From assembly GCA_022729235.1 (NCBI GenBank), contig JALDAJ010000001.1:310001-374000 (forward strand): a DNA stretch of 64,000 nucleotides. The letters run 5' to 3'. Numbering within the stretch: position 1 is the first letter of the stretch; each line of letters starts with the position of its first letter. The DNA comes from Candidatus Nanohalarchaeota archaeon (lineage in GTDB: Archaea > Nanohalarchaeota > Nanosalinia > Nanosalinales > Nanosalinaceae). The position numbers and the translations under genes are program-made. The notes beneath the pieces were generated by a model. The model did no database searches. It was not told where the DNA came from and saw nothing but the letters and a program-made list of their open reading frames with translations. This document shows positions 1-64,000 of the stretch, in pieces.

Positions 1-1752
1 CGTGACTATAATATCCTGTCTACCGGTTGAATCAAACCTCTTCTCAAAGGTGTTATCCTCTCCGAATCTCTCAAGATTGTAAACGTATTCATCACTTGCT
101 CCGCCCTGATACATTTCTGTTATATCGTATTCATCATGATCCAGGCTCAGACCTAGACAGTCCACCGGGTCGACCGCGAGTTCTGGACGGTAAAACTCTG
201 TATCGATCCATTCTACGCCGAGAAGTTCCTGTGTATCATGCTGTTCGAGCGCGGTATAGATAGGTATTTCCTGCATCTCTCCATCAGCCTCTCCAAGCTC
301 GATTATCTCTGGCTCTGGAACCTCAAACTCACCTTCATCATTTATATCAAACCGTGAAATACTTGGCTCCGGGAGTTCCTCTCCATCTGCATCCTTTAGA
401 GAGGTGCCAATTCCGATATAACTTAAAACATCTTCCAAACAGTTGTCGGCACCCGATTCTACCTCAACCCTTGGATAGACTACGTCCCTGAATATCGGGT
501 CATCATCGCTGTACTGTTTTCTCTCATGGTTGATATCCGCTCCAGCATTAGCCTGCACAAAGCCCTCAGAGCCTTCACATACTAGATACTCCAGATTATT
601 AGCCAAGTACCTGTGCTCTTGTATTAAATCGCCCTTATCAAGAAATTCCTCTACGTCAAATTCGTCAGAAGTAATAGTTGGGACATTAACCATCCTTACA
701 CGGAACGCGTTCATGCTCTCAGGCCATCCGCCTTCACCAAAGTTGTAATCGTATAATCCTGTTCCTCTTCCATCTCTAACATCAAGTTCAAATCTCCCTT
801 CACCGATACTATATTTCCACGCTCTCTCCCCAAAGGATAGGAGCATCGGTCCTTTAACACGATAAGCTGTGTCAGAGGTAGTTTCCACTTCATCTTCTTC
901 AGGGTCAACCCAGTGAGGATTATCGGAGTTCTCCCAGTACTCCAATGTCTCTTCCGTGGTTAAAACCCCTTCCGGATAGAAGACAGCTGCTCTCTCCGCA
1001 CGTGTGAAGTCAGGAGCATTTTCATCTGTAATACCGCTATCGACGAGTTTTTCGTTGAGATGCATAGCCATAAGCCCAATATCTTCTATCACAAATGTTT
1101 GTTCATTTTCAAACCCGGTTGCTCCGTAAATTCCTTGAGCTGAGTGTTCCTCCCATTCTGACAATCCTAAGTCATCCAGCGAAACCATTCCTGAAATGAA
1201 ACTCAACGGATCAGTGACTATAGGATCTGCTCCCATGCAGTCCCCCGTGAAGGAGGTTTCTTTAACTAGGGTCTTGAGCGGATCTTCTTTCTCCTCATCG
1301 TCTTTCTCACCCCATCCGAAGTAAGTAAATTGACCCCCATCATCACCATCCAACATGCTATCTAGTTCATCACCGCTTTCCGTATCCAAGTCGTCCACAT
1401 CTACATCGACAAGGTGCATCTGTAAGTCCTCCGGTCCCAATTCGTTCTCTCCTGAAGAGGCAGGCTCCGGATCAAATTCATCATGCTGGTAGACCATCGA
1501 CCCGTAGGCACACTGCTGGGCGGCGAGCATGTTCCAGACCACTAGTCCGCGGAACTGTTTTTCTGCCTCATACGGGTCTTCAACGTCTTCTCCTATCGTC
1601 ACCACGCCGTCCAGTGACTGGAGCTGTTCCATTAGATTATTCGTCCTTGGTTCGAGCGAGTGGTCGGTTATGGTTGTGAGGGCTCCGATAAACGCCGCTC
1701 CTATCATGACCGCGACCGCCATGACACCGACATTGCTGATGATTCCTTTCAT
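1..1752 (-). CDS. Giant acidic exported protein with pilin-like N-terminus (partial)
   Basis: An open frame runs from ATG at 1752 to the window edge (584 codons, no stop), so the C-terminus is missing. Residues 1-25 are MKGIISNVGVMAVAVMIGAA and more hydrophobic residues: one positive residue plus Gly, then a membrane helix. This resembles an archaeal class III (prepilin) signal or a simple N-terminal anchor. The rest is hydrophilic and very rich in Asp/Glu, with five scattered Cys (contexts QQCAY, GDCMG, LVCEG, DNCLE, VDCLG) that could form disulfides outside the cell. The start lies one base after the stop of the upstream 60-aa gene, so it is the last visible gene of the pilus-like operon. 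No family is recognised. An exported or pilin-anchored adhesin-like protein is an inference from topology and neighbours. Confidence 0.75.
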   Translation of the reverse strand, partial: MKGIISNVGVMAVAVMIGAAFIGALTTITDHSLEPRTNNLMEQLQSLDGVVTIGEDVEDPYEAEKQFRGLVVWNMLAAQQCAYGSMVYQHDEFDPEPASSGENELGPEDLQMHLVDVDVDDLDTESGDELDSMLDGDDGGQFTYFGWGEKDDEEKEDPLKTLVKETSFTGDCMGADPIVTDPLSFISGMVSLDDLGLSEWEEHSAQGIYGATGFENEQTFVIEDIGLMAMHLNEKLVDSGITDENAPDFTRAERAAVFYPEGVLTTEETLEYWENSDNPHWVDPEEDEVETTSDTAYRVKGPMLLSFGERAWKYSIGEGRFELDVRDGRGTGLYDYNFGEGGWPESMNAFRVRMVNVPTITSDEFDVEEFLDKGDLIQEHRYLANNLEYLVCEGSEGFVQANAGADINHERKQYSDDDPIFRDVVYPRVEVESGADNCLEDVLSYIGIGTSLKDADGEELPEPSISRFDINDEGEFEVPEPEIIELGEADGEMQEIPIYTALEQHDTQELLGVEWIDTEFYRPELAVDPVDCLGLSLDHDEYDITEMYQGGASDEYVYNLERFGEDNTFEKRFDSTGRQDIIVT

Positions 1753-1753
1753 G

Positions 1754-1936
1754 TTAGCACATCTCTATCCCTGTGGCTTCGGCTATCACGTTGTGGAGGT
1801 TTGTGCATCCAAGATATGATTGTTCGGCACCGGATATAAGACCAGGGATAATAGACAGTATGACCCATAGAAGGAATGCTGCAAGGAGGAATCCTACAAG
1901 TGTCCAGACAGAATAATCAGCTATACCCTTTCTCAT
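1754..1936 (-). CDS. 60-aa membrane protein with pilin-like N-terminus
   Basis: The product begins MRKGIADYSVWTLVGFLLAA and has one long hydrophobic helix (about residues 9-31) followed by a short polar tail with two Cys, the second being the last residue. The RKG-I-A start fits the archaeal class III signal pattern (basic residues, Gly, then a hydrophobic residue), so a prepilin-type peptidase could cut after Gly4. The ATG overlaps the stop of the 29-aa gene upstream (ATGA), and its own stop is one base from the next start, so it is translationally coupled inside the ATPase/platform operon. A minor or major pilin subunit is plausible. A simple one-TM accessory protein is the alternative. Confidence 0.7.
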   Translation of the reverse strand: MRKGIADYSVWTLVGFLLAAFLLWVILSIIPGLISGAEQSYLGCTNLHNVIAEATGIEMC

Positions 1937-2022
1937 ACCGGTAAAGCCCCCGTCCAGAGTTTTAACAGCGCTGCAGCGATAACTACGGCGGCGACTATGC
2001 TAGCTAATATCTTTGGCTCCAC
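1933..2022 (-). CDS. 29-aa membrane microprotein
   Basis: A GTG-started frame of 29 codons fills the gap between the platform protein and the 60-aa gene exactly. It has a Shine-Dalgarno-like AGGTGG directly 5' (2024-2029, just after the platform stop) and its TGA overlaps the next ATG as ATGA. The peptide begins MEPKILASIVAAVVIAAALL and ends with a short KLWTGALPV tail, so it is one hydrophobic helix. The perfect fit of SD, start and coupled stop supports a real gene. Function is unknown; a pilin-like or platform-associated TM peptide is an inference. Confidence 0.55.
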   Translation of the reverse strand: MEPKILASIVAAVVIAAALLKLWTGALPV

Positions 2023-2029
2023 ACCACCT

Positions 2030-4222
2030 TTACGCATCCGCGATTCCACCTATCATACCTCCGAACAGCAGCGCCACTATCAGCAGGGTTATGGTGTAGA
2101 AGAACATTCCTGAAATAAGTATTTTTCCGATGAACATGTTGCGGTAGGTTACGTTCTCTCCCTCTGCTATCTTCATGTAGAACGTTCCAAGAATGTATAG
2201 GAGCTGTATCAGGTATATGCCGACCACGAACTGCAGGAGTTCGGGTTGGATAGCCGCGTCCAGGTTACCAAGGATTCCTGAGAACTCCGCGCCCTCGGCT
2301 CCACCCCCGGCACCGTCTCCAGGCAGTTCCTGTGAAGCACCTTGGAATTGCTGTGAAAGCCCGAACATCGCTGTGATTATGGTTTGGGACATTCCGACCG
2401 CGACCCCGGAAACTATCGGCGCAAGCAGGTACGCCAGCATCTGGATAGTGGTCATCGTCTCCTCCATCAAATCGTTGAGTTGTTCCTGTGTCCTGTGGAT
2501 GTTATCCAGGTAGCGCGAGATCGTTGTCATCGCCATCGCCGCCACGTGAGTTCCTTTCTCCGAGGACTCAAGTATCGCTTTCATAACAGTCTGTATCATC
2601 TGGCTGGGGAACTCCTGGAGCGCGCCGTATTTCTCGTTGAATACAGCATCTTCAAAGGTCATACCCATCTCCTCGACGTTTCTCGATGCTTTCCCGAAAA
2701 GGTCTGATATCTCGAGGTCGGACGTTGCTTCCGATGCCTGTTTCAAGGCAACCTCAATCGGCGTTCCACCCGAAATCTTGTTCCCCAGCTGGAAGAGGGC
2801 GGTCGGGAACTGGCTCTCGATCTCTCTCAGGTGGTTCTCTGCGTTCCTCCTCTCGATGCTACCAAGTATCAGCACTAATCCTATACCCCATCCTATCCCC
2901 AGGGTTATCGAGACGCTCCTGAGAAGCAGCGGGATTGGGTTGAGGCTGTCTCCTGAGAGAAACATCGTAGGCACCATGCCCGGGTCGACATTCGGGACAG
3001 GATAGAAGAACGGAGCTGTTAGGTAACCGACCATGCCGTACAGCGCGATGATGAAGAAAACCGCGACACCGACCGGCCAGACCGGGACCCGGAACTCGCT
3101 TTCTCCTACAGTGAACGTATACTTGCCGCGTTCAGGCAGGCTATCTGTACTGACAGCCTGTGAAGATACTGTTGGAGGTCTTGAGGATAGTATGCGTTGC
3201 ATGAACCAGTACAGGAATCCTGGGAGAAGGAAGTTGAACAGGACTATCAGGTGGAGCGGTCTTATCACATCACCCATGAATACGGAGATCAGAGGGAGCA
3301 TTATCATGCCGAGAACCGGAAGCATAGCACCCATCGCGTTGAGTATCATTACCGGCGTCTTCAGGGACTGGGCGTAGTGCTTCATCTTCTCCTGTGTACC
3401 ATCCAGGATGCGGTCGATAGCGTCCTGCAGGAGCTGTTCTCTGCGGTCCGAGTCAGGGTCATTCATCGCCGCCTGCAGTAGCTGCAGAGACTCCAGGAAG
3501 TCATCATTGAATCCTTTCCAGTTACGGGTATAATCGTTCAGCGCGTCTTCTATACGGTTGAAATTTCCGATCTCCACCTTCCAGAGAACTCCTTTTAGAT
3601 CCTTAGATATCGGTCCTTCAAGGTTTAAAGCGGCGAACCGTACTGCGCCCTCGAGGTTAGGTGATGAGCGCATGTAGACAACCATGTAGAGTATCGCGAG
3701 AATCATCTCCCCGCTGCTCCTGATAACCTTGTTCTTCGCCGCGTATATCGGCTTGTAGTAGGTGTATACGCCTGCAGTGAGAGGTATCGAAAGCAGGAGA
3801 AGCATCAGGGAGTTCGGCAGAAGGTACCCGAGTAAAACGTTTAAGCCGAAAAGCAGGAACCAAAGTGTGAAAGATACAAAACCTGTGAACACTGCTGCCG
3901 ATAAGACCATTCCAGGCGTTACGTCCCAGTCAAGCAGTCTTAGAGAAGGAGTAAGTTTGTCTCTAGTCGTCTCTCCCGCACTGATACTTAGTATCGATCC
4001 AGATTTTATGCATAGTTTTTCGTAAAACGTTTTCTCCCTCTCCCTTACCTCCTCTTCACGGTACTCCTGGTACTCCTTCGAATAACCCTGTCTCGACGAG
4101 GTGTTGTACGGAGGTTGCTCCACGTCTCTTTCCAGGTTATCAACTATCTCTCGTATCCTGTCCTTTTCCTCATCATCCAGACCGTCGCGTTCATCATCTC
4201 CGATTCTGTTGTCTTCACTCAT
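2030..4222 (-). CDS. Type II/IV secretion platform protein, double T2SSF (ArlJ/TadC-like)
   Basis: A 730-aa polytopic protein expected to be the inner-membrane platform on which a GspE/ArlI-type ATPase turns to assemble pilins. A long charged N-terminus (about 1-100) precedes membrane helices near 107-155. A cytoplasmic helical T2SSF domain follows (about 160-285), then helices near 290-345 and 385-470. A second T2SSF domain starts near 475 (AENHLREIESQFPTALFQLG, then GNKISGG, a typical T2SSF signature), and the last helices are near 600-730. Archaeal ArlJ/TadC-like proteins often have this duplicated layout. It sits 5 bp downstream of the ATPase gene and upstream of two tiny TM proteins and the giant pilin-like protein, i.e. 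a pilus/archaellum-like operon. Confidence 0.88.
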   Translation of the reverse strand: MSEDNRIGDDERDGLDDEEKDRIREIVDNLERDVEQPPYNTSSRQGYSKEYQEYREEEVREREKTFYEKLCIKSGSILSISAGETTRDKLTPSLRLLDWDVTPGMVLSAAVFTGFVSFTLWFLLFGLNVLLGYLLPNSLMLLLLSIPLTAGVYTYYKPIYAAKNKVIRSSGEMILAILYMVVYMRSSPNLEGAVRFAALNLEGPISKDLKGVLWKVEIGNFNRIEDALNDYTRNWKGFNDDFLESLQLLQAAMNDPDSDRREQLLQDAIDRILDGTQEKMKHYAQSLKTPVMILNAMGAMLPVLGMIMLPLISVFMGDVIRPLHLIVLFNFLLPGFLYWFMQRILSSRPPTVSSQAVSTDSLPERGKYTFTVGESEFRVPVWPVGVAVFFIIALYGMVGYLTAPFFYPVPNVDPGMVPTMFLSGDSLNPIPLLLRSVSITLGIGWGIGLVLILGSIERRNAENHLREIESQFPTALFQLGNKISGGTPIEVALKQASEATSDLEISDLFGKASRNVEEMGMTFEDAVFNEKYGALQEFPSQMIQTVMKAILESSEKGTHVAAMAMTTISRYLDNIHRTQEQLNDLMEETMTTIQMLAYLLAPIVSGVAVGMSQTIITAMFGLSQQFQGASQELPGDGAGGGAEGAEFSGILGNLDAAIQPELLQFVVGIYLIQLLYILGTFYMKIAEGENVTYRNMFIGKILISGMFFYTITLLIVALLFGGMIGGIADA

Positions 4223-4227
4223 CTAAC

Positions 4228-6498
4228 TCACACCTGCCGGTCGAACCACTCCTTCCACCGGGCGTATATCCTCTCCGGGTCCTGCTTACCGTACTCTTCG
4301 CCTACTCTCTCCGCCAGTATGTGGTAGCGCTGGTTCGCTTTTACCGTGAAATCTGCCTCAAGGAGCTCCGGTCTATCATTCTCATTTGCGGCTTCCACCA
4401 TGTCCTGTTTTATCTTTTTACGGAGCTGTATATTGTTCCAGACCGCCTCCCAGTCATTCTTCCACTCCCTGATGTTCTCCGCAATCCTGTTGAGAACCAT
4501 CGACTCACCGTTCTTCAGGGTATCTGTAGGCATCAGTTTGTCCTCGTTGCTATCGTAGCGCATCAGGTCGACAAAGGCGTTCTCCTCCTGTGGGTCGTTG
4601 GTCCATTCTTTCCTGACCTCGGTGATCCCTGTGACACGCCGGTAAGTGTTCAGACCGTCCGGACTCTTGATCTTGTTCACACTTACAACGACATCGGTCG
4701 CCTTGAAAGACGTTTTCGGGACACCGAGGTCGTTCACGACACGGTCATATACTGAATAGGGAGACTCTCCGTGGATGGTTCCGCCGACAAAGTTCGCGAC
4801 GGCTCCGACACGCATCGCCTCGTAAAGGGTTTTCGCCTCGTCACTCCTTACCTCTCCGATAACCAGTGCAGAATCTCCGAGACGTAGCGAGGTCCTGATA
4901 GCTTCGTCCGCTGCAAGCTCATTTTCCACCTGTGTGATGACGCTCCTGGATTTCATCCGTTCAACGTTGTAACCCAGGTCTTTCATCTGGTTGATAGGCA
5001 GCTCCAGCGTATCCTCTACCGATATAATCCTGGTCTTCTTCAGCAACTCCAGCATCGATGCGCCGAGTATCGACGACTTTCCTGCCCCACGTGTCCCCGC
5101 GAAAAGCACTGATCGACCGCCGTCAACTATGAAAGATAGTAGTGCTGCTCCCATCGGATTTATCATACCCTTATCGATGAAAAGCGGTAGAGTCCACGCC
5201 CTTGAGCGGTGTCTTCTGAACGCGAACGCAAGTCCCTCCGGCGACAGGTTCTCCTGGATTATAGCGACACGGGCGCGTCCACCAGGAACCTCTGTGTCGG
5301 TATCCAGGACCGGGTTTGCCTCGTCCAGAGGGCGTCCAGACTGGATACGGAACCTTGTAGCCCATGACTCCGCCTCTTCCTTAGTCGGTATCAGGTTGGT
5401 CTCGCACTCCTCGTATTCCTGGTGGTTGATGAATATAGAAGAGCCTCCAACCGGCGAGTTGATAAACACGTCCTGTATCTTGGGGTCACTAAGGAGAAGT
5501 TCCAGCACACCAAGACCTGAAGTGTAACGGTTGAGTATCGACGTAAGCTCGTCCAACTCCTCTCTCGTCAATCTGATATCCATCTGGTTGGCGATATCCC
5601 GGAGCATGTCCCTCCCTATATTTTCGAACACCTGCCTCATACGTTCCGGGCGGGCGAACTCTCCTGACTCGGGTTCGTGCGACGCCATAAACCTGCGCGC
5701 AGCATCAAGTAAGGTGTATTTCTCCTCGGTCAGGTTGAACTCCGGCGGGTTAACGTGGTAGACCGGCTGCACCTTGTCGGGTATCTTATAGATCGATACT
5801 TCGATATCATTCCGTACCTCATACCTGTCGATTTCTTCACCTCGCTCAGGAGGCAGTGACATAAACTTGGTAAGCATGAAGTTCGGTCTCACAAGAGGGT
5901 GGAAAAACTCCCTGTAAACCTCTCTGTCGCCGATGTGATGACCTGTTACAAAATCCTCATCTCTCGCCCTCTGTATCATCCTTGTCTCTTCCAGCCGGTC
6001 ACTAATCGGGCGGATAACATCGTTAAGAAAGTACTTGATACACCGCTTTCTCTGCGGGTAATCATCGCTCATCTCTGTCTTCAGGCGCCTCTCCTTCCTT
6101 CTCAGCTCTACGTAAGCCCCTACAGGGTCGCGCCTTAACTGATCGATAACTATCTGCTGTACCTCAGGTACATGATCCGCATAAAAAGAGTCACATTTCT
6201 CCCCGCCCTGCTCCGACAGGTAACCCTGGGAGGATATACCCTGGATAGCATCTGCGATTTCCTTAAGCATCGATACCTCTTCCTCCCCGTACTCATAATC
6301 CCTTGACTCTGATAGAACCACTGAGGACGCGTCAGGTACTTCCTGGAGGATGTTGATAACACGGGACATGACCTCGGGGTAGTCCTCTATCGACGCGCCG
6401 TAAATCGAGCCGAGAGTATTGACTTTAACTGTACCGCTCTCATCATCGTACTCGTAGTCGAAAACATCAAGATTTCTTACGTCTGCCATACCCAGCAT
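4228..6498 (-). CDS. Type II/IV secretion system ATPase (GspE/ArlI/TadA-like)
   Basis: A 756-aa hexameric-type motor ATPase. Walker A is GTRGAGKS near residue 466; the Asp/Glu box VEDTLELP follows. A Walker-B-like stretch SALVIGEVRSDEA lies near 546 and the His box GGTIHGES near 580, all typical of secretion ATPases. A domain of about 300 residues precedes the usual N-terminal domain (which holds SDPKIQDVFINSP near 340), and a tail of about 120 residues follows the core, so it is longer than bacterial PilT/TadA. It is first in the operon with the platform gene 5 bp away. Start is ATG 6498; ATG 6489 (MADV) is also possible. A symmetrical AT-rich inverted repeat lies just upstream. Confidence 0.92.
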   Translation of the reverse strand: MLGMADVRNLDVFDYEYDDESGTVKVNTLGSIYGASIEDYPEVMSRVINILQEVPDASSVVLSESRDYEYGEEEVSMLKEIADAIQGISSQGYLSEQGGEKCDSFYADHVPEVQQIVIDQLRRDPVGAYVELRRKERRLKTEMSDDYPQRKRCIKYFLNDVIRPISDRLEETRMIQRARDEDFVTGHHIGDREVYREFFHPLVRPNFMLTKFMSLPPERGEEIDRYEVRNDIEVSIYKIPDKVQPVYHVNPPEFNLTEEKYTLLDAARRFMASHEPESGEFARPERMRQVFENIGRDMLRDIANQMDIRLTREELDELTSILNRYTSGLGVLELLLSDPKIQDVFINSPVGGSSIFINHQEYEECETNLIPTKEEAESWATRFRIQSGRPLDEANPVLDTDTEVPGGRARVAIIQENLSPEGLAFAFRRHRSRAWTLPLFIDKGMINPMGAALLSFIVDGGRSVLFAGTRGAGKSSILGASMLELLKKTRIISVEDTLELPINQMKDLGYNVERMKSRSVITQVENELAADEAIRTSLRLGDSALVIGEVRSDEAKTLYEAMRVGAVANFVGGTIHGESPYSVYDRVVNDLGVPKTSFKATDVVVSVNKIKSPDGLNTYRRVTGITEVRKEWTNDPQEENAFVDLMRYDSNEDKLMPTDTLKNGESMVLNRIAENIREWKNDWEAVWNNIQLRKKIKQDMVEAANENDRPELLEADFTVKANQRYHILAERVGEEYGKQDPERIYARWKEWFDRQV

Positions 6499-6500
6499 TA

Positions 6501-6523
6501 TTATTCAAGTAACTATTGAATAA
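6501..6523. promoter_or_regulatory. Inverted repeat in divergent promoter
   Basis: TTATTCAA and TTGAATAA form a perfect 8-bp inverted repeat around a 7-bp centre, in the 33-bp gap between the ATPase (minus) and the coiled-coil gene (plus). It may act as a two-way TATA region or as an operator for both operons. The sequence shows the symmetry; its role is inferred. Confidence 0.5.
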
Positions 6524-6531
6524 AAGATGGG

Positions 6532-6975
6532 ATGCCCCAGCAGGATATCGTAAACCGGCTCGCAGACCAGGTCAACGACTTTAACCGCAGGGTAAGAGAC
6601 CTGGAGGAGAAGATAAGAAACCTTACAGCAAGAGTCAATACCCTGGACGACACCGTTCTCAACAAGACCAAGTCCCTATCCCAGGATGTTCAGGGTCTGG
6701 AGGACGAGATAGAAGAGGTCAGGGACAGGATAGCAAACATAGAGGTCGATATCAAGGAGATCAACCGCGAGAAGCGGAAGTTCGTGTCTTCACAGGAGCT
6801 GGAGGAGATAGAGAACTACATGGATCTTATGAACCCTATCCATTCTTCCTTCACTACAAAGAAAGAGGTCAAAGAGATAGCACAGGGGAACTCCAGCGGT
6901 CTTTCAAGAGAGCAAGTGGAGAAAATCGTGGACAGAAAGATAAAAAGCATGGAAAACCAACCAGATAATGAATAA
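6532..6975 (+). CDS. Coiled-coil protein, archaellum-accessory (ArlC/D/E)-like
   Basis: A 147-aa soluble, charged protein. Residues about 5-90 are an almost unbroken heptad coiled coil (for example DLEEKIRNLTARVNTLDDTV). A short conserved-looking segment follows, ELEEIENYMDLMNPIHSSF (about 89-107), then TTKKEVKEI and a basic helix. Coiled coil plus a short helical cap resembles the cytoplasmic ArlC/D/E ring proteins of euryarchaeal archaella, though I cannot confirm homology. It is transcribed divergently from the pilus-type ATPase and is followed 12 bp later by a second coiled-coil gene, which supports a job with that machine. An unrelated structural coiled coil is the alternative. Confidence 0.6.
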   Translation: MPQQDIVNRLADQVNDFNRRVRDLEEKIRNLTARVNTLDDTVLNKTKSLSQDVQGLEDEIEEVRDRIANIEVDIKEINREKRKFVSSQELEEIENYMDLMNPIHSSFTTKKEVKEIAQGNSSGLSREQVEKIVDRKIKSMENQPDNE

Positions 6976-6987
6976 GAGGGTGACATC

Positions 6988-7839
6988 ATGAAATTCCAGC
7001 TGTTCGGGAGACTGAGGGACGATGAATCAGGCGGAACAGATCAGCAACGTGAAGCGCCACAAGGAGCTCCTGGACAAGAAGAGACGCCACAGGCACTTGG
7101 CGGAGGTAGTCTTGAAAGAACAGTTGATAACCTGTTCTCACAGGGTTACGCTGAAGAGGAGATAAGACAGGAACTCCAGGGACAGTATTCACAGACAGAA
7201 ATCGACCGCGCTATAAACAATGCGGTTGCATCAACAGCCACTCCTGACACCGGTCCTGGACCGAAACCCATGACACCATACCAAAGTGAGGAAGATGCAG
7301 TAAGCCCTGTAGATGAGGGTTTCTCACAAAACGATGATACTATGGATCAGAGAGAACAAGAACCACAGCAACCAAACCCGCAGCCAGCGCCTCCTGCGCC
7401 ACAGGAGCAGACACCGCAGGAACCACAGGAAGAACAGGGCGCCCACGGCTCTAACGTGGAGGAGCTGGTGGAGACTATCGTCGCTGAAAACTTTGACCGC
7501 GTCGAGAGAGAGTTCGAGAACGTTTACCGGGAAATCGATGAGCTGAAAGATACAGCAGAAGATCTAGAGCAGCGGGTCCACGATCTGGAAGTCCGTGACG
7601 ACGAGGACCAGACACAGTTCATACAGAAAATGGATGAGATGGAGGAACACATCGACTCTTACCAGTCACGTATAGGCGGGCTGGAGAAGGCTTTCCAGCA
7701 GGTGCTTCCTTCCCTGGTCGACAACGTCAGGGACCTGACAGATCTTGTGCAGGATATCAAGCAGGAAAGAGGGATTGAAACGGATAAGAACGTTTCAAGC
7801 CAGGATATTGACGATATAGACGTTGAAGACTGGAACTGA
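6988..7839 (+). CDS. Coiled-coil protein with helical N-domain, ArlC/E-like C-terminus
   Basis: A 283-aa soluble protein in three parts. About 45-75 is a small helical motif (DNLFSQGYAEEEIRQELQG), like repeats that bind partner proteins. About 80-155 is a low-complexity Pro/Gln linker. About 155-270 is a coiled coil ending in GLEKAFQQVLPSLVDNVRDL. That last part resembles the end of ArlC/E-type proteins, where a 'LPxLxxNVRxL' pattern is common as I remember it; a profile search is needed. The gene follows the other coiled-coil gene by 12 bp with GAGGGTGA upstream of its ATG, so the two are an operon. It converges on the 4-TM gene block with only 4 bp between stops. Confidence 0.6.
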   Translation: MKFQLFGRLRDDESGGTDQQREAPQGAPGQEETPQALGGGSLERTVDNLFSQGYAEEEIRQELQGQYSQTEIDRAINNAVASTATPDTGPGPKPMTPYQSEEDAVSPVDEGFSQNDDTMDQREQEPQQPNPQPAPPAPQEQTPQEPQEEQGAHGSNVEELVETIVAENFDRVEREFENVYREIDELKDTAEDLEQRVHDLEVRDDEDQTQFIQKMDEMEEHIDSYQSRIGGLEKAFQQVLPSLVDNVRDLTDLVQDIKQERGIETDKNVSSQDIDDIDVEDWN

Positions 7840-7843
7840 TTTT

Positions 7844-8347
7844 TCAGTCACTGTTTCCGCCAGCGGTTATAGCCACGATGATAAGCAGGAATAGCAGTAT
7901 AAGTACAGGCATAACCACTTCCTGCCACGTATCTTCTATATCACCGAGGAACGCACCCAGATCTGCCTGCGTAACAAACGCACCTATGAAAACTATTGCC
8001 GCAATCGCTACAGCCGACCACAGCCTTATACTCTCCGTCTTCTCGTCCTCAGCAATGTCAATCCCCGCCACCGCCATCAAAATCATTAAACCCAGGAACC
8101 CGAAAACACCAAAAGTAAGGGCTGCAGCCAGATTAGTCATTATACCTGGCGGTAGGAAGAAGTACGCACCTCCGATCGCCAGGAATGCGACAGCCAGAGA
8201 TATAACCCCGTTTACCTGCTCATCCTCACTGATAACCTTATACTTCTCAAGGACGCCATAGGTCACCGCCAGAACCAGCAACCAGGGAAAGAACAGCTGG
8301 AAAACATCCATATCCGCCATCATCAACACTATCTGTTCGAATGCCAT
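7844..8347 (-). CDS. 4-TM membrane protein, paralogue of 8351-8932
   Basis: A 167-aa hydrophobic protein with about four membrane helices (near 15-35, 45-65, 75-95 and 105-160) and short charged loops. Its first half (FFPWLLVLAVTYGVLEKYKV, then ISEDE) matches the neighbour 8351-8932 in pattern: FF-x-PxLL-x-VxYxVLE-x-VIxE. It also shares LTxGVxGxLGL in the third helix, so the two are paralogues. It is the last gene of a four-gene run (9301 to 7844) with gaps of 3-4 bp or overlaps. No characterised family is recognised. Proteins of this style recur in DPANN genomes (from memory). A membrane component of the nearby pilus-like system is an inference. Confidence 0.7.
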   Translation of the reverse strand: MAFEQIVLMMADMDVFQLFFPWLLVLAVTYGVLEKYKVISEDEQVNGVISLAVAFLAIGGAYFFLPPGIMTNLAAALTFGVFGFLGLMILMAVAGIDIAEDEKTESIRLWSAVAIAAIVFIGAFVTQADLGAFLGDIEDTWQEVVMPVLILLFLLIIVAITAGGNSD

Positions 8348-8350
8348 TCT

Positions 8351-8932
8351 TTATCCCTCCGAATCAGGTCCCGGCCCATGTTCGAAGAGTAAAGGCCTCA
8401 ATGTACTGTCTCCGCTCGGATCACGCATAGTGAACCAGAGAACACCTAATATCACAGCAGCCCATATAAGACCGGTATCAAAGCTGTACTGGACAACCCC
8501 GGCAATCGCATCTATCGCTGTTTCTCCTTCACCAAGCGTCAAGGCATCAAGACCTCCCGATACAGTAAATGCCACGGCCGCGATAATCAGTCCCAGAACA
8601 GCCATGACATTCTTCTTGAAGTAATCCGTGGTACCTGTAAGCCCGAGGAGCATGAAAAGCCCCAGAACACCTATGACTCCAACCGTCAGCGTCCCCAGGT
8701 AGCTGACGAAGAACATCTGGTATGCCGGATTTTGAACTATGAAGAATGATACAAAGAACGCGAATATTAAAGCGATAAGTGGCGGAAAGTTATCTTTCTC
8801 TTCTATAACCGGTACATTCTCTAGAACCGCGTAGAAGACCAGATACGATAGTAAGAACGGCAGTACTCCTATGAAGAAGTCTGCCTGTTCTAGTGTTGTT
8901 AACAACTGCGTGAAACTCCCTACATCAGCCAC
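8351..8932 (-). CDS. 4-TM membrane protein, paralogue of 7844-8347
   Basis: A 193-aa polytopic protein: helices near 20-40 (FFIGVLPFLLSYLVFYAVLE), 50-68, 75-97 and 105-125, and one near 145-165. A short cytoplasmic or external tail rich in Gly/Pro/Asp follows. It is clearly related to the downstream 167-aa protein (same PFLL/VLE/VI-E signature and GVIGVLGL helix) but has an extra helix and a longer C-terminus. It lies in a tight operon with an 85-aa 2-TM protein upstream (4 bp). Function is unknown; the pair could form a heteromeric membrane complex. Confidence 0.7.
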   Translation of the reverse strand: MADVGSFTQLLTTLEQADFFIGVLPFLLSYLVFYAVLENVPVIEEKDNFPPLIALIFAFFVSFFIVQNPAYQMFFVSYLGTLTVGVIGVLGLFMLLGLTGTTDYFKKNVMAVLGLIIAAVAFTVSGGLDALTLGEGETAIDAIAGVVQYSFDTGLIWAAVILGVLWFTMRDPSGDSTLRPLLFEHGPGPDSEG

Positions 8933-8936
8933 CTAA

Positions 8937-9194
8937 CTATTCACCTTCATAACCCTGCTTCCTGTTGTGCAGGTTCATCAGCCATAGCTCGCGGGCTATA
9001 ATCATCAATGCGAGCATCGTGATCCATGGCTCGATTATCCGACCGAAGGAAACGATTCCTACATTCTGCGGCGCCCAGAACATGGTGTACAACGCAACGA
9101 CTATAGCTCCGAGCGAAAGAATGGCTATAACAAACTCGTCGAGGATATTCTCGACCTGGTAGAAGTATTCGTGTAGTTTTCTGTCATTCATCAC
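8937..9194 (-). CDS. 85-aa 2-TM membrane protein
   Basis: A small protein with a charged N-terminus (MMNDRKLHEYFYQVENILDE) and two membrane helices (about 20-42 and 55-72). The C-terminus is basic/acidic (LHNRKQGYEGE). The start is either GTG 9194, which overlaps the upstream microgene's stop as GTGA, or ATG 9191 directly after; both indicate translational coupling. It is the second gene in the run 9301-7844. I do not recognise a family. Confidence 0.65.
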   Translation of the reverse strand: MMNDRKLHEYFYQVENILDEFVIAILSLGAIVVALYTMFWAPQNVGIVSFGRIIEPWITMLALMIIARELWLMNLHNRKQGYEGE

Positions 9195-9301
9195 ATCATC
9201 ATTCCTCCGCGTCTTCTTCGACCCATGCTTTTACCGAGGAAAAAGCCTAATGCGGCACCAATTATCAATATATCAAAGTTGTTCATGAGTTGTTCCATCA
9301 T
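9191..9301 (-). CDS. 36-aa membrane microprotein, Arg-rich tail
   Basis: A 36-codon frame from ATG 9301 (or the adjacent ATG 9298). The peptide starts MMEQLMNNFDILIIGAALGF, giving one membrane helix, followed by LGKSMGRRRRGGMMM, a strongly basic tail that would stay in the cytoplasm. GAGGGC (9311-9316) lies upstream as a ribosome site, and a TATA box (9341-9354) lies 40-50 bp upstream. The stop overlaps the next gene's start. It is the first gene of the 4-TM operon. Function is unknown. Confidence 0.6.
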   Translation of the reverse strand: MMEQLMNNFDILIIGAALGFFLGKSMGRRRRGGMMM

Positions 9302-9340
9302 GTTTTTAACGCCCTCTGTAGCAGTATTTTGCTCCTTCCT

Positions 9341-9354
9341 TTAAATATCTAAAA
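9341..9354 (-). promoter_or_regulatory. TATA box for the 4-TM operon
   Basis: On the minus strand the sequence reads TTTTAGATATTTAA, a typical archaeal TATA element. A transcript starting about 25 bp downstream would have a leader of roughly 20 nt with the GAGGGC ribosome site before ATG 9301. Confidence 0.55.
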
Positions 9355-9374
9355 GCGTTGTCAGAGTTCTGCGG

Positions 9375-10568
9375 TTATCCTACCGCAGGAGCATAGTTCC
9401 CGACTCCTGCTTCTACCTGCATCTCCGGCTCATCCTGTATTCCGGTATCCTCTAAAGCATCTTCTATGGTGTCTGCCGTCATCTCGTACAGATCCTGGTC
9501 GCAGACATCGTAATCGTTCAACTTGGTTCCGGGCGTGGAGTTGACCTCGTAAGGAACGATGGTTTTCTTTCCATCCTCATCGACCTTCCTGACACAGTCG
9601 ATAGCGAACACATCCATATCCAGCTCTTCACCGACAAGGTAGGAAACAAGCCTCTCCTCGATTCCTGAATCCATCGGCTCTTCCGAGTACTCTCCACCGT
9701 TGTTGATGTTGGTCGGTTCAGGCTCTCCGGAATCTATCTCCCTGTCGACAGCCTCATGTTCATCCCCAGCAACCCATATCCTGCTGTCAACTATATCCTC
9801 GTATACTTCGCTCTCGCTGTAGTGGTCGACGAACTCTTCGTACAGGAATCCATCCTCGAACTCATCTATTTCACCGAACTCCAGGAACTCTATACCCTCG
9901 CCGTGAGAACCTTCAAACGGTTTCTTCACAACTATATCGTCTTCTTCCATTTCGCCCTCAGCACGCTCGTAATCCCGGTAAGTCTCAGGGATCTCGATAT
10001 CCATGAAATCATTGTCCAGTTTCTCCTCTTCCTCATCCCAGTATTCTTCCAGGAACTCCATCCATTCCTCATCGAGTTCCTCTCCGGGCTCGTATTCTTC
10101 CTGCGCGAACTCGACAAGTTCCTGACGGCCGACATTCTCAAGATTTTTTAGCGCTCTCTTAGTTATCTCTTTATCGGAGCAAAGTGCAGCTCCCTGAGGA
10201 GAGTTAACAAATTCCACACCGTATTCTTCTTCCAGCCTCTGCATCTGCAATACGTTTTCAGGAACTTTGTCCTCAGATAGATCTGACTTGAAGCTGGCCT
10301 GACGGTAGAAAACGACAGTATCTTCAAGTTCCGAGACCGGGACACCGTTGACCTCAAGTTCTCCATTTCTCTCCTCTATATCATCCGGCTGCAAATCGGT
10401 AACGCTCAATCCGCGACCACTCAGTTCGAGAACAGTATTGGCACGAGTCTTATTGTTCCAAGCACCTGCGTACAGAACATCAGCCTCATCTACAGATGTA
10501 TCTCTCATCAAACCATTAGCTCTGCGCCTTCTTCTATCCAACTCCGAACTGAACAACCACCAGACCAT
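9375..10568 (-). CDS. RimK-like ATP-grasp enzyme with acidic insertion
   Basis: A 397-aa protein with ATP-grasp marks: VVKKPFEGSHGEGIEFLEF near residue 211 (Lys plus Gly-rich phosphate loop), YEEFVDHY as the adenine-side hinge near 245, NINNGG near 290, and AIDCV...PYEVNSTPGTKLND near 320-345 (metal-binding Glu and Asn). The family joins a carboxylate to an amine through an acyl-phosphate, as in RimK and other glutamate or amino-acid ligases; the substrate here is unknown. A very acidic stretch (about 140-200, EEWMEFLEEYWDEEEEKL) separates the N-domain from the grasp core. It is flanked by membrane and coiled-coil genes, so it may modify one of them; that is a guess. Confidence 0.75.
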   Translation of the reverse strand: MVWWLFSSELDRRRRRANGLMRDTSVDEADVLYAGAWNNKTRANTVLELSGRGLSVTDLQPDDIEERNGELEVNGVPVSELEDTVVFYRQASFKSDLSEDKVPENVLQMQRLEEEYGVEFVNSPQGAALCSDKEITKRALKNLENVGRQELVEFAQEEYEPGEELDEEWMEFLEEYWDEEEEKLDNDFMDIEIPETYRDYERAEGEMEEDDIVVKKPFEGSHGEGIEFLEFGEIDEFEDGFLYEEFVDHYSESEVYEDIVDSRIWVAGDEHEAVDREIDSGEPEPTNINNGGEYSEEPMDSGIEERLVSYLVGEELDMDVFAIDCVRKVDEDGKKTIVPYEVNSTPGTKLNDYDVCDQDLYEMTADTIEDALEDTGIQDEPEMQVEAGVGNYAPAVG

Positions 10569-10631
10569 AGTTGTTACTTATTAATCAATACGTAAAAATG
10601 TTGAGGTGTTAACTCTAAAACATACAGAATT

Positions 10632-12167
10632 CTAGAAAATATTTCTCGGGTCAGCAATATTCTTCGTTTTATCAATCAGTCTCCGTACCTCCTGCCTAAT
10701 CTGGTAGAACTCGTTAATTATGGATCTCACATCGCCTCTTAAACTTTTCAAGCCATCGCGTAGGACTATTAGTTTTATATTGCCATCGTCATCCTCCATG
10801 ACATCACTTGCTCCGGCCACTCCGCTAAACTCACTTCTTATCTGATTATATGCATTCTCAATAAGATTATTATTCAAAATAGATTCTATTAATCCGAGAG
10901 CATCCTCCAATTCCTTTTTCTCAGCTTCGGTCATCTTTAGCTCTTCATTCAGATATTTTCTGGCAGATTCGATTTCCTTACCCTGATCCAGGAATGCATT
11001 ACGTAGCTTTTGTAACTCCTCCTCAAGCACTTCAAGTTCTTTGCCAATTTCGTATGAAGCACTCTCCAACTCCTCATCACCATACTTCTGTGCTAACTTA
11101 TCAAGAAGTTTATCTTCCTTTACAGCTCGCTCGACTTCGTTCGGGAGAGCTTCCCACATCTGCTCGACTTGACCATACTCTTGGACGAATCTAGTTAATT
11201 CACTGAATTCGTCCTTTTCTTCAACCAGTTCCTTATCCGCTATCTTTTTCAAGCGGATAACATCTTGTTCTAGCTGATAGAACCGATTCATCAGAACATC
11301 CAAAACATCTTCTAGTACATCTAAATCATTAGCAGGATCACTCCAATCACGCCTCAGAATCTGACTCAATCCCGCTCTGATTTCATCCGCAAGTTTTTCA
11401 AAGTTCTTGGCGCCTTCAACCGCTCTATCACTGTCTTCAAGAAAGGCCTTAGCGTCCTGTACCGCGTTATATATATCAGACTGACTTCTCTCGGCAAACT
11501 GCTCCAAATCATCCACTGCAATCTCCATAAGTTCAAGTGCCTTCTCTAGTTCTTGCTCAGCATGTCTAGCCTCGGCGTCACCTTCTTCCCCTCCTCTGCG
11601 CATAGCATCCTGCTCCTCTCGCTTGACCTCATTGAGAAGTTCATCTGCCTCTTTTTCCCTGTTCTTGGCATCGGCGAGGAGCTCTTTGTTGGCGGCTACT
11701 GCCTCTTTAGTTCCACCCCAGATACCGTACCTGAACATCCCGTATAGGACTGCGAAGGTTCCTATGGCGAATAGAAGGATTATCGAGTCGCGCGTAATAG
11801 CCAGTATAGGTGCAAACCAGCCGCTTCCAAGGAATACCAGGAATAATAGGATAGAGAACGCGACCAGTCTCCACTTGGATTCTTCCCTGCCTACCCCTGC
11901 TTTTCCTGTAAAGCGGTCGAGCCAGCCAAGCTTGTCCAGAAATGCCTCAAGACCTATAAAGAAACCATACCAGTAAACAGCTACAGCTGCCAGAGTTACA
12001 AGTGCGTTTTGGTCTGTCAGAGGAGCACCCACATATCTCTCGAATACGCCTCCCAGAACGCTTACAATAGCACTTGCTAGCTGATCTACCGGCGTATGTG
12101 TCGAAGCAGCAGCGAGAGAAACAAATGAAATCACACCTAGTAAATAGACAAGGATTTTTTTGTCCAT
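10632..12167 (-). CDS. Polytopic membrane protein with long cytoplasmic coiled coil
   Basis: A 511-aa protein. Residues 4-22 are a signal-like helix, with further helices near 55-78, 100-120 and 127-150. About 350 residues of charged heptad coiled coil follow to the C-terminus (for example EELLNEVKREEQDAMRRGG, then many LEE/LxxE repeats), ending LIDKTKNIADPRNIF. ATG 12167 lies about 27 bp from a TATA-like AATTATAAAAGG, so the mRNA is probably leaderless. The architecture resembles membrane scaffolds more than enzymes. It stands between an ATP-grasp gene and a second membrane/coiled-coil group. No family is recognised. Confidence 0.65.
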   Translation of the reverse strand: MDKKILVYLLGVISFVSLAAASTHTPVDQLASAIVSVLGGVFERYVGAPLTDQNALVTLAAVAVYWYGFFIGLEAFLDKLGWLDRFTGKAGVGREESKWRLVAFSILLFLVFLGSGWFAPILAITRDSIILLFAIGTFAVLYGMFRYGIWGGTKEAVAANKELLADAKNREKEADELLNEVKREEQDAMRRGGEEGDAEARHAEQELEKALELMEIAVDDLEQFAERSQSDIYNAVQDAKAFLEDSDRAVEGAKNFEKLADEIRAGLSQILRRDWSDPANDLDVLEDVLDVLMNRFYQLEQDVIRLKKIADKELVEEKDEFSELTRFVQEYGQVEQMWEALPNEVERAVKEDKLLDKLAQKYGDEELESASYEIGKELEVLEEELQKLRNAFLDQGKEIESARKYLNEELKMTEAEKKELEDALGLIESILNNNLIENAYNQIRSEFSGVAGASDVMEDDDGNIKLIVLRDGLKSLRGDVRSIINEFYQIRQEVRRLIDKTKNIADPRNIF

Positions 12168-12199
12168 GGAGTAGTTAATCTCTTTGCCTTTTATAATTA

Positions 12200-12670
12200 T
12201 TAGTCACCCGTAGCTCCAGCAGTCGTTGAGAAACTTTTGAGCAGGAGATACGCAGCTAGAAGTCCGCCGACCGCCAGACCCAGATATATTATACCTCCGA
12301 AGACTATAGCCACGGCATCATTCACCAACTGGAAGAACTGTGTAGGCACCAGCATACCGGTTATGACCAGCGAGAGCATCATTGACTGCCTCTTTATCCG
12401 TTTTTTCTCCCCTTTTTTCTGGTAGGGATGGCGTAGCTTGTCGTCTTCCGCCAGAGTGAACATCATAGCCCTTTCAAGACCAAGCTGGAATACAAGAGCG
12501 ATCAGCAGGAACGGTGCAACCAGTTGCGTCAGTATCTCCTCCTGTGTCTCGTACTGAGGTATCTCAAAGCCAGCGTCGGCGTCTATACCTTCATCATAGT
12601 AGTGTGAGGCAGAAGCCACTCCTGTGAAAAATAAGGTAATCAACAGGAGAGCTCCCAGACGTTCATCCAA
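12200..12670 (-). CDS. 4-TM membrane protein, possible distant relative of 7844/8351 proteins
   Basis: Preferred start is TTG 12670, giving MDERLGALLLITLFFTGVAS, a clean N-terminal helix. It sits about 7 nt after AAGGTGAT, a strong ribosome site; GTG 12682 would overlap that site. Further helices lie near residues 50-65, 95-115 and 120-145, with a basic loop (YQKKGEKKRIKRQ) between. The second helix LVAPFLLIALVFQLGLER recalls the PFLL/VxYxVLE motif of the 7844 and 8351 proteins, so a shared origin is possible. It is coupled to the 87-aa gene by an 8-bp overlap. Function is unknown. Confidence 0.65.
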   Translation of the reverse strand: MDERLGALLLITLFFTGVASASHYYDEGIDADAGFEIPQYETQEEILTQLVAPFLLIALVFQLGLERAMMFTLAEDDKLRHPYQKKGEKKRIKRQSMMLSLVITGMLVPTQFFQLVNDAVAIVFGGIIYLGLAVGGLLAAYLLLKSFSTTAGATGD

Positions 12671-12926
12671 AATCGAGATCACCTTCTAAGTCTCCCCCTA
12701 TATCTCCCTGTCCTCTACCTTCCCGTACTTTTTCGAGGTAGACTGGAACAACTTCGTCAACCAGGAACCCTGCTACCAGACCCGCACCGCCGACCACGGC
12801 AAGCTCGGACAGGTATTCAGAGAGTCCTGTGAAATCACCTACCATCGCAGAGATAGCGGTATGTGAAAGCAGGTAACCCGCGACAGCTGCGGAGGGAAAT
12901 GCAACGAATTTCCAGGGGTCTCTCAT
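12663..12926 (-). CDS. 87-aa 2-TM membrane protein
   Basis: The protein begins MRDPWKFVAFPSAAVAGYLL and has membrane helices near 7-28 and 40-62. A basic stretch (YLEKVREGRGQG) and an acidic Gly/Asp tail follow. A TATA box (12948-12959) lies 27 bp from ATG 12926, so transcription starts here and the message is probably leaderless, carrying the 160-aa-class 4-TM gene downstream. The stop overlaps that gene's start. No family is recognised. Confidence 0.6.
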   Translation of the reverse strand: MRDPWKFVAFPSAAVAGYLLSHTAISAMVGDFTGLSEYLSELAVVGGAGLVAGFLVDEVVPVYLEKVREGRGQGDIGGDLEGDLDFG

Positions 12927-12947
12927 GTTAGAATGCTGGATGACCTT

Positions 12948-12959
12948 GATTTATATGAC
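12948..12959 (-). promoter_or_regulatory. TATA box for the 12926-12200 operon
   Basis: The minus strand reads GTCATATAAATC, centred about 27 bp upstream of ATG 12926, the distance expected for a leaderless archaeal transcript. Confidence 0.55.
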
Positions 12960-12982
12960 TTGTTTGGTTTCCTAGAGCGAGG

Positions 12983-15019
12983 TCACGGCGAGCTGACCTT
13001 CTCAAGTTTCTTTTCGGCGTTCTCAAGAATTTTCTCCTCATTTCTCTTCCTTTCCATTATATTTCCTAATAGGCTCTTGACCCTCTGGTTTATCTCAACC
13101 GCCTCATGTATATTATGGAGGACTCTGTTCGCATCTACACCCCGGCTTGATATCTCCTTGTTAAGCTCCGTCACGCTATCTCTCAGAGACATTATTTCTG
13201 TTTCGCCCCAGAGCTGGTCAAGTTTCTCGGAGTTGTCATAATTTTCGTTCAGGAACTCTATATCCTGGAGACCTAAGTCTTCTTCCCTGTTTAAGATGCC
13301 CAAGCATTTCTGCATCTGATCATAGAGGTGGTCGAACAGCATAATCGTCTCCAGTGACTCTCCCAGGTCGTACGGGTCGCCTTCGTATACACCTCTGTTA
13401 ACAGCCTGCTCTGCTACCATGATTAGGAACTCCTCTCGTTCTCCGCTGAAGTCTTCATATGCTGTGTTGAGAGCTACGTGTATCCTATAAGCCTCCCTGT
13501 ATCTCTCCATCCACTCTTCTAGGTGAGCTAGCTCTCTTCTCACATGCTTCTCCTCATCTTTTTCCACATCACTGACCTCTCTCACTTCATCCTCGATTCC
13601 TCTCATATCTTGTATCATCTTAGCCGTTCCTGCCCCCGCACTATCAGCTGTGTCATATCCACTTTCCTTGCCGGCTTTTTCCAGGTAGCTCGTAACACCT
13701 CCACCTATAGACTTTGCGCGGAACTTACCGTCCTTGGTGAACCCATCTTCGAGTTCACTCAGAGCCTCTCTCAGATTTTTAAGGAGGTGTATAACACGGA
13801 TATACCGGTCATATATATGCTTGAGATCTTCTAACTCCTCTTTTTCGTCCCTGAGAACGGTTCTGGCTTCTTTCAGCACTTCTTCCAGCTCCTTCTCCTC
13901 CACCTTAAGAAGATTCTCTACGTCATGCCTGTCCAGGACGGAAAGAACTTTCTGGACGCTCTCGGTCGATCTCCCTCCCTCTCTTATTTCCTGTATGACG
14001 TACCATAGGAACTCGTTGTTCACCTCCCTGTGATGTTTCAGTTCCTGTAGAAGAATAGTCATGTTCTGCTGGTTCTGCACCACCATCTGGACGAGGTTCA
14101 CAAAGGTGTTGAAATTGATGTCGCCGTAGTCGTCACCTATATGGATATCGCCTGTCTTGATATCCTCTAGATGTACCGCGTTTCTTTCCTGCATCACGTT
14201 CATCATCTGCTCAAGCATCACCACGAACTGGTCTCCTGCCGGCGTGTCCACCTCGACACTTATCTCGTTCTCCAGGTCCTGTAGGATGTTGATTTCAGCG
14301 CTCAACTCATTTACATTGACGTTCAGCTGTTCTACCTCGGCTTTTAGCTCGTTTAACACGTTTATAATCATCTCATCTTTCTCGGAGACTCTATTCTCCA
14401 TGAGAAACGCCAAGATAGCTTCAAGATCATTGTCAACGTGAGCAAAGGCAGATGCCTCCGCAGACATTCCCTCACCCCCAGGAGCGCCACCGCCCGATAT
14501 CTCGTTCTTGATCTCTACTTCCATTTCCTGTATAGCCCCAACTATCGCATCCCCTATCTGGTTTATCTGGTTGACTATGACCTCTGTGTCTCCACCATCT
14601 ACACCGCGCCCTATCCGCATGATCTGCTCAAGCTCATTAGCTACCTCCACTATAGTTTCTCCTGAGTCGACGGCGACACCTCGTGATTCGAGGTCCTGGA
14701 CAACGTTTACCAGACCCCGGATAACAGTTGAGATATTTTCTATCTCTGCGCTTATGTTGTTGACCTGTTCTTGTGTCGCATCGATACTGCCTATGAGTTC
14801 GTCCGGTACTTCAAGCTCTATAGAATCAGGTATATCTGGACCTTCAGGCGGTTCCCCCGTTCCCTCGTCCTCTGGTTCAGGTCCCGGTCCTCTATCTCTG
14901 GGAGAGTCATTTCCTCTACGCGCAGGGGACGTTGAGCCCTCGTGCATGAAGATTATCACCATCAGCAATAGGAAAAGCCCGGCTAGAGTCGCCAGAACCG
15001 GGTCGCTGTGAAGACTCAT
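12983..15019 (-). CDS. Membrane-anchored 678-aa coiled-coil protein
   Basis: The product has a single N-terminal anchor (about 8-26, VLATLAGLFLLLMVIIFMH), a Pro/Gly/Asp/Glu linker (27-65), then about 600 residues of charged helices with many coiled-coil blocks (around 65-170, 195-310, 320-420 and 470-678). One short Gly-rich break lies near 430. There is no enzyme motif and no Cys-rich part; the protein is highly acidic with basic heptad positions. ATG 15019 lies about 27 bp from AAATTATAAGTC (leaderless). Topology alone cannot say which side of the membrane the coil occupies. It could be a tether, scaffold or surface fibre. It is flanked by similar membrane/coil genes on one side and DUF357/dphB on the other. 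Confidence 0.7.
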   Translation of the reverse strand: MSLHSDPVLATLAGLFLLLMVIIFMHEGSTSPARRGNDSPRDRGPGPEPEDEGTGEPPEGPDIPDSIELEVPDELIGSIDATQEQVNNISAEIENISTVIRGLVNVVQDLESRGVAVDSGETIVEVANELEQIMRIGRGVDGGDTEVIVNQINQIGDAIVGAIQEMEVEIKNEISGGGAPGGEGMSAEASAFAHVDNDLEAILAFLMENRVSEKDEMIINVLNELKAEVEQLNVNVNELSAEINILQDLENEISVEVDTPAGDQFVVMLEQMMNVMQERNAVHLEDIKTGDIHIGDDYGDINFNTFVNLVQMVVQNQQNMTILLQELKHHREVNNEFLWYVIQEIREGGRSTESVQKVLSVLDRHDVENLLKVEEKELEEVLKEARTVLRDEKEELEDLKHIYDRYIRVIHLLKNLREALSELEDGFTKDGKFRAKSIGGGVTSYLEKAGKESGYDTADSAGAGTAKMIQDMRGIEDEVREVSDVEKDEEKHVRRELAHLEEWMERYREAYRIHVALNTAYEDFSGEREEFLIMVAEQAVNRGVYEGDPYDLGESLETIMLFDHLYDQMQKCLGILNREEDLGLQDIEFLNENYDNSEKLDQLWGETEIMSLRDSVTELNKEISSRGVDANRVLHNIHEAVEINQRVKSLLGNIMERKRNEEKILENAEKKLEKVSSP

Positions 15020-15051
15020 AGGGTAAAATTTCGTCGCTTGACTTATAATTT

Positions 15052-15282
15052 CTAGCTGAATTTATCCAGGCGTTCCAGAGTCTCCAGTATTCCCCATGCG
15101 TAAATCACGGCTTCGAATGCACGGATGAAGTCTTCTTCTTCAAGGAAGTGATACGTGTCGTCCCTGTATGCCAGGACGTTCTCCATCTGCTCCACCTCAC
15201 TATCTCGTTTTTCCAGCCTTTCTTCAAGCTTCTCCAGCCACTTCTCCGTCTCTTCCTTCAACTTCTCCTGTGTCTTATCCAC
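15052..15282 (-). CDS. DUF357-family small helical protein
   Basis: A 76-aa protein. The N-terminal half is a charged coiled coil. The C-terminal half, AYRDDTYHFLEEEDFIRAFE then AVIYAWGILETLERL, fits the archaeal DUF357 pattern (Tyr/Asp helix, short turn, A-x-x-AI-x-YA-x-G-x-L). The family has no assigned reaction that I know. Its start overlaps the end of dphB by 8 bp, so both are made from one transcript. Confidence 0.7.
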   Translation of the reverse strand: MDKTQEKLKEETEKWLEKLEERLEKRDSEVEQMENVLAYRDDTYHFLEEEDFIRAFEAVIYAWGILETLERLDKFS

Positions 15283-15979
15283 GGTGTTCCTCCAGGAACT
15301 CTGCCTCTTTGTGGTCGGCCTCTCCTGTTAATACAATTGAATGTGGCGGTCGCCCGAACTTCTCTTCCGTAATCTTATCAAGTCTTGCGACAGTTATCCA
15401 CTGCGAGCTCTGGTTGGCGCGTTCAAGGACCACCGCCTCCCGTTCTTTATCGATACCGAGGTCGATGAGTTTTTCCGCGGCGTCGGTCGCAGAATAGTCA
15501 ATATCGAGTAATACCAGCGTGTGTAAACCGATGGAGTCGTTCTCTTCAACGTGCGCCATTAAGGACTGGGGCTTTGCATCTTCAGGCAGTGTTACAACAC
15601 GACCGAACTTGTAGACGTTGAGACCTGTCTCCGCCACCGAAGTTAGGATCGAAGGCCCATGGACCACTTCTACCTTCACATCGCGCTCTTCCGCCCGGTG
15701 TTTGATATCGTAATGAGTGGTAGCTGTTAGAGGATCACCAGATACCAGGAAAGCGATATCCATCTCTCCCGCGCCTTCGACTATCAGGTCTTTCTGCTCG
15801 ACCTCTTCGCGCGACAGCTCTTCTATCTCCGTCCCTGTTTTCTCCTCTATTAAATCGAGATCGATGTCCTTGGTGTTCGTATAGAATTCGACGTACGCAT
15901 GATCGACCTCTTCGAGAGCTTCTAATCCTTTTTGAGTGATCTCGTTGTCGTCCAGTCCCAGACCTATCATGTAGAGCAT
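15275..15979 (-). CDS. dphB: Diphthine synthase
   Basis: This SAM-dependent methyltransferase carries out the methylation step of diphthamide synthesis on the elongation factor aEF2 histidine. It is of the tetrapyrrole-methylase fold: N-terminal MLYMIGLGLDDNEITQKG, the VSGDPLTATTHYD loop (about 95) that binds SAM, and VEVVHGPSILTSVAETGLN. Length (about 234 aa) is normal. ATG 15979 (MLYMIGLGL) matches the family start better than ATG 15985. It is transcribed away from trm5, whose start is 41 bp off. The C-terminus overlaps DUF357. Confidence 0.95.
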   Translation of the reverse strand: MLYMIGLGLDDNEITQKGLEALEEVDHAYVEFYTNTKDIDLDLIEEKTGTEIEELSREEVEQKDLIVEGAGEMDIAFLVSGDPLTATTHYDIKHRAEERDVKVEVVHGPSILTSVAETGLNVYKFGRVVTLPEDAKPQSLMAHVEENDSIGLHTLVLLDIDYSATDAAEKLIDLGIDKEREAVVLERANQSSQWITVARLDKITEEKFGRPPHSIVLTGEADHKEAEFLEEHRG

Positions 15980-16020
15980 AACCATTATGCATAAAGCAGT
16001 TCTTATTAGCTGTACGGTCT

Positions 16021-17037
16021 ATGGAACAGGAAAAATTGGAGCGGCGTGTCAGAGAGATTTTTGAGCAACAGGGCTTTGAAGTAGAGCAAGACGGGAACGA
16101 GATCGTCGCGACAAAAGGCGATGACCGGAAGAAAATCCAGGTTTTCTCATCCGATGATTATACCGGAGAAGAACTGGTTGACAGAGTTGATGCCGACCTT
16201 GTCTTCGTGGATGAAGACCTGCCAGAAATCACGGACGAGTTGGAGTCCGAGGTTTCTATCATCAGAGACGAGAGAGATAAAGAAGATTACGACCTGCCCT
16301 CGTACGAGCTGATAGGCGACATCGCAGTCATCAACGACCTCGCGGGGCGCGACCAAGAGGAAGCGGTTGAAGGCATACTTGAGCACCACCCTTACGTTGA
16401 AACAGTATTATTGAAGGATGAGCCGTTGAGCGGAGAGTTCCGGGTCGGCGGATACGAGAAGCTGTATGGAGAGGAGATCGAGACCATTCACAAAGAGTAC
16501 GGCTGCCGTTACAGGGTCGACCCTACAAAGGCTTACTTCTCGGAGCGGCTTGCAACTGAACGGAAACGTGTTGTAGACCAGATAGAGGAGGACGAACGCG
16601 TTCTTGTTATAGGCGCCGGTGTAGGACCTTATCCTGTTCTAGCGGCGAGGAAAGCCGACCCTGAGAAAGTCGTGGCGGTCGAGAAGAACCCTGACGCATA
16701 CAGATATCTTAAGGAGAACATTGAACTGAACAACGTGGAGGACATCGTTAAAGCTGTTAAAGGTGACGCACTGGAAGAAGTTTCTGAAAACGAAAAGTTC
16801 GACAGAGTCATCATCGCGATACCGGAGTTCGCGGACGAGTTCCTGGAGCTAGCTTTTGACAACGCCAGAAAAGAGAGCGTCATCCATTACTACCGGTTCC
16901 TGGAGGATGAGCAGTGGGAAGAAATCATCGAAGAAATAGAAGAGACCGGTGAAAGCTACGAAGTACTGGACAAAGTTGTATGCGGCCAGAGAGGTCCCGG
17001 CGTTGATAGGGTTTGTATAGATATAGAAGCAAAGTGA
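16021..17037 (+). CDS. trm5: tRNA (guanine-37-N1)-methyltransferase, Trm5 type
   Basis: A 338-aa class I SAM methyltransferase that makes m1G37 in tRNAs reading CNN codons, protecting the frame. The order is an N-terminal D1-like domain (1-90), a D2 part (FRVGGYEKLYGEEIETIHKE, about 140-160), the AYFSERLATERKRV segment (about 175-190), and the Rossmann core with SAM loop VLVIGAGVGPYPVLAARK (about 197-214) and VAVEKNPDAYRYLKEN. The usual NLP motif after the fourth strand reads AIPEFADEFL here, so the Asn is Ala; a Tyw2/Taw2-like specificity cannot be fully excluded. TATA-like TTATGCATAAAG lies about 30 bp upstream (leaderless). Confidence 0.85.
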   Translation: MEQEKLERRVREIFEQQGFEVEQDGNEIVATKGDDRKKIQVFSSDDYTGEELVDRVDADLVFVDEDLPEITDELESEVSIIRDERDKEDYDLPSYELIGDIAVINDLAGRDQEEAVEGILEHHPYVETVLLKDEPLSGEFRVGGYEKLYGEEIETIHKEYGCRYRVDPTKAYFSERLATERKRVVDQIEEDERVLVIGAGVGPYPVLAARKADPEKVVAVEKNPDAYRYLKENIELNNVEDIVKAVKGDALEEVSENEKFDRVIIAIPEFADEFLELAFDNARKESVIHYYRFLEDEQWEEIIEEIEETGESYEVLDKVVCGQRGPGVDRVCIDIEAK

Positions 17038-17056
17038 CCTTTCCCTAGCAAATTCA

Positions 17057-17069
17057 AAGTATTTATTAC
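17057..17069 (+). promoter_or_regulatory. TATA box upstream of 17090 gene
   Basis: AAGTATTTATTAC is centred about 27 bp before ATG 17090, consistent with a leaderless mRNA. A similar box (CTTTTATTTATTAC, 18218-18231) precedes the related gene at 18248. Confidence 0.5.
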
Positions 17070-17089
17070 TTTTCTGTGATAACTACTTC

Positions 17090-18205
17090 ATGGTGGAACC
17101 GATAGAGGAAGTAAAGACCCAGATTAGGGACTACGAAGACTGGATGAGGCAAGTGAAAGACCCTGAGAAAGGGGTCGAAGACTACGACTTCATCGACCAG
17201 GCGATTCACAGCAACGACTCGATGCAAAGCGGGTTCGTTGCTAACATCGGAGCTTACCTGGCAGTGTACGGGTCAGATGACTCAGACGTAGACGATGAAC
17301 TCCTCGCAGAACTCGATCACAGACTCACCGACAGGGCACGAGAAGAAGCCGAATCACCGCCCCACGTAAGAGAAAAAACCAAACACCGAGACATAGTCTA
17401 TGGAAACGGACGAAGAGAAGGAAAAGGGCTCCTGGACAGAGGTTTCGGAGAACACGACTCTGGACACGGATTCCTCCAGAACATGATCGACGAGTTCGAG
17501 GACGAAACAGATAATGAAGAAGATACTATACCCCACAAACCCGAACCAACAGCTAACGGAGGTGAAAGAATGACAGACGGAAAAGGAGAAGACGATGGAG
17601 ACAGAGACGTTACTGACCTAGACCTGCTAACAGTAGACTTCAGCCAAGACGCAGAAGATGTCTTCCACGACGCAGAGAGAAGGAAAGAGCAAGCACTCAG
17701 CGAAGTGAAGGACGTAATACCCGACGACCACGATGTAAGACTAGATAGAGTAGAGGGATACCTAGATCAGACAACGAGAGAAGCCAAAAAGGCAATGGAC
17801 GAGCTGGAAGACCAGAGAGATGAAGTAGCACGCGAAGCCGCGTACATGCAGATGATAGTAACCGACGTACTCGTAGAAGTAGCAGAAGGATATGGCGAGC
17901 TCTACGAGACCGTAGACGAAGGAATAGACCAACTACTGCGAGAACACGACGGCGTTAGAGAACCTGAGCTCTGGGACACAGTGATGCCAGAGGGCGTCAA
18001 GAACAGAGCGCTAGGGCACGCCAGAGCCATCCTGGGAGACGACTACGAACCAGAAGTACCTGCAGAACTCATGGACGAGGACCCTTACCCGACAGAGGAA
18101 GAAGTCGAGGAATACCTAGAAGAAGGAGAAACAGAGGCAGCGTACTTCGAGGGACTCATGCGAGCATTCCAGGACAGGTTCACAAGGTACCGACATGAGG
18201 GTTGA
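17090..18205 (+). CDS. Acidic hypothetical protein, related to 18248-18976
   Basis: A 371-aa soluble, very acidic protein without signal or membrane helix. Residues 1-90 are helical. The middle (about 110-180) is a polar low-complexity linker with HDSGHGF. About 200-300 is a long helix containing DQRDEVAREAAYMQMIVTDV, nearly identical to a stretch of the next gene even at DNA level (17807-17845 vs 18416-18454). The C-terminus is acidic (TEEEVEEYLEEGETEAAY). I recognise no family. Separate promoters and the shared helix suggest tandem duplication followed by divergence. Confidence 0.65.
   Translation: MVEPIEEVKTQIRDYEDWMRQVKDPEKGVEDYDFIDQAIHSNDSMQSGFVANIGAYLAVYGSDDSDVDDELLAELDHRLTDRAREEAESPPHVREKTKHRDIVYGNGRREGKGLLDRGFGEHDSGHGFLQNMIDEFEDETDNEEDTIPHKPEPTANGGERMTDGKGEDDGDRDVTDLDLLTVDFSQDAEDVFHDAERRKEQALSEVKDVIPDDHDVRLDRVEGYLDQTTREAKKAMDELEDQRDEVAREAAYMQMIVTDVLVEVAEGYGELYETVDEGIDQLLREHDGVREPELWDTVMPEGVKNRALGHARAILGDDYEPEVPAELMDEDPYPTEEEVEEYLEEGETEAAYFEGLMRAFQDRFTRYRHEG
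17807..17845 (+). repeat. 39-bp near-perfect direct repeat, copy 1
   Basis: Thirty-eight of 39 bases equal 18416-18454, inside the 371-aa gene. It encodes EDQRDEVAREAAY. The conservation at third positions is much higher than in the rest of the two genes. Confidence 0.85.
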
Positions 18206-18247
18206 ATCCCCACCATTCTTTTATTTATTACTGTTTAATAACAACTT

Positions 18248-18976
18248 ATGCCTTCGGAAGAAGATCCTGAAGAAGTTTTCCATCAGTCAGCGCAAGGTCT
18301 TGAAGACGCCCTGAGATACACCAGAGAACAGACGCCTGATGACGAAGAAATTGAAGAACTTGATGAACGCTGGACAGAATTAAGAAACAGACTAAGCAGA
18401 GACACAGGAGCGGCAGAAGACCAGAGAGATGAAGTAGCACACGAAGCCGCGTACCTCATGACAGTAGCCTCTGATGCCATCAGAGGTATCGCGGACAGAG
18501 GCGGTCGTTCATACGACCAGGCAGAAAACATACTTGACGAACTCGAAGACCTAGGAGGTCCGCGAGGACCAACATCGACCAGAAGGCGCGCCATAAGATG
18601 GGGGCTGGGAGCGCTGACTGCAGGTGCGCTAGGAGGTGCTGCCGTGGTTGCAGGTTCAGAAGCCTACGACCACCTGACAGACCCAGAATTTACACCCGAA
18701 ACATATGACCCTATGATAGAGGATCACGGCGACCTAAACGAACTGGGTAACGAGTACTCTGTAAGCAGTCACAAGAGTCTGAGAGAACTAGCCGGAGAGA
18801 TAGACAGCGCGCTGGACGACCACAGGAGAGTCAGCATAGGTCTCGACTCCCAGCTTCTAGGAGGATACGCAGATATAGGAATAAGGAGAAACAATCACGC
18901 AGAATGGACTCTCCAGTCAAGGACAGAACTGGGAGACGGGTACTCTAGGGCGCTCGAACTGGCGAGAGATATCTGA
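18248..18976 (+). CDS. Membrane-anchored acidic protein with internal Arg-Arg-Arg/TM, related to 17090
   Basis: A 242-aa protein. The N-terminal half (1-110) is a helical acidic domain with DQRDEVAHEAAYLMTV shared with the 371-aa neighbour. Next comes TSTRRRAIRWGLGALTAGAL (about 113-132) leading into a small-residue hydrophobic helix, then a C-terminal domain (about 145-242) that would lie outside the cell. The RRR plus weakly hydrophobic helix looks like a Tat signal, but it is internal, so it may be a signal-anchor with an N-terminal cytoplasmic domain. The linked pair may carry related domains on the two sides of the membrane. Function is unknown. Confidence 0.65.
   Translation: MPSEEDPEEVFHQSAQGLEDALRYTREQTPDDEEIEELDERWTELRNRLSRDTGAAEDQRDEVAHEAAYLMTVASDAIRGIADRGGRSYDQAENILDELEDLGGPRGPTSTRRRAIRWGLGALTAGALGGAAVVAGSEAYDHLTDPEFTPETYDPMIEDHGDLNELGNEYSVSSHKSLRELAGEIDSALDDHRRVSIGLDSQLLGGYADIGIRRNNHAEWTLQSRTELGDGYSRALELARDI
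18416..18454 (+). repeat. 39-bp near-perfect direct repeat, copy 2
   Basis: Partner of 17807-17845 with one mismatch (CACACG vs CACGCG), encoding EDQRDEVAHEAAY. Confidence 0.85.
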
Positions 18977-18987
18977 AACAATGCTGA

Positions 18988-19005
18988 TGTCACTTGAAAG
19001 TGACA
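18988..19005. promoter_or_regulatory. 18-bp palindrome next to TATA box
   Basis: TGTCACTT-GA-AAGTGACA is a perfect 8-bp inverted repeat with a 2-bp centre. It ends 2 bp before the TATA-like ACATATTTAAAGG (19008-19020) of the Tat-lipoprotein operon and begins 12 bp after the stop of the upstream gene. Position suits an operator for a dimeric regulator; a terminator hairpin is the alternative. Confidence 0.55.
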
Positions 19006-19007
19006 AA

Positions 19008-19020
19008 ACATATTTAAAGG
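19008..19020 (+). promoter_or_regulatory. TATA box for 19048-22922 operon
   Basis: ACATATTTAAAGG lies about 34 bp before ATG 19048, so the mRNA would begin roughly 5-10 nt before the start codon. Confidence 0.55.
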
Positions 19021-19047
19021 TTGATGTGATAGACTGCACGTGATAAC

Positions 19048-20220
19048 ATGACAAAAGACAACGGAACTACACGCAGAAACCTCATGAGAGGCATGGTAGC
19101 AGTTGGTGCTGCAGCAGGTTCTTCTGGCTGTGTAGGTCCTGCTTCAGGAGTCATACTAGGACGATATGTTGAGGGTATCAACAAAGAACATTTCGAAAAC
19201 GCGGTTGAAGGGCTTAAAACAGAAGGAGAGGGCGTAATAGGCAATCTCGAAGAACTTGAACAGAGTGTCGAAAGCATACTATCCCTGAACGCGCAGGATT
19301 ACGAACCTACTCGCGGCGGATTCCCTGTGATGGACGGTATCCGGCTGGCATCAGAGGGAGAGACCCAGATAAGAGTGGAAGAGGACGGAGACGCAGAAAA
19401 CTTCTACGATGAAGCTCCCTCCGAATCACTCGATCTAACTCCCGAAGATCTAGTTGATGAGGTATCAAACAAGATAGGATTGACAGAAAAACAAACTGCT
19501 AGAGCACCGAACGACGAGCTTATACGGACTTTCTCCGACATGGTTCCATATGTCAGGGTTACTGATCAGTGGCAGCAACCTGAACTCGGTGACGAAGTGG
19601 TCGACGATTTCGTCGAACTCCGGGACGAGATGATCGAACTTGAGGAAAAGTTCGCCGAAAACATCCTAGAACTGGGCGCAGTATACAGACAGTTCAGGAG
19701 CGAAAGAAGGAGCCTCGAAGAAGCAGATACCGCGCCTAGAAGATGGATAAGAGATGATGGCTTTGAGAAGGATAGGCACTTCACGGCATCAGGCGCGGAG
19801 AATTACGCGGATGTCATCAGAGATTTAGAGGACTCCTACGGAGAAATGGCAGTAGAATGGACTCGACAATACGCGGCTGTCCACTCTGGACGGAGAATGA
19901 TGGAACACGTTACAGAGGAAGTTTGGGAGTTACAGGAGATTTTCAGTGAAGGAGAATACGACGAGACCGGACGTCCCAGAGATGAAGAACCAAATCAAGA
20001 AGAATGGAACGACATCAACTGGCAAGAATACTGCGACTGGGAGGACGACGAATGGGATGCAATAGAGAACTTCGCCGACGAGAACGATGTATCAGTCACC
20101 GAACTCAACTATGATGTGACTGCAAGTCAGGGCGGCTTCCTCGCTGAAGTTCAATACGTGGAAGACGATGAAGCGGTTGACACTATAACTATCGACTACG
20201 TGGAAGGTTGTGGAGCTTAA
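19048..20220 (+). CDS. Tat-exported lipoprotein of unknown function
   Basis: A 390-aa protein starting with a twin-arginine signal (TTRRNLMRGMVAVGAAAG) and a lipobox SSGC at about residues 25-28. This is the usual haloarchaeal layout for folded proteins exported by Tat and anchored by a lipid on Cys. The mature part is acidic and mostly helical (about 45-290, with several charged coils). A small C-terminal domain (about 315-390) contains WEDDEWDAIENFADENDVSV and an alternating beta-like end. No family is recognised. The stop is followed at once by the ribosome site GAGGTGAT of the next gene, so the two are coupled. A palindrome at the promoter suggests regulation. Confidence 0.75.
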   Translation: MTKDNGTTRRNLMRGMVAVGAAAGSSGCVGPASGVILGRYVEGINKEHFENAVEGLKTEGEGVIGNLEELEQSVESILSLNAQDYEPTRGGFPVMDGIRLASEGETQIRVEEDGDAENFYDEAPSESLDLTPEDLVDEVSNKIGLTEKQTARAPNDELIRTFSDMVPYVRVTDQWQQPELGDEVVDDFVELRDEMIELEEKFAENILELGAVYRQFRSERRSLEEADTAPRRWIRDDGFEKDRHFTASGAENYADVIRDLEDSYGEMAVEWTRQYAAVHSGRRMMEHVTEEVWELQEIFSEGEYDETGRPRDEEPNQEEWNDINWQEYCDWEDDEWDAIENFADENDVSVTELNYDVTASQGGFLAEVQYVEDDEAVDTITIDYVEGCGA

Positions 20221-20231
20221 GAGGTGATAAA

Positions 20232-22922
20232 TTGAGAAAAACATTGTTACTGATATTCACCCTATTTTTAGTCTCTTTTGCGGCAGGAGAGGTATCTTCT
20301 GTCTCAATAAATGAACTGCCTGCAGATACAAAGGTCGAGAACACGTTCGAAGTAGAAGGTTCAGCTACAGGAGACAATCTCCAGAAACTTTACCTCAGGT
20401 ACCGGCAGAAGGGAGAGACAAGCTGGAGAACAATATCCACACAAGAATGTGAAGGGGAAATAGCCTGCAGTGACTCGGACAAGAGCCCGGTTATAGAAGA
20501 AACGTCTACATATGAGTACAGTGTTGCCGCCACCTCGGACAGTGATTGGACCAGATCAGATATCAAAGAAGTCACGTACTACGAGGAATCAGATGACCGC
20601 GTTGATTCAGTGTCAATGAATAATCTTCCTTCCTCGAAAAGAGCTGGCGACACTGTCGAAATCAAAGGCAGTGCAACAGGAGAAGAACTTGATAGTATCG
20701 AAATAAGGAAAAAAGAAGGATTCTCCTGGTCAACTCTGAAATCCAAAGACTGTGAGCAGGAGATTGCTTGCAGTATATCAGAGTATTACACCTCCAACGT
20801 CGAGAGAGACGTAGAATTCAAAGTCAGAGCTGAAGCAGGAGGAGACTCTGATGGCACCGACAGTCAGATAATAAGTTTTTACGAAACAGACCCTAAATCT
20901 CCCGAAGCCAACCTTGAGATCTCACCTTCTGAAGGCGAGATCGGAGACATATTCACGTTCGATGCTTCCGGAAGTTTCGGAAGAGATGCAGAAATAGTGG
21001 AGTACAAATTCGACTTTACAGGAGATGGTAACTGGGAGGAAGAAGGATCGGAAAATATATGGAATGTGGAGGCTGACAGAGAGATATCCACGACCGCGGT
21101 AGTAAAAGTGGTGGATGTAAACGGACTTACTGATACAGATACCGCATCCTACACCGTCACTGATCCAGAATGCGACCTATCCGTGGAGAACTTTGAGGTC
21201 AGCGATACCAGAACAGTTACAGGCGAGGAAGTGACCGTGAGCCTGGACGTCGTGAACAACATGGATACGGAACAGGATGTAGATCTCAGTTTTGAAGCCG
21301 GCGATGAAAGCCAGGATATCTCCCAGGTGATACCTGCTGAAGGAGAGGAACTGTTCGACTGGAGCTTTGAACCCGAGGAAGACGTAGACCTGGAGACAGA
21401 AGTTGTATGTGAGGGAGATTCAATCTTCTTCGACACGACCCCTATCACGGTTGAGGACAAAGGACTCCTATCTGTCAACGTTGAAGACGAGAATGAAAAC
21501 GCCTTAGAGGGCGCTACTGTAGAGGTCAGACTGTCCGGCGAGGATGACCTGATTGAGGAAAGAGATACTGGCGGGGACGGAAAGGTCTCGTTCAGTCTCG
21601 ATCCAGGGACTTATGACGTGGAAGCTTCGAAGACCGGGTACAGGCCTGAGATTCAGGAAGAAGTTGAAGTCGAACTGGATAGGGAATCGGAGATTGACTT
21701 CACGCTGGAAAGCATCCCTGAAGAGCTCAGGATTGACGATGTCACTTATCGAGATCCTGTATGTAGCGGTGAAGACTTCGAAGTCAGTGTAACAGTAGAG
21801 AATACTATGGACCGCAGTCAGAACGTAAGAATACAGGGAGAAGGACTTGGCGCTATAACGAGAGGAACTAGATTCACTGTTCCAAGTCACGATAGCCGTA
21901 CAAGATCTGTCGTGTTCCCGAACATCCAGAGAGATGTGTCCGGAGCCGAGCAGACGTTCGAGATAACCCTCGAAAACAGTGAAACCGATTCCGTCGAGAG
22001 AGAAGTAGAGGTAGTCGACTGTCCGGGAGTCGTAGATCCACAAGCAGCCAGAGGAATCACCCTGGATATCAGCCCCAGAGAGACCGAGGCAGGTCAACCT
22101 GTTAAAGTAGCCGGATACGTCCAGGGCGTAAGAAGAGGTAAGGAAGTGAAAATAAACCTGAACGGAAACCACGTAGATACTGTAGACACTGCGCCCGACG
22201 GATACTACGAGGCATTTGTAAGATCGGAGTTCGCAGGTCAGAACGAAGTCACTGTCTCTGCAGACTCACAGCGCAGGACGAGAACTTTCACAGCAAGCCC
22301 GACGGTTGAAATAGGGTATATGAAGACTCCGAGAGCTGTTTTCCAGGGCGAACAGTTCGAAGTTTGTGGCATGGATATCGAATCACAGGTAACGCCGAGA
22401 GTATATCTTGAAGAAGACGGCGAAATCATAGACTCGAAGAATGAAAGAGGAGATGTCTGCTTCAACGTTACAACCCACGAGACCAGTAAGCACCGGTACC
22501 AGGTATCAGCAGAGGTAGACAGCGAGACAGCCACCATGTCTAAAGACATAGATGTACACCGGGCGGATCAAGAGGCAGTCAACTTCCCTGACAGAGTCGC
22601 AACTGTAAGATCAGGCTCCGGGATGGTACGGGTAACACTTTACAACAGCAACCCCGAGTCGAGAACATACGACGTAGAACTCCGGCAAGTCCCGAGAGAC
22701 TGGTTCTCACAGACAGAGAAACAGGTCACGCTCCAGCCCGGTGAGGAGCAGGAAGTATTCTTCTACTTCACACCGAAGGATCAAGGAGACTTCCAGGGAG
22801 ACCTTGAAGTCCAGAGCGATGGACAGTCCGTCCATTTCGAGAGGATTGACATAAGCAGCACGAGACCAGTGCATAACCAGAGAACGTTCCTTGACAGGCT
22901 TCTAAGCCTTTTCAGGCTTTAA
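20232..22922 (+). CDS. Large secreted multi-domain surface protein (Ig-like, PKD, CARDB, carboxypeptidase-regulatory-like)
   Basis: Start is TTG 20232, 4 nt after GAGGTGAT (20220-20227). It gives MRKTLLLIFTLFLVSFAAGE, a Sec signal peptide; the in-frame ATG 20208 lies inside the previous gene. The mature part (896 aa in all) is a chain of beta-sandwich domains. Two repeats of about 95 residues (INELPADTKVENTFEVEGSA and MNNLPSSKRAGDTVEIKGSA) come first, each with two Cys. A PKD-like domain (about 225-310, FDFTGDGNWEEEG), a CARDB-like domain (about 315-400) and a carboxypeptidase-regulatory-like domain (about 405-480, DPGTYDVEASKTGY) follow. More CARDB/Ig domains reach the end (RLLSLFRL, amphipathic). 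No enzyme motif; probably a glycosylated cell-envelope or adhesion protein. Confidence 0.8.
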   Translation: MRKTLLLIFTLFLVSFAAGEVSSVSINELPADTKVENTFEVEGSATGDNLQKLYLRYRQKGETSWRTISTQECEGEIACSDSDKSPVIEETSTYEYSVAATSDSDWTRSDIKEVTYYEESDDRVDSVSMNNLPSSKRAGDTVEIKGSATGEELDSIEIRKKEGFSWSTLKSKDCEQEIACSISEYYTSNVERDVEFKVRAEAGGDSDGTDSQIISFYETDPKSPEANLEISPSEGEIGDIFTFDASGSFGRDAEIVEYKFDFTGDGNWEEEGSENIWNVEADREISTTAVVKVVDVNGLTDTDTASYTVTDPECDLSVENFEVSDTRTVTGEEVTVSLDVVNNMDTEQDVDLSFEAGDESQDISQVIPAEGEELFDWSFEPEEDVDLETEVVCEGDSIFFDTTPITVEDKGLLSVNVEDENENALEGATVEVRLSGEDDLIEERDTGGDGKVSFSLDPGTYDVEASKTGYRPEIQEEVEVELDRESEIDFTLESIPEELRIDDVTYRDPVCSGEDFEVSVTVENTMDRSQNVRIQGEGLGAITRGTRFTVPSHDSRTRSVVFPNIQRDVSGAEQTFEITLENSETDSVEREVEVVDCPGVVDPQAARGITLDISPRETEAGQPVKVAGYVQGVRRGKEVKINLNGNHVDTVDTAPDGYYEAFVRSEFAGQNEVTVSADSQRRTRTFTASPTVEIGYMKTPRAVFQGEQFEVCGMDIESQVTPRVYLEEDGEIIDSKNERGDVCFNVTTHETSKHRYQVSAEVDSETATMSKDIDVHRADQEAVNFPDRVATVRSGSGMVRVTLYNSNPESRTYDVELRQVPRDWFSQTEKQVTLQPGEEQEVFFYFTPKDQGDFQGDLEVQSDGQSVHFERIDISSTRPVHNQRTFLDRLLSLFRL

Positions 22923-22967
22923 TTTATTCGTCTTTAAAAAGTGGTTAAGAACTGTCGCTATCAACGA

Positions 22968-22978
22968 ATATATAAAAG
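22968..22978 (+). promoter_or_regulatory. TATA box for 23013 gene
   Basis: ATATATAAAAG lies about 40 bp before ATG 23013. Initiation about 25 bp downstream leaves a leader of about 13 nt with the ribosome site TAGGTGA. Confidence 0.6.
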
Positions 22979-23012
22979 TTAGATAAAGTGTTATTTCTAG
23001 GTGACAATAAAT

Positions 23013-24740
23013 ATGCGTTTCTGGAAGATCGCGGCTATATCACTAATCTTAACCATGTCTACAGGACTTGCTGCTGCCAGTCCAGCAGAAATGACGATTT
23101 TTCCGCAGGAATCAAGCGCGGAAATCAACTCTTTCACATCTTTCGAGATAACTGTAGAAAACACAGGTAACGTCGAAGACGTGTACACACTGCAACCAGA
23201 CGTGGAACAGGTAACAGTCGCGCCACAGGAAATCAGGCTGGATCCTGGTGAGCAGGAAACAGTACACGCATGGTACAACCCTGATGATACACAGGAAGCA
23301 GATACCTACTCATTTGAAGTCACCGCGACCTCCAGGGCTACAGGCGAAAGATACAGTGTTGGAGGGTTTGTTAACGTTATTACAGACCATGAAGTAAACC
23401 TCAACATTAATGACGCCTCGAGAACAGTCTGCCGGGGAGAAGTAGCACAGTACAATATCCAGGTAACCAACGACGGCATCCAGACCGAGGAATTCTCTCT
23501 TTCAACTCCAGTAGGACAGCTCTCCCAGGACACAGTCGAACTTGAGCCCGGAGAGACCGAGATAGTTGCTCTGACAGTCTCATCTGACGAAGCAACAGAC
23601 AGGAGCTTCAACGTTTTAGCATCCTCAACAACTAGTTACGCCGAGAACGCTATCAGCCTAAACTTTGAGGCAGAAACCTGCTACGCCTCAGATGTCTCGA
23701 TAGAGCCTGAATCACAGGAAGTAGGTGCATTCACCGAGGCAGAATACGAAATCGTTGTGGAAAATACAGGTACGAGGACAGATGAGTTCACCCTGTCAAC
23801 AGACATAGAAGAAATGGAAGAAGATACGGTAACTATAGAAGGCGGTTCCTCAGAAACAGTAACACTGTTCTACGTTCCCGAGGAACTTGGAACCCATGAG
23901 TTAACAGTTACAGCAGAAGGAATGTCCCAGAGTTCGGCTACTGCAACAGCCGAGGCATATAATGCGATGGACCTCGATCTGCAGTTCGACAGTGAGTCAA
24001 GAAGTGTATGTGAGAACGAAGAGGCCAGTTACATAGTCAACATAAGAAATACTGGGGAAGTAACCGAGACGTACACACTTGAGACTGATAGAGGAGAGCT
24101 TTCCGCTACAGAAGGCGAGCTAGCTCCTGGAGAATTAGGACAGGCAGAACTAGTAGTTGACACCACTGAACTCGAAACGGGAGAAACCTACGATGTACAG
24201 GTAGAAGGTACTGCCACAACATTTGGAGAACCATCAGCGACTGCAGATTCAGAACTCTCCGTTGAGAACTGCTGGGATCTTGAAATGGATGTCATACCTG
24301 AGAGAATGAGTGCAGGAGAGAACAGGAGCGTTATCTATGAGATTCAACTAGACAATACAGGAACACGAGAAAACACTTACCAGCTATCATACCAGGGACC
24401 TGACTGGATCTCCATAAGACCTGAAGAAGTAACAGTTGCCCCGGGCAACAGCGAAACCGCTTACATGTATGCAGGAATCCCATTTGAGGAAGAAGGAGAG
24501 GTCGGTATCAACGTCACCGCCGAAGGTGAACAGGTAAGCAGAACTGACTCTGTAACCCTGCTGATAGATGAAGAACTCCAGGAGTACATCGAAGACGGGA
24601 GGGATTTACTCACCGGTAGATTTACAGAAGCAGCCGCCATTATTTCCGATAGAGTCAGGGAAACAACCGACATCCAGCGAGCAATCCTATCCGTGATTGT
24701 AGGACTGGTGATTACACTGGCAGTTCTTTACAGCCAGTGA
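23013..24740 (+). CDS. Secreted protein with five NEW3/CARDB-like repeats and C-terminal TM anchor
   Basis: ATG 23013 is preferred over GTG 23001 because AGGTGA sits 7 nt before it and overlaps the GTG. The signal peptide is MRFWKIAAISLILTMSTGLA. About five repeats of about 100 residues follow, each with the pattern 'Y-x-I-x-V-x-N-x-G-x-x-x-E-x-F/Y-x-L' and a Pro-Gly turn (LDPGEQETV, LEPGETEIV, VAPGNSET), as in NPCBM-associated NEW3/CARDB domains. Several repeats carry a Cys (TVCRGE, ETCYAS, SVCENE, ENCWDL). The protein ends with a membrane helix (IQRAILSVIVGLVITLAVLY) and SQ, so it is a type I surface protein. It is probably a structural or spacer protein of the envelope; own promoter. Confidence 0.8.
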   Translation: MRFWKIAAISLILTMSTGLAAASPAEMTIFPQESSAEINSFTSFEITVENTGNVEDVYTLQPDVEQVTVAPQEIRLDPGEQETVHAWYNPDDTQEADTYSFEVTATSRATGERYSVGGFVNVITDHEVNLNINDASRTVCRGEVAQYNIQVTNDGIQTEEFSLSTPVGQLSQDTVELEPGETEIVALTVSSDEATDRSFNVLASSTTSYAENAISLNFEAETCYASDVSIEPESQEVGAFTEAEYEIVVENTGTRTDEFTLSTDIEEMEEDTVTIEGGSSETVTLFYVPEELGTHELTVTAEGMSQSSATATAEAYNAMDLDLQFDSESRSVCENEEASYIVNIRNTGEVTETYTLETDRGELSATEGELAPGELGQAELVVDTTELETGETYDVQVEGTATTFGEPSATADSELSVENCWDLEMDVIPERMSAGENRSVIYEIQLDNTGTRENTYQLSYQGPDWISIRPEEVTVAPGNSETAYMYAGIPFEEEGEVGINVTAEGEQVSRTDSVTLLIDEELQEYIEDGRDLLTGRFTEAAAIISDRVRETTDIQRAILSVIVGLVITLAVLYSQ

Positions 24741-24777
24741 TTACAATCAATACGTGTCTTCCGGAAGCTCGATTAAG

Positions 24778-26352
24778 TCATCGTTGCTCTGTGAATACGT
24801 ACCGGATAGCCATCTTTCTCGCTCTATCATCATTCTCACTACCCTCGACCCTGAACCCTATCGTGTCAATCGAACCTATACTTACGATTTCATCTTGTAC
24901 CTCATTACCATTCTCATCGAATACTGTGACCTGGTAACCATAATCAGACCGTTCCAGCTCGTAGGTATAAAATCCTCCCATCCCAATAGTATCAAAACTT
25001 GCCTGTTCTTCTCCAGAGTCTCTAAGTGAAACTGTTGCAGGGTCATCGGCATCCCAGTCAGTCTTTAATTCAAATCTCATACGTTCAACTTGATAACCGT
25101 CATCGGTCAGGCTTGCCCTGACCTCTATAACATCATCGCTATTGCTGTCAATTTTGAACTCCATGCCTTCATCCTCAACCGAAGGTCTCCAGCTTGCTAC
25201 CTGCCAGTCCTCGTATTCAACGTATTCAAGATCGTCAACGTCATCAGCCATGTAGACATCCCAGTCCTGGCTTATAGAGTACCGCTTGTTGTATGCACCA
25301 GGGTATAGCAGATCCTGGGTGAAACCATCTCCTACCCAGATGTGCTCGGTCTTCGTCACCCTTATACCGTCGCCAGGAGTGTTATCCTCTGCGTATGCCG
25401 TAACACCGTATCTTCCCAGCTCATCCATCACTTCCTCAACGCTCTCAGTTCTATTTTCTATATCCTCAAATCCAATACTGCTTTTCGCGTCAAACTCTCC
25501 GCCACCGTCATAGTTCTCAATCCTGAACTCCAGCTCCTCATCGTATTCAGCTGCGAGGCTAGGCTTGACCAAGTCAAAATCTGGAGCCTGGAAGCTGAGA
25601 GTCTTCTCATCGTCCAAATCTTCCTCGTATACCGTGAACGAGTAGACTGCCCCTGGCTCGACATTGAAATAGTACTGATCCCCGCTCTCATCTAAATCGC
25701 CGGCATTTTTCACATCGTACTCATCAACTACCAGCTCGTAATCGTAATCCGATTCATCAGTCCTCTGTACCGTAAACTCATGATCATAGGCACAGGTTCC
25801 CGACTCCTCTCCAAATCCTTCTTCACACGGCTCGCTCTCCCAGACATCCTCACTGCCTTCTTCACAGTAATACCACCTATCATCCTTAACCATACCTTCT
25901 CGGAAGTACGTCTCATCCTCTCCACAATCCCCTCCTATCGTCCCGTAATGACTCCAGTCAAGTGAGGTATCTCGAAGTGTCGAGGGCATATCTCCTGACA
26001 CCAAATCAGCCAGTCGGTTCCGGAGTTCTCCAACGTTTTCGGAGGCTGCATCCTTTAGAACTGAAACAGCATAGTTCCTTGAAAAGTCAATCTCCTCATC
26101 CAAACACTGACCTATCTCACTTGTCACGTACTTTCGACAGCCGTGAAGACCGAGGAGAAAGTCCATGTTTTCATCTGTATAAGGAGGATTCTCATATTTC
26201 TCGTATCCGTAAAGCCCCAGCAAGAGTTCGTTGTCTATCTCTAGATCGTCCAAGTCAGAAGGACTTATGTCCGGAGCTTGAGAGGTAGCGAAAGGTAAGG
26301 ATAACCCGATTATAAGAAACAGAGCAAGGAATCTCCGCGAAATATGTCTCAC
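24778..26352 (-). CDS. Secreted acidic protein, last gene of lipoprotein cluster
   Basis: A 524-aa protein with a Sec signal (RRFLALFLIIGLSLPFATS, cleavage after about residue 24). It has a Cys-containing N-domain (GLHGCRKYVTSEIGQCLDEE near 65-85) and a Cys-rich middle (GGDCGEDETYF, YYCEEGSEDVWESEPCEEG, about 135-170). Acidic beta regions follow, and the C-terminal 150 residues look like a jelly-roll or LamG-like sandwich (RMRFELKTDWDADDPATVSL); that last call is a guess. The start overlaps the stop of the lipoprotein upstream by 4 bp (ATGA), so it is co-translated with the three lipoproteins. Function is unknown; it may be a soluble partner of those lipoproteins. Confidence 0.7.
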   Translation of the reverse strand: MRHISRRFLALFLIIGLSLPFATSQAPDISPSDLDDLEIDNELLLGLYGYEKYENPPYTDENMDFLLGLHGCRKYVTSEIGQCLDEEIDFSRNYAVSVLKDAASENVGELRNRLADLVSGDMPSTLRDTSLDWSHYGTIGGDCGEDETYFREGMVKDDRWYYCEEGSEDVWESEPCEEGFGEESGTCAYDHEFTVQRTDESDYDYELVVDEYDVKNAGDLDESGDQYYFNVEPGAVYSFTVYEEDLDDEKTLSFQAPDFDLVKPSLAAEYDEELEFRIENYDGGGEFDAKSSIGFEDIENRTESVEEVMDELGRYGVTAYAEDNTPGDGIRVTKTEHIWVGDGFTQDLLYPGAYNKRYSISQDWDVYMADDVDDLEYVEYEDWQVASWRPSVEDEGMEFKIDSNSDDVIEVRASLTDDGYQVERMRFELKTDWDADDPATVSLRDSGEEQASFDTIGMGGFYTYELERSDYGYQVTVFDENGNEVQDEIVSIGSIDTIGFRVEGSENDDRARKMAIRYVFTEQR

Positions 26353-27461
26353 CTCTCTTCACATTCAGGATTAAATGCTGGAGAGCTCCCTTTTAGTTCT
26401 TGGCAGACTGCATCTTCTGCCTCTTCATCACCGTAATCATCCGAACTATATCCATCTATTAATGCGACTGTCTCATCCCAGTCCCCCTGGGAAGCAACAT
26501 ACCGGTATTCAAGGTCATCTCCCTCACTGCCGCCCTCACTATCATCGTGTGTTGGCTGGGTGCCTGTCCCCCTGACTGTTACAGAGGTGTGTTCTTCCTT
26601 GTAGTAGTTGTAACTTGCTGTTATGGTTAGAGGTACTGTTGTCTGCGTATCGTCCTGTGGGTCGAAGTCTACATCAGAAATCTCGTAGGTCTGGAATCCA
26701 CGGGCTCCCCCGATAAGTTCCACGGTTTCATCACCATCCATTGGCTCAAGGTTTATATCCTCGGTTGCTGATACGCCGAGCTTGACTTTATCATCGTCCT
26801 CGTAGTATTCATCTCCCAGGTAAGGCGTTCCCCCACCTTCATTTCTTACAACGACTCTCAAGTCGTGCGTTACGTCTTCACCCCTGTATTCTATCGGGGT
26901 CCGGGTCTGGACCTCCATATGGATCGGACCATCAGAATTCTGTGTTGTCGGTCGGGAGAAACCTACTCCTGTCTCCCTGAACCTCCTTTCACTCATTATC
27001 TGTATTTCCGTACTGGCGGAGTTCTCGTAACCGAACATTATCCTTGCTGCCACAGGATAAGGAATATTCTCGTTATCACCCAGGTTTGGAGGAGTCATCG
27101 TCTTGACTTCGTGGTACTCCATAGCCTCCATCCCTGCATCAGGGTCAGCAGGATTCAAACTACCAAACTCAAAGTCGCCGTCGTCCTGCACCTCCCACCC
27201 CCTGTTTTCGGGTGCGCCCATCGTAAGGTCGAATATCTCTGCCTCAACTTCCGTGGCTTCAGCTTCTCCGGCGTTTCTAAGTGTCAACTGTAGCGTGGCT
27301 CTCTGGTTGTCATAGACTGTGCCCGGGGAAGCATTGAAACCGACTACTTCAACAGCGGTTGCGGAGGAGTCTATATCGTTTTCCGTATCGGTACATCCTG
27401 CCGCGACAACTGTGAGAGCTACGAATATAAGCACTATCTTTGACTTCTCCAGCTTTATCAC
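26349..27461 (-). CDS. Lipoprotein C of a three-paralogue cluster
   Basis: A 370-aa lipoprotein: signal KSKIVLIFVALTVVAAGC (lipobox AAGC) followed by a polar tether. The N-terminal CARDB-like domain starts VEVVGFNASPGTVYDNQRA and continues LTLRNAGEAEATEVEAEIF. A second beta domain ends near SYNYYKEEHTSVTVRG, and an acidic tail with two Cys (AVCQEL, NPECEER) closes the protein. The same two-domain layout and end motif occur in the two lipoproteins upstream. It overlaps its neighbours by 4 bp at each end. It is probably an extracellular lipid-anchored binding or scaffold protein; ligand unknown. Confidence 0.75.
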   Translation of the reverse strand: MIKLEKSKIVLIFVALTVVAAGCTDTENDIDSSATAVEVVGFNASPGTVYDNQRATLQLTLRNAGEAEATEVEAEIFDLTMGAPENRGWEVQDDGDFEFGSLNPADPDAGMEAMEYHEVKTMTPPNLGDNENIPYPVAARIMFGYENSASTEIQIMSERRFRETGVGFSRPTTQNSDGPIHMEVQTRTPIEYRGEDVTHDLRVVVRNEGGGTPYLGDEYYEDDDKVKLGVSATEDINLEPMDGDETVELIGGARGFQTYEISDVDFDPQDDTQTTVPLTITASYNYYKEEHTSVTVRGTGTQPTHDDSEGGSEGDDLEYRYVASQGDWDETVALIDGYSSDDYGDEEAEDAVCQELKGSSPAFNPECEER

Positions 27462-28255
27462 GGCTTAGCTACCTCTATATCAAGGCTTGGTGATTTGACG
27501 TATTTATAAGATGTGGAGAAGATCAGGCTCCTCGTGACCCGGGGCTCTTCCTCTGAGCTTACCTCGCAGGTGAATTCCGCTATTCCTTCTGCTACGACCG
27601 GTTCTATTTCTGTGTCGCAGTCCTCAAATATTTCGGAAGGCTGGTACTCCATCGAGTAATTAGATACAATATTACCCGGTCCTTCTGGCGTTATCCTGAA
27701 GTCTACAAAACCTCTATCTGCGGGCATAGGCTCCCGGTAGGAAACTGTTACCTCTACCTCCCCGTTTGAATACTCCTCGACGCGCTCCGTCCTTTCGTCT
27801 ATATCCTGTGCAGGTCTGAACTCTATCGGTACAGGAGAATCCTTGTTCGACAGCTCGGAGTCGTAATCAAGGTTGAGCTGGAACGTTAACGGTCGAGAAC
27901 TGAATCCGGAGAGATCTGGTGGTGCCGTTACAATCCAGCTACATTCCATCCGGGGCGTGAAGTCTTCATCCGCAGATTCTATAGTCTCAGGGGTACAGGA
28001 TTTATCCCCGACTTCAAGGAAGGCGGTGTTGTATATAGATATCTCGTTTATCTCCACGTCACCCGTGTTGTGGTTCTCCAGCATCAGGTCTATACGTGCC
28101 TGTTGATTTGTTGTCATATGAGGATCGGAGATATCGAACTCCACTATCTGGAGACTTCCTTTATCTGTACCACCTATATCCGGCCCTGCGCCATTATCGA
28201 TGCAGCCTGAAGCAGCTATAACCAGTGCGATAGCGAGTACCGGTCGGCTATCCAC
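27458..28255 (-). CDS. Lipoprotein B of a three-paralogue cluster
   Basis: A 265-aa lipoprotein with signal MDSRPVLAIALVIAASGC (lipobox ASGC). Domain 1 (about 35-140) begins LQIVEFDISDPHMTTNQQAR and has the CARDB-like 'LENHNTGDVEINEISIYN' pattern. Domain 2 (about 150-265) ends TSYKYVKSPSLDIEVAKP, like the other two. Several Cys pairs (KSCTPE, MECSWI, EDCDTE, FTCEVS) suggest disulfides. It overlaps lipoprotein A by 8 bp and C by 4 bp. Shortest of the three. Confidence 0.75.
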   Translation of the reverse strand: MDSRPVLAIALVIAASGCIDNGAGPDIGGTDKGSLQIVEFDISDPHMTTNQQARIDLMLENHNTGDVEINEISIYNTAFLEVGDKSCTPETIESADEDFTPRMECSWIVTAPPDLSGFSSRPLTFQLNLDYDSELSNKDSPVPIEFRPAQDIDERTERVEEYSNGEVEVTVSYREPMPADRGFVDFRITPEGPGNIVSNYSMEYQPSEIFEDCDTEIEPVVAEGIAEFTCEVSSEEEPRVTRSLIFSTSYKYVKSPSLDIEVAKP

Positions 28256-29327
28256 GGGGCTCCACCTCGACCCTCCTCGAACCTATGTCCTTAACGTAAG
28301 TATAGTTTACCCTGGCGAACACCTCTGACATATCCGCCGGATCTTCTAAGTCATCACTTGATGGAACGGGTAAACTACAGGTTATAGGGCGTGACTGTCC
28401 CTCGAACATCCTAAGCTCTTCATCGTTACCGATGTCACACCAGGGACCCTCATCACCATAGTCCTGGAAATTATCCCATTCCCTGTTAGATACCAGACGG
28501 AGTTCAGAATCGCCTGTATAGCTCACTGTCATCGCGTCACCACCTGAGAACTGGGGGAGTTTAAAACCTTCTCCGTCCTCATCCTCTTCTATCCTGTCGA
28601 AGCCTTCATCCAGTTTGAGAGGTTCAGTAGCTCTTACAGACAGGCTTTCCTCGTCGATATCAACGATTCCCTTGGCATATCCCTGTTCGCCCTGGTTCTC
28701 CAGTTGCAAAATAATATCCATATAGCTGTCCCTGTCAGCGATAAAGGTCGCAGGTCTTTCAGCTGTACCGCCCCGTGTATCTATCCGGAACAGCAGAGGT
28801 CCAGAGGACGACATCGAGTGAAGCTCGGGCGATCCCTGTACCTGCTGACTTCGTTTTATCTGCACCTGTCTGTACGCACTCACACTGTAGTCGAACTCCA
28901 TCTCGAACTCGAAATCACACCTGTCTCCAATAGTAGGTATATCTCCGTCCTGGTTCAGTCTCCAGCTTAATCTAAGCTCCTGTCTGGGCTGCAGAGTTAC
29001 AGTCTGTGTATCCTCATCATAGTCTCCAGAAGTCATAACATCAAAATCTGTTCTGTCAAATTCAAACAGGTCGCGGCAGTAGTTTTTCAGGACTTCACGC
29101 CCTCTCTCATCGTCACCCAGGCGTACGTCTGCAGGGAGGAGCCCTACATTAGCGACCTCCAGTTCGGCAGTAACTGTTGCATCCTCGTGTATCTCACCGG
29201 GTGTAACGGATAGGCTGTGGACTGCGATAGCCTGTGAGGACTCCTGATGGGTGCCGTTAACTTCTATACACCCTGAAGCGATAACGGCGAGAAACAACAG
29301 ACTTAAAGCTGCTTTCCGGCTCTCCAT
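28248..29327 (-). CDS. Lipoprotein A of a three-paralogue cluster
   Basis: ATG 29327 gives MESRKAALSLLFLAVIASGC, a lipoprotein signal with lipobox ASGC; an upstream in-frame ATG at 29384 would add a charged stretch before the signal and run 51 bp into the divergent gene. The mature 340 aa hold the CARDB-like N-domain (IAVHSLSVTPGEIHEDATVT, then ELEVANVGLLPADV) and a second domain ending VNYTYVKDIGSRRVEVEPRG. It heads the four-gene surface operon. Its start codon is only 6 bp from that of the DUF63 gene on the other strand, so its promoter (CTTTTAA about 27 bp upstream) must lie inside that gene. Confidence 0.75.
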   Translation of the reverse strand: MESRKAALSLLFLAVIASGCIEVNGTHQESSQAIAVHSLSVTPGEIHEDATVTAELEVANVGLLPADVRLGDDERGREVLKNYCRDLFEFDRTDFDVMTSGDYDEDTQTVTLQPRQELRLSWRLNQDGDIPTIGDRCDFEFEMEFDYSVSAYRQVQIKRSQQVQGSPELHSMSSSGPLLFRIDTRGGTAERPATFIADRDSYMDIILQLENQGEQGYAKGIVDIDEESLSVRATEPLKLDEGFDRIEEDEDGEGFKLPQFSGGDAMTVSYTGDSELRLVSNREWDNFQDYGDEGPWCDIGNDEELRMFEGQSRPITCSLPVPSSDDLEDPADMSEVFARVNYTYVKDIGSRRVEVEPRG

Positions 29328-29333
29328 ATTATA

Positions 29334-30128
29334 ATGGGTATATTTTCCGCGGTTAAAAGCTTTGTAGTAGAAAACTTCTGGCACCCTGCAACAGGTATAG
29401 CAGGACCATATAACGTATTCAATACTTCTGTCTATGCCGTATTGTTTGCAGTTGCAGCAGCTTATCTCGGCTATCCCTTACTGAATAAGCTCGGCGTCGC
29501 ACTTGACAGGCGTTTCTTCATCGGTATCACACCGTTCGTGTTTCTCGGAGGTGCGACAAGAGTCCTCCATGACCGGGCGGTAATCGATTCCGTACTACTG
29601 GTGACTCCATTTATCTATATCATCATGTTCTTCCTGACTGTTTCACTGCTTTTTGCATCACTCTACTTATTTGGTGACGACTACTACAGACCCCTAGCCG
29701 GTGCAGGATCGGCACTATTACTCGCCGTACTAAGTCTTTACAGCTACAGCAACCTGGGTGCGCTGGCGCTTACACTGGGCATACTCTCCACGGTACTGGT
29801 TACAGGATACTTCCTCCTGAAACACACCCGTCCCGACCTCCTGACCTACAGCTTCGGTATTCCTGTAGTAGCGCATTACTGGGACGCATCCACGACAATT
29901 GTAGCCCTACGTTTTGGAGCGACGGAGAAGCACGTGCTCGCGAACTTCTTCATCGACCTGATGGGCTCCAGCGGGATGATAGTTATGAAGACTCTAGTGA
30001 TTGTGCCCGCGGTCTACTACATAGACAGGGAACTGGAAGGTGACGAGAAACAGTACTATCTCTTCCTCATCGCCCTACTGGGAATCGCGCTGGGAGTGAG
30101 AAACATTCTATCCGTGATGTCGGTCTAA
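29334..30128 (+). CDS. DUF63-family integral membrane protein
   Basis: A 264-aa protein with about eight membrane helices. It shows the DUF63 N-terminal pattern (FVVENFWHPATGIAGPYNVF, then NTSVYA) and the conserved HYWDASTT segment near 181-188, followed by KHVLANFFIDLMGSSGMIV. The family is widespread in archaea and has no proven role that I know. ATG 29334 matches the family start. The gene sits alone on the plus strand between two minus-strand surface-protein operons, sharing start regions with lipoprotein A and overlapping the end of the 956-aa gene by 4 bp. Confidence 0.85.
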   Translation: MGIFSAVKSFVVENFWHPATGIAGPYNVFNTSVYAVLFAVAAAYLGYPLLNKLGVALDRRFFIGITPFVFLGGATRVLHDRAVIDSVLLVTPFIYIIMFFLTVSLLFASLYLFGDDYYRPLAGAGSALLLAVLSLYSYSNLGALALTLGILSTVLVTGYFLLKHTRPDLLTYSFGIPVVAHYWDASTTIVALRFGATEKHVLANFFIDLMGSSGMIVMKTLVIVPAVYYIDRELEGDEKQYYLFLIALLGIALGVRNILSVMSV

Positions 30129-32995
30129 GGCATACAGTAAGTTATAGGACCAATACTGTCGCAACCTGTCAAAGCAGCTCCGTCCTCCGAGCCCTCCCCC
30201 GAGCCATCACCACAGTCTGTATCAGCAGTGTACCCGAGCAGTCTGGTTCTAGAATCTTCTTCATACTCCTGTAGAGTCTCCTCACACAGAACTCCTTCCT
30301 CGACTTCGACCTCTCCACCTGTCTCCAGAAGGATGAAGTCCTCACCCGTGCTCATGAACTCCCAGTCATCAGGATCTATACCTGTCGCTACTTCCTGCTT
30401 GTGATCATCCACCGTGATGTCTCCAACATCGTCCTCTCCCAGTATCTCAGCAAGACCAGGTCCGAAGTTGTATCCAACAAAATCCTCCTTTATCCATACC
30501 AGATCGATTGCAACTTCTCTGCTTTCAATCCTTGCCTCCCTCCCATCTACATCTTCTAGAGGCGTTCTATCCCAGCGATGCTCTCCGTCAGAAGGACCGC
30601 TTACCGCGGTACATCCGATACGAGTATCAATAATCCCGCTGCACTCCGTCATCCATGGATAATCCGCGCCTTCCTTATCACTTCCATTGTACTGCTCGGT
30701 GACCAGTAGCGGGCAGTTGTAACGCGAACCGCAATGCCTGTTATATATTTCAAAACTATCCATCCTTTCCTCTACCGCGACAGTGTAATTAGCCAGGGCG
30801 CGCATCCTGAGCGTCTCCCCGGTCTGGCTTATGTCGTCCGGATTCGATAGCATCATCCAACACGGGAACATGTCGGGCTCGTCGTAGGTCTCGAACCATA
30901 TCCTGTTACCTTCATCATCTTTCAACAGGGTATCGGCGACACTAGAATCAAGCTCCATCATGTTCTCTCCCTCAACCTCCTTGTCAAACGCACACTCATA
31001 TGGACCAGGATCATCCTCCTCCTGCTCTCTCAGCATATTTTCGTACGGCTCAGTCGCATTCGATTTCTCAAAAACGATGCCCTGGACCTGGTACCTGATC
31101 CCGAACCTGTCCGAATTGAGCCCGACATCAACAGCGAACGGGTCAGAGGCATCTATAGGATTTTCCGTAGGCACCATGTCTTCAAAGTAGGTAACCGGTG
31201 ATTCAACCTCTAGCGCTGCCTGAACCGGGGTGTCAGCGGTCTCCGCTACTCTCGTCTCCGTGGTTATCTCCTCCGTAAGCACCAGGTGCTCCTCGTCCAT
31301 CGCCCGGAAGTCCAGTACGCTCTCGGACTCATAGTCATACTTGACTTCCATCATAACCGTCCTGTGTACTCCCAGCGATGGCTGTAGCATCTCGCAATCC
31401 CTGAACGTGAGTCCGTCCCCGAGCTCCTCATCCGCAACCAGGTATCTTGTTCCTGCTGTAGCGGTGCCCGGATATAGATCATTCCCTGTAAACTCTTTTC
31501 CTCTATCCTCTACTCCTCTCGCGTCATGCGCGTTGATTCCTCTCCAGCCGGTGTCACAGTACTCCTGATCACTGTCTATCACTCTTATCCGGTAGCTGAC
31601 ATTCTCAGCAGGAATCCCGTACACCCCATATCTCGGATTCGAAATCCTGAAACTGACCGGGATTTGGTGATCCATATTCCCTCTTCTACCTACCTCTATA
31701 CGTTCACCCTGACCTACCTCGAACCCATCTATCTCCAGGCCGAATTTATCCCCTACTGCTTTAGAGGTAGGTCTCTGGGTGTTGTTCGCCGCCCACTGCC
31801 TGTAACACGCGGTTGCTGCTTCAGGGTCCATAGGATTGTTTATATAACAGGATGCACGGTTGCTCACCTGGAAACCTACGCCCTGCAACGGCGCGAACTC
31901 CGTCTCTATTCCTGCGAGGTGTCTATCCTCGAACTGACTGGTATAATGTTCCCCTACACCCAGGATCCCGGCTGCAAACCCTAGTATGTAAGGACCGGTA
32001 AAGTAGAGGAAAGTAAAGTATACAACAGTAATAATTACACCCGTCCAGAAGAACACTACAAATCCAATCGCGACTAAAAAGACGAGCGACCAGAAAATAG
32101 CCCATAAAATCGCAACTATCACGATTAAGATAGTTCCGCCGGAAGCACCTACAGCACCTCCTGCTCCTGCAACAGCACTTCCTTCTCCTACTACACTGGT
32201 CGCGGCAGTCCTGGCACCCTGTTTAGCAGCCTGTCCAGCCGCCTTTTTGACCGTCTGTTTCCCTGCCTGCTTCTCAAACTCTTTCATTGCCTGATTAACT
32301 CCCTTTTTACCTGCCTGTCTTGCTTCTTTCTTTGCCCTGTCGGCTACAAGATCTGAAGCCTCATTCATCTTACTCCTGAGCATACTGCCTCCAAGAGGCA
32401 AATGCTTCTCCGCACTCCTACCTATATTATTGAATGTCTCCAGGATGTCATGCGGTATTATCGAACCCCTGCTCCCTGACGGAGCCTTCGCCACTGCATC
32501 CATATCGCCCTTAAAGAACTTCGCTGCAAACGTGAAACTAACGAAACCGAAAACTGCGGGAAGCAGCCACATCAAAAGACCTGCAACGCTCATTATACCT
32601 CCGCCAATAAAACTCATTCCGATACCGGAACCTATCATATCAAATCCTGCTTCAAAGAACGGTCGTCCTAAAACAAGAAAGAAACCGGCGTAGGAACAAA
32701 GGATAACAGTGCCAGCCAAAACCCTGTGGTCCGTCGCCGCACCATAACCTTTCTGCCAGAATTCGACTGCTTTACGCTCGCTCCTGAGCAGTACATAAAT
32801 CGGGAGCTGGACAAATATCCAGATAGGGATTCTGAAATACACAAGATAGCAGAGTCTTGCAGCCAGACCTGCTGAGAAAATTACCACGCCAAGAACTATT
32901 CTACCTCCTCTATACAAGAACACGTATATGAATAAAGGCGCCATCGCGAATGGCAGGCTGATAAGGACTAACAGTAACCATCCCCACCACTTCAC
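30125..32995 (-). CDS. 956-aa polytopic membrane protein with large extracellular domain
   Basis: About five helices lie in residues 1-190 (first WGWLLLVLISLPFAMAPLFI). A positively charged Ala/Lys/Gln stretch follows (about 195-275, KKEARQAGKKGVNQAMKEFE), then two or three helices near 285-350. The last 600 residues are a Cys-containing acidic beta-rich part (for example RDCEMLQPSLGV, CSGIIDTRIGCTAVSG, ending CDSIGPITYCMP). The membrane and loop order suggests a cytoplasmic basic loop and an external C-domain. Parts such as EVKYDYESESVLDF echo the ends of the nearby lipoproteins. It directly follows the 384-aa gene (stop and start adjacent). No known family; it may be a membrane anchor for surface assemblies. 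Confidence 0.7.
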   Translation of the reverse strand: MKWWGWLLLVLISLPFAMAPLFIYVFLYRGGRIVLGVVIFSAGLAARLCYLVYFRIPIWIFVQLPIYVLLRSERKAVEFWQKGYGAATDHRVLAGTVILCSYAGFFLVLGRPFFEAGFDMIGSGIGMSFIGGGIMSVAGLLMWLLPAVFGFVSFTFAAKFFKGDMDAVAKAPSGSRGSIIPHDILETFNNIGRSAEKHLPLGGSMLRSKMNEASDLVADRAKKEARQAGKKGVNQAMKEFEKQAGKQTVKKAAGQAAKQGARTAATSVVGEGSAVAGAGGAVGASGGTILIVIVAILWAIFWSLVFLVAIGFVVFFWTGVIITVVYFTFLYFTGPYILGFAAGILGVGEHYTSQFEDRHLAGIETEFAPLQGVGFQVSNRASCYINNPMDPEAATACYRQWAANNTQRPTSKAVGDKFGLEIDGFEVGQGERIEVGRRGNMDHQIPVSFRISNPRYGVYGIPAENVSYRIRVIDSDQEYCDTGWRGINAHDARGVEDRGKEFTGNDLYPGTATAGTRYLVADEELGDGLTFRDCEMLQPSLGVHRTVMMEVKYDYESESVLDFRAMDEEHLVLTEEITTETRVAETADTPVQAALEVESPVTYFEDMVPTENPIDASDPFAVDVGLNSDRFGIRYQVQGIVFEKSNATEPYENMLREQEEDDPGPYECAFDKEVEGENMMELDSSVADTLLKDDEGNRIWFETYDEPDMFPCWMMLSNPDDISQTGETLRMRALANYTVAVEERMDSFEIYNRHCGSRYNCPLLVTEQYNGSDKEGADYPWMTECSGIIDTRIGCTAVSGPSDGEHRWDRTPLEDVDGREARIESREVAIDLVWIKEDFVGYNFGPGLAEILGEDDVGDITVDDHKQEVATGIDPDDWEFMSTGEDFILLETGGEVEVEEGVLCEETLQEYEEDSRTRLLGYTADTDCGDGSGEGSEDGAALTGCDSIGPITYCMP

Positions 32996-34150
32996 TTACT
33001 CTTCCACCCTTTCACTCAGTACCTGGAAGTTGTTTAGCTGGTAGGCTGTGTCGCTGCTGATAACTACTACGTTATCGCCTTCGATAAGGTCTTCTGCAGA
33101 CACTTCCACCTCGTTTTCCCCGTTTTCAGGCGTCAATTCATATACTTCCTCCCCGTTAATCTCTATCTCCATAGGTCTCGGTGAAGGCAACATCTGCTGG
33201 TAGTCGAATCTTACCAGTGTCCGTGTATCATCGCTTTGGGCAAAGCTGAGTTCTGCACTATCCATCTCGAACACGTCCCTGAGCGTCTGGGTGTCCGTAG
33301 TACCTATTGAACGCATCGTCACCTGGGCGTTTTCTATCTCATACTCCGCTTCACCATCAGTTTCAAACGTTATGGAGTTGTAACCCGGGACCAGGTCTGC
33401 ATCTCCACGGTCAAGCTTGACTTCTTCTGCAAGAACTCTGACCTGTTCATGGGAGTATACCTGATTACCGTTAACATATATTTCAAGAGGGTCTGTCCTG
33501 ACCGAACTGGCTATTCCGAAGGTCAGTTCCGCGTCAACGAAGTCCTGTAACTCGTAGTCGTAGATACGGAACGAGTCTCTGTAATCATGGAACCTCCTGT
33601 CGTTTACCGTGACCTCTACATCTTCAACAGTATATGTGGTGCTGGAAAGTAGTCCTCCCCTGGTTGTTCCGAGCACTATCTCGTTCATACCGTGATTTAG
33701 TACGCCTTCAGGGATCTCTACATCCTGGCTGCTTCCGGATATCATCTGTTCCTCGAAAACTCTTTCATCATTCGCCTCGACGTATACTGCTCCGTCACCG
33801 TCGCGACCAAGAATATCGAATTCAACGTTACCTTCCCGGGGCTGTGTCGCGTTGTACTCCACAACCACATTATCGCTTCCGAAAAGCCTGTTTTCCAGTC
33901 TTTCCTGCCTTGTCCTGTACGCCTGTACGTCCCCGCGCGTCTCACCGACCGTGAAATCTCCGAGGGTTACAGTGCGTAAATCATGCTCGGCGCTCCCTAC
34001 CTCTCCAAAGCTTTCTGACATGAAAACAACCTGTTCACCGGGCTCTTCTCCTGTAACTTCGAAGTCCTGCGCCACTATAAACGCCAGACCGAACACGGCG
34101 AGCCCTACAACTATTATTACCGGGAACGGCGGTATCCCATCATCTCCCAT
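32996..34150 (-). CDS. N-anchored protein with three beta-sandwich repeats
   Basis: A 384-aa protein with one N-terminal helix (VIIVVGLAVFGLAFIVAQ, about 12-29) and an external part of three related repeats. Each repeat has a strand-turn 'V-Y-V-E-A-N-D-E-R-V-F', 'I-Y-V-N-G-N-Q-V-Y' or 'I-E-I-N-G-E-E-V-Y', then 'G-x-N-x-I/V' (LNHGMNEIVLG, VPGYNSITFE, IEGDNVVVIS). It is first gene of the operon with the 956-aa membrane protein, probably leaderless from the shared TATA region at 34173-34183. No family is recognised; a surface structural or binding protein is likely. Confidence 0.7.
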   Translation of the reverse strand: MGDDGIPPFPVIIVVGLAVFGLAFIVAQDFEVTGEEPGEQVVFMSESFGEVGSAEHDLRTVTLGDFTVGETRGDVQAYRTRQERLENRLFGSDNVVVEYNATQPREGNVEFDILGRDGDGAVYVEANDERVFEEQMISGSSQDVEIPEGVLNHGMNEIVLGTTRGGLLSSTTYTVEDVEVTVNDRRFHDYRDSFRIYDYELQDFVDAELTFGIASSVRTDPLEIYVNGNQVYSHEQVRVLAEEVKLDRGDADLVPGYNSITFETDGEAEYEIENAQVTMRSIGTTDTQTLRDVFEMDSAELSFAQSDDTRTLVRFDYQQMLPSPRPMEIEINGEEVYELTPENGENEVEVSAEDLIEGDNVVVISSDTAYQLNNFQVLSERVEE

Positions 34151-34172
34151 ATAGTAACGGTATAGATTCGAG

Positions 34173-34183
34173 GTTTTTATTTG
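34173..34183. promoter_or_regulatory. Shared TATA region for divergent genes
   Basis: GTTTTTATTTG (minus strand CAAATAAAAAC) lies about 26 bp from ATG 34204 on the plus strand and about 28 bp from ATG 34150 on the minus strand, so one A/T block may serve both leaderless genes. Confidence 0.5.
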
Positions 34184-34203
34184 TGGTCTGACCGGAGATA
34201 GAT

Positions 34204-35193
34204 ATGGAACTGCTTAAAACGGATAGGAGCGATGGGTATGCGAAGATAAGGGTCGAGAACGAGGATGACCTGTGGTACCTGAAGGACATAATAGGAAAAG
34301 GAGACAGGGTCAAGGCGATGACTCAGAGGACGAAACTGGACGGTAGAGAAAAGAAAACGCTGAAACTTACGCTGGGAGTCGAGAAGATGAATTACGAGAA
34401 AGGTCGCCTCAGGGTCACAGGAGAGATAACACACGCAGCGGACGACGTTGAACTCGGCTACCACACCTTCAATCTGGAACCAGGGAAAGAGTTCGAGCTA
34501 TGGAAGGAGTTCTCAGGTGATGAGTGGTCGCGCCTGCAGGAGGCGGAGACAAAAGAATCGTACAAGGTGCTTTTCTGCCTGGTGGAGAAGGGAAAAGCCG
34601 ACCTGTTCCTCGTGGAAGAATCAGGTATTTCCGATTTGTCCAAGCTACAGGAAAACATTCCCGGCAAGCTTTACGACGACCAGGAGACAGGGGAAGAGTT
34701 CCACAAAGAAGTGGTGAGCGTGATAGAGCGCTCCGCGGAGGGAGTTGACAACGTTGTGCTCGCCGGACCAGGCTTCCAGAAGCAGAAAGTCCATAATCTC
34801 CTGCCAGAAGATGTGACGGATAAGACGCTTATCGAAGATACGTCCTCAACCGGCGAGACCGGTCTCAATGAGGCAATCAAGCGCGGGGCGTTGAAGAAAG
34901 TGGTCGAGGAGTCCCGCGTAGGCGAGGAGACAGGGCTTGTCAAAGATTTCCTTGAGGAGCTGGAGCAGAACGGGAACGTGGATTACGGAGAACCTGTGAA
35001 GGAACTTGCGGGACAGGGAGCTGTCAAGAAGCTTCTTGTAACGCAGGAAAAATCCCGGGAAGAACAGGAATTAATCAGTACTGTTGAGCAACAGGGCGGA
35101 GATGTAGAGATGATTCATACCGATCACGAAGCCGGTAAGAGACTGGAGAACTTTGGAGGTATAGCTGCTTTCCTACGCTATAAACCGAAGTAG
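34204..35193 (+). CDS. pelA: Pelota / Dom34 ribosome rescue factor
   Basis: A 329-aa eRF1-like protein that with an aABCE1/aEF1A partner splits stalled ribosomes. The N-domain (1-125) has the Sm-like pattern DLWYLKDIIGKGDRVKAMTQ, then RTKLDGREKKTLKLTLGVEK. The central domain (about 130-225) has the LFLVEESGISDL and GPGFQKQKV segments. The C-domain (about 235-329) contains EAGKRLENFGGIAAFLRY. It lacks the eRF1 NIKS and GGQ motifs, as expected. Full length for archaea. It converges on htrA with no gap (stop codons adjacent). Confidence 0.95.
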   Translation: MELLKTDRSDGYAKIRVENEDDLWYLKDIIGKGDRVKAMTQRTKLDGREKKTLKLTLGVEKMNYEKGRLRVTGEITHAADDVELGYHTFNLEPGKEFELWKEFSGDEWSRLQEAETKESYKVLFCLVEKGKADLFLVEESGISDLSKLQENIPGKLYDDQETGEEFHKEVVSVIERSAEGVDNVVLAGPGFQKQKVHNLLPEDVTDKTLIEDTSSTGETGLNEAIKRGALKKVVEESRVGEETGLVKDFLEELEQNGNVDYGEPVKELAGQGAVKKLLVTQEKSREEQELISTVEQQGGDVEMIHTDHEAGKRLENFGGIAAFLRYKPK

Positions 35194-36309
35194 CTATGGT
35201 CGGGACTGGAGGGTTACAGGAACATCAAGTCTTTCGCCGTCGCGTATAACAGTTACATCAACTGTCTCCCCGACTTCTGTCTCCCGCTCAAGATATAGAA
35301 GGATGTCGCTTATATCATTCATATCTTCGCCGTTTATCGCCACTATCACATCCCCTCCGATAACTCTTTCTCGACCATCTATCTCAATGGTCTCGTTTCC
35401 GGCTCTTATGCCTGCTTCATCTGACGGACCGCCATCAACAACTTCGACAATGTGGAAACCTTTCTCTTCTTCAAGATCCATCTCCTCTGCTATATCCGGA
35501 TCAATCGTCGTTCCAGAGACTCCTAGCCATGGGTGCTCATGCCCTCCTTCACCTATGATCTCTGATACTACTCGCTCTACAGTGTTTGAAGGTACCGCAA
35601 GCCCTACCCCGGAAAAGGCTCCGGAACGGGTCTCGATAGCGGTGTTGACACCTATGACCTCTCCTCTATCATTAAGCAGAGGTCCTCCAGAGTTGCCGGG
35701 ATTAATCGCGGCGTCTGTCTGTATAACATTAGGAATCGAGAAATCGCCTTCGGTCCTTATAAGACGGTCTTTCTGTGAGACTATTCCTGCGGTCATTGTC
35801 CCACTGAGACCGAACGGGTTGCCGATAGCGATCGCTGTCTCTCCTACCTGGACCTCTGTCGAGTCAGCTAGTTCAAGAGGTGTCAGTCCTTGCTTATCTA
35901 CTTTAAGAACCGCGAGATCTGAGTAGACATCGTGTCCAACCACCTCTGCGTCCACTGTTTCCTCTTCGGTGAAGGTGACCCGGATATCCTCCGCTCTTTC
36001 TATGACATGATGGTTCGTCACTATGTATCCTTCATCTGAATAAACGAACCCTGAGCCCTGCACCGGTTCAGGACCAGTAGAGCTTATCGAGACGACCGAC
36101 TGGTCCGCCCTCTGGAAAAGCTCTGTCAGAGAGGTCTGGCTAGTATGATCCAGTTTTATCTCGCTCTCCTGTCCCTGTAGCCCCTGGACCTGTTCCTCAA
36201 TACTTTCGATCCTGTCATCCATCTGCTGGTACATGAGCGCTCCGCCAGTAACGGAACCGAAAAGAAAAATCGCCAGCGCTCCCAGGGCTTCTGTTTTCCC
36301 TAAATCCAT
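35194..36309 (-). CDS. Membrane-anchored HtrA/DegP-type serine protease with PDZ
   Basis: A 371-aa trypsin-like protease, anchored by one N-terminal helix (about 8-27) and facing outside. The catalytic triad is visible: His in TNHHVIERA (about 99), Asp in DVYSDLAVLKVD (about 130), Ser in NPGNSGGPLLND (about 205). One PDZ domain follows (about 260-371: PWLGVSGTTIDPD, AGIRAGNETIEIDGRE, INGEDMND). The family degrades or refolds misfolded exported proteins. It stands convergent to pelA and upstream of a thioredoxin-like gene on the same strand. Confidence 0.92.
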   Translation of the reverse strand: MDLGKTEALGALAIFLFGSVTGGALMYQQMDDRIESIEEQVQGLQGQESEIKLDHTSQTSLTELFQRADQSVVSISSTGPEPVQGSGFVYSDEGYIVTNHHVIERAEDIRVTFTEEETVDAEVVGHDVYSDLAVLKVDKQGLTPLELADSTEVQVGETAIAIGNPFGLSGTMTAGIVSQKDRLIRTEGDFSIPNVIQTDAAINPGNSGGPLLNDRGEVIGVNTAIETRSGAFSGVGLAVPSNTVERVVSEIIGEGGHEHPWLGVSGTTIDPDIAEEMDLEEEKGFHIVEVVDGGPSDEAGIRAGNETIEIDGRERVIGGDVIVAINGEDMNDISDILLYLERETEVGETVDVTVIRDGERLDVPVTLQSRP

Positions 36310-36346
36310 GACTAAGTTAAAGAGAAGGAGTTTTTTATGACCACGG

Positions 36347-37240
36347 CTATCCGAAGGTTAGTGCGTACATCCTCGTTTTTCTATCCGGACTTAGTGTTAG
36401 CTCCGCCTTCCTGTACTGCGCCTTAATCAATGAATAAAAACGTGGCTTCTTCGCCCGCACATAGCTCCTGCCACCTTCCACTCTCAGGTCTTCACCTGCA
36501 AAAGAATGTGGAACCGGTTCTCCATCAATCCTTACCTCGATATCGCGTATACCGTCGTTAGGCTCCGCGACAATCCCGACCTCAGATGCCCTGAAGTAGA
36601 AGAAAAGTTCGCCGTCATCAGCTTCCAGGTACTCTCTCTCCTGCCGCCATTCCCCATCTAGATACACCCTGTCCAGTTTTCTGTTACCCGGCGCGGAAAA
36701 CTCTTTTTCACCCCTGAAGTTACCTCTACTATTTATGCCCCGGCACCCCTGGAAACCCAGGTATGTCCCCGGAGAGACTTCCCTGTCCGTTCCACGGTCT
36801 TCCTGGACTACCTCCTTCTCTTCTACACCCAGGGTGTCCGCTATGGCTGTCTCGATATCCTTTAATCGGTCTCTACCGCTGTTCTGCCAGACTATCTCAC
36901 CGTCCCGGACCAGAAACTGTCGGGCACCCCGGTTCACCCCGTAAGCCTCCCTGATAGCGCTAGAGGCTTGTGCGACAGGATAACTTATTCCCTGTCTCTT
37001 GACCTCTGCCTCCAAGTTACCAGTTTTACGCTCGAACCCGAACTCCGGGTTATGTACGCCCACAACATCCAGCGGGTATTCACCGTGTATCTTCTGCAGT
37101 TTCTCTGCTCTATCCAGACAGCACGGACAGCTGTAGGACCAGAAATCGAGCAGGTACTCTCCTTTACCAATAGACTCTGGACCATAATTCAGCCAGTCCT
37201 CCACCTGTAGTTCTGGTGCCCGAGAGTTCAGAAGCGGCAT
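36347..37240 (-). CDS. Thioredoxin-fold protein, DipZ-like, with CPCC active site
   Basis: A 297-aa protein in two parts. The TlpA/DipZ-like thioredoxin domain (about 1-135) has FWSYSCPCCLDRAEKLQKIH, where CxxC reads Cys-Pro-Cys-Cys (three cysteines). GVHNPEFGFERKTGN and a Gly-Val-Arg run follow, as in DipZ. The beta-rich C-domain (about 150-297, TYLGFQGCRGINS... LYGEW-like strands, FYFRASEVGI, RIDGEPVPHS) matches the sugar-binding-like end of DipZ proteins. No signal peptide or membrane helix is visible, unlike full DipZ, so it seems cytoplasmic. Start ATG 37240; the TTG before it is less likely. It would reduce disulfides or act in redox stress; the partner is unknown. Confidence 0.8.
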   Translation of the reverse strand: MPLLNSRAPELQVEDWLNYGPESIGKGEYLLDFWSYSCPCCLDRAEKLQKIHGEYPLDVVGVHNPEFGFERKTGNLEAEVKRQGISYPVAQASSAIREAYGVNRGARQFLVRDGEIVWQNSGRDRLKDIETAIADTLGVEEKEVVQEDRGTDREVSPGTYLGFQGCRGINSRGNFRGEKEFSAPGNRKLDRVYLDGEWRQEREYLEADDGELFFYFRASEVGIVAEPNDGIRDIEVRIDGEPVPHSFAGEDLRVEGGRSYVRAKKPRFYSLIKAQYRKAELTLSPDRKTRMYALTFG

Positions 37241-37279
37241 CAACTAGGATTTAAGTCTGGCTGTAAATAACGCTTGTGT

Positions 37280-37654
37280 ATGGACTGGAGAAAATACCTC
37301 TTCGAGCTCACACCTCTCGCGAAAGCGGATAAAGAGGTACGTGGCTTCCTGGAACAGGGACTGGAACCTCACCAGTTCGAGAGGTACGAGAAATCATTGA
37401 ACAGGTACCGGTACGTCAAAGTTACTCAGATCGTCCTGAAAGTGCTTCTCTACGCAAGTATAATAACTTCGGTTGCAGCGACCGTCGGATTCAGAGGCGA
37501 GTTAATAATCCTGGAGAGATTAGCCTCCTACATCGGTACGACAGTTATACTTCTCCTGTACATAGTCACCAGTTATGTGGCCTTGATAAGGCGTGAGGCG
37601 TACCACGTCCAGCGCGAAATCCTTCTAGCGCAGGCAGACTGGAGCGATTACTAA
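37280..37654 (+). CDS. Small membrane protein, 2 TM
   Basis: A 124-aa protein. ATG 37280 (MDWRKYLFELTPLAKADKEV) is preferred over TTG 37274. The N-terminus is charged and amphipathic (1-50); membrane helices lie near 52-75 and 85-108, and the end is a polar tail. GATTTAAG lies about 27 bp upstream (leaderless). Its stop overlaps the end of the thymidine kinase gene by 4 bp. No family is recognised. Confidence 0.6.
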   Translation: MDWRKYLFELTPLAKADKEVRGFLEQGLEPHQFERYEKSLNRYRYVKVTQIVLKVLLYASIITSVAATVGFRGELIILERLASYIGTTVILLLYIVTSYVALIRREAYHVQREILLAQADWSDY

Positions 37655-38235
37655 CCCGTCCTTACCTCGTGACAGTCCCTGCACCGTGCTTCGTATTTCT
37701 CGTCAGCTCCCACAACGATAGTAGGGTCATCTCTATGGGCAGGGTCTCCATCGATTATCCTCTGGGTTCTGGTCGCTGGTTCCCCGCATTTCACACATAT
37801 CGCCTGTAGTTTGTCAACATACTCAGATCTCGCTATTAACTCGTGGACAGGTTCGAAAGGTTCGCCCCGGAAATCCGTGTCAAGCCCTGCCAGTATAACT
37901 CTACGTCCGTTATCTGCTAACTTCTCACATATCTCAATAAGCTCTGCAGAGAAGAAGTTCGCCTCGTCAAAAGCCACTACCTCCTCTCCATTAAGCCTCT
38001 CCTCTGCTTCCCCAACATCTTCGGGATCAATAACCTCCGCCTCCCACTGCTTCCCGTTATGCGAGCCGATGCTGTCCTCGCTGTAACGGTCATCTATAGA
38101 CGGCTTGAAAACCACAACATCCTGACCGGCGATCTCCGCCCGATCCAGCCTTCTTATCAGTTCATCAGTTTTACCGGAAAACATGCATCCCGTGATAACT
38201 TCCATCCATCCACCTGAAAGAGAGCGGGGACTCAT
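37651..38235 (-). CDS. tdk: Thymidine kinase (type II)
   Basis: A 194-aa salvage enzyme, ATP + thymidine to dTMP. The P-loop GCMFSGKTDEL follows the family start SGGWMEVITG, so ATG 38235 is right; a later ATG (38205) would cut that strand. The Walker-B-like FDEANFF (about 94) holds the base-binding region, and AGLDTDFRGEPFEPVHEL follows. Four Cys (CVKCG and CRDCH) form the zinc site. Length is normal. A TATA-like TTACTTAATCG lies about 28 bp upstream. It gives the cell a way to use external thymidine, which suits a small, dependent genome. Confidence 0.93.
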   Translation of the reverse strand: MSPRSLSGGWMEVITGCMFSGKTDELIRRLDRAEIAGQDVVVFKPSIDDRYSEDSIGSHNGKQWEAEVIDPEDVGEAEERLNGEEVVAFDEANFFSAELIEICEKLADNGRRVILAGLDTDFRGEPFEPVHELIARSEYVDKLQAICVKCGEPATRTQRIIDGDPAHRDDPTIVVGADEKYEARCRDCHEVRTG

Positions 38236-38268
38236 CAGTTCAAAACCGGAAACCTGACGATTAAGTAA

Positions 38269-39057
38269 CTATCCTCGACTGAATATTTCTCTCAGCTCCA
38301 AAATCTCTTCCGCATCGTTTTCGTCCGTAGTGTTATCGTTTCTCAATAGCTCCAGGTTCTCCCGGTGAAACGGCGGTGAGAAGAATCCCAGGTATCTGAA
38401 CTGGGCTTCGATGAGGGGCTGGGTGTGAGGCACCAAGAAGCACCTGCATCCCTTCTCCCGGTAGAGATGTCGCGCCATCTCACCCATCTTGATTCTTTCC
38501 TTCCCTGCCGCGTTAAGAGTCTCGTTATTGTAATCCTCCAGAGTCTCGACTATTAAATCCGTGAAATCATCACCATGAATAGGTTGCATCTCAGTCTTGA
38601 TATCTGGGAACAACCTTGTGAACGCGAACTTACCCATAAGTTCCAGCAGTTTGTTTTCCTCACCGTAGACAGTCGATGGGCGGATAATAGTGTAGTCGTT
38701 TCCAGAGTTTTCCACGAGTTCTTCCGCCGCCTTCTTCGTCCTGAGAAAGCTGTGATCGATCTCGCCCGCGCCGAGCGCGCTTAGATAAATCACTTTACCG
38801 CAGTCGACAGCATCCAGCAGGTTCTTTGTCCCCTCAACATGGACCTTCCAGTACTCTTCCTCTCCATGGAAACCCGGCGAAAGACCTATAGTATGTATAA
38901 GAACATCGAAATAGCCTTCCACATTGAAATCCCTGGTGATATCCTCCTCGTAGTCCGCATCAGAACGGTCCAGGTAATCTACATCATGACCCTGCGACTC
39001 CAGCTTTTCGCCCAGCCTTGAACCGATGAAACCTTTACCTGCGATTAAAACCTTCAT
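38269..39057 (-). CDS. NAD(P)-binding SDR, NDUFA9-like atypical epimerase
   Basis: A 262-aa Rossmann protein: MKVLIAGKGFIGSRLGEKLE (glycine motif GKGFIG), then YLDRSDADYEEDI, HTIGLSPGFHG, YLSALGAGEIDHSFLRTKKA, IIRPSTVYGEENKLLELMGK and QPIHGDDFTDLI. The last two are typical of the complex I NDUFA9-like 'atypical SDR a5' group, which lack the usual Tyr-x-x-x-Lys. There are no membrane helices. It may act in lipid or quinone metabolism or bind nucleotide only; substrate unknown. It stands upstream of tdk on the same strand. Confidence 0.8.
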   Translation of the reverse strand: MKVLIAGKGFIGSRLGEKLESQGHDVDYLDRSDADYEEDITRDFNVEGYFDVLIHTIGLSPGFHGEEEYWKVHVEGTKNLLDAVDCGKVIYLSALGAGEIDHSFLRTKKAAEELVENSGNDYTIIRPSTVYGEENKLLELMGKFAFTRLFPDIKTEMQPIHGDDFTDLIVETLEDYNNETLNAAGKERIKMGEMARHLYREKGCRCFLVPHTQPLIEAQFRYLGFFSPPFHRENLELLRNDNTTDENDAEEILELREIFSRG

Positions 39058-39108
39058 ACCCTGAAATAGTCGATACGTATTTAGAACCGTTGTGGTGTAG
39101 AACCACTA

Positions 39109-40443
39109 TCACCCCAGTGCTTCTAAAGACCATACCATGCTGGAATCGAAGTCATTGTAAACATCAACACTCACGACCTCTGTCATCTCTTCCTCCGTCA
39201 CACTGTAAATCACCAGTTTTCCGTCTTGAACCACTGCCAGCTCATCGTTCCCGTCACCAGTGTAGTCAAACGTTTTCGCAGTGTAAAACGCCTCGAAGCT
39301 GTTCGAGAACCTTTCCGTGTACAGGTCTTCCATCGTTTCAGCTTTTACAACGTGAGCGAGGCTGTCCGATGACAGCGCGGCAACAAGGTTGCCTTCATCC
39401 CGCTCGATGAGGAACGGATAGAAATTCCGGACCGTGTCAGGCGACACCACCTGGTCATCCTCTACGAGCGATTCACCGTCAAACCGGTACTTTATCAGGG
39501 AGGCGTCGTTATTGTAAGGCTCGTCTCTCTGACCGACTCCGCCGATAACCGAGTTGTCTTCAGGATTGATTTTCACCTTCCTGATGTGGCTTTCATCCAG
39601 CTCGCCGGAGCTGTACGTTTTCCACTCTCCATTATCCCGGGTGAATAACTTGACGACACCGCTCTGCTCCTCGTCCCATGTGTTCGGCATCGAGGGCGTC
39701 GCAACTATATCATTCCTGCCGTCACCCGTTACGTCACCGGTCTCGACCTCGTGACTGTATGTGTTGTCGGCGCCGTACTCCTCGCGGTCGATTACCTCTT
39801 TATCCCAGTCACTTGAATCAAAAATCGCGGTTATCCCGTCGAAATGCGTCGTCACCAGCACCTCATTCACGCCGTCTCCGTCAACATCCGCGACATCGAT
39901 ATCACGTATCCTGTCGTCCAGCTGTCCGATTATCTCGTAACTGACCTCTGCATTTTCTCCGACCATTCCTCCTAACAGGTATCCGCTGTCATAGGTTCCA
40001 GCGTAGAAGTCGTACTCCGATTCGTCGCCCGCCTTCTCTATCGTGTGAACGGTCAGTTCGCCCTCTACCTGCGTTGAAATAATCTCTCCCCCGCTGAGCG
40101 CGACGATGTTGCCCTCGGAGACATCCTGGTCAATGACCGCGAGATAAACACGCTCAAGCTGTCTCTCGATCCCTTCCTGGCTGACAAGAGGTAGTCTATC
40201 AGCCATCTCCAGCATCCTGTATACCATTCCCCGGTCTTCACTCTCCTGCTCGCTCTTCGCCTTCAAAAGCTCGGACTCGCCGATGAGAAACGTGAAGTCC
40301 TCGACACTCTCCGCGTCGTACGACTCCTTGACGATAGATTCCTCCTCGCCCGATGACAGGCTCCAAAAAACCAGCAGAACTCCCAGTGAAATGAGCATGA
40401 AGCCCAGAACCAGCTGCAGATTAGAGGAGAACACCGTGTCCAT
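39109..40443 (-). CDS. Membrane-anchored FG-GAP/VCBS beta-propeller protein
   Basis: A 444-aa protein with an N-terminal helix (about 10-31, LQLVLGFMLISLGVLLVFWS) and an external propeller. FG-GAP/VCBS calcium-loop repeats read DVADVDGDGVNEVLV, ETGDVTGDGRNDIVA and FDYTGDGNDELAVV. The rest has matching beta-strands. ATG 40443 is preferred over 40464 because TATA-like GATTTAAACAGG lies 28 bp upstream. The repeats bind Ca2+ and often serve adhesion or protein contacts on the cell surface; the partner is unknown. The structured element at 40496-40595 lies just upstream of its promoter. Confidence 0.85.
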   Translation of the reverse strand: MDTVFSSNLQLVLGFMLISLGVLLVFWSLSSGEEESIVKESYDAESVEDFTFLIGESELLKAKSEQESEDRGMVYRMLEMADRLPLVSQEGIERQLERVYLAVIDQDVSEGNIVALSGGEIISTQVEGELTVHTIEKAGDESEYDFYAGTYDSGYLLGGMVGENAEVSYEIIGQLDDRIRDIDVADVDGDGVNEVLVTTHFDGITAIFDSSDWDKEVIDREEYGADNTYSHEVETGDVTGDGRNDIVATPSMPNTWDEEQSGVVKLFTRDNGEWKTYSSGELDESHIRKVKINPEDNSVIGGVGQRDEPYNNDASLIKYRFDGESLVEDDQVVSPDTVRNFYPFLIERDEGNLVAALSSDSLAHVVKAETMEDLYTERFSNSFEAFYTAKTFDYTGDGNDELAVVQDGKLVIYSVTEEEMTEVVSVDVYNDFDSSMVWSLEALG

Positions 40444-40495
40444 GAATCTCTTTTCCCCGCGCACCTGTTTAAATCATGACCTGACAGAAGCAAGA

Positions 40496-40595
40496 AACGC
40501 CGGGGCGGGCACGAAATTCTCTGGAGAATTTCTGGAGCAGAAGTTCTCTGTGGAGAACTTCAAGATTTGAACCCGTCAAATCCCAACGAGGCGCT
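40496..40595 (-). other. Hairpin array 3' of tRNA-Ser, candidate structured RNA
   Basis: About 100 bp between tRNA-Ser and the FG-GAP promoter hold three strong hairpins: 40513-40532 (GAAATTCTC/GAGAATTTC), 40540-40561 (GAAGTTCTC/GAGAACTTC) and 40564-40582 (GATTTGA/TCAAATC, loop ACCCG). A flanking pair, AACGCC (40496-40501) with GGCGCT (40590-40595), can close a multi-branch structure, best on the minus strand where the one mismatch becomes G-U. The first two hairpins are copies that differ by a compensated base pair. It begins 5 nt after the tRNA 3' end, so it would be transcribed with the tRNA. It may be a small RNA, a tRNA trailer, or a DNA site. Confidence 0.5.
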
Positions 40596-40600
40596 AAAAG

Positions 40601-40690
40601 CGTCGGGGGCGGGATTTGAACCCGCGTGGGAGCATTGCACCCCCAGTGGCTTAGCAAGCCACCGCAATGGCCAGGCTATGCGACCCCGAC
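40601..40690 (-). tRNA. tRNA-Ser (anticodon GCU)
   Basis: A class II tRNA read on the minus strand. The acceptor stem GTCGGGG pairs with CCCCGAC and the discriminator base is G. The D arm follows, then anticodon stem GTGGC/GCCAC with loop TTGCTAA (anticodon GCT at 40653-40655), a long variable arm (GGGGGTGCAATGCTCCC) and T arm GCGGG-TTCAAAT-CCCGC. The long variable arm and G discriminator fit serine. CCA is not encoded and there is no intron. A TATA-like element (TTTTAAACA, about 40718-40728) lies 28-38 bp upstream. Confidence 0.97.
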
Positions 40691-40823
40691 ACGCAGTATG
40701 GAAAAGTAGGCGTGCAAATGTTTAAAATCCCTGAGTTAGTGGTTGAATATTTGCTATAAAAAGAGGTAGTCGCTAAGATGGAAACAAGAAGATAAAAAAG
40801 ATTAACTATCTTCTAGTGACACC

Positions 40824-41228
40824 ATGAAACGTCGAAGATTTCTGGAATTAGCTGGCGGAACAGGATCTGTGACCCTTGCAGGATGTATTGAAACTGATCC
40901 TCTCTGTAAAGACTATGAGCTTCACACCGATTCTTTGAATGGTCGCCAAGAACGAAAAATCAATTCTGAAGAAGGCACTGCTATCTTCAAACTACTATCA
41001 GTATCTGAAGATGAAGTCGCAAGGATGTATATAGAGGATGAAAGTACGGGAGAGTATCAAGTACATGAATTTGAGGATGGTCAGTACGATTTAGAAGATA
41101 TAACAGATGGCAGAATAGACTATCTACCGGATTTAGTGGTTAGTGACGTGAGAACCGAGGAGTACGCTCTGACCTTAGAAGATGACGGCATTATGGATTT
41201 CCACTTCGATCACAGTGGCCCTTGCTAA
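40824..41228 (+). CDS. Small Tat-type lipoprotein, haloarchaeal style
   Basis: A 134-aa protein starting MKRRRFLELAGGTGSVTLAG followed by Cys: a short twin-arginine signal (RRRFLEL) with lipobox LAGC. The mature part has two acidic beta-rich stretches and ends DFHFDHSGPC, so a Cys lies at the very C-terminus. The style is that of haloarchaeal Tat lipoproteins, and acquisition from a haloarchaeal host is possible. GATAAAAAAG lies about 28 bp upstream. No family is recognised. Confidence 0.7.
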   Translation: MKRRRFLELAGGTGSVTLAGCIETDPLCKDYELHTDSLNGRQERKINSEEGTAIFKLLSVSEDEVARMYIEDESTGEYQVHEFEDGQYDLEDITDGRIDYLPDLVVSDVRTEEYALTLEDDGIMDFHFDHSGPC

Positions 41229-41322
41229 GAGCCTAAAACGAATCAGTTCTATGAAGTGCAAGCTATCTACCAAGTTATTTAAATTTCTGGAGGGTTATTC
41301 TGGGTTAGAGGTCAAGAAAACT

Positions 41323-41613
41323 ATGGCGGAAAATATAACCGACTTTTCAGACATCACCGACAAAGACGTCTTCACGAGAAACGGTTCCTACTGCGGAAAG
41401 CTGAAGGATGTAGAGCTTAACCTTGGTAAGTTCGGCGTCCGTGCGGTTGTTGTAGGCGCGAAAAAAGGTTCTTACCTGGCTCAAAAGGTAGGCGGTGCAA
41501 AGAATGTCGTCATCCCTTACAACATGGTTGAGGCGCTGGATGACGTTATCATAATCAAGGACTTCCAGACATCAGAAATGGGAGAGGAAACAGAGACGGC
41601 GGAAACTGCTTAA
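41323..41613 (+). CDS. PRC-barrel domain protein
   Basis: ATG 41323 (MAENITDFSDITDKDVFTRN) gives a 96-aa protein; earlier in-frame starts would run through the previous gene. The PRC-barrel pattern is clear: DITDKDVFTRNGSYCGKLKD, VELNLGKFGVRAVVV, NVVIPYNMVEALDDVIII. The archaeal group is small and soluble, and these domains bind RNA or proteins (as in RimM); the role is unknown here. A TATA block (GTTATTTAAATTT, 41274-41286) and AGAGGTC ribosome site (41307-41313) precede it. Confidence 0.8.
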   Translation: MAENITDFSDITDKDVFTRNGSYCGKLKDVELNLGKFGVRAVVVGAKKGSYLAQKVGGAKNVVIPYNMVEALDDVIIIKDFQTSEMGEETETAETA

Positions 41614-41638
41614 AAGAACCGAGCTTTAACCTTCTATC

Positions 41639-41938
41639 ATGGTACTGGAGCTACTGGTAACAGTCTTATACGAGACAGTCCAGCATTCATGGGCGATCGC
41701 CACAGTTGCTCTAAAATACGTACTCCTTGTTTCTGTAGTAGGTCTGGGCTACCGTAGAGAGCTTGATGCGACTACATTTATCGAGATTATCGAAAAGTAT
41801 TCCCGAGAGACCGTTACTGCGATAGTTGTGCTTGGGTTCCTGTTCGCGATGGTAGATACGAAGCCCGAGCCGGTATTCAGAGTTTTGAGCGAGATAGTTG
41901 CGCTGGCATATTTCGCATTCCTTTTCTGGCGCTTCTAG
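41639..41938 (+). CDS. 99-aa membrane protein
   Basis: A small protein with three membrane helices (about 15-37, 55-75 and 80-97) and a basic/acidic loop (YRRELDATTFIEIIEKYSRE). It begins 25 bp after the PRC-barrel gene and is probably co-transcribed. Its last 4 bp overlap the end of the HTH gene on the other strand. No family is recognised. Confidence 0.6.
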   Translation: MVLELLVTVLYETVQHSWAIATVALKYVLLVSVVGLGYRRELDATTFIEIIEKYSRETVTAIVVLGFLFAMVDTKPEPVFRVLSEIVALAYFAFLFWRF

Positions 41939-42264
41939 TTCAGTTTCTCCTTTATCTGTTCGTGCCAGGCATCAAGCGCATCCTCTGTGATATCCCTGAT
42001 CTCGTCCATCGGTAAAGCAGTGTAAACGTAGTAAACGGTCTTGTCAGTCTTACCCTCTCTCATAACCAGGTCCTTGTCGAGCATGTCCTGTAGTGCGCGC
42101 TGTACCGTGGATCGGTTCCGGTTAACTCTGGATGCGAGTTCCTGGACGGTGAGTTTGGCATCACGTAATTCATCAAAAGCATCCTGCTGGAGATTATTAA
42201 GGTCGAAAACATCGAAAACGATTTCCTCCTCATCCTTCCCGTCCAGATCAAGAAAGTCCATCAT
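41935..42264 (-). CDS. Winged-helix transcription regulator
   Basis: A 109-aa protein with a DNA-binding winged helix in the middle: ELRDAKLTVQELASRVNRNR, STVQRALQDMLDKDLVMREG, then the wing TDKTVYYVYTALPMDEIRDI. The layout is that of small archaeal TrmB/MarR-like or ArsR-like regulators. The C-terminal helix (AWHEQIKEKL) likely forms the dimer. It stands upstream of nothing obvious on its strand and converges on the 99-aa gene. No ligand site is visible; target unknown. Confidence 0.8.
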   Translation of the reverse strand: MMDFLDLDGKDEEEIVFDVFDLNNLQQDAFDELRDAKLTVQELASRVNRNRSTVQRALQDMLDKDLVMREGKTDKTVYYVYTALPMDEIRDITEDALDAWHEQIKEKLN

Positions 42265-42293
42265 CTAGAACATAGGATAATCAAGCATAAAAA

Positions 42294-42491
42294 TCAGCCC
42301 CCTGCGATGACATCAAGAATCTTTATCTCATCGCCTTCCTTAAGCTCGTGCTTCCCTGATATCACCGTGCCGTTTCTGGACACCAGTACTTCTTCTCGTT
42401 CTATACCTTCCTGATCCAGTAAATCCGATACCGTCGAGCTTCCTTCCAGTTTTACCTCTCTCTCGACCTCTTCTTCGAGGTCGTCTCTCAC
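42294..42491 (-). CDS. Ubiquitin-fold sulfur carrier, ThiS/MoaD/SAMP-like
   Basis: A 65-aa beta-grasp protein ending DVIAGG, the di-Gly end used for adenylation and thiocarboxylate formation or for SAMP-type protein tagging. The pattern TVSDLLDQEGIEREEVLVSR, then NGTVISGKHELKEGDEIKIL is typical. The first normal start is GTG 42491, overlapping the MazG-like stop by one base. But the frame reads on upstream as I-R-V-T-L in front of it, which would complete the missing first strand (ATC 42506, inside the previous gene), so the true start is uncertain. It could be a MoaD/ThiS or a SAMP; both end in GG. Confidence 0.8.
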   Translation of the reverse strand: MRDDLEEEVEREVKLEGSSTVSDLLDQEGIEREEVLVSRNGTVISGKHELKEGDEIKILDVIAGG

Positions 42492-42808
42492 TAGCGTGAC
42501 CCTGATCCCGGATCACCTCTCTCCTCGATTCTCCTCTCGTATTTTTCCATCGCCGCCTCGAGCGCGTCCTCCACGCTGATGTCGAAACCGTTAGCGACCG
42601 CAAGAAGCGAGAACATCACGTCACCTATCTCATCTTTCTTTACTTCCATCTCTTCCGGCGATAATCCGTAGTCGGAGGACTTCGTGACATCCTTTGCGAC
42701 CTCTCCTACTTCCGAAACAAGATCGAGAATTCTGAACTCCAGTTCCGAATCCATGTCATGACGAGCCATGAACTCTTCAACCTTCTCCTGATGCGCTCCT
42801 AGTTCCAT
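42491..42808 (-). CDS. MazG-like nucleotide pyrophosphohydrolase
   Basis: A 105-aa helical hydrolase of the MazG/dUTPase-like group. The metal-binding pattern is SEVGEVAKD (about 30-38) followed by EIGDVMFSLLAVANG (about 61-75), with Glu/Asp to hold Mg2+. It would cut non-canonical or excess NTPs to NMP and PPi. It is single-domain and short, as for archaeal MazG-like proteins. The gene shares one base with the sulfur-carrier gene downstream. Confidence 0.85.
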   Translation of the reverse strand: MELGAHQEKVEEFMARHDMDSELEFRILDLVSEVGEVAKDVTKSSDYGLSPEEMEVKKDEIGDVMFSLLAVANGFDISVEDALEAAMEKYERRIEERGDPGSGSR

Positions 42809-42843
42809 GTACCTGTTTTACCGTTAATCAATAAAAATAGGTT

Positions 42844-43017
42844 TCACTCATTGCCCTTGACGCCATAGGCATACGCGTAAACGCCGGCTACTCCTCCCAC
42901 GAGCGTAGCGTAGAAAACTGTCAACGCAGACATCTGGAATATAATCGCGCCCTCGCCGAGGATAGCCATGCCCAGTAGTGCGGACGCGGCGTACTTGTGT
43001 TCCTCTGATACGTCCAT
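42844..43017 (-). CDS. 57-aa two-helix membrane microprotein
   Basis: ATG 43017 opens a 57-codon frame: MDVSEEHKYAASALLGMAIL, a first hydrophobic helix, and a second helix near 33-50 with YATLVGGVAGVYAYAYG, ending KGNE. GAGGT lies just before the start. It is 15 bp downstream of the OGG gene and in the same direction. Codon use and hydrophobic pattern agree with a real protein, and otherwise the gap between OGG and MazG-like genes would be empty. No family is recognised. Confidence 0.6.
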   Translation of the reverse strand: MDVSEEHKYAASALLGMAILGEGAIIFQMSALTVFYATLVGGVAGVYAYAYGVKGNE

Positions 43018-43032
43018 AAACCTCGTTTCACC

Positions 43033-43896
43033 TCATACTTCAAGTATTTCCTGTCGCGCAGCGTGGAAAAGATACTCCTGCGCATAACCCGAGTAATCGC
43101 CGAAATAGGACCTCAGATTATGGGATGTCTTCTGGTAGTCCTCAGAATGCAAATCAGGATAATGCTGCTTCACCGCTTTCTGCGCCCAGGTATCGATAGG
43201 GTACGCCTCCAGAAAGTTGAGCGAGAACAAGAGTACGCAGTCCGCCACCTTATCGCCTACCCCGTGAAGCGCCTTCAGTTCTTCCCACGCCTCCTCGTAG
43301 TCTAAATCCTTCATCTCTTCCGGATCAACGACTCCCTCCTGCAGCATCTCTACTGTTTCGACTATGTATTTCGCCCGGTAACCGATACCGAGTTCTCTCA
43401 GCTCTTCCTCTGTCGCTTCCGAAAGCTCCTCCAGCGACGGAAACCTGAAAAGCTCGTTTCCGTCGACCTCTAAGGTTTCCCCGTACTTCCTCGCCATAGA
43501 GTTATGCATCGCCTTTATCCGCGGAATCCTCATCTGCGGCGAGCACAGGTAGCTGATCAGGCACGGGAAGAACTCATCCTGGACAATCCGGAGACCCCAG
43601 AGCTCTTCCTTTGCAAGATCCAGCATCCTGTCCTCAGGAAAAGTGGAGAAAATCTCTTCTAGATTGTAATCAAGTCCCAGCGCCTTTTTCACCTCTTCTC
43701 GTGAGAGTTCAGTCTCGACGAACAGCGTGTCGCCTTCCTGCTCGACAATCAGAGGTTCGCCTTTCCTAACAGTGTAGAATCTCGAACCTCCCTCGCCATA
43801 GAGCTCGCCGTCAATCCTGTGCCAGCAGAAGGTCTGCCCACAGGTCATCGTCAACTCGAGATCAAAGTCTTCAGCAGGAATCGAGAACTGGTTCAT
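43033..43896 (-). CDS. ogg: 8-oxoguanine DNA glycosylase (OGG1 type)
   Basis: A 287-aa base-excision enzyme that removes oxidised guanine. The start ATG 43896 (MNQFSIPAEDFDLELTMTCG) avoids running into the upstream gene. The OGG N-domain (MTCGQTFCWHRIDGELYGE, about 16-35) precedes the HhH-GPD domain: LKALHGVGDKVADCVLLFSL with catalytic Lys (about 215), then AYPIDTWAQKAV with catalytic Asp. LRIVQDEFFPCLISYLCSPQ and RIPRIKAMHNSMARKYGE are family-typical. No iron-sulfur cluster. Length normal. Confidence 0.93.
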   Translation of the reverse strand: MNQFSIPAEDFDLELTMTCGQTFCWHRIDGELYGEGGSRFYTVRKGEPLIVEQEGDTLFVETELSREEVKKALGLDYNLEEIFSTFPEDRMLDLAKEELWGLRIVQDEFFPCLISYLCSPQMRIPRIKAMHNSMARKYGETLEVDGNELFRFPSLEELSEATEEELRELGIGYRAKYIVETVEMLQEGVVDPEEMKDLDYEEAWEELKALHGVGDKVADCVLLFSLNFLEAYPIDTWAQKAVKQHYPDLHSEDYQKTSHNLRSYFGDYSGYAQEYLFHAARQEILEV

Positions 43897-43921
43897 GAAG
43901 AATAAGAGATTGCCAATTATT

Positions 43922-44515
43922 TTAACTTCCAGAATCGATTTCAACCCTACTTCTGATTTCAGAGGCGACATCGTCTAAAAGCTCTTCTAGAGACTCTTGT
44001 CCCATTACAGACAGGTCTACGTCACTTCTCATCATCAGGTCTTTTTCCTCTCTGGAGCTTAAGTAGTTCTCATCGTAGCCGAACTCCTCTTCCAGACTAC
44101 AAGCTAGTGCCGCCTTAGCTCTCTCTGCAAAGTACTCGGATACAAGATACTCGCCATATCTTTCAAGCCGTTCTTCTGACCTCTTGGTAAGCTCCTGTAC
44201 CTCTAGTAGAACTTCTAATCTGCGTGACTTTACCGTTTGCCCCAGCCAGTGCCCTATCTCATGCGCCAGAACCTCCTTACTAGGCTCTTCAATAGCTATC
44301 CTTTCCTCATCCGGAATATACATTGCCTCAGTACCGGCTATATAGTAAGCTATAGCATCGTGACTGAAACCTTTGGACGCGTAGTATTCAGCAAGCTTCT
44401 TCCTGTCCCCAACGGTCATCTCATCTATTTCTGGATATCCGCATCTAGGAAAGCCAGATTGTATAGTAGTTCTGACTTCCTCAGACCACCCAAACAAATC
44501 ATCAGCGATTGACAT
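43922..44515 (-). CDS. Zinc metallopeptidase, HEXXH (gluzincin)
   Basis: A 197-aa soluble protein with a zinc motif EVLAHEIGHWLGQTVK (His-Glu-x-x-His near 86) and a likely third ligand in SEYFAERAKAALACSLEEE (Glu near 130). The pattern is that of ImmA/IrrE-like or SprT/M48-like small peptidases, cytoplasmic since no signal is seen. The N-terminus (DLFGWSEEVRTTIQSGFPRC) is unlike toxin-antitoxin ImmA genes, and no XRE partner sits beside it. A regulatory or housekeeping protease; substrate unknown. It is upstream of ogg in the same direction. Confidence 0.75.
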   Translation of the reverse strand: MSIADDLFGWSEEVRTTIQSGFPRCGYPEIDEMTVGDRKKLAEYYASKGFSHDAIAYYIAGTEAMYIPDEERIAIEEPSKEVLAHEIGHWLGQTVKSRRLEVLLEVQELTKRSEERLERYGEYLVSEYFAERAKAALACSLEEEFGYDENYLSSREEKDLMMRSDVDLSVMGQESLEELLDDVASEIRSRVEIDSGS

Positions 44516-44544
44516 ATAGAAACCGAGAAAAATTAATCTTTTAC

Positions 44545-44715
44545 CTATTCTTTCGTAAACTTGAAGAATCCCGTGCCCTCGTCCGCCGGCTTTTTCTTCG
44601 TCTTCTTCGCGTCTCGTTTGAGGTAGCTTCTACCGCAGCGGTGACACTCCACGCGTTTCCTCGCCTTGGACCGTTGCTTGAACCCGCAGTCAGGGCACTG
44701 GTAGTAGACAGGCAT
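44545..44715 (-). CDS. Small zinc-ribbon protein
   Basis: ATG 44715 gives a 56-aa basic protein: MPVYYQCPDCGFKQRSKARK, RVECHRCGRSYLKRDAKKTK, then KKPADEGTGFFKFTKE. Two CxxC knuckles (CPDC, CHRC) 15 residues apart bind one zinc; the tail is Lys/Arg-rich, fit for nucleic-acid binding, and the C-terminus is typical of ribosome- or RNA-associated archaeal ribbons. It resembles the small C4 zinc proteins found near translation genes, but the exact family cannot be told. It stops 29 bp before the HEXXH gene. Confidence 0.75.
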   Translation of the reverse strand: MPVYYQCPDCGFKQRSKARKRVECHRCGRSYLKRDAKKTKKKPADEGTGFFKFTKE

Positions 44716-44777
44716 ACCTTACATTTGACAGGTAACGGTGAAAAACCTTAATATTAGTGATAATAAAACGGTTTTTG

Positions 44778-45068
44778 ATGAAGAAATCGATTATAAAGGG
44801 TTCAGCAGTAGGAATAGTATTTACAGGTCTCTCATATATCGTCGTAAGATTTATAGGTTTCAAATGGGAGAGTCTTACAGTTTTGATGTATCTCTACGTT
44901 GTTCTCGGCGTTTTAATGGCTGTTATATCCGAGACAGACAACCTAAGTCAGGATTTAGGAGGTATTTTGGACAGGATAGTAGTGGTTGTTGAGGGCGAAG
45001 AACTGGAGCTGAAGAAGCTTGTTTCCGGGGAAAAATATAGGGTGAAAGGAGAGCTAGAGAAGCTCTAG
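44778..45068 (+). CDS. Two-helix membrane protein
   Basis: A 96-aa protein. ATG 44778 (MKKSIIKGSAVGIVFTGLSY) is preferred over GTG 44757; a TATA-like CTTAATATTA lies about 30 bp upstream. Helices lie near 8-27 and 35-53; the C-terminal half is charged (EGEELELKKLVSGEKYRVKG) and probably cytoplasmic. It overlaps the end of the LTD gene by 4 bp on the other strand. No family is recognised. Confidence 0.6.
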   Translation: MKKSIIKGSAVGIVFTGLSYIVVRFIGFKWESLTVLMYLYVVLGVLMAVISETDNLSQDLGGILDRIVVVVEGEELELKKLVSGEKYRVKGELEKL

Positions 45069-45943
45069 TAGCTCTCCTCGGCGACTTTTACACCTTCAGT
45101 GTCGTAGAGTGTTGCTGTGTCACCACCAGTATTCCAGAGTATTCCTGAATTAAACTCTGCTGGCTCTACGGCATCACCTACTTCATCCGAGCTGCTGGTG
45201 TAGACGTGAAGCGATTCACGCGGCTCGAGAACCACATTCCCGAACTCATGTGAGTAATAGCCGTCTGTAAGCTCCCAGCCGTTAAGGTTCACTTCTTCGA
45301 ACTCGTTGTTGACCAGTACGGCGTGCTGTCTGTCGTTGTCACCGAAGCCTCCGGCAGTCGACTCATTTGCCACAATCTCTACATTAGGAAGCTCCTGTTG
45401 CCTGATCCTTTCGCTTTTATCTTCCAGTTCCTCCTTCTTCTCTTCTAGAATCGGTCTGAGTTCGTGTCGGATTCTCTCTATCTCCTGCCTGTCAGAACCC
45501 GAGAACTGTGTTTTCTCCGCACCGTTCCTGGTCTCTGTCTTCAGTTCTCCATACGGCGTTGAGACTTTCTCGACCTCGGCATCACTTGATTCAACAACCT
45601 TCAGAGTCCCTTTTGATGTGGTGAGAGTCCACTCTGTTCTAGAGGGATGTCTATCGACCTCCAGCTCCGATGTGGGATCTTCTATCGACGCGCTCGCAGA
45701 GTCCGAAGTTATCGATGTCGTGAACTCGCTGAACGCAGTCTTTATAGAAGCCTGGAAGCTGTCCGGAGAGGTGGACCTTGTAACTTTTTCCGGCACATCT
45801 CCCTGGGCGTCTACGTCCGGCATACCTGCAGATATATCTTCTGAAAAGCTTTCAGACATATCAACAGAGCTTGAAGCTGCCGGAACAGCCATTAATCCTA
45901 CAAGTACCGATGCAGCAATTGCTGCGTGATATATAGATGTCAT
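45065..45943 (-). CDS. Secreted coiled-coil protein with lamin-tail (LTD) domain
   Basis: A 292-aa protein with a Sec signal (AAIAASVLVGLMAVPAASSS, about 8-27) and an acidic/Ser-rich region (28-150). A coiled coil lies near 155-185 (IRHELRPILEEKKEELEDKS). The C-terminal lamin-tail-like domain (about 185-292) reads LPNVEIVANESTAG, HAVLVNNEFEEVNLNGWEL and GILWNTGGDTATLYDTEG, with the LTD pattern E-x-V-x-L-x-x-W. LTDs are used for surface attachment and, in some archaea, attached to secreted nucleases. No nuclease is present here. A TATA box (TTTTATAAG) lies about 28 bp upstream, in the AT-rich gap. Confidence 0.8.
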   Translation of the reverse strand: MTSIYHAAIAASVLVGLMAVPAASSSVDMSESFSEDISAGMPDVDAQGDVPEKVTRSTSPDSFQASIKTAFSEFTTSITSDSASASIEDPTSELEVDRHPSRTEWTLTTSKGTLKVVESSDAEVEKVSTPYGELKTETRNGAEKTQFSGSDRQEIERIRHELRPILEEKKEELEDKSERIRQQELPNVEIVANESTAGGFGDNDRQHAVLVNNEFEEVNLNGWELTDGYYSHEFGNVVLEPRESLHVYTSSSDEVGDAVEPAEFNSGILWNTGGDTATLYDTEGVKVAEESY

Positions 45944-46098
45944 ATTTAGTTATAATACTACACTCTTCTTATAAAACTTTTCGGATTTATACAGCCTACA
46001 AAAACTATAAAATCTCTTTAAACATCAAAAAACTATTTTAAACCGTTTTTATATGCAAAAAATCCATATAAAGAGTTTTCAATACATATAATATCCAT
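45944..46098. other. AT-rich intergenic region
   Basis: 155 bp, about three quarters A/T, between the start of the LTD gene and the end of the TctA-like gene. It holds the LTD promoter (TTTTATAAG near 45969-45977) and several T-runs that could end the TctA-like transcript. CTCTTTA (46014-46020) and TAAAGAG (46068-46074) form an imperfectly placed inverted repeat. I see no coding frame or tRNA-like fold in it. Confidence 0.5.
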
Positions 46099-47277
46099 TT
46101 ACATCAGACCAGTATAGAAAGCTATAGCCGGGACCAGAAGTACAGCCATGCACGGTGCGCGCTCGCCGCTTAATAGGGCAGCGTAACCTATACAGGTGGC
46201 GGTGAAAAACACCAGGAGCCCCGGAACACCAGTCAGGTACAGAGTTGATGCAGCAAGAACTAGAGCCACCACGTAGAAGATTTTCGCGAAGTCAACCACA
46301 CCGAGAGCCCTCACAAACAATCTAGAGGTCTTGAAAGCGATCAGGGAAGATACCGCGACCGCTACAAGAGAAAGTCCCGCGAGGAACATCACGGTGTAAG
46401 CACCTATCTCGGATATGCTAGCGAGCGCGACCGACGCCCCAGACCGGCTCTTACCGATCATATACAGGGCGAGAAACGAAGTGATTATATCTGACGTATT
46501 GACTCCTCCCATACCCGCAAGGAACTCTCTACGTGAAGACATGATGGGTGCGAGAAAAGAAGTCGAAACCGCCGCACCCAGACCAGGAAATATCCCTGCA
46601 ACGAGACCTGCAAGGAAGCCCGCAATACCGCCTCTGAAAGACTCTCCCGGTTCAAGAGCTACTTCTCGCTGGTCAGGGATATCAAAGCCCGATCTTAATG
46701 CATGTATAACCGCAGGCATCGCGAAAAGCCCTGAAAAAATAGGGACGAGTACGAACTGCTGGTTGACCTGCATGGTAAAAGAGATAACACCCAGCAGCCC
46801 GGAAAGCATAGCGACAACCGCAGAGAACCGGACGTTACTCCTGAAGACTATGAAGAACAGGAAGAATGCCAGCAGATACTCCATAACATCTTCCAGAACG
46901 CCATAAACAGACTCAAGAAAGAGCAGCAGAAACGGCATAGCCAGAGTTAGCGCAATAATCGAGAGCGCACCACCGACAACAGTGTAGTCGAAAGCCTCCA
47001 GCCCTCTCCCGTCAATCGCCATCTCAGTCCCAGGAGGAGACGATAACGCAGTTTCCGCCTCAGGAGCACCGAGAAAAATCGCAGGCAGGAAATCGTGGAA
47101 CGTGTGCGAAACCGATAGACCGGCGACAAGACTCATATAAACCATGAAATCGATATCAAAACCAAAATAAACCGGTAAAGTAGTGAAAACAACTGTATTA
47201 GGATGAATACCAGGAATAAGACCTGTAAAAATACCTATAGTTATTCCAATGCCTAAAAACACCAGGTATTCGAGCAT
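46099..47277 (-). CDS. TctA-like (DUF112) membrane permease
   Basis: A 392-aa protein with about 11-12 membrane helices. The start MLEYLVFLGIGITIGIFTGL followed by IPGIHPNT is the hallmark of the tripartite-tricarboxylate-transporter TctA family and its archaeal branch. Gly-rich repeats FLAGLVAGIFPGLGAAVSTS and AGMGGVNTSDIITSF, near 210-260, echo the first repeat and point to an inverted-repeat transporter. No TctB or TctC neighbour is visible. It may move a small organic acid; the substrate is unknown. It shares a 50-bp gap with the nac gene. Confidence 0.85.
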   Translation of the reverse strand: MLEYLVFLGIGITIGIFTGLIPGIHPNTVVFTTLPVYFGFDIDFMVYMSLVAGLSVSHTFHDFLPAIFLGAPEAETALSSPPGTEMAIDGRGLEAFDYTVVGGALSIIALTLAMPFLLLFLESVYGVLEDVMEYLLAFFLFFIVFRSNVRFSAVVAMLSGLLGVISFTMQVNQQFVLVPIFSGLFAMPAVIHALRSGFDIPDQREVALEPGESFRGGIAGFLAGLVAGIFPGLGAAVSTSFLAPIMSSRREFLAGMGGVNTSDIITSFLALYMIGKSRSGASVALASISEIGAYTVMFLAGLSLVAVAVSSLIAFKTSRLFVRALGVVDFAKIFYVVALVLAASTLYLTGVPGLLVFFTATCIGYAALLSGERAPCMAVLLVPAIAFYTGLM

Positions 47278-47297
47278 ATTTACAGGGAGCCATCACG

Positions 47298-47310
47298 GAT
47301 ATAAAAAACA
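47298..47310. promoter_or_regulatory. Shared TATA region, TctA-like/nac
   Basis: GATATAAAAAACA lies about 25 bp from ATG 47328 and about 26 bp from ATG 47277, so one block may drive both divergent genes as leaderless mRNAs. Confidence 0.55.
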
Positions 47311-47327
47311 CGCTTGAATGTAAACCC

Positions 47328-47639
47328 ATGTTTGGCGGCAAAGACATGTCGAAGATGATGAAACAGATGGGGATGGACCTCGAAGAAATCGATGCAGACA
47401 AAGTAGAAGTAACGGCGGGTGACAAGAAACTGGTTTTCCACTCGCCTGACCTGTCCAAGATAGAGGCGCAGGGACAGGAGATCTTCCAGCTACAGGGCGA
47501 CTACACCGAAGAATCAGCAGGCGTCCCAGACGAAGACGTTGAACTCGTCATGGACAAGACAGGCGCGAGCGAGGAAGAAGCCCGCGAAGCTCTTGAAGGT
47601 ACGGACGACGTCGCTGAAGCCGTAATGGAGCTTCAGTAG
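47328..47639 (+). CDS. nac: Nascent polypeptide-associated complex (NAC) alpha homologue
   Basis: A 103-aa protein that binds ribosomes at the exit tunnel and shields new chains. The NAC domain (about 20-65) begins EIDADKVEVTAGDKKLVFHS and has PDLSKIEAQGQEIFQLQGDY. The UBA-like end (about 68-103) reads EDVELVMDKTGASEEEAREA then LEGTDDVAEAVMELQ. The length is usual for archaeal NAC. Confidence 0.93.
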   Translation: MFGGKDMSKMMKQMGMDLEEIDADKVEVTAGDKKLVFHSPDLSKIEAQGQEIFQLQGDYTEESAGVPDEDVELVMDKTGASEEEAREALEGTDDVAEAVMELQ

Positions 47640-47706
47640 CGTACTATAGAATTTTAAGAAAGATATTCAAAGAATAGTCTACAAGTACGCTATAAAGGTG
47701 TAATTT

Positions 47707-48348
47707 ATCTCTGAACACCACGACATCCTTACTAAGGCTATAAACAAGGAGCTTCACAGGATAAGCGATAAGAAAACAGACTCTTCTTCTTTCAAATCCT
47801 CAAATATACGTTACCGGATGAATGTCAGTGGTAAAACGTATAATGTACAGATAGGTGCGTTCAATCACGATCCCTTTGTCAGGATGTTCAAACAGATTCA
47901 AGAGGACTTCAAAGGCAAAACCGAGAGTTATGACGAATTCCTGCTGGAGAGACTTGAAAAAGTAGCTGTACAGGCAATTCTTTCTAAAGACTCTGAAGTT
48001 TTGAATTCCATTCATAGACTTATCGAGAAAATCCGGGAAATAAAGGAAGTTGATGACTTTGGTTCAGAACTACTGAACCGGATGTACTATCCTGCTTCCG
48101 TAGCAGTCTATATCCCTCGTTTTCCGCGAGCCAGAAAAATTAATTTCCTAGATAATTTACTTCAGAAAAGAGTTACTCCCGACTCAGTATCCATACACTT
48201 CGAGGGAGACAAAATCGGGGAAGTAGAGTCAAACATATTCACGCTCATTCCCGGCAATTACCGGATAGAAGCAATCTACGATGAGAACGAATATCAGTTA
48301 CAGAAAGAGATTTCGGGATCATCTGTTCTCATGCTGAACAAGAAATAA
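47707..48348 (+). CDS. Hypothetical soluble protein, start possibly non-canonical
   Basis: The first ATG (47818) gives 176 aa. But the frame is open from 47704 and upstream of that ATG reads as a good protein N-terminus, S-E-H-H-D-I-L-T-K-A-I-N-K-E-L then HRISDKKTDSSSF. It follows AAAGGTG (47694-47700) and a TAA at 47701, and no ATG, GTG or TTG lies in it before 47818. So ATC 47707 may be the start, or 47818 may be right and the rest non-coding. The protein is soluble, helical at about 1-100 (LLERLEKVAVQAILS) and beta-rich at the end (GDKIGEVESNIFTLIPGNYR). It converges on secD with a 1-bp gap. No family is recognised. Confidence 0.6.
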   Translation: MSEHHDILTKAINKELHRISDKKTDSSSFKSSNIRYRMNVSGKTYNVQIGAFNHDPFVRMFKQIQEDFKGKTESYDEFLLERLEKVAVQAILSKDSEVLNSIHRLIEKIREIKEVDDFGSELLNRMYYPASVAVYIPRFPRARKINFLDNLLQKRVTPDSVSIHFEGDKIGEVESNIFTLIPGNYRIEAIYDENEYQLQKEISGSSVLMLNKK

Positions 48349-48349
48349 T

Positions 48350-49975
48350 CTATCCGCTATCTTCCAGGTATTCGAGCATCTTGGAGTATGCCGGTCTGGT
48401 GATGGAGATTCCGATGATGATTCCGATAATGGTCGTGGTTGCGAACCCACGGATGTCGATCAGCGCATCGCCTGTTCCAGCAAGAGGGAATGACAGTACT
48501 GCAACCATCGCTGCCAGTGCTCCTATCGCGACGTAGTGCTTGTTGGTGCCGCGAGTGAAGAAGGTGTAACCTATCAGTCCAAGTCCTGCTGCTCCTACTG
48601 CGAGGTTGGCGAAGCTCGGTGAAAGGATAGGTGTCATCGCACCGATTGTCGAAGCGGCTGATGTGAAGATGACGAAGAACGCCTGTTTCATCCGCTCCGT
48701 CCAGGAGCGCACCATCTCACGCCCTGATTCGTCCGTGATGATTATCTGGTCGTCCACTCCTGTACCGACTGCTGCGATTATGCCTGCGACCGCGGAAAGC
48801 GTGAGTTCGCCGACCGTTGAGAACCATATACCGAGCATTATCAGTACCTCGGAAGATCCTGTTATGAACAGTGGTAGCACGATCTTCGGTCGTTTATAGC
48901 GGAGGAAGACTATCATCGCGACTGCTACAAGCGCGAGACCCACTGCAACTATTGAGACTCTCATAAAGTCCGCTCCCAGAGAGGAACCTAGAACCGTCTC
49001 GCTTTCAAGTGAAACAGTTACAGGCAGAGAACCAGACTTCAGGACTGTCTGTATCCTCTCCGCTTCCTGTCGGGCATCCTCTGCCTCGTCCCTTGTTATC
49101 TGTATAGACCGATCCGTACCAGCGCTACCCGGAAGCCCCAGAATATTCAGTTCCGCCCTCATGTCACCGTCAAGGAAGAACCTGAGACCAACGTTTGACC
49201 CGTCTTCGTGAGTCATAGGTGCATCCGGATCCAGCGAGTGGAAGTTGCTGGTTATCATACCGTACCGGTCTCCGGCTTCGTTACTAAGTGTTATCGGGAA
49301 TATTACAGTGGTGCCTTCAGTCCTCTGTCTCTCATCCTGTACATCTACTATCTCGTCCCCGGTGTAGGCCACAACTTCAAGGTTCGCGGTTCCGTCAGTT
49401 TCATTCACGTAGACGAATTCGACCTCGTCAAGCTCGAACCTGTCACCAGGCTGGTAGGTTCCGAGAAGTTCATCGGTTTCGCTGTAAACCTCTACATCAC
49501 TGTTGACACGGTCGAACCTGTACTCATCCTCCAGTTCAAAGTTCTTCGAGTCATGAACTGGCAGCGTCACGCGCGCCTCAAAGGTTCCTTCCTGTGTTAT
49601 AAGCTCCTGTAATGTTTCATCTGTATCCCCAACCTGTGCCGTCACTCTGACCTTCCAGCCGTCGATGTTAACAACGTTGACCGTTGGGTCCATCACCATC
49701 GGTATCTCGTTCGCTCTCAGGTTGAGTACTTCTGCGACGTCCTGCGCCTGCTCTCTCAGTTCCTCTCCTTCCTTGTCGGAGTCGAGCGACAGGAGTATCC
49801 TTGTTCCCCCAGTGAACTCTGTTCCGAGGTTGTCCTCGAGCCCCTTGAAAGCTATGCTGTAATCACCGTCCTCCTGCACCCATGTCGGCTGCATCCCGAT
49901 TATCGATATGCCTATGAAGAACAGCAGTAGTAGTATCCTCCATTCTTTCAGTAGTCCTTTCACATCTAGCTCCAT
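48350..49975 (-). CDS. secD: Protein-export membrane protein SecD
   Basis: A 541-aa partner of SecF that helps pull exported proteins through SecYEG using the ion gradient. N-terminal helix (about 13-30), then the periplasm-equivalent P1 domain with GTEFTGGTRILLSLD (about 52-66). Six further helices lie in the C-terminal third (about 320-535), with the RND-type pattern GTGVDDQIIITDESGREM near 405. It is slightly longer than bacterial SecD and lacks any ATP site, as expected. The start overlaps the end of secF by 10 bp. Confidence 0.93.
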   Translation of the reverse strand: MELDVKGLLKEWRILLLLFFIGISIIGMQPTWVQEDGDYSIAFKGLEDNLGTEFTGGTRILLSLDSDKEGEELREQAQDVAEVLNLRANEIPMVMDPTVNVVNIDGWKVRVTAQVGDTDETLQELITQEGTFEARVTLPVHDSKNFELEDEYRFDRVNSDVEVYSETDELLGTYQPGDRFELDEVEFVYVNETDGTANLEVVAYTGDEIVDVQDERQRTEGTTVIFPITLSNEAGDRYGMITSNFHSLDPDAPMTHEDGSNVGLRFFLDGDMRAELNILGLPGSAGTDRSIQITRDEAEDARQEAERIQTVLKSGSLPVTVSLESETVLGSSLGADFMRVSIVAVGLALVAVAMIVFLRYKRPKIVLPLFITGSSEVLIMLGIWFSTVGELTLSAVAGIIAAVGTGVDDQIIITDESGREMVRSWTERMKQAFFVIFTSAASTIGAMTPILSPSFANLAVGAAGLGLIGYTFFTRGTNKHYVAIGALAAMVAVLSFPLAGTGDALIDIRGFATTTIIGIIIGISITRPAYSKMLEYLEDSG

Positions 49976-51000
49976 ACTTTCACCTGTGAAACGTCTATCG
50001 CAGGGATTTGCCAGTCGTCTTCAACGTATCTCTTGAGTATGTAGGCGTTACCGAACCATGTAAGAGGTATGTCCGCGAGTAGCCCTACCACCATGACCGC
50101 GGCGATCTGGGAGAACGTTGATGAGGCTCCTATCAGCATGTGTGAGGCGATGTAAAGTATGGAGAAGCCTGCTATACCTCCTACGCTCATAGTTATACCT
50201 GTCTTAACCGAGCTCCAGATACGCTCCTGTAGCGATCCACGGCGCTTCTTTAACACTCTAGTGGACAGCACGATGTCTGTGTCCACCGAGTAACCGATAA
50301 GCATCAGAAGTGCTGCGACCGATGCCAGTGTCAGAGGTATTCCGAGCACGTACATCGCGGCAAGCGAGATCATGATGTCGCCCGCCGCCGCGAATATGAC
50401 CGCTACGGAAGGTGTTATATCTTTGAACGCGACGAAAATCACTATACTCATTATGGTGAACGCGAGAACCACTGCCAGAATCGCCTGCTGGAAGAACGCG
50501 GCGGATACCGCGGCTGAAACAGTGTCGATACTTATCTCGTCTGCATCAAGTTCTATACCTAGCTCCCTGAACACCTCCATGATTTCTCCCCGGTCCTCCT
50601 GGTCGTCGATGTCATCCTTTATTGTAACCATAAGGAGTCGGTCGCCATCAGCAGTCTCACCGGTCCGGGCGTCCGCGTCATAGCCTCTGTCTGCAAACGC
50701 TCTCTCGACATCCAGGATTCCTATCTCTCCCTGTATAGGGACTCTTATCTCTGCGCCTCCCGCGAACTCGACACCTTTATCCATCATGTCGCTCGACGCG
50801 ACTGTTACAGAGCGGTTCTCATCTATCTGTATGTACGGCGAATCAGCCGTAGAGAAGTAGCCATACCCGAGAACCAGGACTGCAGCCAGCCAGAGGACTA
50901 CAGGAATGACTGCGTACCTGTCGTAGTTCTCGTAAACGTGGTTAAAGTATGTGTCAAAATCCACAGTCAGAGTTTCCCCATGGAATCCTTTTAAACTCAC
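49966..51000 (-). CDS. secF: Protein-export membrane protein SecF
   Basis: A 344-aa protein with six helices (the first at about 30-50) and the extracytoplasmic P1 domain. VEFAGGAEIRVPIQG (about 72-86) is the SecF mark, and SVAALLMLIGYSVDTDIVLS (about 230-250) the RND mark. A GTG start (51000) follows a TATA block at 51021-51034 by about 27 bp (leaderless). It is transcribed with secD, divergently from aglB. Confidence 0.93.
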   Translation of the reverse strand: MSLKGFHGETLTVDFDTYFNHVYENYDRYAVIPVVLWLAAVLVLGYGYFSTADSPYIQIDENRSVTVASSDMMDKGVEFAGGAEIRVPIQGEIGILDVERAFADRGYDADARTGETADGDRLLMVTIKDDIDDQEDRGEIMEVFRELGIELDADEISIDTVSAAVSAAFFQQAILAVVLAFTIMSIVIFVAFKDITPSVAVIFAAAGDIMISLAAMYVLGIPLTLASVAALLMLIGYSVDTDIVLSTRVLKKRRGSLQERIWSSVKTGITMSVGGIAGFSILYIASHMLIGASSTFSQIAAVMVVGLLADIPLTWFGNAYILKRYVEDDWQIPAIDVSQVKVWS

Positions 51001-51020
51001 TGGGGCAGTATAAGGGAGGG

Positions 51021-51034
51021 CATAAAAATATCCT
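51021..51034. promoter_or_regulatory. Shared TATA region, secF/aglB
   Basis: CATAAAAATATCC (minus GGATATTTTTATG) lies about 25 bp from ATG 51052 and about 27 bp from GTG 51000. Confidence 0.5.
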
Positions 51035-51051
51035 GTTTAAAGAAGAAGATT

Positions 51052-53529
51052 ATGCGCGAGCGATTACAGGATATACTGCGTCAGGTAGACGATTTCTTCA
51101 CTGTTGAAGGGTTGAAGCGCAACTGGGATATTATCTCGATTTTCGTCATATTTGTACTCGCAGTATGGCTGCGCTACCTGCCCGCGGACGGGATGCAGTA
51201 CCTGCAGGCGCTCGATCCTTACCTAGGTTTCAGGCTGTCCCAGCACCTCGCATACGAGGGTAGTCTGCCTGCACTGGACTTTATGCGTTACTTCCCCTAT
51301 GCCTTCCCGGTATATACCGAACATATAGGCGCCATCCTCTTCCCGGCAGTGTTCTACTGGATGGGTCCTTTCCTGTTCTTTGAGAACTACCTCGCCTGGG
51401 CTCAGTTCTATCCTGCATTGATGGGTGGTCTCAGCGTTGTTTTCGCGTACCTCTTCAGCAAAGAAGTATGGAATAAAACCGCAGGAGTCTCGGGAGCATT
51501 CTTCCTCGCAACAATCGCAGGCGTGATGCAGAGGACGTCAGCAGGCTGGTTTATCAAGGAGTCCGCAGGTGTGATGTTCATGATGATGTCACTCTACTTC
51601 TTTGTCAGAGCCTGGAAAAGAAATGAATGGCTCCCCGGAATTATCTCCGGGCTCGCCCTCGCCGGTTTCACTATAACGTGGGGTGGTTCAAAGATGCTGT
51701 GGCTCCTGTACCCGTTAACAGTCGGTACAGTTATGCTGCTGGACGAAGATACTGAGCGACTGATGAAGGCGTACACACCTACTATAATAATCGGCGGAGG
51801 GATCGCTGCTACACTCCAACCTTCCCGGTTCTGGTTCACCGGACACCTTTTCATGGCGAATATCGCATTGGTAGGGTTCCTCTGGAGCCGTAAGCTAGTA
51901 GAAGAACTACAGATACTCGAAGATAACCAGTTAAAATACTACACACCAGGCACGTTAATATTCGGGCTTCTGGCAGTGGCGCTTTCTCCCCTGTACTCCA
52001 ACTTTATCGCAAGACAGGTTTCCAGGCTGATGACTGACGTACTGGCAGCCGGGGGAGGAGCAACCATCGCAGGAACTGTCGCGGAGAACCAGGCACCCTC
52101 CCTGGGACAGCTGGTCTCCCAGTTCGGCGCGCTCCCGGCAGCCCAGATCAATCCACTACTCGGTAATCTATCACACGTAACCGGTCCGTGGCCGCTTGCG
52201 TTCCTGGCTGTTGCTTTCATGGGAACGACCATCGCGTTCATGATTCTCCGGAAATACGGGATGGTTGAGAACGTAATAGACGACTCCGCTTACTACTCCG
52301 GATTCGGCGTGGTCCTGCTCGCATGGATAATCGGTTTCGCTATTTTCTTCCAGGAGAACGTGTTGTTCGCCATCATCCCTGCAATACTGATGGCTCTGGT
52401 CGGGATAATCTTTGTACACTCATTTGATGGTTACGGGAAACACGAAATCGAATTCAAATGGTACTACCTCCTGCCGTTCTTCTGGGTACTGACAAACGTC
52501 CTTGGCGCGGTCAACATGTCAAGGCTGATACCGCTAGCCTCATTCCCTGTCGCTGTAACCGCAGGCTACACGCTTTCACTGGCGATAAACAAGCTACCCA
52601 GATTCGAGCTCGAAGAACTATTTGTCGATGTGAATCACCGGCAGGTCTTATCAGTCGCGCTCCTGGTAATTCTAGTGCCAGTAGTAGCTGTGAACTTCGC
52701 CTCAGGCTACGCGACTGTGCAGAGTATCGGCGGATCACCCAACGCGCTCTGGATGGAAAGCCTTGAGTGGATGGATGAAGAGACTGAACCAGGGGAGACC
52801 ATCCTTTCATGGTGGGACTACGGGTACCACTTCCAGGCTATCGGGAGAAGCCCATCGATAGCAGACGGTGGTAACGCAGGTCACTATACCTCCGATCCGC
52901 GGACGAACAAGGTGAACTATCCTATAGCAGACTTCCTTACCTCAAACAATCCGGAAAATCATACCGAGTTATTCGAGAGACACTCCGCGGACTACCTGGT
53001 GCTCGACAACACGATGATAGGAAAATACTCGGCGGTATCACAGATTTCGAACCTGGACAACGAAGAATTCGAGTCGATGATACAGATAGGAAACCAGCCC
53101 TTGAGAAACGTACTTAGTGAAGGAGATGATAGGACAGTCGCAACCATCAGAGGAAGAGGGGTCAGCATATACGTACCCCTGTCAGTAGACGAGGAGGATA
53201 TAGAAATCTCGGACGCACCTACTTTCGATGTGCGTGGTCAGAGAAGTCCTATCGACTGCATCCTAACAGATGAGGGGCGGAAGGACTTCAACGTATCAGG
53301 TCAGACATCAGAGTACTGCCTGGCAGAAGACCCTTATTTCAGTTTTGAGAGATCGCTGACCACGAATGTACCTGCCCGTGTGGTACTGGTTCCGAAAGAT
53401 ATAGCCGATGTCAGCCTTGTAAGGCTCTACCTCATGGACGGGTACGATATGGATTTCGTGGAGAAAATACCCGAGGCATCCAATGACTACCTCAAGGTCT
53501 GGGACATAAACAAGGAAGAACTAGGATGA
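51052..53529 (+). CDS. aglB: Oligosaccharyltransferase AglB (STT3)
   Basis: An 825-aa enzyme that moves lipid-linked glycan to Asn in N-x-S/T. The N-terminal half has about 12-13 helices with the first acidic loop QALDPYLGFRLSQH (about 55-68). The external domain starts near 570 with ETILSWWDYGYHFQAIGRSP (WWDYG near 586). The second acceptor-binding motif LDNTMIGKYSAV lies near 650 (DxxMxxK type). The last 150 residues are beta-rich. Length normal for the archaeal enzyme. It overlaps the next gene by 4 bp (ATGA), starting a four-gene glycosylation operon. Confidence 0.96.
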   Translation: MRERLQDILRQVDDFFTVEGLKRNWDIISIFVIFVLAVWLRYLPADGMQYLQALDPYLGFRLSQHLAYEGSLPALDFMRYFPYAFPVYTEHIGAILFPAVFYWMGPFLFFENYLAWAQFYPALMGGLSVVFAYLFSKEVWNKTAGVSGAFFLATIAGVMQRTSAGWFIKESAGVMFMMMSLYFFVRAWKRNEWLPGIISGLALAGFTITWGGSKMLWLLYPLTVGTVMLLDEDTERLMKAYTPTIIIGGGIAATLQPSRFWFTGHLFMANIALVGFLWSRKLVEELQILEDNQLKYYTPGTLIFGLLAVALSPLYSNFIARQVSRLMTDVLAAGGGATIAGTVAENQAPSLGQLVSQFGALPAAQINPLLGNLSHVTGPWPLAFLAVAFMGTTIAFMILRKYGMVENVIDDSAYYSGFGVVLLAWIIGFAIFFQENVLFAIIPAILMALVGIIFVHSFDGYGKHEIEFKWYYLLPFFWVLTNVLGAVNMSRLIPLASFPVAVTAGYTLSLAINKLPRFELEELFVDVNHRQVLSVALLVILVPVVAVNFASGYATVQSIGGSPNALWMESLEWMDEETEPGETILSWWDYGYHFQAIGRSPSIADGGNAGHYTSDPRTNKVNYPIADFLTSNNPENHTELFERHSADYLVLDNTMIGKYSAVSQISNLDNEEFESMIQIGNQPLRNVLSEGDDRTVATIRGRGVSIYVPLSVDEEDIEISDAPTFDVRGQRSPIDCILTDEGRKDFNVSGQTSEYCLAEDPYFSFERSLTTNVPARVVLVPKDIADVSLVRLYLMDGYDMDFVEKIPEASNDYLKVWDINKEELG

Positions 53530-54650
53530 TACTGCTCGCGCTGTCACTGGCACTGGGGTTCCTCACAGTATTTATGGGAACACCTTACACCAGACGGTAC
53601 CTCATACACTCAGGGATAATCGCGGTCGACCAGCAAAAAGAGGGTAAACCAAGACTGGCGACCTCAGGAGGTATACCCGTATTGTTTGGTTTCCTGATTT
53701 CGGTAACCAGCTACCTCGCGCTCTCCGTTTTCTTTGACTCTTCAGAACTTAACCGTCTCGAGGCTCTCGCCGCCCTGAACTCGGTATTCATCATCGCGCT
53801 GATAGGGCTTCTCGATGATATACACATCGATATCAAGTCGGTGATAGAAGACGGGCTGGATCTTGAACCCGGCGAACTTGAGATAGATTCCTACCCAGAG
53901 GTAGACTCGCTCCCACACCAGGAGCTCGTAGAAAAGGTATCAATCGGAAAGAAAGAATCAGATGACTTAATAAGAAAAGGTATAGGACAGGTCCCAAAGA
54001 TGCTGTTCGTTCTTCCCGCCGCACTACCCCTGATTGCGGTAGGGGCTGGCTCATGGGTCATGGTATTGCCTGTTGTAGGGACAGTCAACTGGGGTGTCGT
54101 GTATCCTCTTGTCCTGTTACCGATAGGTCTGCTCTTTGTCTCGAACGTTGCGAATATGCTTGCAGGGACCAACGGACTCGCGGCATCTCTCAGCCTCGTG
54201 ACATCTACCTCCCTCGGAATAGTCGGAATTCTAGCAGGAAGCATGGAAGCTGCGCTTATAGCGTTCAGCCTCTCCACCGGTCTACTTGCTTTCCTATACT
54301 ACAACTTCTATCCCGCATCGGTACTGCCCGGTGATTCGCTGACCTACCTGGCAGGTGCGGCGATGTTCTCTGCCATGGTGATAGGTGACATGGAGAAATT
54401 CGGTTTGTTTGTTTTCACACCCTGGATCATCGAGTTCTTCCTAAAGGCGCGGAGCGGTTTCCAGGCGCATTCATGGGGTGTTTTACAGGATGATGGAACG
54501 CTAAAACCGCAACACAAAAAGAACTACTCGCTTACCCATCCGTTGATGAGGAGAGGTTTCAACGAGAAACAGGTAACCCTCGTGCTCACGGGGATACAAA
54601 CATTAATCTGTCTGACAGGTCTTGTATTATACACGCAAGGGATACTATGA
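53526..54650 (+). CDS. UDP-GlcNAc-type dolichyl-P glycosyl-1-P transferase (AglH/GPT family)
   Basis: A 374-aa protein with about 10-11 helices, of the MraY/WecA/GPT family that puts the first sugar-1-phosphate on the lipid carrier. Marks: PRLATSGGIPVLFGFLI (about 46-62), LIGLLDDIHI (catalytic Asp pair, about 98), NVANMLAGTNGLAASLSL (about 200-217), YYNFYPASVLPGDSLTYL (about 256-273), then the cytoplasmic loop QDDGTLKPQHKKNYSLTHPL. An extra charged segment (about 110-150) follows the Asp pair. It is between aglB and a GT39-type gene, so it probably starts the N-glycan. Confidence 0.88.
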   Translation: MILLALSLALGFLTVFMGTPYTRRYLIHSGIIAVDQQKEGKPRLATSGGIPVLFGFLISVTSYLALSVFFDSSELNRLEALAALNSVFIIALIGLLDDIHIDIKSVIEDGLDLEPGELEIDSYPEVDSLPHQELVEKVSIGKKESDDLIRKGIGQVPKMLFVLPAALPLIAVGAGSWVMVLPVVGTVNWGVVYPLVLLPIGLLFVSNVANMLAGTNGLAASLSLVTSTSLGIVGILAGSMEAALIAFSLSTGLLAFLYYNFYPASVLPGDSLTYLAGAAMFSAMVIGDMEKFGLFVFTPWIIEFFLKARSGFQAHSWGVLQDDGTLKPQHKKNYSLTHPLMRRGFNEKQVTLVLTGIQTLICLTGLVLYTQGIL

Positions 54651-56422
54651 AGGATACAGCAAAAGAAATAATAGAAGAGACGAAGGAATCGTTCAGGAAC
54701 CCGTACTACCTGGTGCTCCTTATTATACTCGGGGTAGCGACATTCCTCAGGTTCAGGTATGCCTTTTTCGAGGGTATGTGGGTCGATGAGGGAAGACACG
54801 CCTACATAGGAGTCGAGATAGCACAGCACCTGTCCGAGTACGCTACGGAGCATCATGGACAGGTAACAGAGTTTCTCCCCCTGTACATGTACATGATAGC
54901 GTTCTCCACATACCTTTTCAGTACGGAATTTGCTGTCAGAGTTGTAAGTCCTGTGATGGGTGTCGCAGGGGTGGCGCTGACATACTTCCTCGGTAGGGAG
55001 ATGAAGAATAAAGAAGTAGGCTTAATCGCCGCCGCGCTTGTAGCTGTGAACCCGATTTACTGGTTCCTTAGCACCCGTATACTGACCGGGGCGACATTTG
55101 CCACACTTTATACTGCGACGGTGCTCGCGCTTTACTACGGTCTTGAAGACAGGGAGTTCTCCAAGTACGCTTTATGGGCTCTAGGACCACTGGTGGCGCT
55201 AACCCTGATGACCAGACAGGCTGCCTATACTCTGGGGCTCGTGATACCGCTGTACTTGCTCTATGTGAAGAGAGATGAGCTGAGAGAACTGATTCTGGAG
55301 GAAGTGAGTGTCAAAGAAACCCGGCTCTACCAGAACACATTAACAGATACTAATTACTACATAGCCGCTGCCCTGGGACTAGTAACTATAGCCCCGTGGG
55401 CGGTGAGAAACATGTTCACCTGCGGCGCCCCTCTATGCGGGGTTGAGCGAGCACTAGGGTTCGCCGGTGCGACCTCTATTCCTGCGTGGGCAAGTACAGG
55501 AGGAGCTTTCTACTACGTCTTCAACCTTCCCTCCATCGTGACGTTAGGTGTTTCCCTACTAGTAGTGTTCCGGGTAATCCAGTACTTCACCGAATGGACG
55601 GACAGAGATGCCGACACACTGGTGAAGTATGTATCCCTGACGATAGGAGCTGTACTGGCAGCCTACCTGGTACTGCCAGGTCTTGTCCCACTGGTTCTTC
55701 TCACCTCGATAGCCCTTTACGCTACAAACAACGCGGAGAAACTCCTCTGGCTAGTTATCGGGATAGGTATAGGTTTCCACTCTATCCCTGAGATAAAGGT
55801 GCCGCGCTACGCCGTGTTCGTAATACCACAGCTCCTTATAGTGGCCTCCCTAGCCATGTACTCCATCAGTGACTGGATATCACGACAACTAGAAAGTACG
55901 GTATTAACTCCCTGGCGAATCGCTGCAGTGCTTGTACTTCCGCTGGTTTTCATCTCATACAGCCAGGGAATGCACAACATCGCGCAGGGAGGCTTCGACA
56001 ACCTTGAACCGGCCGGTAACTGGTTGGTCGAGAACACTGACGAGGATGCGGAGATAATCGCGACCTCGCCCACACAGACAAGATATTACGCGTATCCAAG
56101 ATTTACTCACAGGATGCCTAATAGCGAAGAAGAGCTAAGATCTCTTATCAAGGATAACAATGTGAGCTACGTCCAGGTCGACGCCTATGAACGGGCGCAG
56201 GCGGACTGGACACAGACCGGGCTCCCGCCCTACAGGCTGAAAGTCTCGACCAGGCAGGAGCTCCAGGCAGGTAGTATATCACCGCAGGAAGTCGTCGAAG
56301 GTTACGGCGAACCACCGGAATACCTTGAACCAGTTGAGAGCTTTGGACAGACCCAGATACCTCTCACAGAGCAACCCCAGCCCATGGTTATAATCTACAG
56401 GGTTAACCAGTCAGTACCATGA
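54647..56422 (+). CDS. GT39/ArnT-like membrane glycosyltransferase
   Basis: A 591-aa protein with about 12 helices. The first external loop has EGMWVDEGRHAYIGVEIAQH (about 40-60), where Asp-Glu is the usual GT-C catalytic motif and the Lys/His helix follows. The soluble end (about 480-591) reads LVENTDEDAEIIATSPTQTR, YYAYPRFTHRMPNSEEEL. The family moves a sugar from a dolichyl phosphate. It may extend the N-glycan or add sugar to proteins. It overlaps both neighbours by 4 bp. Confidence 0.82.
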   Translation: MKDTAKEIIEETKESFRNPYYLVLLIILGVATFLRFRYAFFEGMWVDEGRHAYIGVEIAQHLSEYATEHHGQVTEFLPLYMYMIAFSTYLFSTEFAVRVVSPVMGVAGVALTYFLGREMKNKEVGLIAAALVAVNPIYWFLSTRILTGATFATLYTATVLALYYGLEDREFSKYALWALGPLVALTLMTRQAAYTLGLVIPLYLLYVKRDELRELILEEVSVKETRLYQNTLTDTNYYIAAALGLVTIAPWAVRNMFTCGAPLCGVERALGFAGATSIPAWASTGGAFYYVFNLPSIVTLGVSLLVVFRVIQYFTEWTDRDADTLVKYVSLTIGAVLAAYLVLPGLVPLVLLTSIALYATNNAEKLLWLVIGIGIGFHSIPEIKVPRYAVFVIPQLLIVASLAMYSISDWISRQLESTVLTPWRIAAVLVLPLVFISYSQGMHNIAQGGFDNLEPAGNWLVENTDEDAEIIATSPTQTRYYAYPRFTHRMPNSEEELRSLIKDNNVSYVQVDAYERAQADWTQTGLPPYRLKVSTRQELQAGSISPQEVVEGYGEPPEYLEPVESFGQTQIPLTEQPQPMVIIYRVNQSVP

Positions 56423-57309
56423 TAGCGATAATAATACCTGCGCTTAACGAGGAAGAAGCCATAGAATCAGTTATAGAAGGATTCCCGGCGAGCTACAGAA
56501 ATCACAGTATGGAGACGTACGTGATAGACGGTGGTTCAACAGATGGAACCCAGGAACTCGCGGAGAGTGCCGGTGCAAAAGTTATCAAGCAGAGACGTGG
56601 AGGCGGAAAAGGGAACGGGGTCAGCCAGGCTCTGGAAGAGATAGACGCAGATATATACGTAATGATAGACGGGGACTCCACCTATGACCCAAAAGAGATA
56701 GACAGACTCGTCGACCCTATAATAGAGGGAGAAGCGGAACACGTCATAGGCAGGCGTTCTGACCGGGAGAAAGGTGCTATACCACGTATCAACCTTGTCG
56801 GGAACTACGTCTTCAACCTGATAACCCGCCTGATGACAGGCAAGGACATCCGTGACATGCTATCAGGTTACCGGGCGTTTACCAGGGAATCCCTGGAACA
56901 CACACATTTCACAAGACCGGGTTTCGGCATAGAAACTGAGATGACGTTTACAGCGCTCGAGAACCATGTGCCGATAAAAGAAGTTGAAATCAGCTACGGC
57001 AACAGGAAGGGTAATAGTAAGCTCCACCCGATGAGAGATGGTTGGCGGATAATCAACACGATAATCTGGAGTATAAGGGACATGAACCCGCTCAAGTTCT
57101 TCTCGACTATATCGCTTTTACTCCTGGTACTTGCGGCATATCCCTCCTACCTGACCATCCAGCAGAAACTGTCCGAGGGCATCATACAGCACCCAGGAAC
57201 CGCGATAGCTGCGGGTGTCCTGGCTATACTTGCGGTGCAACTCTTCGTCTTCGGTATGCTAGCCGACCAGATCAAAAACGTGGAGAAACGGCTCAGAAAT
57301 CGTCGATAA
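56419..57309 (+). CDS. GT2 glycosyltransferase, dolichyl-phosphate sugar synthase-like (AglJ/Dpm1)
   Basis: A 296-aa protein: GT2 domain (1-225) with IIIPALNEEEAIESVIEGFP, DGGSTDGTQELAESAGAKV, MIDGDSTYDPKEIDRLVDPI (DxD-like near 85) and GYRAFTRESLEHTHFTRPGF. Then two C-terminal membrane helices (about 230-290). It would put one sugar on dolichyl phosphate, feeding the GT39 enzyme next to it. Family length with two helices fits Dpm1-type AglJ. Last gene of the operon; it overlaps the convergent phosphodiesterase by 17 bp. Confidence 0.88.
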   Translation: MIAIIIPALNEEEAIESVIEGFPASYRNHSMETYVIDGGSTDGTQELAESAGAKVIKQRRGGGKGNGVSQALEEIDADIYVMIDGDSTYDPKEIDRLVDPIIEGEAEHVIGRRSDREKGAIPRINLVGNYVFNLITRLMTGKDIRDMLSGYRAFTRESLEHTHFTRPGFGIETEMTFTALENHVPIKEVEISYGNRKGNSKLHPMRDGWRIINTIIWSIRDMNPLKFFSTISLLLLVLAAYPSYLTIQQKLSEGIIQHPGTAIAAGVLAILAVQLFVFGMLADQIKNVEKRLRNRR

Positions 57310-58795
57310 CCGATTCATCCATCTCAACATTCTCCGATGTTACAGGTAAAGCCCGCCCGTCCATGTCACCGGGCACGCTCTCACCAAGCATAGTCAGCAG
57401 GGTCGGTGCTACATCGGTTATGTGACACTTCTCCAGTTCACTTTCCTCAATATCCGGTCCCGCGGCAGCGATGACGCCCTCCAGCCGGTGATGTCCGGAC
57501 TCGGTGTTGAATGGTTCGGAGAACACGTTGTTGGAGCCGAACTCGAAGTAACGGTGTGCCTGGTAATGCATCCCTGTAGTATGGTAAACCAGGTCGGGGG
57601 CAGTATCAGAATTCCTGCCGTGGAACAGCTTCTCTCCTGGTTCTATGTTCTCGACCACTTTCTCTCCCCCGTCCTCAAGATCCTGCAAGAGCTCAACGAC
57701 CTCCTGTTCTGCGTCACCATCCAGCAGGAAGATAGGTCCGAAGTGCATCGCGGAGTAAGCTTTCGACCGCTGGAAATCCACGTCCTTAAAGGAGAGAAAC
57801 GGTAGCGACAGCAGCCTGCGGACCCAGTCCCTATCAGGGTTATCCGTATTTGCCTTGACAAGCACCTCTTCAAGCCCCAGCCTCCTGACTATGCGGTATA
57901 TGTTCTCCATTGTAAGACCCAGTTTGAACGCGAGGTATCTTACCAGCGGTAACGGTCTCCTCTTGATTTTCAGTAGTCCTTCGTCCATCAGCAGCTTGTT
58001 GGGGTTCATACCTCTGTAGAGACCCGTAAACCCATGATCCGAGACCAGAACAACATTTGTTTCTCCCAGTCCGCCCGCTTCTTCTATCAGTTCCCCGATA
58101 GCGGAGTCGATTTCCTGGTAGACACGTTCGACTTCTCCCCTGTAATCAGACTCCTCGAACTCCGGGTGCTCCTTATCGTGGTATTTCCAGAACCAGTGGG
58201 ATATCCTGTCACCGACAGTAAAAACCGGCATGAAAACCTCAGGGCTGCGCTCCTTCATGAGCCTTAACGCAGTTCTCTTCCGGGTCTCAAGCGTCTCATA
58301 GCACTGTTCAATTAATTTCTCCTCATTTGAACCGTTATACGTCCCCGGTGTCTCTATCCGGTAGTCTTCTTCCTCCAGTATAGTTACCACTTCAGAATCA
58401 CCAGACGCCTTTTCTATAGACGGCGTCATCATACCCGACACCATAAACCCGTTGACCTCGCGCGGCGGGTACGTTGCGGGAATGTTCAGCGTCCCGACAG
58501 TGTAGTCTTCTGAAAATATATCAAATATCGTATCATCCTCGACATCATCGAAGCTTACAATCTCCAGACCCTTCCTTGTGGGACGGGTAAAGTCGAATAT
58601 CCCGTGTTTCCCCGGATTTTTCCCGGTCAACATTGATGTCCAGGCAGAAGGCGTTATAGGTATCGACGTAGACTCGAGTTCGCCGAAGACTCCTTGCTCC
58701 GCTATCCTCTTGATGTTAGGCAGCTTTCCATCATCCATGAGTTCCTGCGTCAGTTCGTGGTCCGCACCGTCAAAACCTATGACAAGAAGCTGCAT
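57293..58795 (-). CDS. Type I phosphodiesterase/nucleotide pyrophosphatase-like, alkaline phosphatase fold
   Basis: A 500-aa soluble enzyme. The metal site is seen as GFDGADHELTQELMDDGKLP (start) and the nucleophile PSAWTSMLTGKNPGKHGIFD (Thr near 50). Later SHWFWKYHDKEHPEFE and VSDHGFTGLYRGMNPNKLL (about 235-250) and a His in SGHHRLEGVIAAAG complete the two-metal centre. Members cleave phosphodiester or transfer phosphoryl groups on lipids or nucleotides, and are common in archaeal glycan clusters. The substrate is unknown. No signal is seen. It lies 53 bp from a divergent flippase-family gene. Confidence 0.85.
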   Translation of the reverse strand: MQLLVIGFDGADHELTQELMDDGKLPNIKRIAEQGVFGELESTSIPITPSAWTSMLTGKNPGKHGIFDFTRPTRKGLEIVSFDDVEDDTIFDIFSEDYTVGTLNIPATYPPREVNGFMVSGMMTPSIEKASGDSEVVTILEEEDYRIETPGTYNGSNEEKLIEQCYETLETRKRTALRLMKERSPEVFMPVFTVGDRISHWFWKYHDKEHPEFEESDYRGEVERVYQEIDSAIGELIEEAGGLGETNVVLVSDHGFTGLYRGMNPNKLLMDEGLLKIKRRPLPLVRYLAFKLGLTMENIYRIVRRLGLEEVLVKANTDNPDRDWVRRLLSLPFLSFKDVDFQRSKAYSAMHFGPIFLLDGDAEQEVVELLQDLEDGGEKVVENIEPGEKLFHGRNSDTAPDLVYHTTGMHYQAHRYFEFGSNNVFSEPFNTESGHHRLEGVIAAAGPDIEESELEKCHITDVAPTLLTMLGESVPGDMDGRALPVTSENVEMDESVIDDF

Positions 58796-58848
58796 ATGCC
58801 TTAATTATCTCCAATGCTTTTGTATCAGTTTGTACCTAACTAGGCGAC

Positions 58849-59766
58849 GTGAACTGGAAGAAAATAGCCAAGAACATTACAGCGATAGCGTTACTGGTAG
58901 CGCTTTTTGTCCTCGTTGACCCTCAGGAATTAGCAGGCAGTCTGTCAGGAGCCGACCCTGTCCTCTACTTGACGGGAGTAACCCTTTTTTTGACCACATA
59001 TATCGCTGCCGCTCTGAGGTGGCAGAGGCTGTCGAGATCGATAGGGTATGATCTATCTATTGGGGACGCATTCAAGATCATCGCGGTCTCCTACAGCTTC
59101 AACAAACTGTTCCCTGGCAATGCGGGAGATGTGGGTCGTTCGAAGATATTCGAACAGTTCCACGATGTGGAGAACCATGGAAATGTACTGGGGATAGTGG
59201 CGCTGGAGCGCTACCTTGGAATTGTTTCGCTTCTGGGGATAATAGGTGTCGCATTCCTTTTCATCGATTTTCCTGTCGAAGCTCTTGGGTGGATCCTGTC
59301 TCTGTTTGCTGGTATTTTAGTAGCCTTCAGCTTTCTGCTGCTCATGGATGAAGGATTCATAGAAAAAATCAAGGCACTGGTACCGATTGGATCCGGTTTC
59401 GTCAGTGATCTCTTGAAAGGGTACAGAAGTTCAAGTCGTCGAGATGTAACGGTAAACCTCATCTACTCGCTGTACATACGTTTAACCGAGGCACTGGTGT
59501 TCTACATCCTTATACTCGCCCTCACTCTTGAAACCGGGTTCTGGGAAGGCGCCTTTGTAACATCAATAATGAGTCTTGTATCCGGACTTCCTATATCACC
59601 TGGCGGGCTCGGACCGGTGGATGCGACAGGTACCGGTCTTCTGGTGGTCGCGGGCGTCACATATTCCTCGGCGCTCTCACTGGTGATTCTCCAGAGAAGT
59701 GTCGGCCTGGTATTGATGGCGGTGATAGGGGCTTTAGTATATCTGCTGCATGAGTACTTACTCTGA
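58849..59766 (+). CDS. UPF0104/AglD-like flippase-family membrane protein
   Basis: A 305-aa protein with about eight helices, GTG start (58849). The family marks are WQRLSRSIGYDLSIGDAFKI (about 63-82), NKLFPGNAGDVGRSKIFEQF (about 86-105) and GGLGPVDATGTGLLVVAGVT near 245-264. Similar domains occur in lysylphosphatidylglycerol synthetases and AglD and are proposed to move lipid-linked molecules. It is in the glycan gene block. Its end overlaps the cupin gene by 9 bp. Confidence 0.85.
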   Translation: MNWKKIAKNITAIALLVALFVLVDPQELAGSLSGADPVLYLTGVTLFLTTYIAAALRWQRLSRSIGYDLSIGDAFKIIAVSYSFNKLFPGNAGDVGRSKIFEQFHDVENHGNVLGIVALERYLGIVSLLGIIGVAFLFIDFPVEALGWILSLFAGILVAFSFLLLMDEGFIEKIKALVPIGSGFVSDLLKGYRSSSRRDVTVNLIYSLYIRLTEALVFYILILALTLETGFWEGAFVTSIMSLVSGLPISPGGLGPVDATGTGLLVVAGVTYSSALSLVILQRSVGLVLMAVIGALVYLLHEYLL

Positions 59767-60135
59767 TACTTCCTGTCTCTGCTCAACATAAGGGTCTTCT
59801 ACCCGGGTGATATCTTCGGGGCGGTACGGGAATGATATCTCAAGGATACGTGCGACCTCGCTCCCTATGTTCTGCACCTGGTGTTTCTGCCCGGAGCGTA
59901 TGACCATGGCTTCTCCTTTCTCAAGGTCTCTCATCTCCCCATTCACCCTTATCACGACATTACCCTCTTCAAGATAGATGATATCCTGTTGTTCATCGTG
60001 GTAAGAGTAAGAAGTCATCTCCTGTGCATTTATCACGAGCCTTCTCATACCGAGCATCCCTGCTCTATCTCCGACATCGACCTGGGTCATCAGAACCTGG
60101 TCTTCATACCCCCAGGGCTTATCTATCCTCCCCAT
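59758..60135 (-). CDS. Cupin-domain protein, mannose-6-phosphate isomerase C-end-like
   Basis: A 125-aa single cupin. MGRIDKPWGYEDQVLMTQVD is the start, followed by RLVINAQEMTSYSYHDEQQD (His metal ligand) and VIRSGQKHQVQNIGSEVARI. It is shaped like the cupin end of guanylyltransferase/mannose-6-P isomerase fusions, i.e. a sugar-phosphate or nucleotide-sugar enzyme such as an isomerase. It sits with two epimerases and glycosyltransferases. A stand-alone isomerase is likely but the substrate is not shown by the sequence. Confidence 0.78.
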   Translation of the reverse strand: MGRIDKPWGYEDQVLMTQVDVGDRAGMLGMRRLVINAQEMTSYSYHDEQQDIIYLEEGNVVIRVNGEMRDLEKGEAMVIRSGQKHQVQNIGSEVARILEISFPYRPEDITRVEDPYVEQRQEVSE

Positions 60136-60160
60136 ACGGCATAAAGAGAGGTCAAAACTC

Positions 60161-61099
60161 TTATACGTGACTGCGGTAGAACTTAACAGTCTTCTTTAGA
60201 CCTTCCTCAAAATCATATTCAGGTTCGAATCCCAGTACATCACTGGACTTGGAAATATCAGCTTTCGTTGCCTGGACATAGTTATCACGAGGATTCTCAA
60301 CATGTTTCGGCTCGATACTTTTCTCCAGTACCTCGTTTAACTTCTCCACTACCGAGTTGAATGAAACATCCCTACCGGTCCCGATATTGAAGTACCTGCC
60401 GTCAAGTTCTTCTCTTCTCTCCGCTGCCAGTATGTTGGCGTTAACGATGTCTTCTACAAAAGTGAAGTCCCGTGTCTGGTTTCCATCACCCCATATAACC
60501 GGTCTTTCATCATCCATCATCCTCCACAGGAACTGGGTCACTACATTCGCGTACTTATCCTTCGCCCGTTCACGGGGTCCGTAGACCGCGAAGTAACGTA
60601 GACCGGTGGTCTGAATCTTCTCATTGTATGAGTAAACCTGGGCATACCTCTCACGAGCCATCTTCGATGCGGTGTAAAGGTTTGTAGGCACCTCTCCCGT
60701 GTCTTCCCTGTGCGGCGGGTCGATGCTGCCGTACATAGAACTTGTCGATGCGTACACGACCTTCTCGACGCCTTCCTCTACAGCCACTTCCACTGTATTA
60801 ATGAAGCCTTCAACATTTACCCTCGCACCTTTCCGCGGATTATCCATGTGCATCGGTGCCGAGCTCCGGGCTGCCTGGTGGAACACTGTATCGCAACCTT
60901 TCACCGCGTCTTCTACCTTCTCACGGTCGAGGACGCTGCCTTCGATGAACTCGATATCGTTTCTCACTTCTGACAGGTTATCCTCGCTCCCGAGAAACAG
61001 GTCATCAAGGACCGTTACCTCCAAACCACGATCAACAAGTTCGTGGACAAGGTTCGACCCTATAAAACCTGCTCCCCCGGTGACTAGAACGTTCTCCAT
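60161..61099 (-). CDS. NAD-dependent nucleotide-sugar epimerase/dehydratase (SDR)
   Basis: A 312-aa extended SDR: NAD motif VTGGAGFIGSNLVHELVDRG, then HQAARSSAPMHMDNPRKGAR, VYASTSSMYGSIDPPHREDT, catalytic Tyr-x-x-x-Lys in LYTASKMARERYAQ (about 142-146), GLRYFAVYGPRERAKDKYAN, and RDFTFVEDIVNANILAAERR. UDP-glucose/UDP-GlcNAc 4-epimerase-like. It would make sugar donors for the N-glycan genes nearby. A second enzyme of the group is at 62360. AT-rich promoter upstream at 61100-61155. Confidence 0.88.
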   Translation of the reverse strand: MENVLVTGGAGFIGSNLVHELVDRGLEVTVLDDLFLGSEDNLSEVRNDIEFIEGSVLDREKVEDAVKGCDTVFHQAARSSAPMHMDNPRKGARVNVEGFINTVEVAVEEGVEKVVYASTSSMYGSIDPPHREDTGEVPTNLYTASKMARERYAQVYSYNEKIQTTGLRYFAVYGPRERAKDKYANVVTQFLWRMMDDERPVIWGDGNQTRDFTFVEDIVNANILAAERREELDGRYFNIGTGRDVSFNSVVEKLNEVLEKSIEPKHVENPRDNYVQATKADISKSSDVLGFEPEYDFEEGLKKTVKFYRSHV

Positions 61100-61155
61100 G
61101 TTAACGGTTTTTTAACAAAAACTTAAAACTCAATCTTCCGGAAACTTCTCTATAC

Positions 61156-61581
61156 ATGAGCCTCTCATACCTCCGTTCAGTGATGGTCGGCGAGTCAAAA
61201 GCCTATGGATTCACTATCGCGTTCTGGGGGTCCGGTATAATACTGGTAGACTTCCTGGGGATGCCAGGACTTACTGAGGCGCTTTTATTCGGTTTTGGAG
61301 CAGTCATGGGTTTTGGGTTGTTAGCGATCTTTGCATTTAGAGGTAACCTGATGGAGGAAAGTCCAACGAACCTGCTCGTCTTCAGCTCTGTCCACTACCT
61401 GTCTGCATTATTCCCTGTTGCAGTCTCCTACCTGATCGTACAGTACGTCGCCAGTACGGCAGCAGCTTTTTTCCTCGCCGGTATGAATGTATCGGTTTTC
61501 TATAACCTGTTGATGGTTGTAGAGAAGATGTTTGCCGATAAAGGTATTGCAATTGAGAGAAAGATTGAATCTTTCTTTTAG
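61156..61581 (+). CDS. 4-TM membrane protein of unknown function
   Basis: A 141-aa protein with four helices (about 18-37, 40-60, 75-98 and 100-125) and a basic C-terminus (MFADKGIAIERKIESFF). It stands between epimerase and nucleotidyltransferase genes, divergent from the first and overlapping the second by 4 bp. An AT-rich promoter (AAAACTTAAAAC) precedes it. No family is recognised. Confidence 0.6.
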   Translation: MSLSYLRSVMVGESKAYGFTIAFWGSGIILVDFLGMPGLTEALLFGFGAVMGFGLLAIFAFRGNLMEESPTNLLVFSSVHYLSALFPVAVSYLIVQYVASTAAAFFLAGMNVSVFYNLLMVVEKMFADKGIAIERKIESFF

Positions 61582-62327
61582 TCATCTATGTCCATCCAGC
61601 CCCCGCCGTAGATGTAGCCAGCAAGAGACCTCTCCGAGGCAAGTTGCTCGAATACGTCCTCAAGGCTGTCACTGTCAAGCCGGTCAAATATCTCCGGGTC
61701 AAGCACATAAGTCCCCGCGTTTATCAGCCTTGAAGGCTCTTTTCCAGGCTCAGGCTTCTCCTCGAAGCCCAGTATCCGACTCCCTTTCAACCGGGCGACC
61801 CCATACTTTGAAGGGTCTTCGACAGTTGTCAGCGCCATAGTCGCGAGCACGTCTTCCTCCCTGTGGAGGCTCATCATCTCGTTCAGGTCAACGTCGCTTA
61901 TCACGTGACCGTTCAGTACGGCAAACATACCCTCGACCGCATCCTCTACAGTTCTCAGCGCTGCAGCCGTTCCCCGTGGGTCTTCTTCAAATACGTAATC
62001 CAAAGCCATACCGGAACTACTGGAGCCGAAATACTCCTCTATACCCTCGTTCCGACCAGCCAGGAGCACGACCCGGTTAACTCCTTCATCGGAAAGGTGT
62101 TCAAGCACGTGTTCAAGGACAGGTTTACCCTCATACTCCTCCATGGAACGGTTCTCTTCGTCACCACAAAGGACAACCGCAGTATCTACAGATTTACCCC
62201 GGAAGTAACCGTCTACGAGGTCTTCAACCATCTGTGAACGGTTAAGACCCTTGCCCGACGCCTCCTCATCGATTTTCTCGACCAGTTCTTCCTCAAGTGT
62301 AAGGGAAACTCGTTTCTTGGGCATCAT
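61578..62327 (-). CDS. Ribbon-helix-helix DNA-binding domain fused to degenerate sugar nucleotidyltransferase
   Basis: A 249-aa fusion. Residues 1-45 (PKKRVSLTLEEELVEKIDEE, then ASGKGLNRSQMVEDLVDGYF) are a CopG-type ribbon-helix-helix, a dimeric DNA binder. Residues 50-249 have the nucleotidyltransferase fold: TAVVLCGDEENRSMEEYEGK, PVLEHVLEHL, GTAAALRTVEDAVEGMFAVL, GFEEKPEPGKE, INAGTYVLDPEIFDRL. The GxGxRLxPLT loop is lost (CGDEENRSMEEY) and the metal Asp of the 'NGD' site is His (LNGHVISDVDL). So it is probably no longer an enzyme and may sense a nucleotide sugar and regulate genes. It sits between two sugar epimerases. Confidence 0.85.
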   Translation of the reverse strand: MMPKKRVSLTLEEELVEKIDEEASGKGLNRSQMVEDLVDGYFRGKSVDTAVVLCGDEENRSMEEYEGKPVLEHVLEHLSDEGVNRVVLLAGRNEGIEEYFGSSSSGMALDYVFEEDPRGTAAALRTVEDAVEGMFAVLNGHVISDVDLNEMMSLHREEDVLATMALTTVEDPSKYGVARLKGSRILGFEEKPEPGKEPSRLINAGTYVLDPEIFDRLDSDSLEDVFEQLASERSLAGYIYGGGWMDIDD

Positions 62328-62359
62328 GAAAAACTGAGGTACTCAGACTTTAATTATTC

Positions 62360-63277
62360 GTGCCCGAAACTCTTTCCGTGATAGCGGTAACAGGCGGTGC
62401 TGGGTTCATCGGTTCAAGGCTCGCGGAGAGACTGGTTGAAGAAAATGAAGTAATAGTGGTAGACAACCTGTCCTCTGGTAAAAAGGAGAATATTCCCGAA
62501 GGAGCAGAGTTCGTAGAGAAAGACATAAAGAACGCTGAACTAGACGTAATCTTCGATAAGGTCGATACAGTCTTCCACTTCGCAGCCAATCCCAAAGTCA
62601 ATACGTTCCCTGACGACAGAGGGAAGGATTTCGAGGAGAACCTGGTAGGAACCAAGAACGTTCTCGATGCATGTGTTGACGCAGATGTAGAAGAACTGGT
62701 GTTTGCATCTTCTTCCGTCGTGTACGGAGAAAACGCGGAGATACCGACACCTGAAACGCATGAGATAGATCCTATCTCAATGTACGCCGCGACGAAATGC
62801 GGTGCAGAACACATGTGCCAGGTCTACTCCCAGATATTTGGCATCGACCTGACGGTACTCCGGTACGCGAACATCATCGGACCAAGGAATCAGAAGGGTG
62901 TGATCTGGGACTTCATACACAAGCTGGAAGAGAGTTCTGAAGAACTTGAGATACTCGGCAACGGGAAGCAGAGGAAGTCCTACCTCTACATCAGCGATGC
63001 TGTTGACGCGACCCTGGAAGCGTGGAAGTCGCCAGAAACAGTGTACAACATCGGAAGCGGAGATGCGGTTTCAGTAGATAAGATAGCGGAGATAGTATCA
63101 GACGAGATGTCGCTGAATCCTGAACTCTCCTACACGGGCGGCGAGAAAGGCTGGAAAGGAGACGTACCCGAGATGCGGCTCAGCATCGAGAAGCTGAAGA
63201 ACGAGGGATGGTCACCGGAGGGAAACTCAGTGGAAAGTGTGAGGAAGACCGCGAGAAGACTTCTCGAAAACCGTTAA
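62360..63277 (+). CDS. NAD-dependent nucleotide-sugar epimerase (SDR)
   Basis: A 305-aa extended SDR with GTG start (62360): VTGGAGFIGSRLAERLVEEN, HFAANPKVNTFPDDRGKDFE, VFASSSVVYGENAEIPTPET, Tyr-x-x-x-Lys in MYAATKCGAEHMCQ (about 136), LRYANIIGPRNQKGVIWDFI, and YLYISDAVDATLEAW. UDP-glucose 4-epimerase-like. It is divergent from the RHH-nucleotidyltransferase with a 32-bp gap (TTTAATTATT), so both may be controlled at that site. It overlaps the vapC gene end by 4 bp. Confidence 0.88.
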   Translation: MPETLSVIAVTGGAGFIGSRLAERLVEENEVIVVDNLSSGKKENIPEGAEFVEKDIKNAELDVIFDKVDTVFHFAANPKVNTFPDDRGKDFEENLVGTKNVLDACVDADVEELVFASSSVVYGENAEIPTPETHEIDPISMYAATKCGAEHMCQVYSQIFGIDLTVLRYANIIGPRNQKGVIWDFIHKLEESSEELEILGNGKQRKSYLYISDAVDATLEAWKSPETVYNIGSGDAVSVDKIAEIVSDEMSLNPELSYTGGEKGWKGDVPEMRLSIEKLKNEGWSPEGNSVESVRKTARRLLENR

Positions 63278-63648
63278 TCTTCTACTCTCTTCTCTAACTT
63301 GATCCTGTCTGTAAACCGGTCGTACTTTTTATCGCTCGACACAATCCGGTCACCCCCAGATCTTACGAGGTGTAGGGCATCAAAAGGCGTGAAACCATCC
63401 TCTTCAATGTATAAAGCCGCGACCTCTATCGCTTCACTATCTCCTTTCACCTCGATAAGTTCTACAGTCTCCGAGACCAGCTTTACAACATTCATGCCCT
63501 CCCTATAACCAACCATCATCAGCTCGACCAGAGTGTATTCCGAAGTCCACAGGTCATTCTTGTGCTCCCTGAAAACCTCTTCCGCAGCTTCTGTTAACCA
63601 GTCTTCTTCCTGTATGAGCGCCAGCAAGAAATCGGTATCAGCGTACAT
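63274..63648 (-). CDS. vapC: PIN-domain toxin VapC
   Basis: ATG 63648 (MYADTDFLLALIQEEDWLTE) directly follows the stop of vapB and gives 124 aa; earlier in-frame starts lie inside vapB. The PIN acid residues are seen: Asp in YADTDFLL, Glu in SEYTLVELMMVG (about 42), Asp in TPFDALHLVRSG (about 93) and Asp in IVSSDKKYDRF (about 106). The toxin cuts RNA and is held in check by VapB. It could also act in stress control rather than plasmid-like addiction. Confidence 0.85.
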   Translation of the reverse strand: MYADTDFLLALIQEEDWLTEAAEEVFREHKNDLWTSEYTLVELMMVGYREGMNVVKLVSETVELIEVKGDSEAIEVAALYIEEDGFTPFDALHLVRSGGDRIVSSDKKYDRFTDRIKLEKRVED

Positions 63649-63649
63649 C

Positions 63650-63874
63650 CTATCTTCCTGCCTGCTCCTTTGCCTCTTCAAGAGCTTCTTTTTTGAGTTC
63701 ATCAACAGACTTATCTACATCAGAGAAATTTTGCCTGAGAGCTTCCAGCGGGTCGCTGGACACCGGTATCAGAACCAGTCTATCGCCCTTGCGAACTAGG
63801 TGAAACCGTTCACCCAGATCCCTCCGAACATCCTTCGGAATGTAAATCCGCCCATCTGATACATCCACTTCCAT
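63650..63874 (-). CDS. vapB: AbrB-type antitoxin VapB
   Basis: A 74-aa protein: SpoVT/AbrB swapped-hairpin start MEVDVSDGRIYIPKDVRRDL, then GERFHLVRKGDRLVLIPVSS and a helical acidic C-terminus (SVDELKKEALEEAKEQAGR) that would cover the toxin site. It would repress its own operon as a dimer. The promoter (AT-rich block 63893-63908) is about 26 bp upstream of ATG 63874. Coupled to vapC one base after its stop. Confidence 0.85.
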   Translation of the reverse strand: MEVDVSDGRIYIPKDVRRDLGERFHLVRKGDRLVLIPVSSDPLEALRQNFSDVDKSVDELKKEALEEAKEQAGR

Positions 63875-63892
63875 AAAAACCCGTTATACTCC

Positions 63893-63908
63893 AAAATTTA
63901 AATATTTT
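63893..63908 (-). promoter_or_regulatory. TATA box of vapBC
   Basis: An A/T block (minus strand AAAAATATTTAAATTT, 63894-63909) is centred about 26 bp before ATG 63874, consistent with a leaderless mRNA. Confidence 0.5.
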
Positions 63909-63970
63909 TCCGAAAAGTTAGAAAATCGGAAACCGTTAACCTGATGAGTGTTGGACATCAATTCACAGCC

Positions 63971-64000
63971 ATGACTCAAGAAGACTTACCGGAGAGCGAT
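63971..64000 (+). CDS. Possible start of an acidic protein (cut by window)
   Basis: ATG 63971 opens a frame of 10 codons to the edge (MTQEDLPESD). The acidic start fits the proteome here and the gene would be divergent from vapB, but the rest is not visible and no clear ribosome site is present. Confidence 0.35.
   Translation, partial: MTQEDLPESD

Follow-up and report, generated by a model that had tools for sequence, protein, structure and literature searches.

A candidate Tad-like type IV pilus locus of nanohaloarchaea, with a fixed series of pilin-like proteins that includes a giant

This locus bears on the question of how DPANN archaea hold on to their hosts. It occupies one end of a 64,000-nucleotide stretch of a Candidatus Nanohalarchaeota genome (the window; contig positions 310,001 to 374,000), where an earlier note had described a pilus- or archaellum-like operon closed by a giant pilin-like protein. 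Our reading, to which we give a probability of roughly 0.55, is that the locus encodes a Tad-like DPANN type IV pilus with a shaft of mini-pilins and with the giant in a tip complex that contacts the haloarchaeal host. Earlier studies left the pilin-like series of such loci unnamed (PMC11291902, PMC9563170), and in one of them the pilins could not be annotated (PMC9563170). With 13 candidate subunits in known order, the giant among them, the question can be put to the test in co-cultures already available, by proteomics, structure prediction and microscopy.

The layout is given in Table 1. The minus-strand genes for the ATPase, the platform, the 60-aa one-TM protein and the acidic large protein do follow each other closely, and the two coiled-coil genes are divergent, as first described; the gaps from ATPase to platform, slot 1, slot 2 and giant are +5, −20, −4 and +1 bp, in turn, with the slot 1 gene overlapping the platform gene by 20 bp. 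The slot 1 ORF had been read as 29 aa and is longer with either start codon. For the 167-aa multi-TM protein, the AF2 model has five long helices (pLDDT 73.8) and a PDB fold search returned no match (E 2.6 or worse).

Table 1. Features at the start of the window (window positions; TM, transmembrane)
Feature	Position	Strand	Length	Remarks
Giant pilin-like protein, slot 3	1..1752	−	first 584 of 808 aa	
Mini-pilin, slot 2, one TM, putative shaft subunit	1754..1936	−	60 aa	two Cys; basis: class III leader in 10/10 genomes, conserved platform-to-giant position
Mini-pilin, slot 1	1933..2049	−	38 aa (GTG) or 34 aa (ATG)	without Cys
Platform, two T2SSF domains (ArlJ/TadBC-like)	2030..4222	−	730 aa	PF00482
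Assembly ATPase, T2SSE type	4228..6498	−	756 aa	PF00437
Coiled-coil protein 1	6532..6975	+	147 aa	divergent; without signal peptide or TM
Coiled-coil protein 2	6988..7839	+	283 aa	C-terminal part resembles FlaC_arch; without signal peptide or TM
Multi-TM protein	7844..8347	−	167 aa	kept beside locus; related to 193-aa neighbour
Multi-TM protein	8351..8932	−	193 aa	same family as 167-aa neighbour
Small TM protein	8937..9194	−	85 aa	position conserved in family

The ATPase matched PF00437 with 49.7 bits (cut-off 24.9) and carries the motifs GTRGAGKS (Walker A), VEDTLELP, GEVRS and GTIHG. Its catalytic columns are invariant across 16 homologues, with the Walker A, Asp and His boxes intact, and its PDB relatives include AfGspE (2OAP, the best match), CpaF and FlaI. 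In the platform, one T2SSF domain scored above the PF00482 cut-off (31.2 bits) and the second below it (22.8 versus 25.2 bits), so that the double T2SSF platform of the earlier note passes the Pfam threshold for one of its two domains. Together, these family matches and PDB relatives identify a type IV filament-type pair, as had been proposed. The type II secretion system has the same ATPase/platform fold, and the 2OAP match would also suit a short pseudopilus, a piston for secreting or presenting a substrate, in which the giant would be a minor pseudopilin or act as cargo receptor; so would an operon that encodes some 13 subunits of widely differing size, among which a repeated major pilin is not apparent. 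A gene for a secreted substrate is not recognisable, however, and several helix-only pilins of 34-60 aa are better suited to a Flp-type shaft, and we consider the piston unlikely.

The archaellum half of the original description did not survive. In the ATPase tree, the protein falls in a 100%-supported, DPANN-centred clade, apart from the clade with the genome's own ArlI, and no KaiC/ArlH gene is present in the pilus locus; on these grounds we rejected membership among the archaella. An ArlH-like KaiC ATPase is instead found in a distinct archaellum-like locus at 278 kb. What speaks for a rotary, archaellum-like filament is coiled-coil protein 2, whose match to FlaC_arch (PF05377) barely exceeds the cut-off (28.6 versus 27.8 bits) and whose remainder is low-complexity coiled coil. 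We regard such a filament as very improbable and largely refuted.

Beyond the window edge, which had cut the series, 11 further genes lie downstream of the giant, namely ten for pilin-like proteins and one for Alba; the giant thus does not close the operon. Nor is it a single, huge pilin-like subunit, as had been thought, being slot 3 of 13 pilin-like slots whose order was fixed in the 10-11 genomes compared. A class III leader was always present, across all genomes compared, in six slots (1, 2, 8, 10, 11 and 12), including slot 1 (9/9 genomes; in this genome MRKG with the predicted cut before G), whereas all 73 control proteins, non-pilins of the same loci, lacked one. Its presence varies between genomes in slots 3, 4, 5 and 7, and it is missing throughout from slots 9 (0/10) and 13 (0/7), with one doubtful case among nine in slot 6. 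The gene for a prepilin peptidase lies 355 kb from the locus (genome 669788-670732). The protein scored 22.3 bits against PF01478 (E 1.9e-4), just below the cut-off of 26.5, carries the N-terminal Asp and GGAD motifs, and has a homologue match in 27/27 family or order relatives searched, some of them fragments. The earlier note had seen neither a prepilin peptidase nor ArlH in the window; elsewhere, the genome encodes this peptidase and the ArlH-like KaiC ATPase. With a peptidase in the genome and a leader in every slot 2 homologue, the proposal that the 60-aa protein is a pilin substrate gains support.

The mini-pilins (slots 1, 2, 4 and 5) have 34-81 aa and consist almost only of a hydrophobic helix. 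Seven proteins of slots 4 and 5 lack a leader, and every one of them begins exactly at the residue that the peptidase would expose. A tentative explanation, which we hold to be possible but short of probable, is that the pilus is built partly from pre-trimmed mini-pilins, in which the leader is lost, the start Met stands at mature +1 and the peptidase is bypassed, orthologous slots switching between the two states. If leaderless mini-pilins do assemble, they would be an exception to the rule of obligatory prepilin peptidase processing; a literature search with narrow wording found no leaderless pilins. Alternatively, the filament might consist of the leader-bearing slots only, and the giant and the leaderless slots might be membrane-anchored envelope proteins that form a stator or cage, like ArlF/ArlG or CpaB. 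The leader counts for slots 6, 9 and 13 fit this arrangement, as does the absence of a leader from the giant in 3/10 genomes, and there is precedent in ArlF, which is secreted at full length, and ArlG, which is cut by an unknown protease (PMC8667602). The switch at the exact mature +1 in slots 4 and 5 argues the other way, since this is what one would expect were the trimmed form still in use. We judge the envelope arrangement to be unlikely, if slightly less so than the secretion piston.

The full-length giant has 808 aa (genome 309326-311752). Its N-terminus reads MKG with the predicted cut before IISNVGVMAVAVMIGAAFIGAL. Its family has members of 499-835 aa, is confined to the nanohaloarchaeal family, occurs at this single locus and is tandem-duplicated in two relatives; the alignment has four invariant Cys (C81, C172, C392 and C438). 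Nearly all proteins in slots 2, 7, 8 and 9 also have two Cys, and these pairs and the four Cys of the giant are compatible, from the sequences, with extracellular disulfides. In 3/10 homologues of the giant, the [KR]G/A cleavage motif is absent and an upstream start is impossible, so the protein may be a membrane-anchored surface protein and not a filament subunit. Unlike in slots 4 and 5, a start exactly at mature +1 was not upheld for these leaderless giants (best offsets −3, −1 and none clear). The giants gave no significant Pfam match (MscL with 15.9 bits and Sheath_initiator with 14.2 bits were both non-significant), a profile search against the PDB found no relative, and the family was not found in the viral contigs searched. 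The part within the window gave a single-sequence AF2 model with pLDDT 31.6, too low to reveal a pilin fold.

We further compared the locus across the family. Its order, with the divergent coiled-coil pair, T2SSE ATPase, T2SSF platform and pilin-like series, is kept in 10-12 nanohaloarchaeal genera, and this recurrence indicates that the arrangement is more than chance. It is one of two type IV pilus loci that are near-universal in the family and present in every well-covered genome, the other, at 172 kb, includes pilins and a coiled-coil gene. Woese-, Pace-, Nano- and Aenigmarchaeota have the present locus in simpler form. Mean identity within the family is 78% for the ATPase, 62% for the platform and 18% for the giant, and in a same-genus pair the giant is 47% and the ATPase 94% identical. 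A conserved motor with divergent pilins is the pattern expected of exposed parts. We rejected a special hypervariability of the giant, as slots 6, 7, 10 and 11 are equally diverged; the pilin slots are 17-29% identical and all about equally variable, and variability therefore cannot single out the giant as host receptor. The gene for the nucleic-acid-binding Alba lies inside the operon in every locus that extends to it. This would suit a DNA-uptake (competence) pilus supplying a symbiont that scavenges nucleotides, a function proposed for the pili of Undinarchaeota (PMC7414124) and for Nucleotidisoterales (PMC9563170). Alba, however, is a general chromatin protein without an export signal, and a ComEC/ComEA-type gene was not noticed in an unsystematic reading of the stretches covered, and we consider DNA uptake quite improbable.

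Taken together, these data favor the Tad-like pilus. They show the machinery, the ordered gene series with its leader pattern, the peptidase and the contrast in conservation; the filament and its shaft are inferred, and the tip position and host contact of the giant, like its pilin fold, are proposed by analogy with Tad and Kil pilus tips. A cytoplasmic ATPase ring and the membrane platform, backed on the cytosolic side by a coiled-coil ring like that of ArlC, would pull pilin-like proteins out of the membrane and build a filament by stacking them. One or more of the mini-pilins would form the shaft, like Flp pilins, and the giant may form an exposed, initiating tip complex with the larger pilins of slots 7-11, making contact with the haloarchaeal host in the way of TadG/CpaL and the Kil tips in bacterial pili. 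The single prepilin peptidase would trim most subunits but never those of slots 9 and 13, and hardly ever those of slot 6; the untrimmed proteins may be anchors or subunits made already "mature".

Matched by description and not by accession, the locus appears to be the second of two described by Hamm et al. 2024 (PMC11291902), their locus 2, which has CpaF, TadC and coiled-coil proteins in cluster 2 DPANN and thus the same composition in the same taxa; our 172-kb locus fits their locus 1. Proteomics in that study detected several of the proteins that the two loci encode (PMC11291902). Pilins are named there for locus 1 only, whereas we find 13 pilin-like slots in the presumed locus 2. The authors compared the coiled-coil proteins to a viral attachment protein (PMC11291902); in contrast, one of the proteins here matches the cytosolic FlaC_arch, and both have neither export signal nor TM. 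With archaeal type IV pili and the archaellum (Makarova et al. 2016, PMC4858521), the locus shares the ATPase and platform families, class III leaders, an A24-type peptidase, fast-evolving pilins and, as in some clades of those pili, large putative adhesins; it differs in its separate DPANN-centred ATPase clade, lack of ArlH, fixed 13-slot order and family-specific giant. Compared with bacterial Tad pili, the secretin, TadZ, TadE/F/G and vWA were not recognised (no TadE, TadF, TadG or vWA Pfam match in the giants or larger pilins searched), and here the leaders are of archaeal class III, several subunits are leaderless and the giant is family-specific. Shared with Tad pili are the CpaF-type ATPase, the two-part platform and helical pilins of Flp size. 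The Kil Tad pilus of Myxococcus combines ~59-aa Flp pilins with large modular tip pilins (PMC12075869), and the Tad pilus of Caulobacter has a CpaL or CpaJKL tip complex (PMC13170226); it is to such large modular minor pilins, used on contact with prey or surfaces, that the larger pilins of this locus may be likened.

The pilus operon crosses the left edge of the window and continues into the flanking stretch L009 (genome 302001-321000; window position = L009 position - 8000), where further proteins and an Alba gene follow the 808-aa giant. The earlier note's placing of the giant at the operon's end was therefore an effect of the window edge. Gaps from the platform gene to slot 11 of the pilin-like series do not exceed +39 bp and are mostly -4 or -10 bp, followed by 46 bp between slot 11 and Alba and 109 bp between Alba and slot 12; the two coiled-coil genes start 33 bp off on the opposite strand. 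Alba occupies the interval between slots 11 and 12 in every family locus reaching that far, as well as in the distant locus L058, and is ∼80% identical across genera. The multi-TM trio is a constant component of the locus, its first two proteins recurring in many DPANN groups; AF2 gave a 5-helix model for a multi-TM protein, for which no PDB relatives were found. Elsewhere in the window, a tRNA match is longer than its 71-position model, possibly through a long variable arm or an intron.

Features of the pilus operon and of related loci (genome, one contig of 1,027,595 bases; window, bases 310001-374000)
Feature	Location	Length	Strand
T2SSE-type ATPase		756 aa	minus
Platform protein		730 aa	minus
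Slot 1 ORF		38 aa, or 34 aa from inner ATG	minus
Slot 2 ORF		60 aa	minus
Slot 3, acidic giant		808 aa, complete	minus
Proteins after the giant, in order		61, 40, 81, 135, 129, 134, 142, 341 aa; Alba; 101 aa; 81 aa	minus
Alba gene	genome 305825-306103 (L009:3825-4103)		minus
Two related multi-TM proteins and a TM protein	window 7844-9194	TM protein 85 aa	
tRNA match	window 40601-40690	90 bases	minus
Prepilin peptidase	genome 669788-670732		
Tandem giant genes	L046:9911-13994	624 + 660 aa	
Tandem giant genes	L050:11029-15569	835 + 583 aa	
ATPase with intein (G004)	L062:4712-8701		
ATPase with intein (G021)	L061:4447-10458		
ATPase with intein	G018:C13	1252-aa frame	

The platform matches T2SSF and the ATPase T2SSE (49.7 bits); the solved-structure relatives of the ATPase by sequence are AfGspE, CpaF and FlaI, and its Walker A, Asp box and His box are invariant in 16 homologues. 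In-frame inteins lie near the Asp box of the locus ATPase in three relatives, with PF14890 and LAGLIDADG matches well above cut-off in both loci tested (L062 and L061), and pilus ATPases of G003 and G024 carry comparable large insertions in frame. Hamm et al. propose a surface-attachment role for such coiled-coil proteins (PMC11291902). With a FlaC_arch match in the 283-aa protein (weak at 28.6 versus a cut-off of 27.8 bits, and in a coiled coil) and no export signal or TM found in either protein, a cytosolic ArlC-like ring role would tentatively seem more natural.

Across 10-11 genera the same order is kept, comprising the multi-TM trio, coiled-coil pair, ATPase, platform, slots 1-11, Alba and slots 12-13, with phosphoglycerate mutase adjoining. 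Distant DPANN loci retain the multi-TM genes, coiled-coil pair, ATPase and platform, and many also a run of pilin-like genes. In the ATPase tree (SH-aLRT support only, several long branches), ATPases of window-type loci form a clade of 33 with 100% support on a long branch, separate from ArlI and other pilus ATPases; its members come from Woese-, Pace-, Nano-, Aenigm-, Micr- and Nanohaloarchaeota, Diapherotrites, a few Thermoplasmata and one Haloplanus MAG. The relatives in the MAG and Thermoplasmata (L084, L081, L083 and L085) may have arisen by transfer, and the one in the MAG may instead be a contaminant. The ATPase and Alba average 78% and 80% pairwise identity, phosphoglycerate mutase 69% and the platform 62%, but the giant averages 18% and the remaining pilin slots among 1-11 average 17-29%; in a same-genus pair, the ATPase is 94% and the giant 47% identical. 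Thus, the motor has stayed almost constant as the exposed parts diverged rapidly, and the giant's variability is not special among the pilin slots.

Twelve aligned giants share invariant Cys residues at 81, 172, 392 and 438 and a CxGxxGY-type motif. Of 60 genomes searched with the giant profile, 16 gave matches, all from the nanohaloarchaeal family and each at a single locus; two genomes, of different genera, carry tandem pairs there, apparently from duplication. Order-level relatives encode large pilin-like proteins of up to 1488 aa at the same position that the profile missed. No Pfam or PDB relative of the giant was found, and AlphaFold run on its window part as a single sequence gave a pLDDT of 31.6.

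The most unexpected observation concerned the class III prepilin leaders, which we scored in all proteins by the same criterion, a [KR][G/A] motif preceding the first hydrophobic stretch. A leader was present in every genome in slots 1, 2, 8, 10, 11 and 12 and in none in slots 9 and 13; slot 6 had one doubtful case in nine, and presence was mixed in slots 3 (7/10), 4 (8/10), 5 (5/10) and 7 (7/9). Among 73 non-pilin proteins encoded at these loci, none had the motif. Misplaced start codons do not explain the leaderless proteins, since an upstream stop closes the frame within 0-24 codons, and no motif occurs in the extension. For each of the seven leaderless proteins of slots 4 and 5, the best alignment to leader-bearing members of its own slot puts the start Met at mature +1, the residue that prepilin peptidase would expose; against most other slots the best offset scatters, the exception being comparisons between the related slots 4 and 5. 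Slot 13 aligns with mature slot 12 at offset 0 (7/7). On the ATPase-plus-platform tree, in which several nodes are weak, the minimum number of leader switches is two for slot 5, three for slot 3 and one for slot 4. On the simplest reading, the leaderless proteins are subunits made already in mature form; alternatively, they could serve as anchors and not as part of the filament.

The genome holds three further T4P-type loci, at 172, 278 and 665 kb. The 278-kb locus is archaellum-like and includes a gene of KaiC/ArlH type (157.6 bits to PF06745), and the prepilin peptidase adjoins the 665-kb locus. This peptidase scores 22.3 bits against PF01478, below the cut-off of 26.5, and retains the N-terminal Asp and GGAD; homologues were matched in 27/27 family and order relatives searched, some as fragments only. 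The 172-kb ATPase is present in 11/11 relatives (72-79% identity), and among the ten relatives G001-G010 the window ATPase shows 74-81% identity in nine and 69% in G004, with distant matches only in the fragmented genomes G011, G014 and G017. Only these two ATPases are near-universal in the family; the 278- and 665-kb systems are patchy. This picture matches the pair of conserved loci described by Hamm et al., of which locus 2 fits the window locus by description only.

The locus itself was already known. The earlier paper on it named no pilins (PMC11291902), pilins of such loci have been considered unannotatable, being small and poorly conserved (PMC9563170), and DPANN dark-matter pilins were foreseen in general terms (PMC6393860). 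What this analysis adds is the complete set of pilins in order, a giant specific to the family and the switch between leader-bearing and leaderless forms. The sequence itself shows the machinery, the subunit series and the peptidase; we infer a filament, its tip and host contact. The nearest working model is the Tad pilus, with its CpaF-like motor, a platform in two parts, very small helical pilins and a tip formed by large minor pilins. The Myxococcus Kil pilus combines a major pilin with 14 minor ones, including ∼59-aa Flp adapters and large prey-tuned tip pilins (PMC12075869), and in Caulobacter CpaL, which joins a pilin-like domain to vWA, forms the tip (PMC13170226). On these precedents, the mini-pilins of slots 1, 2, 4 and 5 would be placed in the shaft and the giant in the tip complex.
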